A stretch of DNA of 64,000 nucleotides, from the NCBI GenBank assembly GCA_963457665.1, contig OY735212.1, positions 58,395,538-58,459,537 on the forward strand, in the 5' to 3' direction. Below are positions 1 through 64,000 of this stretch, in pieces. The number at the start of each line of letters is the position of its first letter. The first letter of the stretch is position 1. Source of the DNA: Thysanoteuthis rhombus (Eukaryota > Mollusca > Cephalopoda > Oegopsida > Thysanoteuthidae). The notes under the pieces are model-generated. The model was not told the DNA's origin. It was given only the letters and a program-made list of their open reading frames with translations, and searched no databases. A program made the translations under genes and the position numbers.

Positions 1-359
1 GGTGCATAAATGACTTTTAATGAAATACAAAAAATTTGTATAAATTGGACAAACAAGGCTATAAAACTTTACCTTACCCGGCTAACTCAACTGACCTATC
101 TCCGACTAACTACAACTTTTTCAAGCATTTTGACCACTTCCTGCAAGAGGAGGTCTTCAACAACCAATGCCTTTGAAGGATTCATTGGTTCCAGGACCCC
201 ATAATTCTATGCTTCCAGAATAAATGGACTTGTTTCTATTTGGCAAAAATGTGTAGATTTTGAAAGTTCTCATTTCGATTTATAACTTTTATTCTAAGTT
301 GAGATATACTGCTTGCGAGTTGATGGTAAAAAAACGCAATTATTTTTTCTCCAACTGAA
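1..359 (+). mobile_element. mariner transposon relic, 3' part (cut by window start)
   Basis: The forward strand carries the C-terminal end of a mariner transposase, with the recognisable stretch FIGSRTP, then FYASRIN and WQKCVDF. It is closely related to the reverse-strand copy at 5938-6760, which has FIGSRAP, FYASRID and WQKCVDS in the same order. The right terminal inverted repeat is about 325-359 and ends CTCCAACTGAA before a TA at 360-361, the mariner target dinucleotide. The left part lies outside the window. The frame is broken, so this is a fossil DNA transposon. Confidence 0.8.
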
Positions 360-364
360 TATCT

Positions 365-610
365 TGAATGTGTATCAGTATGGATAGATAGATAAAGAGA
401 TAGATAAATAGATGGATAGATTTGTTCTCATCCCACACAGTCAAATACTCACATACATATAAATTCACCTTGTTTCACTCAACCAATTTATATACATATG
501 GTCACACCTGTCTGTATACACATAAATATGTATATATGCACATAAATAAAATTTAGTATATTTATCAGCATATGTATATACACTTATACACACACACACA
601 TACATACATC
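365..610. repeat. Simple repeats: GATA-type then TATA/CACA-type
   Basis: A GATA/GATAAA run lies at about 388-422, and a (CA)n/(TACA)n run at about 583-610. The sequence between is low-complexity. No coding signal. Confidence 0.8.
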
Positions 611-904
611 CAGCCATTCTCATTGGATGATGCAATGGTACATACGTTCATAATCGGTGATCAGTTTAAAATAATGATGTCTCCATTGAAGCAATTTAGC
701 TGAAGGGGAAGACAAAAAAATATGACTTTGGCAATAATTGACCTCTGCTTAATATTTATGAGCTGCATTTCATTGATTTTGTTTCTGTCTAATGCAAAGA
801 ATGATTCCTGAGTCTGAGAAAGAAGGAAAGCTCAAAAGATCCGTTCTTTAGTAGAAAACTGGCTTTTGCAGCTAAAAATATTCTGACCATTAGAAAGTTT
901 GAAT

Positions 905-1035
905 AAAGTATATTTATCATCACAATCGTCATGAATATTACCATCACCATCATCACCGTCATCATCACCATCATCACCATCATCATCATCATTACCATCA
1001 TCATCACCACCGTCATTGCTATCACCATTACCGCT

Positions 1036-1066
<31 letters not shown>

Positions 1067-1290
1067 TCATTACCATCACTATCACCCCTCCATCATCACC
1101 ATCATCACCATTGTCATCACCATCATCACTATCAACACTATCCCTACCATCACCATCACCACCATCATCACTATCACCATCATCATCACCATCACCACCA
1201 TCACCATCATCACCATCACCATCATCATCACTATCACCATCATCACCATCACCATCATCATTACCATCATCATCCTTATCATCAACATTA
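905..1290. repeat. Imperfect (ATC)n trinucleotide array
   Basis: About 380 bp of nearly pure CAT/ATC/ACC triplets. Every frame is open on both strands and reads as poly-His, poly-Ile/Thr, poly-Ser/Pro or poly-Met/Val, so these ORFs are compositional artefacts. RTE copies elsewhere here end in (ATG)n, whose complement is (CAT)n, so the array could have grown from a reverse-strand RTE tail. I see no RTE body beside it. Confidence 0.9.
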
Positions 1291-2815
1291 GTATCTGTCG
1301 CTGGTCATAATCTTTCCTCAAGATTCACCTTCCTCTCTATCACGGATGTCCCGGAGACTTTCCTTTCTGAATCTGTCTAAAATTATCTACAAAAAAGAGA
1401 TCTTCTATCTAAAATTATCTGAAAAATTTTTTTCGATGATGCCCAGTGGCATACAGATTTTCATGTTTGTATCCCTCCGAAATGTAACCAGCAGTTTCCA
1501 GAGACACACACGTAGTCAGATAGCTGGAAGAAGAGATCTGTTGCCAACTTGGCCGGTTGGTCAGGTTATTTGTGGGACTATGTTGATTTGATTATGACGC
1601 TCATGCATGCGTATGTTATCTCATCCCCACTTTTAACAAGTCCATGTTTCGGGATGGGAGTATGGACTCTTTTGGGTTAAAATTACCTTTGACTTCAGTT
1701 TAATTCTATTAATATCAATGGGCACTGAGTTTGTCAGTCACTATATGAATGATATGAGTAATTCAGAACAAAATACTACAAGAAGTAATTCCAAATTCTG
1801 GAAAAAGAAAAAAGCAGAAAACATTCATATAGATAAATAACAAACATAATTTTAAAACTTGCAGTGAGCCGAGCCAAGAAAAATTGCTGCTTCCAGAATT
1901 TACTCAGCTTTGATCATTGCATATACAATACAATGTAATTCACGATGTTATTTTATGCATCATTTGAGAAAATACTGTAAATGCTTTATTCTAATTGTTT
2001 GATGAATGTGAGGAAGTCAATCTGACAACATAGTAATTACATGAATTCTGATCAGAAATTTTCACTTTATTATGTTCAAACTAAGTGATCAATATTCAAC
2101 ATTGAATTAAGTGCATTGACAAGAGAGCAGATTACATAGAAAAACTAATATTTCTTGTGTCAAATAAATGCTTTTTTATCATTAAGTTTCATAATGTACC
2201 TACGTGATCACAAGAAAATTGCATCTAATATTTCTGACTATTAGGAATGGGAAGGTTTTTTTATTGTGATTTTTCTGTATTAAGGTCTAGGTGTGAGTAG
2301 TAATATAAATGGTAATTTCAGGCATATGCCTTTACATGAGAAATAAGCTATAATTTTACAAATGGAGTCTTGTATAATAAGTTCAGATTTGTCTGAACAA
2401 AGCTTGATTAATGGAGCATCTTAAGCATTTAAAATGTCAGTCTATGGTTTGTGAAACCAACCCTGAAATTGATGAAGAGATAAAGAATTCTAAAGCAGTT
2501 TAGCTTGTAAGCAAAGGCAATTTAGCTTCACAATCATTTATTCAATTGGTTTGTTCATAAAAGCAAAGCAAAAACTACAATTTCTGTTTGTAGTATCAAC
2601 TGGATGCAAATTATAATGTGAGTAAGTGCAAGACTCACTCTTACAAATTAATCATGAGAACATAATTCAACTTTATCAGTTCAAATTTCTACTGTAATAG
2701 ATCTACTATTTTTGATATTCACTCTCTCTGAAAGAGTAAGCACAAAGTTTTCAGAGACCCTTAGCAAGACTTGAAATTTGCACTCCTAGTTGAATTTCAA
2801 TGACTATTTTATTGT
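1291..2815. other. Unassigned A+T-rich sequence
   Basis: No convincing gene. The motif TCTAAAATTATCT occurs twice at about 1375-1424 and resembles the ends of Family B elements (28470-28785). A moderately GC-rich stretch at 1440-1600 is open for about 80 codons, but has no recognisable domain or clear splice frame. Confidence 0.5.
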
Positions 2816-2816
2816 A

Positions 2817-2896
2817 GTTCAGAGTGCCCTCCCGCCTTTTTGCCAGAGGCAACTACCTAGGTTTGCCTAATGGGCCGGCCAGCCCTGTCTCTGAGA
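2817..2896 (-). mobile_element. hAT-like transposon terminus (fragment)
   Basis: On the minus strand a GC-rich end reads CAGGGCTGGCCGGCCCATTA, followed by GGCAAACCTAGG and a GTTGCCT motif. This resembles the CAGGG-CGGCCC...TAGGCAA ends seen on many hAT non-autonomous elements. No matching second end was found, so extent and superfamily are inferred from one terminus. Confidence 0.45.
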
Positions 2897-3207
2897 AAAT
2901 GGTCAGTCAGGCCTAGAAAAAGAAAAATGGTATATTTGTTTTATTTTATTTCGAGGTGAGTCATTATAAAGTTAGACGCAGAATTTAGAGTCTTACTCTT
3001 GGTCAGGAAATAAAAGAATTTTTCTTCCTTAAGAGATGAAAATTGTGTTTGTTCAAAAAAGATTTGTAGACTCGGTTCTTTTCATTCTTACTTCTTCTTT
3101 GTTTGATGATGGAGAGGCCTTCACTCTTGCTTCAATACTTGGTTTTGTGAAACATATTTCTATATAACTGAGATAACGTTTTGACTTCCTGAGCTAAATT
3201 AACAAGA

Positions 3208-3775
3208 AATAGAAACAGTGACTTAACCAACATCTTTTGGCAGCATGAAGTATTGGGGGCGATCAACTAAAAATTGGAAAATGTGATCAATGAATAATTT
3301 ACTTCTTTTGCCTTTGTTAGACATTATAAAGTCTGATTTTTCAAAATATAAGTGTGAATGCAGCACATCACGTCTCACAATATTACTCTCAAGTTTAGCA
3401 CATCACGTCTCACAACATGGATCCCCAGAGATCACATGAGAAACCGAAGCCAACAAAACACAAGATGGAGAGATGAACTGGACAAATTCAGGAAATACTG
3501 GCTCTGTGATGCCCATGATAGAGAAGCGTGGCAAATCCTGGGGGAGGTTTATGTCTAATAGCGGACGTTAAAAGACTGATGATGATGATGAACAATGTAA
3601 ATTGAACCTCTTACTAAAAACCTCATCCCTCTAGCTCCATTGGTGCAACTTGTACATATGATATACACATAGCTAACCAGCCAGCCAGCCAGCCAGCCAG
3701 CCAGCTAGACCAACTTGAAAACAGAGAAAACTATGTTCAGTGTTTTAGTTACAGTTTTGGTAGACAGCTTCTAAT
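3208..3775 (+). repeat. Family A dispersed repeat, interrupted by an RTE insertion
   Basis: The left half (3208-3360) carries the family marks TAGAAACAGTGA, CTTTTGGCAGCATG and GATCAACTAAAAATTGG. The right half (3593-3775) resumes with AATGTAAATTGAAC, CTCTAGCTCCATTGGTG, an (AGCC)n run at 3668-3704 and a GTTTTGG...CTTCTAAT end. An RTE 3' fragment lies between, so Family A was here first. Unclassified non-autonomous element of about 450 bp. Confidence 0.7.
3362..3592 (+). mobile_element. RTE-like LINE, 3' end fragment
   Basis: The last ~75 codons of the RTE C-terminal domain are recognisable (WIPRDHMRN, then RWRDELDKFRKYWL and DREAWQILG), followed by the 3' UTR and a (GAT)n tail at 3578-3591. 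An 18-base stretch of the element is repeated at 3363-3380 and 3398-3415, a 35 bp local duplication at the 5' truncation point. Inserted in Family A. Confidence 0.85.
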
Positions 3776-5935
3776 AATAGACTTATTCAATTAATTTACC
3801 AGCAGACTTTCTTATTCAGTGTTGGATCAAAGCAGCTGGAGTCTCTGTGCTAGGACAAAGTAGGGGTCGGGCCCCCTCTGGGGTTTAAATTAAGATTACT
3901 AGGAGTTGCAGAAACATTTGAAAAACTTTTACAAAAATAATTATGTTACTAGTGCTATATTCATTGTCTCTACATACAAAAATGTACTCCCGGTGTATAT
4001 AGTAAAAATGCTATTCACTATTAGTTTTAAATACATTTTTATTTTTGTAACATTTTAGTAATTCATTCTTTAAAAAAAATCGATTTTTTCTTGAAATAAA
4101 TGGTGTAAATGATAATATACATCCCATTATTTCTATTGTTTAAATGGAATAAAATCAATCAAAAATCTTTTCTTTTTGCAGAAGGCTGAGGCTACTTTAG
4201 ATTATGAAGTCCTGGGCAGCAGATGGTCAACCCATATGTTAATCTGGCACAAGTTATATTTCACAACTCCTGGAGAAAAATATTGATATTATTCTGTTAA
4301 TTGAAGTCTGCTTCAAGTCTCCCCATGAAATGTGCATAACTACCAGAATTGTTTGCCTTTGGTCTTCATGATCAGATATGATATCAGTCCAATGAACCGC
4401 AGTTTTCTAAACTTTTGGCCTATTTGATTTGAAAGTAAATATCAAAATGCTACTGTAAAAAGAACTGAATTAGTTTTAAATAAACTTGAGATTCTTATTT
4501 AGAATTTTTTGAGACTGACAAATATTGACATATGCAATGATGGTTCTTATTTGGATAAAGTCCCACCTTTGAAAAATTGAAAAATAAAAGCTTTATATCA
4601 CTTTGAAATATCTTAGTTTACATTCACAATATGTCATTGAAGGGACCCTGACTGAAGACAATTTCTGGTCTATTCCTCTCAGATTTTGCAGTTTTGAATG
4701 ATCATTCATAAAAGTAATGACAAGATATGATATTGCCTCTCTATAATATACTTAAGTTTCCTCATGAATAAACTACTTCATGTCATTGGTATGGCTTTAC
4801 TGAAGTATTTCAATTTACCCTGAAGAATATAAGATATAAAATATACATTTACCCGGAAGAATATAAAATCCTACAAAGTTTTAGACTTTATTAAAGTATC
4901 AGCTGAATCTGATTCTAAAGAATTCCAACAAATTTAATTTTGTCTGAGGACAGCTCAAAAAATATGAGAGACAAGAAAATTTATAGATGTGTCTTATTGT
5001 GAGAGACAAATAATCTTGTCTATCTAATTTATTCCTAAAAGTTGCCACATTTATTTATCTTCTGTAAACTTTTCCCTTTCATATGTACATTTTCTGGCTG
5101 GAGAATTTCATTAACAAACCAGTTTTTAAAAAGTATTCAATATTTTCCACTGCTTCCATTCCCAATAGACAAATATAAAGAATTATTGACACCCGGGATT
5201 AGAAATGGCACCAGAATTTATGTCCTTGCCAAAAGCCAGTATTCTTATTGGAATTTATATTTCCAAAGGCAGACTGAAGTAAAGTTTAGTTTTTGTTAAT
5301 ACAGACAACTTTGACATTCTTATTGTATTTAGACAAATAACCTGTCAGTTTTGTTTGTATATTCATACAGGGGACTACTTCTCTCACCATTATAATTCTA
5401 TATTTTTTACAGGTGATGAAAAGAAAACAATCTGAACCTAAAAAATGGATTCAATCATATTTATTGAACATATTGGTTTCTTTTGGGGGGAAAAGCATGT
5501 GCTACAAAGTTTCTTTGTGCATACGTTCATAGAGATACTTCAAAAACAGAGTCTGGATTCTCCCTGGCTGAAAATCTAAGAGACTCCATCAGAGATAAGC
5601 CAATCAATCACTTCTCTTCACATAGATAAGCATTCTCGAGTTAGTTTCTGCCAATATTGCACAAATGAATTTTTATCAAAATTGTTTTTATCAAAATAAT
5701 GATTTAAAAATCCTAAATTATTTGTGTTTTTCTTTGAAAAAAAAAAAAGAAAAATGTTTGGATAGATTGGAGAAAAAGAGAATTGGAGTTGTGGGGGTGG
5801 TGGGGTTGATGGGAAAATTGTTTTTGTAAATGTTAAAACAAAATCAAACTTGTTATAGAATGGAAAAAAAACAGCTGACAAGTGACTCAGATAAAATCAT
5901 GTAAAATTTCATTTCAAAACTAGAACGTGTAATAC
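3776..5935. other. Unassigned A+T-rich sequence
   Basis: No supported gene. A GC-rich patch at about 3845-3890 contains GGGCCCCCTCTGGGG and may be a decayed transposon end. The 85-codon open stretch at 5042-5299 shows no domain and no convincing splice sites. Confidence 0.5.
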
Positions 5936-5937
5936 TA

Positions 5938-6760
5938 CGTTGTTGCAAAAATATTAGCAGTTTTTTATTTTCAACTTCAAGGCAGTATATCTCAGCTTAG
6001 AATAAAAGTTGTTAACCCAAATAAGAACCTTTAGAATCCACACATTTTTGCCAACTAGAAATGAGTGTATCTATTCTGGAAGCATAAAAGTCTGGGGCCC
6101 TGGAACCAATGAATTTTTTGAAGGTGTTCAAAGATACTGCCTGGTTTTTTAAGACCTTCCCTTGCAGGAAGTCTAAATGCTTGAAAAAATTGGTTGTCAG
6201 TTGAAGAGAGATCTAGTGAGTAGCCTAATTCATACAGTTACTGCAGAATCATTGCATGACATCTCAAGCATTTTTTGTTTTTCAAACTTGGAACAAATCT
6301 CAAACAACCATTGAATGGTGAGCATTTATTTCCTTTGAAATCTCTGTTGTTTTGTGTATGTCTGCCTCAAAAATGGCTCTCCATTGGATGTAATCAATCT
6401 GGAGGACGTCCACTTTTTTAAGGCTACTGTCTCTGTTTTGAAATGTTTTGAACCAATGTTGAGTAGCACATTTGTTGATGGTCCCCTGGCAAAATACTTA
6501 GTTGATATTATTAGCCTTTTCTGCTGTTTTATGTCCTATTTTGAACACATACAACAAAATTGCTCGAATTTGCTTTTTTCCATCTTTGATTTGACAGCCT
6601 CAAATTAACCTAAAAAAATAAAGTTCATCCTTAATAAATAAAGCAAAATTCATGCTTTAAATGGTATGTTACATGAACATTGTTGAATTTTAGTTTATCT
6701 CAAAAATAAACATCAATTTCAGAATAGAAAAAAAAAAACATAATTATTTTTATACCAACC
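5938..6760 (-). mobile_element. mariner transposon relic with both ends
   Basis: Ends are imperfect inverted repeats: left ACGTTGTTGCAAAAATATTA and right TTAGGTTGGTATAAAAATAA (read on the minus strand), each beside a TA (5936-5937 and 6761-6762). They resemble mariner ends of the Hsmar2/MADE1 type. On the minus strand a degenerate transposase is visible: an N-terminal helix-turn-helix region near 6350-6590, then a C-terminal segment with FIGSRAP, FYASRID and SSWQKCVDSKGSY near 6030-6130. At ~820 bp it is shorter than a full mariner (~1.3 kb), so the catalytic middle is deleted and frames are broken. Confidence 0.85.
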
Positions 6761-6927
6761 TAATAAATGCCTCAGCTTGGAATTTAACCACAATCTACAA
6801 TTTTGTTTCAGCCATGAAGAGAAACTATGAGAGAGTTTTGAAGAATAAATGATTCAAAGTGGAAAAACAATCTCAACCCTTGGTGCATCACATACCACCA
6901 CAGCTGCTAGATTCTTTGATACTGACT

Positions 6928-7356
6928 AAGGGTGTATAACCAATGCATCCTCCCGATAGTCACTTATGGAGCTGAAATATGGAACCTAACCAAAAGACGG
7001 ACCCGTAAATTGAGAACCATGCAACGTGCACATGAAAGAATAATGCATGGCCTTACATGGAAAGACCACAAGACAGCACAGTATATCCGAGAAAAGACAA
7101 GAGTTAGAGACATCACAGAATCCATTAAAAATCTCAAATGGCGGTGGGCTGGCCATGTTGCAAGAATGGTAGACAACCGATGGGCATCACGACTCACGAC
7201 ATGGATCATCCGAGATCACATGCTCAACCGAGGCCGGCAGAATATTAGATGGAGAAACAAGCTCGACAAGTTCAGAAAGTACTGGCTCCACGACACCCAT
7301 GATAGAGAAGTGTGGCAAATCCTGGGGAACAACAGACATTAAAAGACTGATGATGA
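6928..7356 (+). mobile_element. RTE-like LINE, 5'-truncated copy
   Basis: The C-terminal RT/thumb-to-tail region is open for 136 codons: YNQCILPIVTYGAEIWNLT, then RAHERIMHGLTWKDHKTAQY, KNLKWRWAGHVARM and DREVWQILG. Part of the 3' UTR is missing (the GTCTATGTCC step), and the copy ends in a short GATGATG tail. The start coincides with the junction at ACTAAG/GGTGTA. Confidence 0.9.
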
Positions 7357-8422
7357 ATGGAGGGAATTATTGAAACTAACCAAGAATACTATGATTGAAA
7401 AAACCTTTCCACAAAAAATTCAGAGCTGAGTAACCAGTTTTTTAACATATAGGAAAAAGTTCCCCACCTTAAATTATTGTTGATTATATATCGGCCATAT
7501 TTTTCCTGCAAAAGTTGTCAATTTGGAAGATTTGCATAATTTTATGTGTGTATCTTTACAGATGAAAGGCATAAAGCTGATAGGTAATAGAGTTAAAAAA
7601 AAGATCAAAGATTTGGGGGCTTAAGTATATATTAGGTTACTTATAACAAGAAACTTTTTTAGCAAAACCAATTTATCTCTGGTCTGTTTTTATCATTTGT
7701 GTTGTGTAAAAAAGGAAGAACAATAAAATATTCAAAAAAGTTTATAGTAAACCAAAGTCTAATGAGAAACAATGAAGGAAGGGATGATCAATGGAAAACT
7801 GGTTGGAATGAGAGAACCTAATTGTGTAATTTGTCAATTGGTCACATTAGAAAGCTGAATGCGCAAGTCAATGGTGAATTGAGTTGAGGGTAATAGCCAA
7901 CTAATAAGTCAGAAAAAAGAAAGGAAGATTGAATGGTATTCAGGTATTAGGCTTATCTCCTGGTTTTTGCTCTTCGTCCGTGATAAAATTCTGTTTCTTC
8001 CTTGGTCGCTGTTGTTCTCAAAAGTCCCAAAGGATTCAAGTTTGATGAATAGTCTACTCAGTGTAGTAATTAGAAACACAATGTTAGTGTTTTTTTCCTT
8101 CTGATTTTTTTGACTTTTGATACCTTTTATTCTTGCTTTAATTCTTGTATTCTTTGGATTAAAGAAAAAATAGATGCTATAATTTCTAAAATAACCCTGC
8201 AAAAATCAACAACTCACATTTTATGAAATAATGAGATTTCTGTTCTTAATGAAGGAAATGAAATATCCTTACTTTTGGAAAAAAACCCACATAAAACAAC
8301 ACAACAAAAAACACCTGATACGGTTAGAGGGTAACTGAACATTTAATGATAGATGATTGGAGCAGAATCAAAATACAGCATTTCATCCTTAATATGATAA
8401 AGTCAAAGCACAGAATAGATAC
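7357..8422. other. Unassigned A+T-rich sequence
   Basis: No domain, RNA or repeat end that I can support. Reading frames here are short and compositionally biased. Confidence 0.5.
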
Positions 8423-8814
8423 GTTTGCAGTCTCCAAGAATGAGAAAATTCCACTAGTGCTAAAAAGAAGGGTCTACAACGAATGCATCTTCCCAATAGT
8501 CACCTATGGGACTAGAATATGGAACCTAACCAAAAGACTGACCGTCAAATTGAAAACCATGCAATATGCACAAGAGAGAATCATGCTGAACATCACACGA
8601 AGAGATCACAAGACAGTACAATATATCAGAGTAAAAACAGGAGTCCTAGATTTTACAGAATCTATTAGGAAACTTAAATGGCAATGGGCTGGTCATGTTG
8701 TGAGAATGTCAAACAACCGCTGGACATCATGTCTTACAATATGGATCCCTAGAGATCACATGAGAAGGGTTTATGTCCGATGACAGACACTAAAAGGCTG
8801 CTGATGATGATGAT
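8423..8814 (+). mobile_element. RTE-like LINE copy with internal deletion
   Basis: Recognisable C-terminal domain: IFPIVTYGTRIWNLT, then HKTVQYIRVKTGV and LKWQWAGHVVRMSNN. It jumps from the WIPRDHMR motif straight into the 3' UTR at about 8766, so the Arg-rich stretch and the FRKYWL segment (about 150 bp in other copies) are missing. The tail is CTGCTGATGATGATGA, shared with the 33.5 kb and 63.6 kb copies and different from the ACTGATGATG tail of most others. Confidence 0.85.
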
Positions 8815-8823
8815 TAAAAACAT

Positions 8824-8897
8824 AAAAACAACAGAATTTCTTTGAACAACATAGAAGTCTTGGCCAAGGTCTACGTCCAATGGCAGATGCTAAAAGA

Positions 8898-8953
<56 letters not shown>

Positions 8954-8982
8954 AAACAAGAGAATTTCTTAAAACAACATAG
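8824..8982 (+). mobile_element. Very short RTE insertion with ~31 bp target duplication
   Basis: Only about 35 bp of RTE 3' UTR (GTCTACGTCCAATGGCAGAT and GCTAAAAGA) plus a (ATG)n tail at about 8898-8951. It is flanked by near-identical direct repeats, 8824-8854 and 8952-8982, matching at 28 of 31 positions by my count. The same RTE family supplies the copy immediately upstream. Confidence 0.75.
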
Positions 8983-9655
8983 TCTCTATTCATAGCACAT
9001 CATTCTGTATTGGGCATGACAACATTTGCTAAGCAAATACTCAAAATATTTAAGGGGAAACTCACACCTAATTTGATCAAATTTTGACATCTACGCTTTT
9101 TTACATCGTCTTATAGAAAAATTGATTTTCTTTCAAATGGTGTATAATGATAAAGCATTTGAAGGAAGAATATTATGCCTGGCGCCAGGGTATAACATAC
9201 TACTAACAGCAGCGGTAATATTTTTTATTTAAATCTCTTTTTAAATCATACAAATATTGTATATTATATGAATAAATGATGTAAATATTGCAAGCAAAAT
9301 AAAGATTATTTGTATGATGTAAAATAACTGAATGCAATATTATTTGTGAGATTTTTTGGTTATGAAAACCCTAACCTTGATTTTTTCAAAAGCATATATT
9401 TCAAATTTAGGTAAAGTCTCCTCTTTTATTTATGAACCAATTCTCATGAATGCTGTTTAGTGAAGAAATGTTTCAAAACGATACACCTAGAGGCGCTATT
9501 TCAAACTTTTTTTTTTGTAAACAAATTCCAAATTTTGATGTTTGTTTTTTTTTTAAGCCATCCCTACCACATTTTTCAGTTTTCCCAAAAAATTCTTTTT
9601 AAAAAAGTAATTTGAGTATGTCTGAGTAATATCTTCAATTTTAAAATCTCTATCT
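8983..9655. other. Unassigned A+T-rich sequence
   Basis: No supported gene or repeat boundary. A small inverted motif TGGCGCCAGG is at about 9180-9190. Confidence 0.5.
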
Positions 9656-9762
9656 TATCATCATCAGTCTTTTAACGTCTGTCATTGGACATAGACCTTG
9701 TCAAGGACTCGCCACAATTCTCTATCGTGGGCGTTGCAGAGCAAGTATTTTCTGAATACTGA
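9656..9762 (-). mobile_element. RTE-like LINE, 3' terminal fragment
   Basis: A reverse-strand 3' end of about 107 bp: (ATC)n tail complement, CAGTCTTTTAACGTCTGTC, the GGACATAGACCTT step, then the complement of the DREVW...AHDR codons. It is strongly 5'-truncated at about 9762. Confidence 0.85.
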
Positions 9763-10561
9763 AGTTCAAATTTTGCTCATTCAAAAATACACAAAATTGA
9801 AAAGAAACTAAAATCTAAAAAAAAAGGGACCAAAATCAATGAAAATTGGCTGTCAATGTAATCAAACATGAAAAAACAATAATAAAAATTACAGGTTGAG
9901 GAAAGAAGGGATCAAATAGGTTCAAGTCCTGCTTTTGATGAACAAAGAAATAAAGTTGCTGAACTGTAATTCTATCAATTTAACATTTTACACACAATAA
10001 GGGACTACATTTAATGATGAGACAAAAATGAGTGATGGGTATCCCAGCATGCCCCGTTTTATTGACCAAGCTCAGATGTGGGAGAGAGCATATCTACAAT
10101 TTTTGCAAATTGTGTCGGAAATTGGTATTTCTGCAGGATTTTATTTTTGTTTGTATAAATTTACAATAATACCCATACAGCTGCAATAAATAGTTATTGC
10201 TTTTAGTCTCTTGGTTGTGTGAGTTTTGTATCTCAGGACGTAGTAAGAATTATGATAATTTAGACATAATTGCTTAAGTCACTATAATATTACCCATTTG
10301 GTTCTCAAGCATCTAAGTTTTGTGAACACATTGACAATATAAAAGAAAATGAATTAAAGAAAGACTCAATAGAAACTCTCAGGTAACCAACCTCTTTCAG
10401 TAGATTAGGGATGATCAATGCAGAGAAAACTGTATGGTGTTTACATGTTTGAGATTTGAAGAAATTGATTCAATTATATATATACATATATATCGCATAG
10501 ATTTTACAAGTATTAGGCAAACCAAATGATTCATATTGTCTAAAATGAAAAGAAAATATTA
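9763..10561. other. Unassigned A+T-rich sequence
   Basis: No supported feature. Short TA-rich run at about 10478-10495. Confidence 0.5.
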
Positions 10562-10893
10562 GTGTGTTCAGAAAGTAATTACATATTACACTGCTATGAA
10601 TTATAAGCCAACCAAGACCAGGGTTAAATAGCACAAAACAACACCTGGATTTAGTTCATTATTTCTTCTATCCAGAAATGCATCATTTATAATGAATTGT
10701 AAGGTTTAACCCGATGGAGGATAAAGACTTTAAAGAATAAAAACAAACCATCGAATTTCTGAAAAGACACAGAATTATTTCAACAAGGAATCAAACATTT
10801 GCCTTCTTTTTTGGCAACTGTCATCAATAATAATGGTGATCACATATTGTGATTTTGCATACATGAAAATACGTCATTACTTTCCGGACACCT
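10562..10893. mobile_element. MITE (Tc1/mariner-like ends), copy 1
   Basis: The left end GTGTGTTCAGAAAGTAATTA is an inverted match to the right end, which on the minus strand reads GGTGTCCGGAAAGTAATGAC. Inside are no codons of note. Interior text such as ACACCTGGATTTAGTTCAT, and AACCC near GGAGGATA, recurs in the copy at 24062-24454, which defines a family. A TA precedes the left end. Confidence 0.75.
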
Positions 10894-11249
10894 TGATATG
10901 ACAACGCAAAGATGACAGTTTAAGAATAGGAAGTGTTTGATTACCTTCAAGAGGCAATGTATTTTTTTGTGCCAGGAGTTGAATGATGAAGAAAATGGGT
11001 ATAAGATGATAAGAAAAAATAACACGGATAAATTTGAAAAAAATATCTTCATGAAGATTTTATGCCGTGGCACCTGATGCAATTGCAAACTTGTAAACAA
11101 TTTACCCCACCAGCATACTTCTTAGAATGAAGAAACAATAAACAATACATACATGTACACGTATATACATAAGCAAACATACAAGAATATACACGCAAAT
11201 ACCTGCATATATATCCATACACACCAACAATCATGCATTTACATTGGAT

Positions 11250-11480
11250 AATGGAAGATTAAACTCCCTGGCTTCATTGGAATCTAAAAGGTAAACAAAA
11301 CAGAATCAGTTTCTCTCCACAATATCAATCCAGAACTATGTCCCAATTTACCTTCTTTACTAATAGTTCCTGTGGATGGGATTTGCAAACTTTTGCAAAA
11401 CAATTTGGCCTGAATTAGGCTTCAGAAGTGGGAGTGAATTCGTCATCAGTTTTTGCATACATCACTGTGTCACTGTCCCA
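11250..11480 (+). repeat. Family D repeat, copy 1
   Basis: Shares GAATCTAAAAGGTAAAC near its start, and CATCAGTTTT with GCATACATCACTGTG at its end, with the ~230 bp segment inserted in Family A at 16296-16530. Non-coding, unclassified. ORFs over 10840-11234 are not convincing genes. Confidence 0.5.
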
Positions 11481-11551
11481 AGAGGGTGACAATTGAGATA
11501 ACTGTCCAAAATCTTTTCATGTAGTTTCTTGGATAATTCTTTTTTTGTCTG

Positions 11552-11735
11552 TCAACACAATATCTCCAAAAGTTCTCCATGAATTTCAATCAAATCCTGT
11601 TGAAAGGTTGGCAATGACATTAAAGAAATCCGGTTGATTTTGGGGTGGATCCATGCACAATTATTTCCCTTGACAATTACGTTAACAGAGATCCATGCTC
11701 TGTGAGGATTTTTGTCTGGTTTTATTGTATAGTTT
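11552..11735 (-). repeat. Family E repeat, copy 1
   Basis: On the minus strand it carries GTGCATGGATCCACCCCAAA and GGAGAACTTTTGGAGATATT. The same words recur at 49750-49860, 54000-54085 and 55050-55340. The 79-codon open frame over it is therefore a repeat artefact and not a gene. Confidence 0.6.
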
Positions 11736-11959
11736 TTTTCCAAAGATACTGATTGAAGTGTTTCCATGGTAAACATACTTAATTTTTTCATATCATTTCA
11801 TAAAGTCAGAACTGACTAATTGAAAGCAGAAGATGAATAGTATCATTAGTAAATGTAAGTCTATGACATCACATCTAATAATATGGAAAAATCATGATGA
11901 ATGATATATGATATTAGTACAAAAACAACTGGGCGACACTAACCACAGCTCTACCACTG

Positions 11960-12042
11960 ATACATATTCATATGTATATATATATGTATATATATGTATG
12001 TATATTTATATATATGCATATATATTTGCTTATATAGGTATA
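11960..12042. repeat. TATA/TATG simple repeat
   Basis: Alternating TATATG units just 3' (minus-strand sense) of the next RTE copy. Drives two overlapping spurious ORFs. Confidence 0.85.
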
Positions 12043-12115
12043 GAATACAGAGCTCAAACCTTCCAGATTGTTCTGGTTTTATGCAGGCAACCAAGAAACA
12101 AGGCTGCAGACTGAT

Positions 12116-12640
12116 TCATCATAATCATAAGTCTTTTAATGTCCATTGTTGGACACAGACCTTCCTGAGGATTCGCCACTCTTCACTATCATGTTACAGA
12201 GTCAATACTTTCCAAACTTGTCTAGTTCATCGCACGATCTTGTATTTTGCTGGCTGCAGTTTTACATATGATTTCTGTTTTGAGTCCATATCGGTTGTTT
12301 ACTATTCTTGCAATATGACCAGCCCGTTGCTATTTGAGTTTTCTGATGGATTCTATTATGTCTCCGGCTCCTTTCATCTCCCTGATATATTGTGCTGTTT
12401 GGTGATTTCTCCATGTGAGATTGAGCATAATTCTTACAAGTGCACATTGCATGGCTCTCAGTTTGCAGGTCTTTCTCTTGATTAAGCTCCATGTTTTAGC
12501 TCCATAAGTGACTACCAGGAGGATACAGTGGTTGTGTAGCCTTCTTTTTTAGAACTAATGGGATCTTTTTGTTCTTGAAGGTTGAGCTTGCTCTGCCAAA
12601 GGCTTACCATTCTAAAGCAATTTTTCGTTTGACTAATTGT
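12116..12640 (-). mobile_element. RTE-like LINE, 5'-truncated copy
   Basis: Minus-strand copy from the 3' end (complement of GACTTATGATTATGATGA) up to the segment equivalent to FGRASSTFKN. On this strand the codons for the ETWNLT, HKTAQY and KW-AGHVA motifs are degenerate and interrupted. The 163-codon plus-strand ORF over it is the antisense shadow. Confidence 0.8.
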
Positions 12641-13284
12641 AGATCACTAAAGCCCTAACAATAACCATGTAAATGACGTGCTATGTACTAATTACTTACT
12701 AAATAATGTATAGGCACATATAAACAGATAATCTTTGCAATGAGCTTATATGCAAATTTTCTGTTTGTTTGTTGGAGCTCAAATGGAATTATCTCATTGG
12801 TTGATTTGCTTTCCTATTATGGTATAACAGTAAAAATCATGTCATAGAAACTATTGAGACTTCATGTCTGATCATCTCACATAAAAACCGCCTGAGATAA
12901 ATTTAGATTTGAAAAAAAAATTAAAACTTGGGTAACATTAAAAATAAATTACCAGATAAAATAGCTTTAGGCTCCTCGGTGCCAATCCATGATCAAATAA
13001 ACCCATCATTTTAGACGAGTATATTCTAATGAATAAATAAATAATCTTATCAGAATTCATCAAATGTCTATCCATCTGTCGGAAATTAAGCAATTAGATA
13101 TTATAAATCTAGATGAATATAAATGGAATCGAGATGATTCTGTGAAATTCCATGTTTTTTTTTCCTCACAAACTGAAAATATTTTACAAAGGGTTATTTT
13201 TTGCGCCATTGGAACCTCTCACTAATTGGAATTTTGTTATAGGAGCCCTTTGTTCTGAGAGGTACCAGTGTACTTATTTTGAAT
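12641..13284. other. Unassigned A+T-rich sequence
   Basis: No supported feature apart from short poly(A)/poly(T) runs. Confidence 0.5.
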
Positions 13285-13732
13285 ACATACATATTTATTC
13301 ATGTATATGTGAGTGTATGAGTTAGTACATATGTTTGTGAGTGTATATGTGTTTGAGTACATCTATGTGTGTGTATCTGTGTATATGTATATAAGTCAGT
13401 CTCTCTGTGCATGTATGTGGGTTTATCTGTACACGTATACATGTATGTATGCACAAGTGTGTATTTGTGTATCTATATGTGTGCATATCTGTGCATATAT
13501 CTGTGTATGTGTGGGGTATCTGTGCATGTATGTGTATGTGTGTGTGTACATGCATGTATCTGAGCATATGTGTGTATTGTGTGTGTATCAGTACATATAT
13601 TTGTATGTGTATCTGGGCATATATGTGTATTGTGTGTGTATCACAGCATATGTGGTTGTATGTGTGTGCGTGTGTCAGTGCATATGTGTATGTGTGTGTT
13701 TGCATATGTATAACAGTCCATATGTGTGTGTT

Positions 13733-13773
<41 letters not shown>

Positions 13774-13800
13774 CTCCGTGCATATATGTGTGTGTCTATG
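13285..13800. repeat. Degenerate TATGTG / (TG)n array, ~500 bp
   Basis: Purine-pyrimidine alternating array of TATGTG, TGTGTA and TGTATC units, with a pure (GT)n core at about 13737-13770. All six frames are open for long stretches, giving Cys/Val/Tyr- or His/Thr-rich translations up to 216 codons. These are not genes. Confidence 0.95.
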
Positions 13801-14222
13801 CATATATATGCTTTCCATTCTATCCCTATTTGAGCTTGTCATGTACCAAGAGAATTTAGAGTTTGTTCAAAATCAAAAGAAATCGAATGCGGGAGAAGTA
13901 TGTGTTAAAGATGAACACGCAGATCAAGGGATTATAACATCATCAAAAACTGAAGTTCCTTGAATCGAACAAAAGACATTTTCTCTGGAAATATTTGAAA
14001 AAGGAATAAACACCGCAAAACTTGGAGAAAAAACCCTGAAAAAAACACAGTAAAATTGTAAAGAAAGACAGATCACCCAAACTGAGCTGACTTTAACATG
14101 AACTTTAAAATCGAATGTCACGTGCTGAAAATAAGAGGTACGCATATACATATACAGAATGCCAAGTAGGCATTTGCATGTGTACAGAAAAAAGATTGAA
14201 TAAATACGGAAAAAGTGCAAGT

Positions 14223-14610
14223 CTGGTTAGTCCCGCAAAAAAAACTGTCACATCATCTACAAGCCATGTTGAGGGTGATCAATCAGAACATTTGAAAAAG
14301 GCATGATCAATGAATTTCCCTCTTTGTTGGACTCTGATCATTTAAAAAAAGTCTGAATTTTGAAGAAAACCAGCATTAATGCTGCCAGACACAATTTGAA
14401 GTCCAATTTAGCATGAACTTACATTTTAAATCAAAGCTACCACTAAAAACCTAATTAGAGGAGAATTATCAAAAAACAAAAGTATGTTTTTTATTGACTT
14501 AATATGGTGTAAATGTTTGATACATGTCACATACGCAGCCAGACTAGCTTAATAATTGGAGAAACCTATGTTTACAGTTTTGGTGATCGTTTTTTTGTTG
14601 ACATTTTCTA
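14223..14610 (+). repeat. Family A repeat
   Basis: Starts at AGTCTGGTTAGTC, includes GACACAATTTGAAGTCC and ACCACTAAAAACCTAATT, and ends at GTTGACATTTTCTACCAGAC. That end, read in reverse, gives GTCTGGTAGAAAATGTC and mirrors the family's left end. This copy is the best hint that Family A has terminal inverted repeats. Confidence 0.7.
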
Positions 14611-14742
14611 CCAGACTAAAGAAAGGGAGTGTTGTCTTGTTGCATTCAAAATCATGGAAGAGTGAAATAGAAGATCAGAGCCGATGCTTCCAAAATAAAT
14701 AACAAAGGAGGCACCTGAAAAGATTAAGACTGAGTACACCTG

Positions 14743-15069
14743 GAGTTTAGAATGTCCACAGAATTCAAACCTAAGAGCATCCTGTCTTAAAAAATTGATT
14801 TTTATTTAAAAACAGCACCTCTGAAGCGGAAAAGATTTTAAAAAAAGAAAATGTATGATAAAAAAAAAGAAAAGATAATTATTCCTGTCTGGTAGCCATT
14901 ACCAAAGAATTGCAGGAAGTTTAGAATGTCCACAGAATTCAAACCTAAGAGCATCCTGTCTTGAGAAAAAACTGCTACCCTGAAGTGGAGAAGATTCCCG
15001 AGAAAGAATATGATAAAATAAAACGTAATTATTCCTGTCTGCTTGCCATTACCAAGGCTTTGCAGGAAA
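14743..15069. repeat. Local tandem duplication, two units of 175 and 152 bp
   Basis: Both units start AGTTTAGAATGTCCACAGAA and end CCATTACCAA...TTGCAGGA. The junction is at 14917/14918. Units differ by small indels in A-rich runs. No coding frame spans them. Confidence 0.85.
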
Positions 15070-15499
15070 AGGAAATGATGATTTTGCCAAGATGATTAAA
15101 TGTCTAAAATAAACTGTGAGTAAAAAGTCACTTTTGAAGAGTGAATATTTTATCATGGTTGCCAGTACAGTGTCTAGCAATTTGTCTGTACTGCTGAAGT
15201 TGATATTTTGATCCAAAGATGATAAAATTTGACCCATAATGAAAAATTTTGTTGACCAAAGTTTGCATATAAAATGTTACATCCAGTTTTAAGTGGTAAG
15301 TTTAAGAAGAAAAGATTGAAATATCGATTATGGAATTAATATATGCATAAAAGATAATATCAAATTTTAAATTCATATAAGAAAATATGGATGTTGAAGT
15401 CAAGGGAATTAAATACTGATCATAATTACTTCCCTTCCCATCTTCTAGGGTGAAATTAAAAAAAAAAAATCTATTCACAGAGTTCAATCTTTGTTTCAC

Positions 15500-15860
15500 C
15501 ATAGCCCCATAAAGGGATCATCAAACCAACCAGCCAGCCAAGTAGAGTACAGCTTCTCTCTTTTCTGGTCTCTATGTGTCTCTGGGTACTCCTGGTCATA
15601 TTTTAAGGGCTATGACCTTGAAAATTTGCTTGAGTGTACCAGCTGAAAACTTTTGTTTTTCCAAAAAGTGATTTTTTGGTCTCTATGACCAATTACGCCT
15701 AAATTTTCTTGGACCAATAATACCTAATTTTGTTTTTATGATTTCAGATGAAAGAACTATTTTTTTTCTGATCATTTTTAGAAAGTTATTTCTGGGACAC
15801 ACATGGGCTGCGGTGATCCATTTATTCAAGGTACAGATATCTTTTATTCTGTTCATAAAA
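15500..15860 (+). repeat. Family B repeat
   Basis: Contains AACCAGCCAGCCAAGT, GTACTCCTGGTCATATTTTA, CCTTGAAAATTTGCTTGAGT and CCAAAAAGTGATTTTTTGGT. These recur in order at 28470-28865, and in part at 17290, 30590, 52150 and 60837. Non-coding. Confidence 0.65.
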
Positions 15861-16068
15861 TAGTTCCACTGTCAACTAGTAGTGATAACAAGTGGTTTAT
15901 GATATTAAGAGTTAAATTAAAATGAATCCTCTTGCATGAACAGTGGAATTCAAAATTCCTTGAGAGTTACCAAATACAACAAGCGCCTAAAAAATACTGG
16001 GGGTACAATGGCCTACTGTGACAATAAGAATCATCGTGTGGTCACCAGTTCACATAAACCAATTTACA

Positions 16069-16712
16069 GGTCTGGTTAGTGACTCAATAGAAACTGTCAT
16101 GTGATCAATGCTTTTTGACAGCATGCTGTATTAGGGGTGATCAATTAATAACTTACTTCTTCTGTCTTTTGATGGAAAATCTGAATTTCCAAAATAAAGA
16201 GAATGCACACATTCAGGGCCAATTTAGCAAATACTTATATTGTGAATTGACACCCCCACTAAAAACGTATTTATAAAATGAATTTTGAGAAAAAAAAACA
16301 GCTTTACAGTGCTAGGGTCAAACTTCTTTGCTCCATTGAATCTAAAAGGTAAACCAAACTGAATTCATTTCTCCATACAATATTATTTCAAAACGATGTG
16401 TCTCATCTCAACTTCTTTCTCAGAAAGTTGAACTGAGTTAGGCTGAGTGGATTCTTCATCAGTTTTGGCATACATCACTGTGCTATATACAAAAATAAAG
16501 TCAAAACTTAATAGTAAGAGTTTGACAAAAACTTTTTTCTGGACATAACAGGGGTTGAATGTTGAAATTACCTGTCCACTAACTCCATTGGTGGCCTGTA
16601 TGTACGATACTTACATATATACATATATACATAGCCAGCCAGCCCAACTTGAAAACTGAGAAAAATCCAAGTTAATTATTTTGGTGACAGTTTTGGTTGA
16701 TAGTTCCAAATA
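16069..16712 (+). repeat. Family A repeat, interrupted by a Family D insertion
   Basis: The left part (16069-16295) has GGTCTGGTTAGTGACTCAAT then AGAAACTGTCATG and CACCCCCACTAAAAACG. The right part (16531-16712) has TTTTTTCTGGACATAAC, the CTCCATTGGTGG step, and AGCCAGCCAGCCCAACTTG. The two halves join in the order expected for the family once the intervening segment is removed. Confidence 0.7.
16296..16530 (+). mobile_element. Family D repeat inserted in Family A (putative MITE)
   Basis: About 235 bp with the Family D words GAATCTAAAAGGTAAACCAA and CATCAGTTTTGGCATACATC. ACAGTG is near its left edge and CACTGT near its right, which may be the remains of short inverted ends. Younger than the host Family A copy. 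Confidence 0.5.
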
Positions 16713-16819
16713 ATATGTAGATAATAATAATGATAATAAGTAATAATTGTAGACCAAATGAGAAAAGAAAATGATATCAGCCAATGTAACTTGGACCAGA
16801 AAGAGAACACACAGATTAG

Positions 16820-16890
16820 GATCAATATCTTTCTACGTCTTTTGGCAGCACACTTTGTTGGGGTGATCAATGGTAAATAACTACATTAAC
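16820..16890 (+). repeat. Family A repeat, short internal fragment
   Basis: Only the segment GTCTTTTGGCAGCACAC through GGGGTGATCAATGGTAAATA is recognisable. Confidence 0.5.
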
Positions 16891-17289
16891 TGATGAAAAG
16901 TTCATTGTAGTCACTTTGTAATTTTTTAGCAAATTCACAGCAAAATCTTTGATTATCATCAAAAATGAATTTTGTATTTAGAAAAAAGCCTTTCGCCTTT
17001 CTTTCTCAATCATTTGTCAATGAAAAGTTCATTTCACACTCAATATCTCTAGCATCTGTCATTCTGTTCCTTGAACCAACATATATATGCATATGTAGAT
17101 AGATTTGCATGTGAGTGAAGTTCAATAATACAGTAATAGCCAATAATTGAACAACCATTCAAAGTCAGGTAAAAAAATTCCATCAAAGAATAGATATGGT
17201 CAGAATAAATTCTAGTCATGACACCACGTGTTTTCAACTGGGAAAACATCTAAAATAGACTAAAAAAGATCCAGAAACATATAGATTCA

Positions 17290-17490
17290 GGAGAATCTAG
17301 ATATTAATAACTCATCAAAATAAGGCACCAAAAAGGTCAAAGAAGTTTTTTAGAAAGCGTATAGAAGAGTACTGATGCTAATTTTCAAGTCTTCTGACAA
17401 AATAGTATGGCCAGGAGCACTGGAAAGTACAAACACATATGCATATGATAAAGGATAGTACCTATCACCATCTTTGGTGGCTACGGTTGT
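17290..17490 (-). repeat. Family B / fold-back arm
   Basis: Contains TAATTTTCAAGTCTTC, AATAGTATGGCCAGGAGCAC and CACCATCTTTGGTGGCTA, the same order as the right arm of the fold-back element at 60837-61128. Confidence 0.6.
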
Positions 17491-17794
17491 TCAACTAATG
17501 ACCAGAAGGTTTAAGATTCTATTTCAGTAGTTAAGTAGTTGAAGCTTTTTGAATAAAATCATTAATTCGACTAATTTAATTGCAGACTGTCAATTACAGG
17601 ATAGAATATTGTTTCCTGAAATAAACTTTTATCTGCTGAGGAGTAGCTGAAAAGGATGGTGTAAAGCAAGGTTATTGCTTTTGTACACATAGCTAAGTGG
17701 TAAAGAAGAGGTGCTAAAGAATTGAGGCCAGAAAATCATTTCTCTAGAAGAATAAAGTGAATTAAAACAGGTTGGATTTCTCACTTAATAGAAA

Positions 17795-18165
17795 TCTTCA
17801 CATGACTAACGTCTATTGATGGTATGTTGGGGTTGATCAGTTAAAAAATTGGAAAAAGGGATGATCCATGAATAAGTTACTTCTCTTACCTTTTGTTGGA
17901 CAGTGATCATTGAAAAAGTCCAAATTTAAAAAAACAAGCATGGATGCTGCTAGATACAAACTATAAGCCATTTAAAATGTCATTGTAAATTGATACCCCA
18001 GTAAAAAAACAATTTAGGGAGAATTTTCAGAAAACAAGAAAATTTAGACTAGATAAGCAATGGATATCCAAAGTTTTCAGCCCTCTACCTCCAATGGTAG
18101 GGCTTGTACATGTAACATATACATAGTTAAACAGTTGATTAATTGATGGTTTCTAATGATAGTAG
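17795..18165 (+). repeat. Family A repeat
   Basis: TTAATAGAAATCTTCACATG, then GGGGTTGATCAGTTAAAAAA, CTTTTGTTGGACAGTGATC, the CCCCAGTAAAAAAACAA step and a GATGGTTTCTAATGATAG end. Confidence 0.7.
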
Positions 18166-18982
18166 CTGAAGATTTATGAACCATGTTAAATGTTCTCTTG
18201 AGTAGTCATCCTAGTATTCATAAAATCTGTAATTCAAAAGTTCTATAAAAGTTATTTGAAGGGCATTTCATTTCATAACTTTTCAGTTATAATTGTCTCA
18301 TTTTTAAGAATTAACTCTATAAACTTATTCAGTTGTTTTAAGGGCAACTCATGGGTTTTTTAAATAAATGAATTATTGTCCATATTTTATAAGAAATAAA
18401 ACAAATATGATCTTATTGAACTCCTATAATAATTCATTTTGGTTGCAGAAAACTATTTTCAATATTTTCTTCAAGTTGATGGAAGTTTATAATCAATAAT
18501 TTCTATCAATATCTTGGTAAGTGATTAACACTTTCCGAGCTAACATTTTTTTTGCTAATATGTGTAGACCAATGGGATTTCCCAGAGACTGAACAGCATT
18601 GCATTTTAGTCATTGCAGTGTGTAGAGGGTAAAATGAAGACATGGTGTGAATTTTCAAATAAGTAATTAACGTTGTTCAGTGCTTAACAGGTAAAATAGC
18701 AAAAATATCAACACATCATGCTGAACAAGTCAAAAATTATCGGCTGTCACTTATAAGGAGAGAGATAGGCTTCCCATTAGCATTACTGGAGGGAGGTCTT
18801 CATTGACTTCATATTTATTTGCCAATAATGTGTGTTTTTTAGTTAGATGAGAAAAGCGGAAAATTTAACAAATTTTATTAACAAAATAAGTTTTTATGAG
18901 GATAGGTTATCTTTATTGCCAAATACATTTCAGTTGATGTTTTCTTCAATACAATTAAAAGAGGTTGAGGTTAATTCACAGT
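18166..18982. other. Unassigned A+T-rich sequence
   Basis: No supported gene, RNA or repeat boundary. Confidence 0.5.
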
Positions 18983-19438
18983 CCTTAGTTTGTCATGCCA
19001 CATATTCTGTCGGCACCTGGTTTTGCTTGTTATCTCTGGGGATCAAAGCTGTGAGTTGTGATGTCCAGCAGTTGTCTGCCATTCTTATGGATTCTATGAT
19101 ATCTCAGACTCCTGTTTTTCCTCTAATATATTGCGCTATCTTGTGATCTCTCTATGTTGAGCATAATTCTATCTTGTGCATGGTTCTCAGTTTGAGGATC
19201 AGTCTTTTGATTAGGTCCTATGTTTCAGCTCCAAAGGTGACTATCAGGAGGCTGACCCTCAAACTGAGAACCATGTGATGTGTATATGAAAGAAGCATGC
19301 CCAACATCATATGGATAGGTCGCAAGACAGTGTAGTATATTAAAGGAAAAACAGGAGTCAAATTCAGAAAGTATTGGTTCTTTGATGCCCACCATACAGT
19401 GGTCTAGTTGATCTAGGGGAAGGTCTATGTCTGACGGC
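18983..19438. mobile_element. Two RTE-like LINE fragments head to head (hairpin)
   Basis: The left arm (18983-19252) is a minus-strand piece of the RTE C-terminal domain. The right arm (19253-19438) is a plus-strand piece starting CCCTCAAACTGAGAACCATG and ending at the 3' UTR step AAGGTCTATGTCTGACGG. Both arms include the codons around LRTM...ERIM, so they are inverted repeats of one another over part of their length with a loop of ~60 bp. The right arm lacks the segment between KTGV and KFRKYW. Confidence 0.75.
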
Positions 19439-19534
19439 TACAGCATCGCAACCCTTTTATCATTAATGTTATCATACAGATTAGAGACAAAAGTAATTTA
19501 TTTTTATATTTGAATGATATCAATTATCAGAAAC

Positions 19535-19975
19535 CTTCAACCTGAACTATCACCAAGAATATCAACATAGATTTCTTCAGTTTTCAAATTTGGCTGGATG
19601 TGTAAGTATGTATTACTCGTACAGGCTGCATTAATGGAGCTAGGTGGCTGAAAATTTAAAACATTTACTCATTACTATAAAGCATATTTTTTGCTGAAAA
19701 TTCATCCCTTAAATAGGTTTATAAGTGGAAGGTTCAAATTGCAATGTAAATTAATGCTAAATTGAACTCTCAGTTTGTGTCTGGCAGCAATTGCATTGTT
19801 TTTTCAAAATTCTGACTTTTTAGTGACCTTGGCCCAACTAGAGGCGAGAGAAGTAACTTATTCATTGATCACCCCTTCTTCCAACTTTTTAATTGATTAC
19901 CCCTAATATGTTATACTGCCAAAAGACGTTGGTCTCGTGATGGTTTCTATTGAATAACTAACCAGACCCATTATG
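19535..19975 (-). repeat. Family A repeat
   Basis: Reverse orientation: AGAAACCTTCAACCTGAAC, CATTAATGGAGCTAGGTGG, AATTGAACTCTCAGTTTGTG, TTTTTAATTGATTACCCCTA, and TTCTATTGAATAACTAACCA at the outer edge. Close to full length. Confidence 0.7.
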
Positions 19976-20856
19976 GATCCATCTTTAGTTGATGCATAAT
20001 CACAAGTTTTCAAAATGTTTCCCTAAGTTTTATGCTCACTCTTTCTTGAGGAATATTTTTTATTTGGCGGTAATGATTTTTTCTTCAATATTATCTTGAT
20101 TTGAAAAGATTTCTGTGACTATAAAATATAGAGATATAACAAATTATTGTATTTTGAAATTTAATTTCATCAATCATACTCAAAATCATCATTCCCAATC
20201 ATTATCAATAACACAGTGCAACGTGATTTTTGTTCTTGGGTATTGAGTATTGTTTTTGTAATTGCTTGTGTGTAAAAAGAATGGAAAATGTCAATTCAAA
20301 CTTTGCTTATGTGTCCAGGAGAGAGATATTTTGAAATCTACCTCTTTCCAAATATAGGCCTGTAATTCTTTGCACGTGTTTTCAATGTGTTTGTTTGCCA
20401 TTCTAAACAGCATTTGTTGATCAAAATATTTCCACACTGTATTACAAAACATTTTCTGATAGGTCATCCTCTGATGAGAATGTCAGTCAAAAGGATCTGT
20501 CAAAGATTTATTTTTAAAAAACAAATTTAAAACCTTTTTCTCCTCCAATTTTGTATTTCAGTATGCATCCATCAAATATGGAAATTAAAAAATTTTGCAT
20601 CTCTAAATAAATACTTAAATATTTACCTGTTTGTTGTTTGTAACATCAAATGAAAGCAACGTTTCAATAATTCCGAGAATGCTTTTGGAAACACCTCCTT
20701 ATACGCAAGAATGTTTCTGTAGATGTAAAAAATAGCTTACTTCTACCAGACTTTTTTACTCTCACGAACATAATTGCCAATTTAGAGGTGATTTTATAAT
20801 TTTTTGTGTCCGGATGTTACTCACAAATTTTGAAAATTAAAGGAAAAAATCTTTGA
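19976..20856. other. Unassigned A+T-rich sequence
   Basis: No convincing coding or repeat structure seen. Confidence 0.5.
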
Positions 20857-20990
20857 TTGGCAACACTGGACTTTAAAACAACAAATATTTTTTAAAATCA
20901 AAATATTGTCCACTCTGGATTCTCAAGTTTGAAGAAACAAAACAAAAAAACATCTAAATTGGTAACTCTGCACAAGACCAGTGTTGCCAA
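20857..20990. repeat. Short element with 13 bp perfect inverted ends
   Basis: TTGGCAACACTGG at 20857-20869 is the exact reverse complement of 20978-20990. The ~108 bp interior is A+T-rich. The ends may belong to a tiny MITE, or to two unrelated elements whose CAGTGTTGCCA ends face outwards. The sequence just right of it, GGGCTATTTTTTAGCTATTG, resembles 30090-30135. Confidence 0.55.
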
Positions 20991-21098
20991 TTAAGCCCTT
21001 TCTTGTTCTAGCAGTACAATATTTTAACATTTAGTGCTATTTTCTGTTGATTCATAGGGCTATTTTTTAGCTATTGTTTTTGCTCAACCTTGCTTGCA

Positions 21099-21392
21099 GC
21101 ACAGTTTATCAGAGGAAAGACAGGAGTCTAAGATATCATAGAAACTATTTGAAGACTCAAGTGGCAATGGGCTGGACATGTTGCAAGAATGGTAAACAAC
21201 CACTGGACATGATGACTCACAATGTGGATCCCTAGATATCCTATGCAAAATTGTCGCCAACAGAAAGTAAGAGGGCATGACGAGCTAGATAAATTCAGAA
21301 AGTACGGGCATAGCAATGTCCATGATAGGGAGGCCTGGCGAATCTTTGGGAAAGTATATGTCCAATGATGAACACTAAAAGGTTGATGATGA
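21099..21392 (+). mobile_element. RTE-like LINE, 3' fragment
   Basis: Starts at the codons equivalent to AQYIREKT (CACAGTTTATCAGAGG). It continues through LKWQWAGHVARM, WIPR and KFRKYW-like codons, and ends with GAACACTAAAAGGTTGATGA, a GGTTGATGATG tail variant. Frame interrupted. Confidence 0.85.
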
Positions 21393-21611
21393 CAGTTTAG
21401 CATAACAGAAGCCTTCCTTTACTTTGTCTCCAAGATCTTTTGAGCATTTTCCAGGCTGGATGATTGACAAAAACTAAACAAAATTTTTCAACCGCAATGT
21501 AAGTAGTTTCTTAAAGTTAGAACTTTTTCACTATATAAGGGCAAGGTTAAAAAATGAATTATTTCTCTTTGCCTTTTTCCAAAACAATTTAACAGCAAAT
21601 ATCACCTAATC

Positions 21612-22047
21612 CAAGGGTTCTCAAACCGGCCACCTGTATAGTGGAAATCCAAAAAGAAACAAATGAATAACTTTGGCTGTTTCTTTAATGTGAGGTAGTA
21701 ACATTAAATGTTTGACATAAACAGACAACTATCAGTTATCATCAATGTGGTCCCAGTTTCATGGTGTCTAATTATCCTTCAAGAGAGTTACATGTATGTA
21801 CCACATACCTACCTACAGATGTATGCACATTCATACAAATATTATCACATTGCTGCTTGGTAAATTAATAATAGAAAATCTTGCTGTTGACTCATTTTTA
21901 TTGTCAATTCCAGACTTTATTACTCAAAATCCTATAACAGGCATCAAAATTTCAAAATACCCTCCATTTTCTGTACTTTTGCTCCCAAACCATTGCAATG
22001 TTGTAATCAACCTCAGGTGGGTGATATTCCCCAGGTTGAGAAACCCT
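21612..22047. mobile_element. Non-autonomous hAT-type transposon
   Basis: Left end CAAGGGTTCTCAAACC and right end GGTTGAGAAACCCT are imperfect inverted repeats of the MER5/Charlie type. Flanks ACCTAATC (21604-21611) and GACTAATC (22048-22055) agree at 6 of 8 positions, as an aged 8 bp hAT target duplication would. The interior (~400 bp) is non-coding; the 85-codon ORF in it has no domain. Confidence 0.75.
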
Positions 22048-22497
22048 GACTAATCTCCAGTGAATCCTTCAAAAGCAAAGTATTTTACATGCATTTTATG
22101 ATGAAATTCCCCGCTAGCTGTCTTAGGACTTTCAGGATTGTTATCCTTTGCTTACACATACTTTCTCATATTCAAAGTTATTTACCACAGCATACCAATT
22201 TTGAGATAACAATTTGTCCTTTATAAAAACAACAACTACATCAATAAACTGCTCTGATTTGCACTTACCAAGGCATGATGGTAAACAAGCTTTCAGATCA
22301 GTATAGACTAATATGATGAGATCAATCCTCACTTGAGCCCAAATTCTGTGGACTTGAGCCAGACTAAGATAAGCTTAGTGAATGATTGGCCTGTTCTGTG
22401 AGTTGGATAGTTGGATATTTCCCAGTATTGGTTGAACGTTGATTTTGCAAGCAAGCAGACAGAGTATCTTTGAAGATTGGTATAATATAATCTTGCT

Positions 22498-22962
22498 AAC
22501 CTCATTTCATACCCGGTGAGAAACCAAAACTTTCAACGTAGGTTTCTTCAGTTTCAAAGTTGGTCCAGCTTCCTGGCTGGCTATGTATGTATTTTGCATA
22601 CAGATAAAATCAAAGGAGCTACAGGACTGGAAATGTAAACATTTACTCCTTATCATGTTTAGAAGGGAACTTTTTTTTGTTTTTTCTTAAATTCCCCCAT
22701 AATACTTATTTTTAGAAAGGGATTCAGTTTGCAAAGTAAATTTATGCTAAATTGATCCCTTATTTTGTGCCAGTGTTTGTTTTTGAAAATTCATACATTT
22801 TAGTGATCACTACTCAACAAAAGACAAGAGAAATATCTCATGGTTTTATCACATTTTTTGCCAATTTTTCAATTGATCATCCCCAATATTGTATGCTGAG
22901 AGAAGACATTGGTGACGTGATGCTTTCTATGCAGTGACAAACCAGACCTGTTTGTCTTTGGA
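22498..22962 (-). repeat. Family A repeat (near full length)
   Basis: Reverse copy: GAAACCAAAACTTTCAACG, AAACATTTACTCCTTATCA, GGGATTCAGTTTGCAAAG, CAATTGATCATCCCCAATAT, and ACAAACCAGACCTG at the outer end. The 5' boundary of the family is best seen here as CAGGTCTGGTTTGTCACT. Confidence 0.75.
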
Positions 22963-24061
22963 CTAAGATCATTGAAACATCAATGAATTACACTTAATGC
23001 TCAACTTATTTACTTGTTAGTCTTCTAAACCACTCATTGGCTGTTGCAAAGTCAACATTACAAGACCATGTGTTGTTTACTCAAAGAAATTGGTGCCTTC
23101 TGCATCTCTAATTAGTCAGCAAGGGAGATAACTTTTAAATCAATGAAATGGACATGATGCTGAAATCGGCGTTCAATATAATTTTATCCTTTGAGTTAAA
23201 ATACCGACAGATTAATACGTTTCATTGGAATTTTGTTCATAAACATCATCATGAATTGAATTTCTTATCGGCAAAAAACGAAAAATGCAAGTATAATTTT
23301 TTGTTCTTTTCCAGCTTCCATAATTTAAAACTATAGACATTACCTGTTAAAGGTGACTAACAAAAAGCCTTGACTGATATTTTTTAAGAATTATATTGAC
23401 CAAAATCAGAGGACACATTCAAGCAAATGTGATTTTGATTTCAACTGTCTCATGATTTTGAAACAGATTTTGAAAGTTTCATTCGTAAACCTAGAGAATT
23501 ATGTTCCTCATTGATTTATTCAACAAAAAAAGGAGATTTAAAAATCTTTCCTTTCATTTTATGGGTGAAATGCAAAAATCATTGAAATCAGATCAGGTTT
23601 GGATTTGCCAAAAATATGCCAGCTGTCAACTTTTCAACTGTTTTAAGTTCTTAAATGAAACATCCTCATGATACAAGAGCTAGTATTTATTTGCACCTCC
23701 CTTCCTGACAAGGGCAAATATGACACAAGTTTGGTTTAATGTAGGACTTCATACGTGTAGTGGCAAAAATTACTCAGTCCCCTGCAGCCTGTCAGAAAGT
23801 AGTCTAAACAACACATGACCTTATCCTTTAGTGCGATGGAAGGATACAACCTCATCGGCTTCCATCTTATGCCCTCTCCATCTTAAAGACAATGCACAAC
23901 TGAGATCAGATCCACAGTGCCAGAGATAGCATAAGAGTTGATTCAAACTGATAACAATATGTTTGTTGCTTCAAACACAATCTTTTCATGAGTCAGTTCC
24001 ATTTTCTTCAGGTAAAACTGGCAGTTCGTCCATAGTTTCCATAATTGATTCAAATATAAGG
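22963..24061. other. Unassigned A+T-rich sequence
   Basis: A moderately GC-rich patch lies at 23745-23960. No domain or splice structure that I can defend. Confidence 0.5.
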
Positions 24062-24454
24062 ATGTTCAGGAGATAATTATATATTTTTGTGTCCAGAAAG
24101 TAATTATGCATTTCACTGCTATAAATTTTAAGTCAACCAAATGAAACATGACTGAGGTTAAACGATATGAAACAACACCCAGATTTAGTTCATCATCCCT
24201 TCTATCTGGGAACATGTCGTTCAGTGTATAGTAAAGTTTAACCCCATGGAGGATAGAGACTTTAAAGAGCAACAAATCCGCCATTGTTGATTGTATGAAT
24301 TTCAAAAAGGTAGTAGAGCTTTACAGGCAATGAGAAACATTTGTGAATTGTATCTTGATGCAGCTGTGGTTTAAAAGTTTAAAGCGGTGATTGTATCTTG
24401 AAAATGCGTAATTACTCTGCAAACACAAATATACATAATTACTTTCCAAACACT
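24062..24454. mobile_element. MITE copy 2 with doubled (nested) inverted ends
   Basis: Same family as 10562-10893 (shared ACACCCAGATTTAGTTCAT and GGAGGATAGAGACTTTAAAG). The inner ends are TGTGTCCAGAAAGTAATTAT (about 24091) and, at 24405-24427, the inverted TGCGTAATTACTCTGC. A second, outer pair lies at 24062-24084 (TGTTCAGGAGATAATTATAT) and 24431-24454 (ATACATAATTACTTTCCAAA). The same terminal motif thus occurs twice at each end. Confidence 0.7.
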
Positions 24455-25088
24455 CAAATATTACTAATGCAGAGTAGCATTGTCATATAATTGCTATCAT
24501 ATATAAACACTTATAACAATGGTTTAAAATTCTACTTAATTTGCAAGTCATAACTGTTGTATTTGATTCGATTTGTATATAGAAAAATAAACGAATTAAA
24601 AAATATATGCAAATGCATGCATTATTCTTGCCTGGGTTGATCTTGATTTCTCAGTGTCCAAATGAACACTTCAATGAACACTTATTATTTTGATTTGAAA
24701 ATCTACTTGATTTGCAAGTCAATTGCCTTCAAGTAAAATCCTATTTGCTCGAGCAGATTTTTCCTAATAGAATTCTAAAATTGAAAGATATAATAATAAA
24801 TCTAATTTGAAGAAATGAAAAACACTCTATACTCATTTCGATCTTGTTATCCAGCTGATAATCTCATTCTAACAATTTGCTGATTTGAAAGATGCCATCA
24901 CTTACAGTGTCACATATAAATGAGTGCCCATCCCCAGCACTTTAAATTTCCTCTAAACCAAACAGAGCAGGATTTTGTAATTTCTAGTCGAACATTACAC
25001 AATCCGAACGGATATTAACAGGTGTTATTTATGACCAAACTCTACAGCATTGGAACTCTGTTGCCAAAATTATTTTTTCATGGGGGTT
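24455..25088. other. Unassigned A+T-rich sequence
   Basis: The word ATTTGCAAGTCA recurs at about 24540 and 24710 within similar text, suggesting an old local duplication. No gene seen. Confidence 0.5.
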
Positions 25089-25553
25089 TAATCATCCCAT
25101 TGATTCTGAAACAAAGTGTATACAAACAATGCATCCTCCTGATAGTCACCTATGGAGATGTAACATGGAACCCAACCAAAAGAATGACCTGCAGATTGAG
25201 AAGCATACAATGTCTACATGAGAGAATCATTTTCAACCTCACATGGAGAGATCACAAGACAACACAATATATCTGGGAGAAAATAGGAGTCTTAGAAATC
25301 ATAGAACCCATTGGAAACGGGCTGGTCATATTGCAAAAATGGCTGACAACCGATGGACAGTATAACTCACAACATGGATCCTCAGAGATCATATGCACAA
25401 TCGAGGCCGGCAGAATACAAGTTGGAGAGACAAATTAGACAGATTCAAAAAGTATTGGCTCTACAACGCCCATGGTAGAGATAGGTTTAGCGAATCCTTG
25501 GGAAGGTCAATGTACAACAATGGATAATAAAAGACTGATGATGATGATGATGA
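25089..25553 (+). mobile_element. RTE-like LINE, 5'-truncated copy
   Basis: C-terminal domain codons: YKQCILLIVTYGDVTWNPT, then LHERIIFNLTWRDHKTTQY, VLEIIEPIG, and in a shifted frame the RWADNR-like and FKKYWL-like segments. Ends AATAAAAGACTGATGATGAT. The Leu-Lys-Trp-Arg-Trp-Ala-Gly-His codons are frameshifted near 25316. Confidence 0.85.
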
Positions 25554-27318
25554 CTCATTTCTGGACGGCAAAATATTCATATATATCCAGATGTGTCAGT
25601 GTTGAGTGAAATGTTGAAGGAAGCTAAAAAAAGAATCATGTGAATGCAGTAAGCCCTGAATTGAGCTTTGTAACTTGGTCCTGACTTTAAAGTGCACAGA
25701 ATTTTCCTGACTATTCTGGTAAGGGAATAGTTTTAATTTCCCGTGTGATGATAAAAACTGTTTTTCAATATGTAATGCTCTATGCATTTTATACCATGTC
25801 ATTGCCAATGGATCGTCATTTCCATTTTTGGATTCACTAAAATTATTCCTGGTGGTGTAACAATATTTCCATCATACAAAGGGGGTAAATTTTGAATGCT
25901 GTCAGGTATTTCAGAGATTGTTGTAAAGAAGATGTCAGTGAATTAGATGTAGCTTGCTCAGTAAAGGACCATGTAAAAATATGATGGCTGACCTTCTCAT
26001 TTTTCCTGAATGACCTTGAACCAAATTCACAATGATGTACTTTGAATTTATGTGCATACATATATATTTATACATGTGTGTATGTATATATATTTATAAA
26101 CATATTGGTAAAATTGACTGATCAAAGTCCTAGAGAGTTGACTTAATCATTGCAATCAGTCATATTTTCAAATTTGAGAATTCAGAAGGCCTTATTGAGA
26201 GGGAAGGTAAAGCAGAAAGAAATGAATAATGACATAATTTCAGGATACATATTCTTTCAGCATAGAATTTAGTTAAATATAACATTCTTTTCCAATTTTA
26301 TTTAAGTCAAAAGAAATCTGTTTGTACAAAAGCTAAAATAGCTTAAAAACTTATTTAAGTTATTCAAGCACCAGATTAGAATTTGATAATGAAGCAGCCA
26401 GTTTTGTTTTGTTATTCATATCATCTTGATAACAATCATGATTTATGTAACATATAAAATGATACTAGAATCTAATTTATAATTTCATTTGTTTAATTTT
26501 TCATTCATTTTTGTCCCAATTCATTTAAACACTTATTTAAACTTCTATGTCTTTTTTTGAGATTTTCCAATGTCTGCTTTGTTTAAAGATAAGTAGTTTG
26601 GAGATTAATTTAAGTGTCCTCCCTACAAATTTCCCCATTTGTCAAATGATGAGACTGCAGCCACAAGCCAGAAACATCTTTGAATTTCAAGCATATCAAA
26701 GAAGCCATTAAACAAAAAAGTATCCACTAGAACAAAAATGGAACAAGAAAGAAAAATAACAAATCATTTTTGTTAGTGTTTGAGACAAACAAATTTTGGG
26801 GAAAAAAAATTCCTGTGTGAAATCGTCCATCAGCAAAAGCTGAATTTTCAGGAGAATAAAACAAAATCTTTTTCTTTTTTTTTTTCATTCAATCATTCTT
26901 TCATGGATAGATTAAGTTTTCATAAAACTCCCTGATGTTGCTAGTATGTTCATTTTATGTCACCCGCAAAGATATTTGTTAGAAATGTCAAGCTAGAAAT
27001 ATAGTGGGAACTCCCAAAATATCAAAATTTTTTGTATTGCCATGAAATTCTTTCAGTCTTTTTTGTAGCAATTGGCAAGTTTGCCCTAGAAAAAGAAGTA
27101 GGCAATACTATTTGAAGATGGAATAAAGAAAAAAATATATTCGTTAAATCAAAGGATCTAATCTGATTATTTAAATAAAATCCATTTCTTAAAAGTACTG
27201 AAAACAATATCATTAATTTCACAATTGTCATCTTCTTTACTGATCACACAAGAGAAAATATTTCTTCTCTTGCAAAAATCACTGTATTAGTACATCTGAC
27301 TTTTTATGCATGTACAAT
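25554..27318. other. Unassigned A+T-rich sequence
   Basis: No supported gene. Short open frames at 25596-26061 and 27022-27231 have no recognisable domain. The A+T content is among the highest in the window. Confidence 0.5.
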
Positions 27319-27420
27319 CAGTGGCAGGCCTACAGTTGGTGTCACCCGGTGCAGTAAATCATGGTGTCATAGCTCCCTCCTTCCACAACTTTCTCTCTTC
27401 CCAGGACATCCAGAATTTAG
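27319..27420 (+). mobile_element. Possible transposon terminus (GTGTCACCCGGTGC type)
   Basis: CAGTGGCAGGCCTACAGTTG followed by GTGTCACCCGGTGCAGTAAA resembles ends of common hAT-like elements in animals. The partner end was not found. Confidence 0.35.
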
Positions 27421-27765
27421 GTGATCTTTTGTACTAATACTATTCATTATTCATCATGATTCATCCAATATCTTTCGATAACATATGCTTAAAAATGAAT
27501 TGAGAACTTTTAGAGATATTGTGTGAACATTCATGAATCTTAGCATCATACAATCGTGGAAGGAAAATGCGTAATGATGTGTTCAATAGAACACATGCTG
27601 AGTGCAGTAGTGAGAAAAGTAATGTTATCAGTCAGGTTTTGTGAGTTCATTTCATTCTGGGTCTTCTATTATACCATTGTACTAGAGTTGATTCGGTCTA
27701 ACAAATACAGACGCACTTTCATACTAGTGTCAGAGTCCAGATCAATACAAATTCAAACAGGTCCA

Positions 27766-28215
27766 GTGAGTCATTCAATAGAAACCATCACATGTACAAT
27801 GACTTTTGGCAGTATGCTGTGCTGGAGGTGATCAGTTGAAAAATTGTAAAAAAAAGTGACAAATGAAGTTATTTCTCCATATTTTTCTCAGGCGACGATT
27901 ACCGAAAGAAAAGTCCGAGTTTTAAAAAAAACATGAACGCAAGCTAATAGATCAATTTAGCAAAACTTACATTGTAAATTGAACGCCTCTCTGAAAATCT
28001 ATTTGAGGGGGATGTAATTTAAAAAAAGATTTTTTTCTAGACATAATAAGGAGCAAATGTTGGAAACTTCAGCCTTCGAGTTCCATCGGTGTAACCTGCA
28101 TGAGTGATACGTATATAGCCAGATAGCTAGTTAGCTAGGCAGACCTACTTGAAAACTGAAGAAACTTTTGTTGAGAGTTTCATTGAGAGTTTTGGTTGAC
28201 GGTTTCTAACCCTTG
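27766..28215 (+). repeat. Family A repeat (near full length)
   Basis: CAGGTCCAGTGAGTCATTCA, AATAGAAACCATCA, GGTGATCAGTTGAAAAATTG, AATTGAACGCCTCTCTG, TTTTTTTCTAGACATAATAA and CGAGTTCCATCGGTGTAAC, ending GGTTGACGGTTTCTA. The outer ends TAGAAACCATCA and TGACGGTTTCTA are inverted matches at 11 of 12 positions. Confidence 0.75.
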
Positions 28216-28469
28216 ACCTCGTAAATCATTGTCAAACAATGCAAGGTCTTTGATGGCATTTATCAGAGCAACTGAGTTATTAGTGGTGCCCATCTTCTCT
28301 CCAAGTTACATGCAACGGGTTGGGCTGAGTGACATGCTACCAGCAGTAAGGAGGAATCACTGACTTGACAGGTTTCTTCACGTAATAATGTCATGGTTCT
28401 ACACCTCCGGCCAACATTGATCATCATGGCACTTGTCTGTGACTATTAAAGATAAGAACAATAGATTCA

Positions 28470-28865
28470 TACCACTAAAATTATCTAAAAATCTATCTAA
28501 AAGGATCTGGAGAAATACCAGCAGAAGATTTGGGTATTGTTGGTCCAACCAGCCAAGTCAGCTACAGATTTTTCTCTCTTTGTTCGTCTGTGTGTCTGTC
28601 CTTGTATGAGTACTCCAATAGGCACCATCTAAAAATGATTTTTTTTCTTTCAAAAAAGTGGTTTTTGGATCTTTATAGTTATGTTAGACCTCCTAACAAA
28701 ACCAAAATCTTGTGCTAGTATTTTTTAGATAATTTTATATAACAGATCAATTTTTATTTGTGATTTTAGATAATTTTTTAGATAATCATTCCTGGTTATT
28801 CATTCATGCAAGGCACGGATAATTTGCTTTCAATCTTTAATTAAATCGAACGGAACTTTTGGCTA
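28470..28865 (+). repeat. Family B repeat (longest copy)
   Basis: The left edge CTAAAATTATCTAAAAATC and the right segments TTTTTTAGATAATTTTATAT and TTTTAGATAATTTTTTAGAT are inverted. The interior has AACCAGCCAAGTCAGCTACA, TGAGTACTCCAATAGGCACC and a hydrophobic-looking but non-coding T-rich stretch. Likely a non-autonomous element with long A/T-rich inverted ends. Confidence 0.6.
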
Positions 28866-29159
28866 ACCGATCACAATGAGAAATAGAAAAATTGTATTCT
28901 GTTTATGGATTTCATTTTCTGATCTATTGTCATTTAAACCATGTGCCAGAGAGAGAGGAAATTATCTCTCCTTCTTGAATTCAATAACATGATTCAATCC
29001 ATCTTCAAATATCATAGGTTGATAAACCCTAACAAAATCTTGCAAAGCTTTCTAAGAATTTATGATATGTTCAATAGTTAATACTAAAATAGTTCTGTTT
29101 TATTCATTGCATTAGATTTTGTGACATCATTATGTTTTTAAAATATGAACTATAAAGCC

Positions 29160-29455
29160 AGGAACAGGAAAAAAATTGCAAAATTCAATGCTGCTGGACA
29201 CAAACTAAGGGACCGATTAAACATGAACTTCAATAGCAAATTGAAACCGTCACTATAAACATTTTGAATGGGAGATTTAGAAAAAAGTTTTTTAGACACA
29301 ATAACGAGAAAATGTTCAAATTTCAAGCCCTCTAGCTCCAATGGTTCAGTCTGTATGTGTGGCATATAGCTAGCCAGTCATCCAGACTAACTTAAAAAGT
29401 GAAGAAACCTCTGTTGACAGGTTTTGTATCAGTTATGGTTAATGCTTTCTTTAAA
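29160..29455 (+). repeat. Family A repeat, 5'-truncated
   Basis: Begins at TGCTGCTGGACACAAACTAA. Continues with AATTGAAACCGTCACTATAA, TTTAGACACAATAACGAG, CTAGCTCCAATGGTTCAGTC and ACTTAAAAAGTGAAGAAACC. Confidence 0.7.
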
Positions 29456-30589
29456 TAAGCACACTACTAATGATAATAAGCCACAAATAGATAAACTGGA
29501 AGATTGGGGCCTTCATCATATCCATAGCAGACTTGGCTTCCACTAAAGACTTAGTGTCTCTCATAAAAATTGACTCGTCTCAAAATGAATAGCTTCAATT
29601 TCCAGTATGCTTCCATTCAATAATATATCCCAAATCACTGATCAGTTGATGGATCTATAGCCATTGATTTTAGATCTAAAAATAAACTTTATAAGTTAGG
29701 TCAACACTTTTCTCACTGGTTCTTATTTTGGAATTGGTTACAGACTCTATCACGGAACCACCAATTGCCAGTAAATGCAGGCGTCCAATTCCAATTTAAA
29801 GTCATTCAAGTAGAGTGTGATTTGCAAAGTTCTGGCAGCACCAAACCAGTCATTCCAACATCATTTTATAATCACCATTTTTGTCCAAGAACATAAATTT
29901 GGTCCCTAGTTTCAAAGGATGAAAATAGATTACCGAAAGAACTGTTACATGAGATTTTAGTTGAAACATTTTTTAACTTTCTGATATATTAGGTGCATTG
30001 GTGTGCTGACAGTGTGGCCTGCCCTGGGGGACATCATCAGAAGGGTGATATGATAATGTTTTGGCAGCGTGAAAATTCAACATTTATTGCTATTTGGCTA
30101 TTGTGATTTTAGTGATTCTTTAGCTATTTTTAGATAAATCTAACCATTCTAATTATCAAAAATGGCCATGATAAAGCTAGCAGTTTTTTAGCACATTTTG
30201 GTATTTTCTGACATCTTTTTTAGGTTGATTTAGCATGGAAATTGTCTGAGTTGACAGCTCTGAGGGTGGCACTTTGAGTTACCACCCCTAGCGACACCAA
30301 CTCAAGGAATGCCACTTGATGTACAGGATTTCCCATTGTTGAATACACACTATAGAGCAGTTTCATTTTGCAGAAAACTTTTGCACAGATCTAATATTAG
30401 AGTTTCAACCCACTTTCTTTTTTTTTTCACATCCGATGACTGGAGCAAATTGCAACAATAATATTTCATTAAGTATTTCATTGAATTGTTCCGAATCGTT
30501 CACTGAACTGAATCAAAATTCTGCTTTTAAAAGAATATCTGTACATCACATGAAGCAATCATTATAGCTTGTATGGTCTACCAGAACAT
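29456..30589. other. Unassigned; decayed repeats likely
   Basis: GC-richer words at 30005-30040 and 30265-30310 could be transposon remains. GCTATTTGGCTATTGTG at about 30090 resembles the sequence right of the inverted pair at 20990. No gene supported. Confidence 0.4.
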
Positions 30590-30800
30590 ATCATCTGAAA
30601 AATTATCAAAAAATATAGATCTTTAATCTGAAAAAAAATTTTAAAATACCAGCACAAGATTTAGGCATTGTTGGTTGAAAGTGACCCTAGAGACTCAAAA
30701 AAGCACTTTTTTGGAAAAACAATGTAGGCATTTTTAGATGGTATCTAGTGGTGTACTCATGCAAATTTTTAAGACTGTAGCCCCAAAAATGTAACCTGGA
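30590..30800 (-). repeat. Family B repeat
   Basis: Reverse words: AATTATCAAAAAATATAGAT, CCAGCACAAGATTTAGGCAT, GCACTTTTTTGGAAAAACAA, TTTTAGATGGTATCTAGTGG and GTACTCATGCAAATTTTTAA. Confidence 0.6.
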
Positions 30801-30844
30801 GTGTCACAAGACACACACACACACAGGGTGATGAGAATGAAGAA

Positions 30845-31225
30845 TCTAATGCCCACTTGTCTAGTAGTACTATATTAGGCCACACCATCTGAGATTGCTT
30901 TGAATCCTACAACATTGTCTCTGAGTTTTTTTTATAAATAAGAAAGCCAACTCTGCTTTGTTTTCCTTTTTCTTTTCATAGTGATATTGAAGATGTTTGC
31001 TGTTCAATTAGTTCTTCTCTAGATATTCTCATTTTGCTCATACTGATTAAGTCTGAGAGTTTTTTTATCTAAATTTCCTGATTGGTTGGGTGCACATCTG
31101 TTTAGAGTGGTTTGACATTGCAGGTGGCAATGTTAGGATAGTTGCTCTTGGAGCACATCACCCCAACCAAAAGCAAGTGATTTGATTGGGCCTTTTGAGA
31201 CAGTTGGCCCAGCAGGAACGGTTGT
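30845..31225 (-). mobile_element. RTE-like LINE, inverted 5' endonuclease part
   Basis: Minus-strand codons resemble the N-terminal AP-endonuclease of RTE elements: CNVKTTLN-like at about 31110-31140, GNLDKKT, LNQYEQNEN, then RDNVVGFKAISDGVA near 30890-30930. The plus-strand element beginning about 31230 opens with the endonuclease codons that should follow immediately (QLAKAYKLNIIQVHA). The two pieces therefore look like one insertion whose 5' part was inverted. Exact inversion point not resolved; frames are degraded. Confidence 0.6.
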
Positions 31226-31229
31226 TTTC

Positions 31230-33573
31230 TTGGTGATGTTCTTAGTGTTGTACAGCTTGCAAAGGCTTACAAACTGAACATCATTCAAGTTCACGCTGCC
31301 ATTTCGCAGTTACCCAATGAGGAGATAGACAACTTCTACAACGACTTGAATTCTATGCTCCAAGAAATCAAAAAAATATTTCTACATCATTATCGGAGAC
31401 TTCAACACCCATGTACAAAAAGGTAATGAAAAATGCATCAAGAAGTACTGATACAAAATGAGGAGAAAGAGGGATGAAGATCTTATTAATTTTGCAACAG
31501 CAAATGGGTTCAGAATCATGCACACCTTCTTTGAAAAGAAAGCCAATGAGAAGCGGATTTGAATCACAAAACCAAGAACAAAATAGACTATATCCTAGCA
31601 GATAAAGAGCCACACAGTCAGAGATATTTAGGTTCTGAATCAAGTCAATATAGGAGGTGACCACAGGATGATAAGATACAAAATTCAAATGAACACCAAG
31701 ATAGAATACAGGAAAATATTCCACACCAAACTGCAACCACTTAGCGTACAAAAAGATATGAACCACAAGAGAAGAGAACATAATCAAGCTCAGCAACAAT
31801 ATAACTTCCTTCATTGAAGTCACCACAATATTTGAGTTAAAGAGCACAGAAACCATAAGTAAACTCTCAAAAGAAACCAAGAATTTCATGGAAAATATAG
31901 AAACTTCTTGCCACCAACAACAATAGAAAAGATCAAAGCAATAAAAAAGAACTATACAAAAGGAACAAAGAGAAGATAAAAGAAAATATACCACAGTAGT
32001 CATTGAAAGCATTCCCGAAAAAGGTAGGGACCTAACAACGTTTAGGGACTGAAATGTTAAATGCACCAAGGAATCTTATAAAAATCCCTATTCCACCAAA
32101 CAAAGGACACAGAAAAATCAACAGGAAAAATGAGCTGATCAAACTGGATTTCCCAGAAGTTTCTCCGCAGAAAGTGAAGCAATCCATCAAACAAACAAAG
32201 CAAGTCAAAACCCCTGGACTGATGACATCAACACCGACCTTCTCAAAAAAAGCTTAACAAGTCACTAGGAAACAACAAAGTATATCTCAAACAAAGTATA
32301 GTCCCAGAAGATTGGAACACTGCAATCATGATGCTGTTATATAAAAATCAAAATCTAAAAGACCCCAACGATTACAGGCCAATAAGCGTACTCAAGTGCA
32401 TCAACAAACTTTTTACTAAAATGATTTACAACCAAATCACCAAAAATGTTAGATGAAAACCAACCATTGAAACAAGCTGGCTTCAGAAAAAGCAACTCAA
32501 ACATTAATCATCTCAATTTAGTAAACCAATAAGACTTCAAAAAGGCCTTTGATTCTGTTGAAATCCCCAAAGTCATTGGTGCAATAGTGCACCAAGGTGT
32601 AGAAAACATACAGGTCAGAGTACCTCAACATATCTATTGACACAGCAGTTCCTTCATCAGGCTACTTAAAGACTCTAAGCTGCATCTACTAGGAGTGGAA
32701 CCAGGTGATACCAGCTCACCAAAACAGCTTGCCTTGAGATGATCTTCTGAAACCCAGACTGAGAACACTAAAGAATCAGAAAAGACAGCAAGTACCCAAG
32801 TAATCTCTGATTTGATGACAACATCATCCTCTTTGCAAAAACCCATCAAAATCTCCAAATGATGCGAGATGGACTGAATGAAAAAAAGCAAGAAAGTTGG
32901 CCATCACATGAACTTCAGCAAAACAAATGTCATGTACAACAAAAATGTTGGGGTCAAAGACACAGCAATCAAAATCGCAGAGCTGAATAAAATAGACTGT
33001 TACATTTACATGAAACAACAAATTTCAATGAAATCCTCAAAAGAAGAAATTAAGCAAAGAATTACTTTGGGTCTGCAAGCATTTGGTACAGCAAGTTCAA
33101 TCTTCAAGAACAAGAAAATCTTATTGGTCCTAAAAAGAAAAGGGTACAATCAATGCATCATCCTGATAGTGACCCATGGATCAGAGGCATGAAACTTAAC
33201 CAAAAGACTGATCCTCAAACTGAGAAACATGCAACTTACACACAAGAGAATCATCCTCAACATCAAATGGAGAGATCACTAGGACAGCGCAGTATATTAG
33301 ACATAAGAGAGGAGAGCGAGACATCATAGAAACCATTAGAAAAGTCAAATTGCAATGGGCTGGTCATGTTGCAAGAATGGTATAACTACAGGACATCACA
33401 ACTCACAACATGGCTCCTAGGATAACACATGCGAAATCCTGGCCAGTTGATTATAAGATGGTAGAATGAACGATAAAATTTCAGATGTATTGGATCTACA
33501 ATGCCCACGATGGGGGAGGTATATATCCAACGACAGATGCTAAAAAGCTGCTGCTGCTGCTGATGATGATGAC
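31230..33573 (+). mobile_element. RTE-like LINE, longest copy (degraded)
   Basis: Domains in order. Endonuclease: KLNIIQVHA, then IIGDFNTHVQKG near 31390-31425 (the GDFN catalytic motif), INFATANGFRIMHTFF, and a GGDHRMIRYK segment. Linker. Reverse transcriptase: PEDWNTAIMMLLYKNQN, DPNDYRPISVLKCINKL, and a KAFDSVEI motif A near 32540. Then VGHHMNFSKTNVMYNKN, the GLQAFGTASSIFKN region and the C-terminal domain, with a GCTGCTGCTGCTGATGATG tail at 33546-33573. Many stops and shifts, so an old inactive copy. Clade (RTE) is inferred from domain layout and the short-repeat tail. Confidence 0.85.
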
Positions 33574-34319
33574 TGTCTCTCCATTTTAAATGACAATCAC
33601 CAGACGTCTGGTACAAACATGCAAATCTAATGTGTTGGTATTTTATTAATGTGATCGAAGAAAAAACTTTGTGAACTTTTTTCATTATTCTCCCATCATT
33701 TTATTTGAATCGTATTTAATATAAACTTTGTTTTTTCTTTCTCAATTTTTGTCTTCTTCTTGACAAATTTATTTTCAGAGTGACTGTATTTTGAAATCCA
33801 AATACCACACGCAAATTAACTCACAAAAATCGGCTCTGCCAAAGTTAGATTATTATAAAAGTTTTTTCAGTCAGAATTTTCTGTCTGTGGTTAATTTTCC
33901 GGATTATTTTTGCATTCAGCTCCTGAGCACATTATAGAAAGTCATGTTGTTTCATCTTGTTTTTCATTCTGAAAAAATACTTCAACTAAATTCATTGCAT
34001 GACTTTTAAGGTGAGCTGCACTTGCAGGCTCCACTGGGTTACATTTCACAGAAAACAATTTAAGTGCTGACTTTGAGAAATTGGCAAAAACTCTATTTGT
34101 AAAATTTTAAAAAATGTTTTGAATAATTACAAAAATGTTTCTTGCTTAAAATGAAAAAAAATTCTTAGATATCCTCAAAAGAACCTGGGAAATAATTTTT
34201 TCTCTCAGGCAGATATTTATAACCAAGGTTTATCACAAATAAGTGCTAATTCCTTGTACATTATCTCAAACATAGCCAATTCAATAAGTGACAGAAACCT
34301 CTCTCTTTCTGAAAACTGC
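33574..34319. other. Unassigned A+T-rich sequence
   Basis: No supported feature. Confidence 0.5.
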
Positions 34320-34900
34320 ATCATCATCATCATCATAATCAGCCTTTTAGCTTTTTCATTGGATGTAGACCTTTCCTAAGATCTGCCAGACCTCTTTATC
34401 ATTGTCATTGCAGAACTTTCTGAACTCGTCCAGTTAATCATGCTAGCTAAATCACTGCTGGCCACAGTTTCATATGATCTTTGGGGACTCATGTTGTGAA
34501 TCATAATGTCTAACATTCTTGCTGCATGACCAGCCCATTTCAATTTGAGTTTTTTATTAGTTTCTATACATCTATTTCATTCCCTAATAAACTGTGCTAT
34601 CTTGTGATCTCTCGATGTGATGTTGAGCATGATTCTCTTTTATGCATGCTGAATAGTTCTCTGTTTGAGGGGCAATCTTTTGATTGGTTTCCATGTTTCA
34701 GCTCCATAGGTGACTACCCAGAGGATGCATTAGTTGTTGATCCTTCCTTTTAGGACCAATGGGATTTTCTTGTTTTCGAAGGTTGAGCTTGCTCTATTGA
34801 AAACTTTCCAACCTAGAGTGATTCTTTGCTTGATTTCTTCTTCCTTCAAGGATTTCATGGAGATTCGTTATTCTCGGTAAATGTAGTGAGTTTTATCTAC
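34320..34900 (-). mobile_element. RTE-like LINE, 5'-truncated copy
   Basis: Minus strand: (ATG)n tail complement at 34320-34337, then the 3' UTR, the degenerate C-terminal domain and the codons for the ISMKS.KEEEIKQRITLG region (complement near 34820-34870), ending at the YIYLG-like codons about 34895. Some segments are deleted. Confidence 0.85.
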
Positions 34901-35531
34901 AGACAGGGCTCATGAAAATCTCAGAGTACTTTTGCAATTTAAGAATTCAGTGAAGTTAGAAAAATTAAATCTTTCTAGTTTCGAGTTTCAATTATGATTA
35001 CATTTTTTTAAAACCAATCATTTGTTCCTTGAGAAAGAATCCAAAATTTTTTTCCCAATTAAGAAAATGTATTACTGAAATTTGCTTAGCATATGAATAA
35101 CAGGATTCACGTACAGATGGTCATTATAAAAGCAATCAGATTGCAAGAGCACATTCTGTAACAATTAAAACTAAAGATTATTTTATAGAATTTTTCTACT
35201 TATTATTAGTCATACACCCAACAAGGAAAACTATCTTGCATGCAGTGTAATGTTTTGTATTAATTAGACTTCAATGTTTTTGTTCCTTGTGAATCTTGAT
35301 TGTACTATGTGTTTAAAAACTTTCAAAGATGTAAAGAAATCCAGTAGTTGATAAGTAGCAGCAGTGGAAGTATCAAAAACATTGTTTATATCCTATGATA
35401 TCATTATTGGATACCAAAAATTTTACAAGACTGCATTATTTTAGTTGAAGGAAATTTTGGAATTTTATGAGAACTCTATTCATGGCTAAAATGAACAAAT
35501 ATTGACAATCTTGAAAGCAAAACAAAGACCG
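34901..35531. other. Unassigned A+T-rich sequence
   Basis: No supported feature. Confidence 0.5.
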
Positions 35532-35720
35532 GTCTAGTTAGTAACTTAATAGAAACCATGATGTAACTAATATCTTTTAATCAATTACAAATTTGGAACA
35601 AGGGTTGATCAACGGATAAGTTACTTCTCTTGCCTTTTGTTGGGTATTGATCACTAAAGAAAGTCCCCAAAGAGAAAAAAAAAGCATGAATATGTTGTTG
35701 GGTCATGAAAAAGTCTGAAA
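35532..35720 (+). repeat. Family A repeat, 3'-truncated
   Basis: CCGGTCTAGTTAGTAACTTA, AATAGAAACCATGATG, GGTTGATCAACGGATAAG, TTTTGTTGGGTATTGATCAC. After it, 35720-35765 holds two ~21 bp units built on ACCAAACTTGACCCCA. Confidence 0.65.
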
Positions 35721-35903
35721 ACCAAGGGACCAAACTTGACCCCATCCCTACCAAACTTGACCCCACCCCCTGCTAGGGAGGGTAATAGAGTGAAATGCAA
35801 TTTTTTTTCTTTCATTAATTCTCTTATTTCTTTTTATTTGTACGATGTTTGTAACGTCGGAAGAGCAAGAGTGTGAAGCTTAATAATTCACAATCAGAAC
35901 TAC

Positions 35904-36026
35904 CTTCCCGACATTGTACCAAAAGGGCTTCTACTGTCCGTTGCTTTTTAGAGAGACTAAAATATTTTTGCATTTTTGTGCATCCGTAGTACACAGCACA
36001 TCCAAGATACAAAGCACCATATGCCA
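35904..36026 (-). CDS. Candidate host exon (unidentified protein)
   Basis: On the minus strand an acceptor TCTATTTCAG precedes 36026 and a donor AAG/GTAGTT follows 35904. The 123 nt between are open in a phase 1-1 frame reading AYGALYLGCAVYYGCTKM, then QKYFSLSKKQRTVEALLVQC and REG. Length divisible by three, balanced codon use and an amphipathic/hydrophobic start followed by a basic segment look like a real internal exon. It does not overlap any repeat family here. I do not recognise the protein. The frame also runs on past the donor for about 26 codons, so the donor choice is uncertain. The isolated position would require introns of many kilobases. Confidence 0.35.
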
Positions 36027-36615
36027 CTGAAATAGACCTTAAATGAAAGTTTCTGTCAACTTGTTATTATTGAACACTTCTGTTGTCATTACAAAAGAGT
36101 CCTCTACAGAAACCTGGCTAAGCCAATTAATTTTCTCTCCCACAGAGAAAGCAAATGATGAGATCATTGACAACTGTTTCTTGGCATTCATCACTATCTG
36201 AAATTCTTGTAGTTTAACCCAGCTATGAATAAAGTTAAAGGCAAAAATATTTCATCTGCTGAATTATCTGTCTAGTAACAGTCTAATCTGACAGTTTTCA
36301 TAAAGGTCACTTGATAATGTCTGAGCAATTTCATTTGACTGGTTTAAAAATAGAGAACATTTATGGTGTGTAATGACATTGACAGATTTAGAATATATTT
36401 GAGTTAGTTGGTCTTCCTTTTGCCTTCTATTTCATTGAACGTTAAGTAGCACAAGATGATGATTAGTAACAATGGATCTCAGGATGGCTCAAATCAGTTA
36501 TATATTATGCATATATATATATCCTATAAGTATTAAGAGTTTGAAAATCATATATTAATCACCACTATTCATAACAGTCCAGTTTAATTACTGTTGTTGG
36601 GTTTAGGTTATTCAT
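36027..36615. other. Unassigned A+T-rich sequence
   Basis: If the minus-strand exon is real, this is its upstream intron. No other feature. Confidence 0.4.
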
Positions 36616-36858
36616 TATGAAATGGCGAAGGGCTGGTCATGTGTTGCGAGAATGGCAGACAACCAATAGACACCATGACTCGCTATATAGATCCCAAGAG
36701 ATCACAAGCCGAACCGTGGCCAGCAGAATATGTGATGGTGAGACAAAAAAGATGAGTTCAGAAGGTACTGGCTCCACCACGCTCATGATAGAGAGGTCGG
36801 GCAAATCCTGGGTAAGATCTATACCCAGCAACGGAAAATGAAAGACGGATGATGATAC
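36616..36858 (+). mobile_element. RTE-like LINE, 3' fragment
   Basis: Starts at MKWRRAGHV codons, continues through degenerate WIPRDH-, KFRRYWL- and DREVGQILG-like codons, then ACGGAAAATGAAAGACGGAT and a short GATGATGATA tail. Frame broken after HVL. Confidence 0.85.
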
Positions 36859-36924
36859 ATCTAACCGTTCAGTGCAGAAACTTCAAATTTTACACACACA
36901 CACTCACCACTTAATGAGTGGGAA

Positions 36925-37035
36925 AATTTTTATTTGTTCTTTGAAAATTCCCATTTAAATAGGTTTTTACTAGGGGTTCAGTTTATTATCAAGATTTATA
37001 CCATATTGGTCCCTCAGTTTGTATCCATGTTTGTT
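36925..37035 (-). repeat. Family A repeat, internal fragment
   Basis: AAATTCCCATTTAAATAGGT, TTTTACTAGGGGTTCAGTTT and GTCCCTCAGTTTGTATCC mark the middle third of the family in reverse. A (TA)n run follows at 37187-37204. Confidence 0.6.
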
Positions 37036-37222
37036 TGTTCTACCACTACCACTGTTTAATTTACAAGTTAATAGCAGCATATATGGGTGGTGGTGATTCA
37101 TAATTTCCCTTGGAATGTATATATTTTTGTGTGTTTGTGTGTGTATTTGTTTTTGTATATGTTTAACCTCCATAGACACACACACATATATATATATATA
37201 TATGTATGTTTGTGCCATTATA

Positions 37223-37648
37223 AAAGGTGCAATCAGAAAGTTCCCAGACGTCTCCTGTGAACATTTTTATTCATACTTTATTCAAATTTGGCTGGCATCC
37301 ACTTCGAAGAAGTCATTTTGAGCAGCTTTGCTCCCAGCATTTCTGCACTGCTTTGGAAGCTCCCTGGAAAACTGCAGTGTTAAAAGAGCAACCCTTCAGC
37401 GCCCTCTAGTGGAAGAGGAAAGAAGTCACTTTCAACGATTAGCGTGGGTGTGGAATGTGGAATGATGATTGCGTTGGTGCAGTTAAAAAACTTTTTTTTT
37501 AAATTGTGACTGGATGTGTTGACTTGGTGGAGCAGACGTTTCCCATTGAACCACAGTTCAGGTTGTTTGCAATGATTTTTCTCTCTCATACGCCACGGAA
37601 CTGTGCAATAAAACTTGACGATTTCACAGTGCACAACACCGTGGATAT
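37223..37648 (-). mobile_element. mariner transposon relic, C-terminal half
   Basis: The minus strand carries HGVVHCEIVKFY, WRMREKNHCKQPELWFNGKR, LLHQVNTSSH (the region of the second catalytic Asp, HHDNAPAH in the family) and ESDFFPLPLEGAEGLLF. The outer end, read on the plus strand, is AAGGTGCAATCAGAAAGTTC, like mariner terminal repeats. The N-terminal half is absent. Different subfamily from 5938-6760. Confidence 0.8.
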
Positions 37649-37827
37649 AAAGAAAAACAGATTATAAATAAAATTAACATGACCATGAATGCTATTACAT
37701 GCATCGTTTTTAAATACTGTTCTGTATAAAGAACTTTTAAGACTCTTTATTAACATTGTTGCTTATTATGATAATTTTTTCATTCAAGCAATATAATTTT
37801 AATATTTCATAACTTCTCATCTATGTA

Positions 37828-37829
37828 CA

Positions 37830-37919
<90 letters not shown>

Positions 37920-37970
37920 TATATATATATATGTATATATATAAATATAAATATATACACGTATATATAC
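37828..37970. repeat. (TA)n array
   Basis: About 140 bp of TATATA with CACACA and ATGTA interruptions, abutting the next mariner relic. Confidence 0.95.
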
Positions 37971-37984
37971 ATATAAAATGTGCA

Positions 37985-38702
37985 TCATATACACAAGAGT
38001 AAGTCGATAAATATCCACTTGTTAGCTATGTTAAATTTTTCTTTATGGTGATTATACTGCGTTCTACACATGCGTGTGGATATGTGGTGTGTCTGCTGTT
38101 GTGACAGTGAAAATTCACTGTTGAAAAGTCTTTGTGCTACCAGAGAGTGAAGATCCACTTTCTGTTTGTATGCAGGAAGCGGTGATTTGTTTTTATGGGC
38201 TGAAGGTATACCAGGGGCCCAAATCCATCAAAGGCTTTCAGCACAATATGGGAAAAGCGCTTACAGAGAGTGCATAAATGGATTGAGGAGTTTTTTAAAA
38301 AACTTTTTCAATCAAATCAAACACCAACGTCTATCGTTAAGAAGGTGTTTTGTTTTTGAATGGCAATCTTCATCCAACACTACTGTCCACACAGTTCAAA
38401 CATTTGAGGAACTGAGATTCAAGATATTAAAGCATCTTCTGTAGAGTTCCAACCTTGCCCTCTCAGACATCTGAAGAGTTCATTGATTTGCCACAAACCA
38501 ATATATGCAGTGCAAATGTGGCTAAGAAGCAAACCAAAAACACATTTTCTGAGAGCAAATCTAAACTCATAGAATGCTGGACCAAATGCATCACAAAGCA
38601 AGGGGAATATGTTTTAAAATAACGTATTTGTAAGCTTTATATGTTGTTCCAATGAACTATTATACAAAAATTGCGGATAATCATTGACTCACCCTCATAA
38701 GG
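37985..38702 (+). mobile_element. mariner transposon relic, internally deleted
   Basis: The left end near 37994 (AAGAGTAAGTCGATAAATAT) and the right end 38671-38700, which on the minus strand reads TTATGAGGGTGAGTCAATGA, are imperfect inverted repeats. The plus strand shows an N-terminal helix-turn-helix (EIHQRLSAQYGKSAY-like codons near 38220-38270 and VHKWIEEF), then the extreme C-terminus (NLALSDI, SKLIECWTKCITKQGEYVLK at about 38560-38620). The ~1 kb catalytic centre is gone. Opposite in orientation to the relic 350 bp upstream. Confidence 0.8.
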
Positions 38703-38809
38703 TGTATAATGGCTGATGGGACGAATTAGTTATTTGTGTCTGGTAAAGATGATTAGCATGAAACTATAGTTAAAACCAATAATGTTTACGCAAAGTTACA
38801 AGCTGTTGT

Positions 38810-39530
38810 AAGGATATCTTTTTAAATGTAAATGCAGGTGAAAGCAGTTTGATTTTCATAAGGAGCAAACTTGTTCTCAAAAAACTTGAGAATATTGTTT
38901 TTACAGATGTGGAGATTGATGATACTATACTTGAGAGGGTATAACAAGCAAAGAACCTTGGCATCACTTTTGAAGAAGCATCATCTTGAAGAAAACAAGT
39001 AAATTTAAATAAAAGTAGAGCTGTACGTTCATTTATATATCTGTTTCAATTCATGCAATCATCAAAATCTAAATCAATGAATTTATCAAGCAAGTCTATT
39101 GTTCTATCAAGGTTTAACAATTGTTTTTTGTTTTATCTGAATATTGATAGGTTTTTGCAGGATAAAATTTTTTAAAATCAGGGCATATTTTGCCATTTTT
39201 TTTTTTAATGAAATGTAATTATAATGAATTGCGTGATAGACTTGACTGGTTAAGTATGAAACAACATAGAGATTTACAGTATCTGACTTTGATGAATAAA
39301 ATATCACATGGTTATACTCCAATATACCTTTGTGCTATATTTTCTTTACAAATTCAAGTCCATAATCTTAATACCAGGGGTCTCAGAAGTAAACAATCAT
39401 GGGTAGATAAAAGACTCTAGTCGAAAGATCATAGGAATTCTTTCAGGTTTTATGCACCAATTCAATACAATAAATTGCCAGATAAAATCAGAAATTGATA
39501 AAAAAAATGTTCTTTTGTGTCTGCATTAAG
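38810..39530 (+). mobile_element. CR1/Jockey-type LINE, RT C-terminal fragment
   Basis: Ordered degenerate motifs: SSLIFIRSKLVLKKL, ERV-QAKNLGITFE, SKSMNLSSKSIVLSRFNNC, ELRDRLDWLSMKQHRDLQYL, TLMNKISHGYTPIYL, LNTRGLRSKQSWV and FRFYAPIQYNKLPDKIR. This is the post-catalytic region of CR1/L2/Jockey-type reverse transcriptases (LKELHWLPV..R, KALHG.AP.YL, SLRS, WNSLP in relatives). Distinct from the RTE family. 5'-truncated, with stops and frameshifts. Confidence 0.7.
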
Positions 39531-39723
39531 CTACTGATTCATTTTTTTTGTTCAAAGTAGATTATTGCTGGGAAAATCAATTAAGCTGAATTTCTGCTAA
39601 ATCCAGACACAGAAGAAAATCTTTTACTAAAGCATGTAGGTATTAATACATCAAATGCCAAAAGAATAATTAGCATCACAATTAAAGTAATGTCTCATTT
39701 ACATAAATATGATATTTCATATT

Positions 39724-40895
39724 CATCATCATCAGTTCTTTTTGTCCATTGTTGGACATAGAACTTCCTGAGGATTCAGCACACCTTTCTATCATGGACA
39801 TTGTGGAGCCAATACTTTTTGGATTTGTCTAGTTTGTCTCTCCATCTTGTATTCTGCTGGCCTTGGTTTTGTGTGTGATTTCTTGGGATCCATGTTGTGA
39901 GTTGTGATGTCCATCGGTGGTCTGCCATTTCAGTTTTCTAATGGATTTTATGATGTCTTGGACTCCTGTTTTCTCCCTGATTTATTGTGCTGTCTTATGA
40001 TCTCTCCATTTGAGGTTGAGCACACTATTTATTTCCTGTCCCACCATGGCAAAATATGATACAAGGTCGGGGCTTAACGTGGGAAAATAGGCGCAACCCT
40101 TGAAAAATAGCACCAGCTGACGCGACTTTGGTTGCCAAGCGACCACAGAAGCTAAAACAACCTCCACTACGAAAGCGTCCACTTGGGGACCTGCTCCTTT
40201 AAGTGCAATGGAGCAGTGCTGCCCCAGGGTGCCGTATTCCCTGCAGCTGGGCTGATTAATAATGGGAGAGCCCAAGTTCAAGTCCAAAGGCCTCCGATGC
40301 ATGTAGCAAAGCGCAGCCTTAGTAAAACCTCATGGGCTAACACTTTGCATCAGCGCACTTGTTCTGTGATGCCAACCACAACACAATTTCTGGCCCATTC
40401 GATGGGCAAGTGTTAGTACCTGCGCCTCGGTCTATGCTGTGGAACAGATACTACATCTTGATCCTGCCGAAAAGGCCAAAAAAGTGGGGGACTGAGCATG
40501 CTTCTCTCATGTGCATGTTGCATGGTTCTCAGTTTGCGGATTTGTCTCTTGGTTCGGTTCCATGTTTTAGCTCCATAGGTGACTATTGGGAGGATGCATT
40601 GGTTGTATACCGTTTTTAGGATCAATAGGAAATTCTTGTTTTTGAAGGCTGAGCTTGCTCTGTCAAAGGCGTGCCATCCAAGAGTTATTCTTTGCTTGAT
40701 TTCCTCTTCTTTTGAGTGTTTCATGGGGGTTTCACAGGGTCCATGGGAATTTCCACAGAGTCAAAAGCTTCCTTGAATAAAGATGGTTCATGGTCAAGCA
40801 GCTTCTTCTAAAGCCAACTTGCTCCCACATTTGGCTTTCGTCTAGTGTTTTTGTAAAATGTTTGTAGATGCAGTTTATGAATACATCATAAATAT
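39724..40895 (-). mobile_element. RTE-like LINE copy interrupted by U2-headed retroposon
   Basis: The 3' part lies at 39724-40022. The element resumes at 40493 with the codons for MQHAHERSML and NQCILPIVTYGAKTWNRT, up to KEEEIKQRITLGWHAFDRAS at about 40690. Beyond ~40735 upstream RT codons appear (FKEAFDSVE motif A complement at about 40755; KTLDESQMWEQVGF near 40820-40870), so the segment with the FADD motif is deleted. Intact order apart from that deletion and the 470 bp insertion. Confidence 0.85.
40023..40492 (-). ncRNA. U2 snRNA-headed retroposon (SINE-like), inserted in RTE
   Basis: Read on the minus strand, the head 40477-40441 contains GGCCTTTT, then GGC, GATCAAG and TGTAGTATCTGTTC. 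This is the order of the 5' end of U2 snRNA: stem I, then the branch-site-pairing GUAGUA region. After it the sequence leaves U2 and forms other structure (hairpin GCCCATTCGATGGGC at about 40393-40408). The body is clearly GC-richer than its surroundings. The insert is bracketed by TGAGCA at 40017-40022 and 40493-40498, and the flanking RTE sequence reads through when it is removed. Its 3' end (minus sense) is GGGACAGGAAATAAATAGTG. It is a retroposed RNA copy and probably not a functional spliceosomal RNA; no Sm site or U2 3' stem-loops are evident. Confidence 0.65.
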
Positions 40896-41061
40896 ATGTG
40901 ACTATCTAACCTTGAAGCAATACATATAAATATCAACAATATTAGATACCACCAATACTTCTATTATGTTTATATAATACATGTATATATGTATATATAT
41001 ATATATATAGGAAGTGGCCAGGTCCCCTCCATCGATCTTTTTTTGTATTATCTTTTTCGGT

Positions 41062-41103
<42 letters not shown>

Positions 41104-41110
41104 GGGAGAG
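40896..41110. repeat. (TA)n and (GA)n simple repeats
   Basis: (TATA) at about 40985-41018, then (GA)n with GGGA interruptions at about 41064-41112. Antisense ORFs through the GA run are Ser/Leu-rich artefacts. Confidence 0.9.
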
Positions 41111-41421
41111 AGATAACTATTAATACATAAGAAAAACTATTTTTTTCAATTTTACCACGGAAAAAATATGCTGCTGCATATACTAGTATGGAAATTTTCC
41201 GTAACGCAAATAATAGATATTTTTTATGTAACAGGAAAAAGTATATACATATTTCTTGCAAAAATCTCCCCCCAAAAAACAAAAGCATTCAAAATTAAAA
41301 CGATTGCTCTGAAAGAAGGTATCTAAATTAAGAATTGATGTATTCAAAATCATATTTCAAAGATAGTTTTCCTGTTAGCCAATTCAGCTCTTGACCCCTT
41401 CTGCTATTTCTCAAAAACAAG

Positions 41422-41595
41422 ATGCGTAAATCAAGACGCAAATCCTTGTTTATATTGTTGCTTTTGCTGGTCTGTTTATCCTGCAACATTGTTCATATTT
41501 CTCCGATTTCTTCTGAACCCAATGGAAGATTCTCAAATTCAGACTTTGTAAACATAAACAGTTTTTCATACATTTACATTCAAGGCGAAGGGTAA
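41422..41595 (+). CDS. Small ORF with type II membrane anchor (candidate first exon)
   Basis: 57 codons from ATG (context AACAAGATGC, A at -3). Residues 1-8 MRKSRRKS are strongly basic, and residues 9-21 LFILLLLLVCLSC are a clean hydrophobic segment. A polar Ser/Asn-rich stalk follows (NIVHISPISSEPNGRFSNS). This layout is typical of Golgi type II enzymes, such as glycosyltransferases and sulfotransferases, or of a signal peptide. The frame stops at 41593-41595, where AAGG/GTAATA could instead be a splice donor, so it may be the N-terminal exon of a larger gene. It overlaps none of the repeat families here. No homologue recognised, and chance cannot be excluded. Confidence 0.35.
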   Translation: MRKSRRKSLFILLLLLVCLSCNIVHISPISSEPNGRFSNSDFVNINSFSYIYIQGEG

Positions 41596-41924
41596 TAGGA
41601 TCCTTGAGAGGCAAAAAATCTGATACCATTTAAGCTTTCTTTCTAAGAAAACATGGATTTTTGTAAAGATGACAAAGCGATATCTGCTACTGAAATGATC
41701 TAAAATTATTGTAACTATGACAGCAAGTGCTGGTTATCAAGTGATAGAAATAATTGGATGCATCTAGTGAAAAATTGCACAACTATATAGGAAAGGAAGA
41801 ATGAGAATTTTTGAGTGACTTTTTTATTTCCAGGATATATCTGCCAAATGCTTAAATTTTTTTTCACCACGGATAACTTACCAATTTTCTTCAGATGATG
41901 TAAAATTGTAAAATGCATGCATGT

Positions 41925-41929
<5 letters not shown>
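41596..41929. other. Unassigned sequence
   Basis: Downstream of the small ORF; no further coding signal or repeat end recognised. Confidence 0.4.

Positions 41930-42012
<83 letters not shown>
41930..42012. repeat. Pure (TA)n array, ~80 bp
   Basis: Uninterrupted TATATA over about 40 dinucleotides, then degenerate TACATA units to 42045. Source of Ile/Tyr-rich spurious ORFs on the minus strand. Confidence 0.95.
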
Positions 42013-42017
<5 letters not shown>

Positions 42018-42180
42018 TACATATAGTATATACATATATATATGGATAAATAAACCTTGATAAACATAAATAGTTCACAACATGATAAGCACCATTCAGA
42101 AAAAAATGTATTTGATTGAATTAAAACTCTGATTCTTGACTTGGACTTCTCATCCCAATTAAACGTTATTGACTGCGTAT

Positions 42181-43121
42181 CATCATCATCATCATCATCA
42201 TCAGTCTTTTAGCGTCCGTCGTTGGACATAGACCTTCCCCAGGATTTGCCACACTTCTCTATCATGGGCGTCACGGAGCCAGTACTTCCTGAACCTGTCT
42301 AGTTCATCTCTCCATCTAATATTTTGCCGGCCTCGGTTGCGCATATGGTCTCGGGGAATCCATGTTGTGAGTCGTGATGTCCATCGATTGTCAGCCATTC
42401 TTGCAACATGGCCAGCCCACCGCCATTTGAGATTTTTTATGGCTTCTATGATGTCTCTAACTCTTGTCTTTTCCCGGATGTGTTGTGCTGTTTTGTGGTC
42501 TCTCCATGTGAGGCCCAGTATTATTCTTTCATGTGCACGTTGCATGGTTCTCAGCTTACGGGTCTGTTTCTTGGTTAAGTTCCATGTTTCAGCTCCATAA
42601 GTGACTATTGGGAGGATGCATTGGTTATACACCCTTCTCTTTAGGATTAATGGGATCTTATTATTTTTGAAGGTTGAGCTAGCTCTGCCAAAGGCTTGCC
42701 ATCCTAGTGTGATTCTTCGCTTGATTTCTTCTTCTTTTGAGGGTCTCATGGAGATTCGTTGCCCTAGGTAGATGTAGTGGTCTACTTTCTCGAGTTCTGT
42801 GTCCTCGATTTCGATCTTAGTGTTCTTATCTCCAATGTGGTTGTTGCACATGATCTTCGTCTTGCTGAAGTTCATGTGTAGGCCGACTTTCTTGCTCTCC
42901 TCATTTAGTTCATCTATCATTAGTTGGAGGTTGGGTCGGTTCTCTGCGAAAAGGGCAATGTCGTCTGCGAATCTGAGGTTGTTCAGATACTCGCCGTCTA
43001 TTTTAATTCCTTTACTCTCCCAGTCTAGTCTTCTGAAGATCATCTCGAGGCAGGCTGTGAAGAGTTTAGGTGAGCTGGTATCACCTTGTCTTACTCCTTT
43101 CTGGAGCTGGAAGGGGTCATT
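42181..43121 (-). mobile_element. RTE-like LINE, best-preserved copy (5'-truncated)
   Basis: Minus-strand element with 5' truncation at about 43121, in the codons before FQLQKGVRQGD, running to the 3' UTR and a (TGA)n tail complement at 42179-42200. The reading frame is unbroken from truncation to stop, unlike every other copy here, so this looks like the youngest insertion. No clear target duplication found. Confidence 0.9.
42201..43121 (-). CDS. RTE-like LINE reverse transcriptase, C-terminal ~306 codons
   Basis: Motifs in order: FQLQKGVRQGDTSSPKLF (RT motif B), NNLRFADDIALFAENR (motif C; catalytic FADD), LHMNFSKTKIMCNN (motif D), YIYLGQRISM, EEEIKRRITLGWQAFGRAS, NQCILPIVTYGAETWNLT, RAHERIILGLTWRDHKTAQ, IKNLKWRWAGHVARMADNRW, WIPRDHMRNRGRQNIRW, then FRKYWLRDAHDREVWQILG and the stop. 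It is a DNA polymerase for target-primed reverse transcription in the RTE model. The endonuclease and RT motif A lie beyond the truncation, so the protein cannot be active. The internal Met at 43043 is not a natural start. Confidence 0.9.
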   Translation of the reverse strand, partial: NDPFQLQKGVRQGDTSSPKLFTACLEMIFRRLDWESKGIKIDGEYLNNLRFADDIALFAENRPNLQLMIDELNEESKKVGLHMNFSKTKIMCNNHIGDKNTKIEIEDTELEKVDHYIYLGQRISMRPSKEEEIKRRITLGWQAFGRASSTFKNNKIPLILKRRVYNQCILPIVTYGAETWNLTKKQTRKLRTMQRAHERIILGLTWRDHKTAQHIREKTRVRDIIEAIKNLKWRWAGHVARMADNRWTSRLTTWIPRDHMRNRGRQNIRWRDELDRFRKYWLRDAHDREVWQILGKVYVQRRTLKD

Positions 43122-43261
43122 AAAAAAAATGTTTTAATTTGATTTTTGATCTGCTTGAACCCATTTTTTAAATGGCTCTCATTTTATTTTAGAACCAAAC
43201 TTTATTTTGTGAGTGGTTTTTTGATGAATGTATGACATAATTTCTTTGATGCATTTGATTT

Positions 43262-43510
43262 TCTCTTGCTTTCAACATTCATTAGAAACTATCAACCAAA
43301 ACTGTCTGTAAAGTTTTCTTTAGTTTTCAAGTTGGTCTGGCTGCCTGGCTATGTATATATATGTATCATTTATACAGGCTGCATGTATGAAGGTAAAGGG
43401 TTGAACATTTAAACATTCACTCCTTATCAAGTCTATAAAAAACCTCCTTTTTTTAAAACTCACATCTGAATAGGTTTTTAGTTAAGCATTTAATTTGGAA
43501 TCCATCATAT
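43262..43510 (-). repeat. Family A repeat, 3' half
   Basis: Reverse words: CATTAGAAACTATCAACCAA, TTTTCAAGTTGGTCTGGC, AACATTCACTCCTTATCAAG, TCTGAATAGGTTTTTAGTTA. Confidence 0.7.
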
Positions 43511-43789
43511 AATAGGGATCCATCAAATAATATCAGGGGTTCCATAGCAATGTTTCCTCTGAACTTGACATTGTAAATCTTGAGGCAGAGAAATAGCATT
43601 ATCAAATGCATGGTTATCAAGAATCGTAATTATCTTACAAAACCTGAACCATATATTAGAATTTCAATGAATGTAATCGATTTTGAATGAATATGGTTTT
43701 TGAATTGTTTTTTATGGTACCTCAAAAATAACATAATCTAAAAACTAAATGCTGAAAATAAAGGCTCCACCAGAATATTTACTTTATAG

Positions 43790-44005
43790 GAGAGGTCCTT
43801 GGGTTTTCAAAGTTTTGAAACTACTGCATCAGAGGATCTTTGGAAAAGGTTATTACTTCAAATGGATAATATTTTGATTAAAGATTTACCATTTTCTGTT
43901 GTGTATGTCATCCTTCATCTTACTATTCAAAAAACAACATTTCATACATTACAACCAGATAATTGTATTAATACTCTTGAGTTGTTTTTGAGATTTGGGG
44001 TTTAG
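43790..44005 (+). CDS. Candidate terminal exon (unidentified)
   Basis: An acceptor-like TATTTACTTTATAG precedes 43790. From there the frame is open for 71 codons to TAG: RSLGFQSFETTASEDLW, KRLLLQMDNILIKDLPFSVV, YVILHLTIQKTTFHTLQPDN, CINTLELFLRFGV. The amino-acid composition looks protein-like, with amphipathic Leu/Ile-rich helices, but no family is recognised. It could also be a decayed transposon ORF. Confidence 0.2.
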   Translation, partial: ERSLGFQSFETTASEDLWKRLLLQMDNILIKDLPFSVVYVILHLTIQKTTFHTLQPDNCINTLELFLRFGV

Positions 44006-44024
44006 GTATCTTCAGTATTACTAA

Positions 44025-44095
44025 TATTAGAAACCAAAACTGTCAAAATAGGTTTTATCAGTTTTTAAGGTGGTCTAGCTAGCTGGCTATATATG
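44025..44095 (-). repeat. Family A repeat, terminal fragment
   Basis: Only the outer 3' end in reverse: ATTAGAAACCAAAACTGTCA, TTTTATCAGTTTTTAAGGTG, GTCTAGCTAGCTGGCTA. Confidence 0.65.
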
Positions 44096-44109
44096 CATGT
44101 ATTTATGTA

Positions 44110-44490
44110 TGTGTCATGTAGAGATCTGTAGAAACAGACTGTATATAACAATCTTTTACCTCCTTTTCCAGACAACACAACTTGTGCAGTATGTGTCAAG
44201 GTGTGTAAGACGAGCCCTGGACAGACGAGACGTATGAAAGTGCGCAAGACTGCCATTTCACCGACAGATTCAATCAATCCTGTGAGACTTTAGTTGGTTA
44301 TGTGTGCTGTAGACCTTGCAGGTCAGAAGCTGGTTTTAAGAGCCACGTTAGAGCACATGGGCATGGTGGAGTGAAGTGAAATGAGTGACCAGGTAAAGTA
44401 ATCGGATGGCTATCATCTGCCAAGGTGAAGCAATCATTATGTATCAGGTGGACATTGAAACTGTATTTTTGTACCTCCAGCCTGGCTCTT
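44110..44490. other. GC-richer unclassified segment
   Basis: Noticeably less A+T-rich than its surroundings, with no long frame or recognised RNA. Could be a SINE or LINE 3' UTR belonging to the LINE fragment immediately right of it. Confidence 0.3.
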
Positions 44491-44494
44491 TCTT

Positions 44495-44760
44495 GCTACA
44501 TTTTCTGGTTGTTCCACCTGTCTCCTGTTCTTTGTATATTTTCTTCCCACTTTTTGATGAAGCCACCAACGCTGTTGTCATACTTTTCACTCATGATTTT
44601 ATATACTTCTATCATGTCTCTTCTTACTCTTACATAGCTAAGAATTGATTGCTTCAGTTTACAGAGACACTCTTCGTAAGTTAGATTTGTCATTCCGGGT
44701 ACTCGACTCATTGCTTTTCTTTGAGCTCCTAGTAATAGTCTTGAGTTGTTTTTGAAATTT
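44495..44760 (-). mobile_element. CR1/Jockey-type LINE, C-terminal fragment
   Basis: Minus-strand frame: ESR-VPGMTNLTYEECLCKL, KQSILSYVRVRRDMIEVYKI, MSEKYDN. This matches the (A)TK.VPGL.NLSYEERL..LGLPTL.YRR.RGDMIEVYKI block found near the C-terminus of many animal CR1/Jockey-type reverse transcriptases. Different lineage from RTE. Short and isolated. Confidence 0.7.
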
Positions 44761-45045
44761 TGTTATGTAGTTTTGCTATAACAAATATTTCCTTAACTTG
44801 TTTGTTCTGTGTCTGTTGGAATCCCCCCGCCAAAAATGGAACATAGATAGATGAAAGAAAACTAGTCAAAATTTTTAGAATTGGTTTTGATGATATGTAT
44901 GGCCACCTTTCTCCCATTTCTACTCTCATTTTTTTATCTTTCTCTTTTCTTCCGCCTCATTGAATTTTTTTTTTCTTGATTCTTTGTTATACATATAAAA
45001 TCATTATCACTGGAACTAAAAAAAAGGTCAACATTACATACGCAT

Positions 45046-45108
45046 ACTCATTGGTTTGGTAGCCACTCCAACGTAGAGTTGCTCTTACCATTGAACTAGA
45101 CAGCCGCT
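45046..45108 (-). repeat. tRNA-like SINE head fragment
   Basis: On the minus strand: GGCTGTCTAGTTCAATGGTA then AGAGCAACTCTACGTTGGA. A-box-like TAGTTCAATGG. Similar to the heads at 45235 and 51100, but without a recognisable B box or body. Confidence 0.5.
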
Positions 45109-45234
45109 AGTAATGTGAAAGCCCAAACAACTGTTCCAACTTCAAATTCTCATTTTTTTTATTCACTTTCTATACCTGCTGTTTTTGTTTCTTTCAATGC
45201 GACAGTTATGTAATTAAGAAATGGATATCTGATC

Positions 45235-45475
45235 CGATAGTTTAGCTCAATAGTAAGAACAATGCAATGTTAAAGCGGCTTCCCAATCACTTGCAGGCTT
45301 GATTCCTGCAGCAGCTCCATTTTCTTTCATTGCTTATTCTATTTATGTTGACTAGGCCAAATGATACATTCACTGTGTAATAACAGGAGATCATTTCAAA
45401 TTAGAGTTTCAATATACTATAACCCAATTCATAATTATTCTATTGGATCATACATTCATTTCTTAATTTCAAGGT
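45235..45475 (+). mobile_element. tRNA-derived SINE
   Basis: The head has an A box TAGCTCAATAGT (45243-45254) and a B-box region where TGCAGG (45292-45297) and CCTGCA (45305-45310) form a 6 bp T-arm stem around the 7-nt loop CTTGATT. The body shares CCATTTTCTTT, the TGGAGATCAT-like AGGAGATCATTT step, AGAGTTTCAATATACTAT and TTTCTTAATTTC with the copies at 50980-51291. Derived from a tRNA gene; which isotype is uncertain. Confidence 0.7.
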
Positions 45476-45483
45476 GTAGACCT

Positions 45484-46410
45484 CATATATGTCAAAGTAC
45501 TGCAACATGTATACAATCGCAGTAACTCCTTCATCAGGCTACTTAAAGACTCTGAAACCCTCCAACTCCAGAAAAGAGTAAGTCAAAGTGATACCAGCTC
45601 ACCCACACTCTTCACAGCTTGCCTCAAGATGATCCTCAGAAACCTGGACTAGGAAAATAGAGGAATCAAAATAGATGGCGAATATCTGAGCAACTTTAGA
45701 TTTACAGATGACATCGTCCTTTTCACAGAGAACCTACATGACCTCCAACTAATGCTGGATGAATTAAATGAAGAAAGCAAAAAAGTCGGCCTACATATGA
45801 ACTTCAGTAAAACAAAAATCATGTGCAACAATCACAAAATCACAAAACTGGGGAAAGTAGAACACTACATCTACCTAGGACAACAAATCTCCATGAGATC
45901 CGCAAAAGAAGTGGAAATCAAGCAAAGAATCACTCTAGAATGGCAAGCCTTTGGCAGAGCAAGCTCAGCTTTCAAAAACCAGAACATTCTCCCAATAGTC
46001 ACTTATGAAGTTGAAACATGGGACCTAACCAAAAGTCGAAACCACAAACTGAGAAGCATGCAATGCATGCATGAGAGAATCATGCTCAACCTCATATAGA
46101 GCAATCACACGACAACACTGTATATAAAGAAGAGAACGAGAGTCCAAGACATCATAGAATATATCAAAAAACTTAAATGGCAATGGACAATGTTGCAATA
46201 ATGGCTGACAACCGATGGACATAACAACTCACGACACGGATCCCCCGAGATCACATGCAAAATTGAGGCAAACAGAATACAAGATGGAGAGATGAACTAG
46301 ACAAATTCAGAAAATACTGGCTCTGCGACACCCATGATAGAGAATTGTGGCGGATCCTGGGGAAGGTCTATGTCCAACAACAGACGTTAAATGACTGATG
46401 ATGATGATAT
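45484..46410 (+). mobile_element. RTE-like LINE, 5'-truncated copy
   Basis: Starts within the RT domain (CTCCTTCATCAGGCTACTTA text shared with the 32.6 kb copy). Continues VSQSDTSSPT-like motif B codons, NFRFTDDIVLFTENLHDLQ (FADD is FTDD here), LHMNFSKTKIMCNN, YIYLGQQISMRS, RITLEWQAFGRASSAFKN, then degenerate C-terminal domain. Ends CAGACGTTAAATGACTGATG. Catalytic FADD altered and several frameshifts. Confidence 0.9.
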
Positions 46411-46411
46411 G

Positions 46412-46690
46412 TTTATAAAAAAAAACTTTTATCATCATCTGGGCAGGTTTCGATGCATTTTGACGGTTGCCAACCATCTTTTTCAGAGAAAATCTTGCAG
46501 TTTGCATGTTTGAGATTGAGATTGTGCTGTTTGGTTGTTTAGTAGGAGCGGAAACGGAGGTATCTGTATCTGTGTAGGTGAGAGTCAAAATTACTTTGAA
46601 ATATGAAGGGTCTGTGAGAAGAAGAGTCAGAGATTGTTTTTTTCCTGTCTGTGGATGTTGGGCTTGTCTTAGGTAAGAATTATCAGTTTT
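46412..46690 (-). repeat. Retroposon fragment with hammerhead-like terminal motif
   Basis: On the minus strand, CTGAAAAAGATGGTTGGCAA is followed by CCGTCAAAATGCATCGAAAC (about 46492-46445). The block GTCAAAATGCAT(C/T)GA recurs at 56805-56820 beside CCCTGAAGAAGG. Its edge abuts the RTE tail at 46410. Possibly a Penelope-like terminus; the 130-codon frame over it has no recognised domain. Confidence 0.4.
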
Positions 46691-47304
46691 TATCTTCACT
46701 TTCTAATCGTCACTTTCATCAACATTCTGACAGATCATTTCACATCCACAATATATATTTATATACATATATATATATATATAGTTATATACATACATTT
46801 TTGTATGAACTTATTTTTACTCAGCACACATTATATCCAATGGCAGTTCCTACAAAATTGTCTTTACAATTTTTACATTCTGTTGGATATGAATTGTCCA
46901 TTTACTTATATTTCATAGATATGTCCCAGACTTTAGTCAACCTTATTTTTATTTACCATATCACTCTTACAGTTAAAATAATCTTATTGATTTTTTCGAC
47001 TGATGCATACATTCATATCTCTACAAGTCAGGATGGGAATAAAATTGAATTGAATATGACCATTACACAATCAAGCAAAAAAAATGACATTACAATGTGT
47101 CGCAAACATTATTATATAATAAATATTCCAGGACCTGCTTTGTGGGTTTGAGAGTTGAATGTGTGCCATCAATATCAATGGTTGATGTTTGGCCCAGCTA
47201 AAAGCCAGGATCTAAAATGCTGACCACATAAGAATCTTTCTATTTTTATTTGTTCTTATTCTGGACAAAACCAAGCTTTGTAAATACTATATAATGAACA
47301 GTTT
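46691..47304. other. Unassigned; contains short (TA)n
   Basis: (TA)n with TATAC interruptions at about 46755-46795. An open plus-strand frame over 46651-47151 is I/Y/F-rich with no domain and overlaps the repeat; not called. Confidence 0.5.
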
Positions 47305-47725
47305 TCAATAAAAAAACATCTTTTGGCAGCATGACATGTTAGGGGGGATCAATAGAAAAAATTAGTAAAAGGGGTAATCAATGGATAATTTGCTTCTCTG
47401 GTCTTTTGTTGGATCAATAAGAAGTCTGACTTTTGAAAAAGCAAGCATGAAAGTGGCTGAACACAAACTAAAAGACCTTTTTCAGCATAGAATTACCTTG
47501 TAAATTGAACCCCCAACAGGAAAACTTAAGAAAACTAAAGAAAAACATCTTGACTTGATAAGGAGTAAATGTTTAAATTCACAGCCTTTTAGATCCATTC
47601 GCATGACCTGTACACATTACACATACATACAGACATACATAGCCAGACAGACACACATAATCACTTAAAAACTGAAGAAACCCATGTTGACTATATTGAC
47701 AGTTTTGGTTGATGGTATCTAATAG
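47305..47725 (+). repeat. Family A repeat
   Basis: CATCTTTTGGCAGCATGACA, GGTAATCAATGGATAATTTG, AATTGAACCCCCAACAGGAA, TTGACTTGATAAGGAGTAAA, AACTGAAGAAACCCATGTTG, TTGGTTGATGGTATCTAATA. Lacks the first ~20 bp of the family. Confidence 0.7.
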
Positions 47726-49180
47726 ATATATTGTATGTATGATATAATGAAAATGTGTTGTGTTGGACGAAAAGTTTTTGTTCCAGTCATTAGTACTAGG
47801 AGCATTTAGTTTTGACTAACTTCATTCAAAAAGATTACTTTTGATTGTATTATGACAGTTGCTAAAAAATCTGAAAAAAATTGTTTTTAGTTTGTTTGTT
47901 AATTATAACTGTAAAGATGGACAAAAATCAGCAATATTGATTTAAAGAAAAGTAAAACATGTTTAAACAGTATATGGAGAAGGTACTGTGAATGATCAAA
48001 TGTGGCAAAAGTGGTTTACAAAGTCTTGCAGTGCTCCAAGGCTGGAGAGACCAGTTAACATAGCTAGTGGCAAAATCAAAGTCATTTAATATCAAATCAA
48101 CCAGTGCTCCCTAGGTCACTCTCTCAGATTCTGCTGAAAAAAAATCACAGGCACTCCTATATCTGATTTATGGAGAAATCTTAAATATTGGCACTTTACA
48201 AAATAGATGAACACATTTTCCAGCTACAGTGACAAAATAATGCTTAGATTTGGGGAAGTGAGTCAAACCAAGACCAGACATCGTTTCTCAAACTGAGAAC
48301 TTTTCAACATCTTTGTATGCACTAAGAAAATCATTAATTCATTTGTAAGCTCAACAACAGACCCAAGCTTTTGAAAGGTCATCTTCAGATACATAAGAAT
48401 AAATGGTCAAAGTATGAAAATGGCTTTTAACTGCCTATGGAAATAGGCAATTTTGAAGACATCAAAAAGTTTGGCACATTTTAAACAATCATTCTGACAC
48501 TCCTGTAACAGGATTTAATAGGGTTACTGTATATACATGACCTAATGTGTCAAAAATTACAGGAAAAAAACTATGAGTGCTTTATCTAGCATACAGCTTG
48601 AGTGAGTAGCTCTCAAAATAGGCATTGTTTTTTATGCTTGGAATTTTTTGCTATTTTCAGGGCCTTGTAGGAGTAAAAGTACATGATACACTTGATCTGA
48701 TTACATTTTTGAATTCTCAAGAAATAGTTAGCCCCAGTCATTAGGTTTAAAAGCTGTACATGCCATATCAAAGAAATTATAAATGCCAGAGTTTAGACGG
48801 ACAGTCTCCTTTGGCATAATGTATGAAATTAAGTGAAACAAGATTTTTAATTTCCAAACAATTAGAGATAAAGACCTAATATTTTGGATTTCTTTATAAG
48901 TTTAGTATTGGAGCACCTTTGATTTTTTTTATTCAGTTGAATTTGAGTGGGTGAACTGGGGAAAGTACTTAAAATCTAGTTATTTGATATGGAATGATAC
49001 AATATTACATTGCAAGCACTAAAAATTATTTGTAACAACTTGACTATGTTAGTCTCTTTAATGTTAGACAAAAAATGACTTAAGTGATCCATTTTTTTAA
49101 ACAAATGGTAATAGATGATGAAGAGTAGATATTTTGCAACGATGTGGAATGCAATGGATTATGGGTCAAATGAAATTCAC
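47726..49180. other. Unassigned A+T-rich sequence
   Basis: No repeat family or coding feature recognised. If the minus-strand exon at 49181-49333 is real, this is its downstream intron. Confidence 0.4.
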
Positions 49181-49333
49181 CTCAACTGACTGAGCCAAAA
49201 GCTGGTCTTCATCAGAAGATGGTGTTGCTTTGTATGTGATGGAATTGAAAGCAAGTATTCTTCTATGATCTCCTTCAAACGTCCCAAATGATTGATTCGA
49301 ACAAGTACTGCCCCCAATTAAACCAATCAAAGG
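49181..49333 (-). CDS. Candidate host exon (unidentified protein)
   Basis: On the minus strand a strong acceptor, TTTCAACTTTTTGCAG, precedes 49333. A good donor, GAG/GTGAAT, follows 49181. The 153 nt between are exactly 51 open codons in phase 0-0: PLIGLIGGSTCSNQSFGTFE, GDHRRILAFNSITYKATPSS, DEDQLLAQSVE. Long polypyrimidine tract, consensus donor and symmetric length are what a real internal exon would show. No repeat family covers it. The protein is not recognised. A second frame starting at base 3 is open for only 18 codons. Same strand as the candidate at 35904-36026; whether they belong together is unknown. Confidence 0.4.
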
Positions 49334-49749
49334 CTGCAAAAAGTTGAAAGAAAAGGTGTAATATTTTCCCAGGGTGATGCTAGACCACTTGTTTTTTGGG
49401 AAACCAGACAAAAATTGTAACAGCTTGTTTTCACCCATTAGGCGTAGTCACCAGATATTATATTTTTGGATTATTCCAGTCTTTATAAATTTCTTCATAA
49501 ATTTAACTTCACTGGAAGACTGCAAAAGTCATCTAGAACATTTCTTTGCTGAGGAAATTAAGAAGTTCTTGAAGGATGGAATTATGAAGTTGTCTGAAAG
49601 ATAGCAAAAGATTATAGAACAAGACAGTAAATGTGTTCTTGAATATAGTTATTTTTTTCGAATGTTTTTTTATTTTTACTTAATAAATCAAATTTTTTTT
49701 ATGTTATCAAATATATTCAAATTAGTGGTGAATTTTCTTCCAATAACCC

Positions 49750-49860
49750 AATCACTGAACCAACTGGAAAGCACTCAGAGTGCTTATACCATTGCCAACA
49801 CTACTGTCAGGGGTAGTAATTTTACATGGATCCGTCCCAAAATTTAATACAGCATACATA
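49750..49860 (+). repeat. Family E repeat
   Basis: AAAGCACTCAGAGTGCTTAT, GGGTAGTAATTTTACATGGA, TCCGTCCCAAAATTTAAT; same text as 55050-55140 and, in reverse, 11640-11720. Confidence 0.6.
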
Positions 49861-49894
49861 GTTGTTCCATAGCATATAGCAGAATACAAGCTGC

Positions 49895-50290
49895 CGCTTG
49901 CTGTTGCATTTATCAATTTCAAAAAGAACATTGAATGTTTGGATAGTGATGTTTATGTTCTCAGGGGTGAAAGATTCATTGGGGTCCTCGAGTTTATCTA
50001 AAATATTACTATCATGGTTTGATTTGCCAAAGTGGGCTCTTAGTTTAATTCTTTAAATCATTAAAGTCCTTGTTCAGGATATTCTTGTTGAAGTGTGATG
50101 GTGGGGGGCAGAAATTTAGGATATTTATTCAGGAGTATGAAGGTGTCTTGAGTGAATCTAAATTTACCCAGGTTAATCACTTTGCCTTCAAGGTCTTTGA
50201 TACTAATGATGTATGGTAATTGTTCTCTAAATCTTCTAAAATTCTTATTAGGGATGATATTATATTTTCTGCCGCCCATCCACTTCCATG
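49895..50290 (-). mobile_element. Penelope-like retroelement fragment
   Basis: Minus-strand frame with KVINLGKFRFTQDTFILLNK and YPKFLPPTITLQQEYPEQGL. Slightly downstream, in another frame, are RIKLRAHFGKSNHDSN and LEDPNESFTPENI. The sequence -INLS...L...LLNKGLKF-PTP- followed by LR-HF and TP is characteristic of the region just before the RT domain in Penelope-like elements. No RT catalytic motif or GIY-YIG domain is present, so this is only a piece. Confidence 0.5.
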
Positions 50291-50324
50291 TGTAGTGGTT
50301 GGGGGTTTTCTTTGCTTTTTGGCA

Positions 50325-50346
50325 GCGTGCGTGTGTGTGTGTGTGT
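50325..50346. repeat. (GT)n simple repeat
   Basis: Short (GT)n run. A second, TA-type array lies at about 50855-50932. Confidence 0.9.
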
Positions 50347-50854
50347 CAGGGTGTTGGGTTGTATCCTCTGAATACCTTGGATGGGTCAATGTGTAAGAGT
50401 TGCAAAGGATATTTTTATGGAGGTCTTTCTTTATGAGAACTTGAGAAGCATTGGAGGTGTGTGGAGACTAGTGTTTTTGTGATTTATACTGGTGTGATTA
50501 TTCTTGTTGTAATTGTTCATATGTGTATATTTGTATCTGTTACTGTTATTAGTCTTTGTGTGGATATGCTTGTTGTTCTTGTTGGTGTTCATGCTACTGG
50601 TAGGTTTAATATTATCAGTATGTGTTATACTGATGTTATATCCGTTAGGGGCATTGGACTTTGTTGGGTGTATTTATTATAGTTGATTTGTATGAGTAGA
50701 AGAGGTCTGATGGTTTTATGTTCAGTTGTTTCTCTAATGTTATTTTGCTGTGTAGATTGTTAGTTCTGGGTGGTGTATTTGTTTTTTTCCTTCCTCTATT
50801 TTGATGTTGATGATGTCTTAGATTTCTTTGTATTCCACTGTGTCTGTGTGTAAT

Positions 50855-50855
50855 A

Positions 50856-50927
<72 letters not shown>

Positions 50928-50932
50928 GGCTG
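50855..50932. repeat. (TA)n array
   Basis: TATATA with ATGTATATG interruptions. Generates the Ile/Tyr-rich antisense frame over 50645-50995. Confidence 0.95.
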
Positions 50933-50979
50933 AATACCCATCTTGTATTCAGGTAACATACATAAGTATATATATATAA

Positions 50980-51291
50980 TCATAAATTGTGTCAAATCAT
51001 ATAGAAACTCTCATTTTAAAGATGATCTCCCATCATTAAATGGTTAATATATCACCTGGCCTTGACAATGTAAATAGAATAAACACTTAAAGAAAATGGG
51101 TCTGCTACAGAAATCAAATCTGTGACCAATTGTGTTGCTCTTACCATTGAGCTAAACAGCCTATTTACAGCATCTAGGCTGAATGAAATATTAACCATGT
51201 AATGATGGGAGATCATTTTTCAAGTAAGAGTTTCAACATAATATGATGCAATTTATAATCACTCTGTCAGATAACATATCTGTTTCTTAAT
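50980..51291. mobile_element. tRNA-derived SINE, inverted head-to-head pair
   Basis: The left arm (50980-51160, minus) contains a full head: GGCTGTTTAGCTCAATGGTA (A box), ACAGATTTGATTTCTGT (T-arm-like, B-box region) and GCAGACCCATTTTCTTTA, then the body. The right arm (51184-51291, plus) contains only the body: AATATTAACCATGTAATGAT, GGGAGATCATTTTTCAAGTA, AGAGTTTCAACATAATATGA. The arms form inverted repeats of about 70 bp. Same family as 45235-45475. Confidence 0.65.
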
Positions 51292-52149
51292 ACATATATA
51301 ATGGAAAGTAAAGGACCAGCTCTGCATTGTATTTACAATATAAATAGACTCTTACAGGTACCGATGGCATCTAGGTTTTCAAATCTATAGAAGAGTTTCA
51401 TAAATTATTTCATCCGCATCAAATAATCTTATTATGTATCAGGGCTCAAGAAAGTTCCAAGTTTCTGACGAGAGCAAATTTTCTGAAGCTTCCTGATCAA
51501 GCAGGATGTACGTGGAAGACAACTCACATCTAGCAGGTTGAGAATTAAAGAGTTTATATGCAGCCCCACCCCAGCCTTAATTTTAATCAGTCCCCACCAA
51601 ACCCAGACAGGAAGAGTGTTTTCAATGTATCTCTATGTACTTTTTTCTTAAGGTAAAGTAGGTCTGATGCTCAAACACTCACACCAGAATGCCCACACCA
51701 AATCAGCTCAGCTAAACCCATTCGAGCAGAGGGATTTATGATGGTATTTTGGTCTGGTCGATAAAATTATCATTGAAACAAAAATCATTCACAAAATTTT
51801 AAACATTTTTTTGTTTCCTTGTGGCCTGTGCATTCCAAAGGAGATTAGCATTAACACTCAATAATTGAGTAGCATTTTGAATCAGGTCCCACTTGGTGCT
51901 TTACAAATTGACCTTAGTGTCTTGGCTTACCTGATGACTAAGAAGAGTTTTTGAACCCTTAATTACCTCCCTACAAAATAATTTCCCAAATAATGTCTCG
52001 TACAATGAATATATAATGGGACTTTGGTCAACAAAAGGGAAAGAGAAGGTGGTCATATTTAGAGATGAAAAGATTGAAAACTTAGGGAAAACCCTCAGAA
52101 AATAGTATGAATAAAGATTTTCAGAAAATTCTGAGGGTCTTCTGGAAGA
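51292..52149. other. Unassigned sequence
   Basis: Somewhat less A+T-rich at 51440-51740. No gene or repeat end that I can support. Confidence 0.4.
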
Positions 52150-52420
52150 CCCTGGAAGATCATCTTGACCCACCCCAGCTTTTTTATATGTGTGTGGGTT
52201 TGTGTGTTTGTTTATGTGTTTCGTATTTTAGCACTCCTGGCCATACCATTTTGACTATTTCTTGAAAATTGGCATTAGTACTCCACTGTTTCATTTTTAT
52301 TTTCGGAAAAAAATGCTTTTTGAGTTTTTTGTCTTATTCTAATGGGTTTAACATCTAGATTGTCCAGGATCTAGATGGTCCTAAAAGTTTTTAATTCTAT
52401 TTTAGATGATTCTCAATGGA
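52150..52420 (+). repeat. Family B repeat
   Basis: TTTAGCACTCCTGGCCATAC, TTCTTGAAAATTGGCATTAG, TACTCCACTGTTTC, GGAAAAAAATGCTTTTTGAG; ends at ATTTTAGATGATTCTC. Confidence 0.6.
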
Positions 52421-52820
52421 AAATCCAATTAATGTCATAAATAAAATTTATTCTGATCATATTTATTCTTGGATTGGATTTTTTTAATGACTTCAAATTT
52501 TGACGCTATGTTTGTTCAATTATTGGCTGCAATGGCAAGGTTTTCTCACCTTGTAGCGGTTCCAGCTGTTGGCAATGCATTCATATCAGGAACATATCCT
52601 CCTGGAGGTTCAGTTCACAAAGGTTTAATCATGTGCCATGCTGGCTTTTTGCACATATTCAATTTGATATTCAATACACAACAATGATTTTTCTGATTAT
52701 GCAAAAATGACTCTTTAAATTGATTGCAAAAACAGAGGATGAAAGTTGTTGTGCTGCAGTCCCTCTAAGTAGCTGAGAAAAGATTCCAAAAAGTAGAGAC
52801 ACAATTTCTGATTTGCAACC

Positions 52821-52869
52821 ATGTTGAAGCTTAACGTTGTTTGTTGCTTGATACTCATGAGCTTTTTGA
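52821..52869 (+). CDS. Candidate signal-peptide first exon
   Basis: ATG in a good context (GCAACCATGT) opens MLKLNVVCCLILMSFL: Lys at residue 3, then a 13-residue hydrophobic core, as in a short secretory signal peptide. Codon 17 is split after its first base by GTAAGTAC, a near-perfect splice donor, so the exon would end in phase 1. A T-rich acceptor region ends at 53715 and a second AG at 53732. With the second, a 54-codon exon to the stop at 53896 would join in frame. This could be a small secreted protein, but the exon is tiny and the link is inferred. Confidence 0.3.
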
Positions 52870-53999
52870 GTAAGTACACCTAAATTACTTCAAATGATTC
52901 TGTAACCTTCTAAAATATATTTGATATTTTGGAGTATGCAATCAAACAAGGAGATAATTGGACCGAGAGAGCTGATATTTTCATTTGTTGTAGCTGAGAT
53001 ATAGAGCTTTGAATAATCCTATGAGAACACTGAAGTGATAAACCCCCAAAATTTAGCAGAAGCAAGGATGATTGGTATTATATGAATTCAACTTTGGTTT
53101 GCTTCTTTTGCTCTAAGACCCACAAAAACAGATCTAGAGACCTGAAATTTTGATATGTTTCAACTTAGACAAAGAGCTTTCTAAGAATGTATACCATGTC
53201 AATATTGGATGATAATCGACGAGTAAATGAATAGTTAGATGAAATATTGAAATTAAACATCAGTTTGTGTTTAACATAAAGTTAATTTAAAGCTCTATGT
53301 CTATGCTAATCATATCAAAATTTCATTTTCTTTAAGTTTGTTTTCAGGGTTCTTAGAACAAAAAACGAACTAAAGCTAAATCTATTCAATGAAAGTTGAC
53401 CATCATCAATGTGCTACTGAAAATAAGAATAATAAAAAGATGAAAATGTGTAGATATAGACAATTATAGAATGAGTTTTTCAAAGTATTCTCCTTCATTT
53501 TCTCTATTTTAATCAAAATGTTTTGGTAATGCCTTCACCTAATGTCTGTCACATTTGGTAATTTTCCATGAATTTTGATCAGAAATCTTTATTTTACCAC
53601 GAGGGCATATTGTTTTCATTTGTTACATGCAACACCTGGTGCATTTTCTAAGGATTTTAGAATTCTTTTGTGACTATCAAATCTTACTTATGATGCTGCT
53701 TTTTTCTTTAACCAGAGCATATTTCTATCCAGGAAGTGAAGACATAACTTTCAGAGATTCAGATGTACTTAACCAGCACGTTATCCTCTTCCAAGCAGTG
53801 GAATTTTGGAATCTAAGCAAATGTCTATTCTTTTCTAATCAGAGACTACCACAGTGTGCTTGTATCTTTGCTTGGACTACTGATGAGATTATTTAAGCAT
53901 AGAATTTGTTCTGAGCCTCAGTAATAGACAATAGTGGAATATTTCCTTTGTGAATTTCGCGGCGACTACAGCTTAAAATGATGTTGGTTCAGCTGTTTA
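52870..53999. other. Unassigned; possible intron and second exon of the above
   Basis: CTTTTTTCTTTAACCAG (ending 53715) is the best acceptor. An open frame to TAA at 53896 includes DITFRDSDVLNQHVILFQAV and QRLPQCACIFAWTTDEII. No domain recognised. Confidence 0.25.
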
Positions 54000-54085
54000 T
54001 AGTCATCACTGATAAAATATCATGGAAATTCATTGGAAACTTTTAGAGATATTAAGCAGACAAACATATGCAAGATCTGTTGTTG
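54000..54085 (+). repeat. Family E repeat, fragment
   Basis: ATCATGGAAATTCATTGGAA followed by ACTTTTAGAGATATTAAGCA and GACAAACATATG; matches the right half of 55050-55340. Confidence 0.5.
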
Positions 54086-54494
54086 CAACTTTTTGTTTTT
54101 TAGGGTCAGATCCTTATTTAGTTTTCAATAGCTACTGACCTAAGCTAGGCTGCCTAATTTGCTATTGAATACTTCAGCTTGTCCATCATTATTGTTGCGT
54201 TGCCTTTGTTCGATGGAAGTATGATTATACTGCATACAGTATTTCACAAATGAAATTACTCTTCTCTGGAATGTAATTACCCGTTTCCCAAATGTCTTCA
54301 CCTATTTTCGTTGGCTTTCTGATGTTTTTCTTAACTGTAAATGATAAACAAAAATATCTTAGAATGGGAAAAAGTAGGAATAAAAGAAAACACTCTTATA
54401 AGTTCATATCTATTAGAGACAAAATGTGGATTCTTTTTGCTACAAGAACTAAAAAAAACATCGAGACACTCTTCATTTGTCTCGATATTAACTA

Positions 54495-54930
54495 CTACAG
54501 GTCTGGTTAGTCACTAAATAGAAACTGTCATGTGACCAATGTCTTTTGGCAGCATGCAGCATTTAAATTTGAAAAAGGTTTGAACAATGAAGAAATGATT
54601 TCTGCAAATTTTAGTTGGGTTGTGATCAGTCAAAGAATATGGATTTTTAAAAATCAAATGGGAATGCTACCAGACACAAACTGAGGGATCACTTTAGCAT
54701 GGTTTTTCTTGGGAAATTGAACACTCTCATTGGAAACCTATTTGAGTGGGGGAATTTTTAAAAACAATAAAAAAATAAACTTTTTTCTGGGCATAATAAG
54801 GAGTAAATGTTTAAATTTTTACTCCTCTATCACCATTGGTGTGTCTTGTACATTTAACATAGATAGCCAACAAGACTCACTTGAAAACTGAAGAAACTTA
54901 TGTTGACAGTCCTTGGTGGACGGAGTCTCC
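54495..54930 (+). repeat. Family A repeat (near full length)
   Basis: ACAGGTCTGGTTAGTCACTA, AATAGAAACTGTCATGTGAC, CTACCAGACACAAACTGAGG, GAACACTCTCATTGGAAACC, TTTTCTGGGCATAATAAGGA, ACTTGAAAACTGAAGAAACT. Ends in GTTGACAGTCCTTGGTGGAC. Confidence 0.75.
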
Positions 54931-55049
54931 CATGGCAAAAATGGTTGCTGAAAAATATTATCAATTAATTAACCTGATTAAGAAGTCTGGTCGTTGTTGC
55001 AACTTTTTGAAAGAAAAATATTAGAAAATTAAACAATTATTATCAAGAA

Positions 55050-55340
55050 ACCTAGAAAGCACTCGGAGAGCGTATACCAATTACTGTAAGAGGGAGTAAT
55101 TATGCGTGGATCCAGTCTAAAATTCAATTAATTTTTTCATAGCGAATTGTCCACTCTCCCATAAGATATAATTGAGATTTAGCTTTTTGAAATATCATTT
55201 GGACAAACATGCTATTTTGGTGATGTGTGGTTTGGACTCAAAATTTAGTCAGTTCACCTGTAGCCTATTGTCCATCTTTCCACGAAATGTCATTGAAAAT
55301 CAGTGATAACTTTTAGAAATATCATGTGGACAGGGAGATG
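55050..55340 (+). repeat. Family E repeat (longest copy)
   Basis: GAAAGCACTCGGAGAGCGTA, GGGAGTAATTATGCGTGGAT, CCAGTCTAAAATTCAATTAA, GCGAATTGTCCACTCTCCC and AACTTTTAGAAATATCATGT. Two diverged half-units (55130-55230 and 55250-55340) repeat the GTCCACTCT and ATATCAT...GGACA text. Confidence 0.6.
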
Positions 55341-55724
55341 AAACTGTTGATTCATGAAAAATTCAGATTTTCAGTAAACTTGAATAGAATGTCATATTGA
55401 TAGAATTGGACCTACTCTCAAGAAGCTTCATTTTTAGCCTCATGAGTAGAAAGAACAACTAATGTATAAAAACACTTCATCTATGATTTGAAATTTGCCT
55501 TGAAGACAATGCAATGAATACTCATTGATGAAACTAACTACAACTAGCCTCTAAGGGAAATTATGACTCATTGCCACCCATACTCATACTTTTTACCTTT
55601 GAAATTAAGCAGTTGTGGTGGTAAGTAAAGTTACTTTGATGAAGATATTGCAACGATGGTTTGAATCTTGATTTCATGATTCAGAGAAAAAAAACAGTTC
55701 TAGTTTGTCGCTTAGAGTGACCGA

Positions 55725-56050
55725 TTAAGTAATTGGAAAAATAAGGGTCAATGAACAAATTACTCTTTTTCCTCTTTTGGGTTGGGATCACCAAAATATA
55801 CAAATTTTCAGAATGCTGCTGGACACAAACTGAGGGAGCTATTTGGCATAAACTTTCATTGTAAATTGAACTCCCTATAGTACACCTATTTGAGAGGTGT
55901 ATTTAAAAAAAAATGAATGAAAACATTTTCCCGACTTGATACAAGTGTGTGTGCAAAATTTTAAGTTTCTCCTATAAACAGTTATGGCCGAGTTAAACCG
56001 GGATAGAGAGATAGACAGATAAATAGATAAATACATACATACATAAATAT
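55725..56050 (+). repeat. Family A repeat (partial) ending in GATA/CATA simple repeat
   Basis: AAGTAATTGGAAAAATAAGG, GCTGCTGGACACAAACTGAG, AATTGAACTCCCTATAGTAC, CTATTTGAGAGGTGTATT up to about 55955, then GATAGACAGATAAATAGATA and TACATACATACATAAAT at 56006-56047. Confidence 0.6.
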
Positions 56051-56384
56051 AAATTTCAGAACACATGAATAACCTGAAGCCAGTCTGTCATGGGTAGTAG
56101 TGATTAATATTTGGAATTCCTGTTTATTTGTCAAAGCTCAAAGAGGCTACCGAGCAATAATGAATCAACCTTTGACCAGAGAAGATAATCTTAAGATAAT
56201 CGTTGCTATCGATATCTCAGGACTTTTTCACTTAAAAAATCATCAAAGAAATTTATCATCACTTTCAATAGTTTCCTCAAATGATGCTACCAAAAGTTTA
56301 TTGATGATGATGGACAATATATCTATTCACAATAAAACAGATGAAACATAAAATAGAATATTTTTCACTTTCAAAGAATTTTTC

Positions 56385-56870
56385 AGATGATTGAACTCCT
56401 TCTAATTGTTTGTTCTCTGAACACAATGTTTCGGCCAATCCATCTAACAGCCTTCTTCAACTGAGGGTGGTAGAAATTTTTCCAATGATAGCAACGCTAC
56501 AGCATGAGATTCAGGTGATATCTTTTCTTTTCCTTATTATGCCTGGATTTCAATACCTTGTCTTTGTTGAGCTGTGGAAGCCACATTGAGTTGAACTTTT
56601 CTTAGACACTCAATTGACATGTTGATATGGGCAGTCATCTTGATTTTTCTCATTTTCCATCTGTTCCCTGTCAACAATACAGACTTCTTCCCAGAGAGGA
56701 TGGTGTTCACCTTTCTCTCTCCAGACATGGTCAGCCATTCCAGATCTTTCTGTTTACCACCATCACATTCGCCGAATACCCCTGAAGAAGGTTGTACAAT
56801 AGATCGGTCAAAATGCATTGACCATACAAATAAGAAGTTTAATCATCTGAAAAACCCTTTGAATGCTAAT
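56385..56870. mobile_element. Palindromic element with hammerhead-like ends (Penelope-like?)
   Basis: The two ends are inverted repeats of ~85 bp: left 56385-56465, right about 56775-56870. Shared text on the outward strand: AATCATCTGAAAAA at the edge and CTGAAGAAGG or TTGAAGAAGG inside. The minus-strand end reads TTGAAGAAGGCTGTTAGATG then GATTGGCCGAAACATTG, resembling a hammerhead core (UGA-GA, stem, GAAAC). Such motifs are known in the terminal repeats of Penelope-like elements. The 93-codon minus-strand frame across the loop is not recognised. Confidence 0.4.
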
Positions 56871-57744
56871 GACCCTTCTCAAAACTGAAGTCAAGAAAAT
56901 ATTTGGTCGACACCATCAACATAAAGCTATCTTGAGTATCCAAGAAGAAATATACAATGCAAGACTCATTTGCTGATCAGAATCTTTAAATGAAATGCAG
57001 TTAAATCATTTATTTCCGTTAAGCATGGTTTATGATTTGGGTTTTTATGAAACATGTTTTTCTTCCCTCAAAGTCATTTTAATCTTCCAAAAATTGCCTG
57101 AAGAGACACATCTCTTCAATAATATCACTGCATTGAGATTAAAATCTATTTATCTATATTGTTTTCAGTTTTATACACACAAACTTTCACACATACGCTT
57201 ATATATTTGATTTTTACACATCTTTCTTCCTTTCACATGACACAGGGTAAAGTACATTTTGAATGACTGCTGATATATTTTTATTTCTTTACATTTCTGG
57301 TTATTTGCCTTCTTTTCTTTATCTACAACTGGGAGTTTCTTTTTATCAGTGTTTGTGTGTGTGTGTGTGTATGTGTGTGCATGTGTGTGTCAGTCTGTTG
57401 ACCATATTTTTCTCTTTGTTCACTGATTTTTAATCTCATTGAGGGATTTTTTGCTGAATTGAAAGGTATTTTCAAAAGTATCTTCAGCCACGCAATCAAG
57501 ATTTATATTATCATCCGTCTTCAATTCTGCTTCTTTAACAAAGATACAGTGAGTTGAGACAAGAATTTGGATTCTTACAAAATATTAATTTAATATACTT
57601 CTAGATTACGTTAAATTTTCTCAGGTGATGTGTTTAGATCTGAAATTAACAATTACTAAGAAAAAATACTTATTTCCAAACAAACAATGCAGAATAAAAT
57701 GTAAACAGAAGTAACAGTGGAAAACAGTATGTGGATTCATTTCC
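56871..57744. other. Unassigned sequence with (GT)n at 57355-57392
   Basis: No supported gene. The only clear element is the GTGTGTATGTGTGTG run. Confidence 0.5.
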
Positions 57745-58480
57745 TATTTTGATACTTAGTTGCATAGACCTGGTTTCTATTACACGTGGAAGATGTTTTT
57801 GTAACCCTTCATAAGCCCTCTGCAACATTCTGTAGGATTCTTGGTCCAATCTTCCTTGCAAAAGTCCTTTAAATCATCAATGTTTTCAGGGTCCCTCTAA
57901 TGGATTCGATCTTTTAAGCAATGCCATAAATTTTCAATCAGATTCAATTAAGGAGATTGATTAGGCCAATGAAGTACCTCTACATTGTTCTGAACAAACC
58001 ATTCACAAGTTATTTTAGTTGCATGCTTCGGATCTTGTTGAAAGACTCAGCCTTCTTCAACCTCTGATTGTTTTACCAAAGATAACACATTCGCTTCCAA
58101 AATACTCTATCACATCGCTCCTTTCATGATTCCTTCAATCATGAGGAGTGTCCCTATCATTGAAAGAGAAACACCCCCAAACTATGTCACTTCCATCTTG
58201 GTTATTTGGTGGGATTTTGGATGTTGTTGAATCTTTTTCTGAGAGATCATGTGCATATTGATCAGTGATTGGGTAAGTCTTTGTATCATCTTCTATTAGC
58301 CTCTGAGCTGAACTCATTAATCCAGCATGCATTCCCACCTCTTATGCAATGCCTATAAAATCCAAAGTTCATTGCTTGTTCCTTCCAGATCAGTGGTTTC
58401 CACAAGCTATCAATGTTTATGCTTAGTCTGCTGATTGAATTATCTGAGCATGTGAGAAGAATATTTCAACCTTCTTCTTA
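57745..58480 (-). mobile_element. Tc1-like transposon relic
   Basis: Minus-strand transposase pieces in order from 58480 down: a degenerate catalytic-core start, GSDIVWGCFSFNDRDTPHD (WGCFS block, residues ~190-210 of Tc1 proteins), ITCEWFVQNNVEVLHWP-like codons near 57990, NQSP-LNLIENLWHCLKDRI-like codons near 57930 (the DDE motif's final acidic region), and LQRAYEGLQKHLPRVIETRS at the C-terminus near 57760-57810. Several frameshifts; N-terminal DNA-binding domain and terminal repeats not located. Confidence 0.8.
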
Positions 58481-59439
58481 TTCAATGCTGCTCCTCTCTA
58501 TTGTTTTGACTTAATTCTGGAAAGATTGGTGTGATCGGGACCCCTCTTCCTCTGTGCATGGTCAGCCATACCTGATTTTAAAGTGTTTCCATTGATTGCA
58601 GCTTCTCAGTATTACACAAGTCATATTTCTTGGGCCAATTGATCTGATCCTTGTAATCACTTCAAGAGGGTATTTTACTTTGGTAGGGCATCTGCGTAGT
58701 GTGAGACGATTTTTGAATGCTGTCCTGATGTTGTACAGGCCACATATTCTCTGGATTTTCTCTGTCCAGTAAATGTTGGTTCAGGGTATATAGATATCCT
58801 GAACCAAGATTCTGTATGAGTTATTAAGCCATCTAGAAAGGCTTAATATTCAGACAAGTACTGTAGTATTTGTAGACTTTGATAGCCAATAGCACCTCTC
58901 TTATGATGGTTGGTTTGGGAGGCCAGGCTTTTTCCATTGTTTGTCACATTTTCCTTCAGAGCACAACTGACTTTGGTTTGGGGACCTTTATAGTAGACAC
59001 CTTGCCTGCAGCTAGCAATTCTAAGTAGAATAAAATCATGAAGTTAAGATCCTTATTTATCACTAATTCCTGAGAGGAACTTAACTGGCATCTGCTATTA
59101 TTAGTATTTTGGGGTTCTAGATAATTCTCATTGAAGAATGGGCAACTGCTGTGTTTGTAGGCCCACATGGACATCAGTGGTAAAGTTGCAGGAGGAAGGG
59201 AGGTGTATAGAAAACCCATGCCAAGTATGAATGTGGACGTGAGGAGTAAACTTAGTTGAAAGGACACATGCAAGTAGTTAGCTGGACAAATGAAATGTAC
59301 ATTAAATGCATAAACATTTATAATAATACAGGACTGAAATGAAAATACATATGATGAAAACATTGATACGATCATGTTCAGAGAAGAGGAGAGAAAATGG
59401 GAGATAGCTCCTAAGCGAAAGATGCGAGCTTGGTACCCT
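58481..59439. other. Unassigned sequence
   Basis: Includes a 139-codon minus-strand open frame (58956-59375) with a hydrophobic middle but no recognisable domain, start context or splice sites. Not called as a gene. Confidence 0.4.
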
Positions 59440-60121
59440 GATAGTTGTAGTCATGTGTGTCGAGTGGAGGTATCTGAACTGATTTGAATCTATAAGGCTT
59501 GGAGCATCCCAAGGAATGGTTATGGAGATTGGATTCAGTGCATATGCCTAAGGACCTAATTGTGTGCGATGTATTTAAGATTGCATATGAGCAAATTGGA
59601 GGTCATTCTTTGATGCTGCTAAACGCACAAAGGATAGACTATGTAAGACAGAAAACATGTGGAGTTTAATCCATGTGCACTTCCCAAAGTAAGGAGAAGT
59701 AGAAGGCAGATCATTGTTACAATCTGGTAGCAAAAAACATTGCCATTTCATTCTTTTAAGTTAGAGGTGTATGAGTTTTTTGAGTTAGTGAGGATATGAT
59801 TAACTAGCTGTGCGTATATCAGATACCTCAACATCGGTGAACTGAAATAGGCAACATTTAGTACAACAATGGTGAAAAAATGGTAAAGTTGAATCGTCAA
59901 GGAGGCTGGCAAAATCATACCAATCCTAGAGAGAAGGAAAGAGGGAGAGAGAGAGTGTTAGCGCCTGAAAGAGCTGGGGCAAATGAGCAATTGAACACAT
60001 ACGTTCAGGGATTTTATAGGGAGATGTTGTCGGAAGTGACATTTGAGATATCTACTTAAAAGAAGGGTTTTGTATAAAATTCTTAACTAAAAGTATAGGG
60101 TGTGCCACAGTACTCCCCCTC
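59440..60121 (-). mobile_element. Possible LTR retroelement edge (fossil)
   Basis: On the minus strand a purine tract GAGGGGGAGTAC (about 60110-60121) is directly followed by TGTGGCACACCCTATAC. This is the polypurine-tract/LTR junction expected at the 3' LTR of a Gypsy-like element. The LTR would run left from 60108; its far end and the internal coding region were not identified, so the left boundary is nominal. Incomplete and old. Confidence 0.3.
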
Positions 60122-60582
60122 TAGCTGTTTGGAGGGCTGCGAAGAGAAGATAAAATTAGATAAAGTAAGAAAAAGACAGGGGAATGGAAGGAGATAGAAA
60201 TGGAAAAAATTATGAACAAAAATTTTGCAAAAAAATTCATGTACAAATAGTAACGATAAATATGTCAGTGGTTTGTTAGTTTGTTAGTTTGAGCAAAATA
60301 TTATTGCAAAACAAAATGTTCACTTGGGTATTTTGGTTTCTGAGATGATACAAAAAGTCTCTGTTTTTTAGGTGAATGCTGTGTGGAAAATTTCTGAGTG
60401 TTTGTAAATTGTTTGAAAAAGTTTGTACATCCATATCCAAAGTTTGGGTAAGCAAATTAATGTCGACACTTTGTAAGCTATTACAAAAAGGATAATTGTG
60501 TATATGTGTAAATCTTACCGTGTAGATGCTGGCGGTACTTGGAGTACCATTGATAGCAGTGTTCATACATGCGTATGTATGT
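60122..60582. other. Unassigned sequence
   Basis: No supported gene. The minus-strand frame at 60276-60566 (96 codons, Asn/Thr-rich) shows no domain. Confidence 0.4.
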
Positions 60583-60725
60583 GTGTGCTAAAAACTTGAA
60601 CATTTACACCTTATTATCTCTAGAAAAAGTGTTTTTCCTGTTTTTTGGAAATCCCCTCCCCACCTTTTTTTTTGTTGATCCCCCCTAAAATGACATGCAA
60701 CTGAGTGACTGATCAGACCTGTTCT
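60583..60725 (-). repeat. Family A repeat, rearranged fragment
   Basis: CTTGAACATTTACACCTTAT, GAAATCCCCTCCCCACC, then GTTGATCCCCCCTAAAATGA, and GAGTGACTGATCAGACCTGT. Both outer parts are present but the middle third is deleted. Confidence 0.65.
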
Positions 60726-60836
60726 ATTTTCAATTCATTTGTAGAATTTCAAACTCCACCACAATCAAGAAATCACAAATGGCAATACACATTATACATT
60801 GAATGAATGCAGGAACTTAATTAATTTCTTTATTAA

Positions 60837-61128
60837 ACCACCATAGCCATCAAAGATGACAAAGGGTTCTATCCCTTTTCACATGTGTGTGTGCTTGTGC
60901 TTCCCAGTGCTCCTTTTTTTCACTACAAACTTGAAAATTGACATTGGTACCCCAGCAGAACATTTTTCAAAGAAGCTTAGTGGAATACGAATGCCAATTT
61001 TCAAGTCTATAGACAAAACGGTATGGGCTGGTGCACAGGAATATACAAACAAGCAAACTTACACACATACGCATGCACATATGAAAAAGGATAGAACCTT
61101 TTGCCATCTTTGATGGCTATGGTTGTTC
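60837..61128. mobile_element. Fold-back element with ~130 bp inverted arms (Family B-related)
   Basis: The left arm from ACCACCATAGCCATCAAAGA and the right arm ending TCTTTGATGGCTATGGTTGT are inverted copies. Shared text inside includes GGTTCTATCC, CACATGTG/CACATATG, GTGC(T/A)CC and CTTGAAAATTG(A/G)CATT. A ~30 bp spacer containing CATTTTTCAAAGAAGCTTAG separates them. Single arms of this element are visible in the Family B copies at 15500, 17290 and 52150. Confidence 0.75.
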
Positions 61129-62787
61129 TATAATATCAGTATTATTTATATGAGTCTTCTTTATATTTGATAAAAATGCTTTTATTTATTTTTTTTCTTA
61201 AAATACAACTAATCAATTATATCTATCTTTCAAGTAGATTTTCTTCTATTTTCACTATATTCATGAATTTGAAACATTCAGGTTGTATGAGCTTTTACCT
61301 GAAGCCAGAGTGGGGATCTTATACAGGTAAGATTTTACATTCTATAGAAACTCAAGTATATAAATTTTTTTGAGTTTTCCACAGTTTACTGGAAGTGTAC
61401 AAAGAGAAATATATTTGTCAGTTTTGTGATTGTCTAGATTTTATGTGAAATATGATATAGATAAGACTAGATCGGTGAAAGGGAAGTTAAGTTTGTAAAA
61501 TCTGATATTTTAATAATAGAAAGTGAGACATATCTTGAGGCAGTTTTAAACAATGTTTATCAATTTTTAAAAGGAGATGAATGTCTCCAACAAAAAACCT
61601 TTATAAATGATATCTACAACACCATAATCCTATAATTAGACATGTTAGTTCCAAGTATGGATTTCATTTCAAAACTTAAAATCTCTCGTCCAATTTTTAC
61701 TCCAAAAACAAATGATCGGAAATCATAAACATTTAATTTTGTTAAATTCATACTATTGATTTCATTCTTATGAATTACATGCTCACAAAATAACCAATAT
61801 AATAAAAAAGAAATCCATACACATCTTCAAGATTGATCATTACTAATTTAATGTGCAAAATGAGAAATGTATTGAAAAAATACAAAATTTAACGTTTTCT
61901 ATCAGAGGCTTTCTGAAAAAGTATTTACTCAATTTCAAGAAAAACCTGAATAAATTAACTGGTTGTGCAACTATAAAAACTAGAGATAATCTGAAATGGA
62001 GCATATTGTAACAGATATAAGCAAAGAAAAGATTCTACAAAATTTATTTAAACATTTCCAACTCCTTGAATACTAATTTTTTACCTTCAACTTGCTTTTG
62101 AACTATCTCCTTTAAAAAGAATCTAAAGAATATTTTCTTAAAAAGATGATGGAACATTGATTGCTTGGGATTAATTTTAATAGTTTGATACTAAAGGAAG
62201 AATAGTTGACAATGGCAAAACGCGTGAAGATAGAAAAGAGGTTTATGAAACAAGGGATTTTTTTTACTTGACCAAGCTGCATTGTTGATTTCATACGTAA
62301 ATGATGATTACAATATTTTTTTCATTTTTGGGGGGCATTTTGCTTCAAAAAGTTTAGAGAAGTACAATATTTCCCCTGTGCGTCTCAAAAACTTTTGCTC
62401 GAAGATATTCATTACAATAAGTTTAGTAGAAACGAGCTTTCGAATTTAAAGGACAGGAAAATTATTTCAAAAATTTAAAACTTGATTCAAACTTATGAAA
62501 TGTCAAAAGCTCTGAATCATCTATGAATGAGTTTATCTTCTTTTGATTTTGTATCTTTCTATGTTGATTTCTGTTGAATAATGTAATATATAGTCAAGGA
62601 AATAAAATTTGAATTCACTTTCGTTCCCTGTTGAATTTATGCTATATAAATAAATTCAAAGATAAATAAAAGATGCATTCATTAACATTGACAAATTTAG
62701 TTTGAATATTGTCCTTCATTTTTAGGATTGGTGGTGCCTTGTATTTCATTGAACATTCTATTCAGTAAGCCTGACATATCACTTTAT
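61129..62787. other. Unassigned, very A+T-rich sequence
   Basis: No repeat family, RNA or coding exon that I can support. Confidence 0.5.
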
Positions 62788-63672
62788 CACAAATACCTAA
62801 ATAACCTCAGATTTGCTGACATCCTTGTCCTTTTTGCTGAGAACCTTCATGATCTCCAAATAATGCAAGACAAACTGAATGAAGAAAGCAAGACAGTTGT
62901 CCTCCACATGAACTCCAGAAAAGCAAACGTCATATACAACAAAACATTAAGGAAAGAGAAAACGATAAAAATAAAAAGTTCAGAACTAAAGAAAATAGAC
63001 CACTATGTCTACTTAGGACAGCAAATCTCCATGAAATCTTTTAAAAAGAAGAAATCAAATGAAGAAACTCAACCTTCAAGAACAAGAAAATCCTGTCAGA
63101 CTTTTAAAAAAGTGTATACTACTGATGCATTTTCGTGCTAGTCACCTATGGAGCTGAAACATGGAACCTAACCAAAACATTGCCACTAAAATTGAGAACC
63201 ATGCAACATCACATGAACAGATCACAAGACAACACAATATATTAGAGTAAAAACAGTTTTCAGAGATATCATAGAATTCATTAGAACACTCAAACGGCAA
63301 TGGGCTGTTCATGTTTCAAGAATGGTCGACAACCTTTGGAACATCATAATTCTCAGAGATCATATAAAAAAGTATGGGTGGCAGAAAGTAAGATGCTTGA
63401 TAAATTAGACAGATTCAGAAAATATTGGATCCACAACACCCATGATAGAGAAGAATAGTCATGTTGCAAGAAAGTAAGATAACTCCTGGATATCACTACT
63501 CACAACATAGACCCCAAGAGGTCATAAAAGAAACTGTGGCCAGCTAAATGGGGTGAAGAAATAGACAAGTTCAGGAAATATTGGCTCCGCAACTCCCATG
63601 ATAGAGAGCTCATGCGAATCCTGGGGAAATGTCCAACAGGGAATGCTAAAAGGCTGCTGATGATGATGATGT
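62788..63672 (+). mobile_element. RTE-like LINE copy with internal duplication
   Basis: Starts in the RT palm: YLNNLRFADILVLFAENLHD (FADD altered to FADI), NEESKTVVLHMNSRKANVIY, ELKKIDHYVYLGQQISMKS. Then come broken C-terminal domain pieces. A ~150 bp stretch encoding the HV-RMVDN to HDREE segment occurs twice, 63307-63452 and 63456-63612. Ends in AAAAGGCTGCTGATGATGAT. Confidence 0.85.
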
Positions 63673-63737
63673 GGAGAAAATTAAATATAATTACTGTTCA
63701 ATAGAATTTATTGTTTACTTATCTTGATAGGAGTGTC

Positions 63738-63790
63738 CCTGTTTGAAATACAGCAGAGGGGCCCCATGCAATGTTAATCTGGCCCTGGCA
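63738..63790 (-). mobile_element. hAT-like transposon terminus (fragment)
   Basis: On the minus strand CCAGGGCCAGATTAACATTG, then CATGGGGCCCCTCTGC. This resembles the common CAGGGCCGGATTAAC...GGGGCCC ends of hAT-like elements. No second end found. The remaining sequence to 64000 is unassigned. Confidence 0.45.
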
Positions 63791-64000
63791 TAACATACCG
63801 ATAATCCGCAATACACGTGATCATTACACTTCATAACATAAGTATCAGAACCATATGTTTGGCCTTTGGGAGGTTTTCTTTTCTTGTATTGTTTGGCTCC
63901 ACGGTCAGGTTTTTATCTAACAACCTTTCCGTGGCCTAAAAAAATGACCATGGAAAAAAAGGAATTACTGGAAGGGGTCCACGGAGAGATTTCCTGCATT

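Follow-up and report, generated by a model that had tools for sequence, protein, structure and literature searches.

SINEU is the closest known kind of element to the one described here, a comparison that draws on its description. Kojima is said to have described it in 2015 as SINEs with U1 or U2 snRNA heads, added recurrently; its range is reportedly crocodilian, it reportedly prefers insertion into one Mariner family, and a Tx1-type LINE is said to have been proposed as helper. SINEU is one of the four SINE groups of Repbase, as passages of PMC5753468 put it, and both SINEU and snRNA heads are cited in passages of PMC8010984 and PMC7245038. The LINEs Keno and Utopia target U2 genes, with a 3' junction at U2 nt 39, and tandem insertion has been reported for Utopia (passages of PMC4640811). 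In the window, i.e. the whole stretch of 64,000 nucleotides of Thysanoteuthis rhombus DNA that was analysed, positions 40025-40483 of the minus strand are one copy of an abundant, dispersed SINE-like family.

The insert in the RTE copy and its family

The copy lies within a split RTE LINE. The window has an intact RTE copy at a distance of 2.5 kb; relative to it, about 476 bases are extra, since the left flank is offset by 2498 and the right flank by 2022 to the intact copy, and the GC content of 200-base windows is 0.49-0.53 inside the insert and 0.19-0.43 in the surrounding windows; the GC-richer insert splitting an RTE copy that had been described in the earlier note is thus borne out. From 40483 to 40025 (minus strand) it aligns to nt 2-460 of the 463-nt family consensus. 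The TGAGCA said to bracket it is indeed found at 40017-40022 and 40493-40498, yet is not simply a fresh duplication, because TGCTCA(ACCTCAC), whole or partial, is also the 5' leader of copies outside RTE, e.g. at loci L103 and L123. The parts of the locus are as follows:

39744..40009, minus strand: RTE LINE copy, downstream of the insert on the coding strand, like other RTE copies (offset 2498)
40017..40022, minus strand: TGAGCA (read as TGCTCA on this strand), RTE target sequence marking the element's 3' junction; the same RTE site is used at other loci
40025..40066, minus strand: 3' tail of the element, core nt 419-460, ending AAATAAATAG (consensus alignment)
40067..40163, minus strand: region of core nt 322-418, aligning to host U1 nt 76-164; a hint only
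40201..40212, minus strand: TCCATTGCACTT, the same 12 nt as in host U1 at nt 63-74, where stem-loop II has its loop; a hint only
40304..40357, minus strand: U4-like segment, core nt 128-181, corresponding to U4 nt 6-60 (putative 5' stem-loop and kink-turn)
40358..40441, minus strand: linker between the U2 and U4 parts
40442..40481, minus strand: U2-derived head, core nt 4-43, corresponding to host U2 nt 6-46
40484..40498, minus strand: 5' leader and target duplication (TGCTCAGTCCCCCAC), by comparison with the leaders of other copies
40499..40617, minus strand: RTE LINE copy, upstream of the insert on the coding strand (repeat family D14, offset 2022)

The 32-nt junction between the U2 part and the body has 3182 genomic matches at ≤3 mismatches (reversed control, 0), and a U4-like 33-mer has 2725 (control, 0); both counts are lower bounds, because copies diverge from the majority consensus by a mean of 13% (77 copies). 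A search of the host's own genome (2.73 Gb, 514 contigs) gave 49 matches, 74-100% identical, in 40 scored loci among 5612 candidates, and copies are present on most large contigs. From the list of 100 exact junction places, 60 sequences were fetched, a set that favours copies with an intact junction; both ends are reached in 43 of these 60, and the element is about 460 nt long. A second set of 20 was taken from a list of 100 exact U4 places and favours copies whose U4 part is intact. Although the U4 part was the sole criterion for this set, 15 of its copies begin within core nt 1-9 and five are 5'-truncated; the head scores at least 22 in 14 of the 15. As expected of a SINE, the repeat is short, dispersed and non-coding, and its ends are constant across many copies; the copy number supports the earlier reading of a dispersed SINE-like family rather than a single copy, and the many copies sharing a U2-like start and a common end, which that reading foresaw, do exist. 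It did not include the U4-like part, the preference for certain sites, the frequent adjoining of units or the sister family at U2 genes, all described below. Viral contigs gave no match to one family pattern.

Insertion is site-preferring, not random. Clustering of the flanks of 80 loci placed 13 copies in one repeat (here the second repeat) and eight in RTE, seven of these at a single site (TGCTCAACCTCACATGG) and one (L085) elsewhere; the same RTE site was seen by eye in at least nine of the 30 best own-genome matches, a set biased by the query. Where second-repeat copies have a visible downstream flank, 8/10 start at about CATCCAGTACC. Flank repeats scoring ≥10 were found in 11 of 43 end-to-end copies vs 151 of 2000 mispaired flanks, a control that is raised because copies share targets. 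Target duplications of the LINE type, a mark of SINEs, are therefore found, though not in all copies; the earlier note had proposed looking for them at each copy. The leaders at the 5' ends include TGCTCAACCTCAC, from RTE, and CCCATCC.GCACC, from the second repeat, and target-like leaders also occur outside those repeats (CTCAACCTCAC in L103 and L123, CCCATCCTGCACC in L129); 5' ends therefore pick up target sequence. Another unit adjoins 27 of the 64 copies with a 3' end (20/45 plus 7/19), and 37/64 are without one; adjoining units would follow from copies that bear their own target at the 5' end.

Relationships of head and body to snRNAs

The order of U2-like elements first noticed in the head is present. 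In the consensus, the head matches nt 6-46 of host U2; within it the GATCAAAGTGTAGTATCTGTTC block is identical to host U2 at 22 of 22 positions, including a host-specific extra A that human U2 presumably lacks. The 30-copy consensus scores 31 against host U2, a score reached by 0/2000 shuffles (best, 21), and for each of three consensuses the head-to-U2 score was reached by 0/2000 shuffles. A profile made from 77 copies picks up all four U2 genes tested, at E ~1e-6. Alignment, shuffles and profile thus agree on a head from U2, a head from U1 or U2 snRNA being what defines SINEU. Against the Rfam U2 model, with its cut-off of 46, the single copy in the window scores 16.2 bits (E 0.82), while the host U2 genes gave 46 scored matches, all above cut-off.

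Beyond the U2 head, the body of the element carries a U4-like 5' stem-loop: core nt 128-181 aligns to U4 nt 6-60, the 5' stem-loop with its kink-turn, and TAGCCAATGAGG is common to element and U4, with the kink-turn motif kept. In copy L010, U4 (E 1.4e-4) and U2 (E 0.0078) are the top two among 4227 Rfam families. An Rfam scan of 20 loci (69 kb) found a U4 match at E ≤10 in 17/20, at the core position, the best at 28.3 bits (E 0.02), and a U2 match in the head of 4/20; a scan of 20 loci (13 kb) at E ≤5, with loci that came from the junction set and were chosen with a preference for copies that look older, found U4 in 4/20 and U2 in 6/20. Every hit in these scans lies below the U4 gathering cut-off of 46 bits (RF00015), 28.3 bits being the best. 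The alignment score with human U4 was reached by 0, 0 and 0 of 2000 shuffles for the three consensuses, and that with host U4 by 0, 1 and 0 of 2000; with a scheme that makes long gaps cheap the support is weaker (2/1500 shuffles, p 3e-3). The 77-copy profile finds the host U4 genes weakly (E 0.002-1.1, 7/9 genes), and with the reversed control there was a single match (E 0.03).

In the U4-like stem 86.4% of cells pair (48 copies) vs 19-47% for slid versions. Covariation there is mixed: 24 cells have both sides changed vs a shuffled mean of 14.8 (reached in 1/500), and neither the pairs with a double change (3) nor the pair types (17) are above shuffles. Among 43 copies, with CpG positions and the selected 32-mer excluded, the best conserved blocks are one within the linker (0.958), GTCGGCTGGAGCCATTTT (0.941), the U4 kink-turn block (0.941) and the loop resembling U1 (0.935); the mean is 0.826. 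The linker has no match to U1, the 3' part of U2, U5 or U6.

A U1-like segment in the body is a hint only. The 12-mer TCCATTGCACTT recurs without mismatch in host U1 (nt 63-74), and core 322-418 is collinear with U1 nt 76-164. For the 30-copy consensus the U1 alignment has p 8e-4 to 0.09, depending on scheme and U1 copy (8e-4 to 0.05 by scheme for U1B, core nt 322-418), and for the 60-copy consensus p 0.13 and 0.38; U1 was listed neither by the nhmmer profile search nor by the Rfam scans of family loci. It was accordingly set aside as a third component and kept as a hint. U5 and U6, tried as components with the human sequences, are unsupported by alignment and shuffles. Separately, host U1 genes L153 and L154 are both above the U1 cut-off and read CTATTTCTAAG at the position of the human U1 Sm site, AATTTGTGG.

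Several other features were seen near snRNA genes and copies. SINE copies lie beside a U4 gene (L069:2059-2530, 450.9 bits) in an array on C35 with a period near 2.1 kb, and a 5S rRNA-like match (L007:846-962, 50.3 bits vs a cut-off of 38) lies near another copy. A long near-palindrome at L106:42-229 matches Rfam MIR4208 at 88.8 bits, under its cut-off, and is perhaps a DNA transposon.

A sister family and a LINE-like insert at U2 genes

Beside U2 genes, the profile of the window's family also picked up its own tail, which there belongs to a sister family, whose homologous tail lies directly at nt 1 of a U2 gene in L038 and L039; the tail common to both is core nt 419-460 (nhmmer E 1e-9). The window's own family was not seen inside a U2 gene, whereas this tail-sharing relative was. 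In L039 (family at 1093-1500) the order is the tail of another element, U2 nt 1-54, body, the family's tail and a complete U2 gene that begins at nt 1; L038 (family at 1695-2099) has the same order, with a ATTTGGATAAATAAA tail ahead. The sister family is younger than the window's U2-headed family: among its 86 matches, 72 are at least 93% identical. These matches come from 39 loci scored out of 743 candidates; an array on C1 (15545630-15554719) has its units spaced ~410-420 bp apart. Its U2 nt 1-48/54 may be either a target duplication or a built-in head, since another element's tail precedes it in L034, L038 and L039. One dispersed copy of the sister family directly adjoins an older U2-headed unit at its U2 nt 39. 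A mosaic, L062 (1-637, beside a U4 gene), consists of a tail, a U2 head and a first 100 nt like the sister family (78%), and continues into the U4/U1-like part of the window's family.

A LINE-like tail is likewise found at U2 nt 1 in L031, L034 and L038. L034 (1-838) has U2 nt 1-48 after a ATTTGGATAAATAAA tail and then an insert with long open frames, while in L031 about 60 nt of ATTTGGATAAATAAA tail separate a whole U2 gene from promoter-like sequence that includes the first U2 nucleotides. In the stretch downstream of the L034 break, L155 has a zinc knuckle frame (E 5e-4) and L038 (2100-3194, on C35) a zf-RVT frame (E 6e-4), both below the Pfam cut-off; two other frames there have no Pfam match. 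The L038 frame has 424 relatives, and many of the 120 listed carry a reverse transcriptase domain (RVT_1). The L034 insert, L155 and the L038 pieces are probably one U2-linked LINE read in pieces (C35:48276900-48282000), with 1.9 kb separating L155 from L038, and presumably of Tx1 affinity. Tail similarity does not single out a helper LINE, the SINE tails resembling the LINE-like tail at p 0.51 and 0.09, neither being significant.

Origin of the U2 head and comparison with known systems

A relative of the window's family sits at U2 nt 1 and shares its tail, the head corresponds to U2 nt 1-46, and the leaders of other copies are derived from their targets. The reading that we prefer, with a probability of roughly 0.6, is that the family gained its U2 head by inserting at a U2 gene and being transcribed from that gene's promoter, helped by a LINE that targets U2. 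Through target-primed reverse transcription, and with the machinery of this LINE, probably a Tx1-like one, an ancestor would have landed at a U2 gene in the sense orientation; transcribed, as we suppose, from the U2 promoter, its RNA would have begun with U2 nt 1-46 ahead of the body, and the chimera would then have spread. The later 5' leaders (TGCTCAACCTCAC and CCCATCC.GCACC) and the adjoining units may reflect the same reading-in of upstream target, and the U4 part may have been gained in the same way as the U2 head. The sister family suggests how snRNA hybrids arise, because it is seated at the start of U2 genes. This is the point on which a second reading, possible in our view and yet doubtful, falls short: if an enzyme working on SINE RNA had jumped to U2 or U4 snRNA by template switching, the chimeras then becoming masters, no stay in a U2 gene would be needed, but the position of the sister family at precisely U2 nt 1, behind another copy of U2 nt 1-54, would be left unexplained, as would target-site sequence in the leaders of other copies. 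A head that ends at an internal U2 position and the module exchange visible in L062 fit such switching, as does the recurrent addition of U1 or U2 sequence reportedly seen in known SINEU.

That the U4-like (and U1-like) parts arose by chance or by convergence on a selected hairpin, leaving simply a U2-headed SINE, we hold to be unlikely: all scores stay under the Rfam cut-offs, U1 is not robust and the stem covariation is mixed, but the shuffles (0/2000 three times with human U4; 0, 1 and 0 of 2000 with host U4), the rank of U4 as best of 4227 families on L010, the shared TAGCCAATGAGG and the kept kink-turn all speak against it. Spread mainly as tandem or satellite DNA by recombination, and not by retrotransposition, is very improbable, since copies on most large contigs, the 37/64 without an adjoining unit and flank duplications above the mispaired control weigh more than the 27/64 that adjoin another unit and the C1 array with its ~410-420 bp spacing. 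Capture at a U2 gene, our preferred account, could also be extended to the whole retroposon lineage, built stepwise from U2, U4 and U1 since its helper LINE homes on snRNA genes; we regard this extension as rather unlikely. Were it true, each stay at an snRNA gene would add the 5' part of that gene and lend its promoter, and the kept U4 kink-turn together with a U1A-type loop (TCCATTGCAC) would let the RNA borrow snRNP proteins.

The acquisition of new heads by SINEs is seldom observed as it happens; this one genome contains a mosaic and a younger family at U2 genes alongside the dispersed family with its U2 head, and the capture of heads and promoters from snRNA genes therefore becomes testable. 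The family resembles SINEs with tRNA, 7SL or 5S heads in being short and dispersed, with flank duplications and a defined tail; unlike them it has a U2 head, and ARAGORN found no tRNA gene in 60 loci. Passages of openly licensed literature contained no U4-bearing SINE, which is weak evidence of absence. The LINE-like tail at a fixed place in the U2 gene, and insertion directed to U2, recall Keno and Utopia as passages of PMC4640811 portray them, and the junction of the dispersed sister-family copy at U2 nt 39 is the one given there for both; unlike theirs, the junction at U2 genes is at nt 1 here (L031, L034, L038 and L039), so that the LINE-like insert (L031, L034 and L038) differs from them in its 3' junction. 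With SINEU the present elements have in common a sense U2-derived head, several families and a preferred insertion into one repeat family; they differ in the U4-like body segment, in their targets, which are RTE and a second repeat, and in having a sister family at U2 genes.
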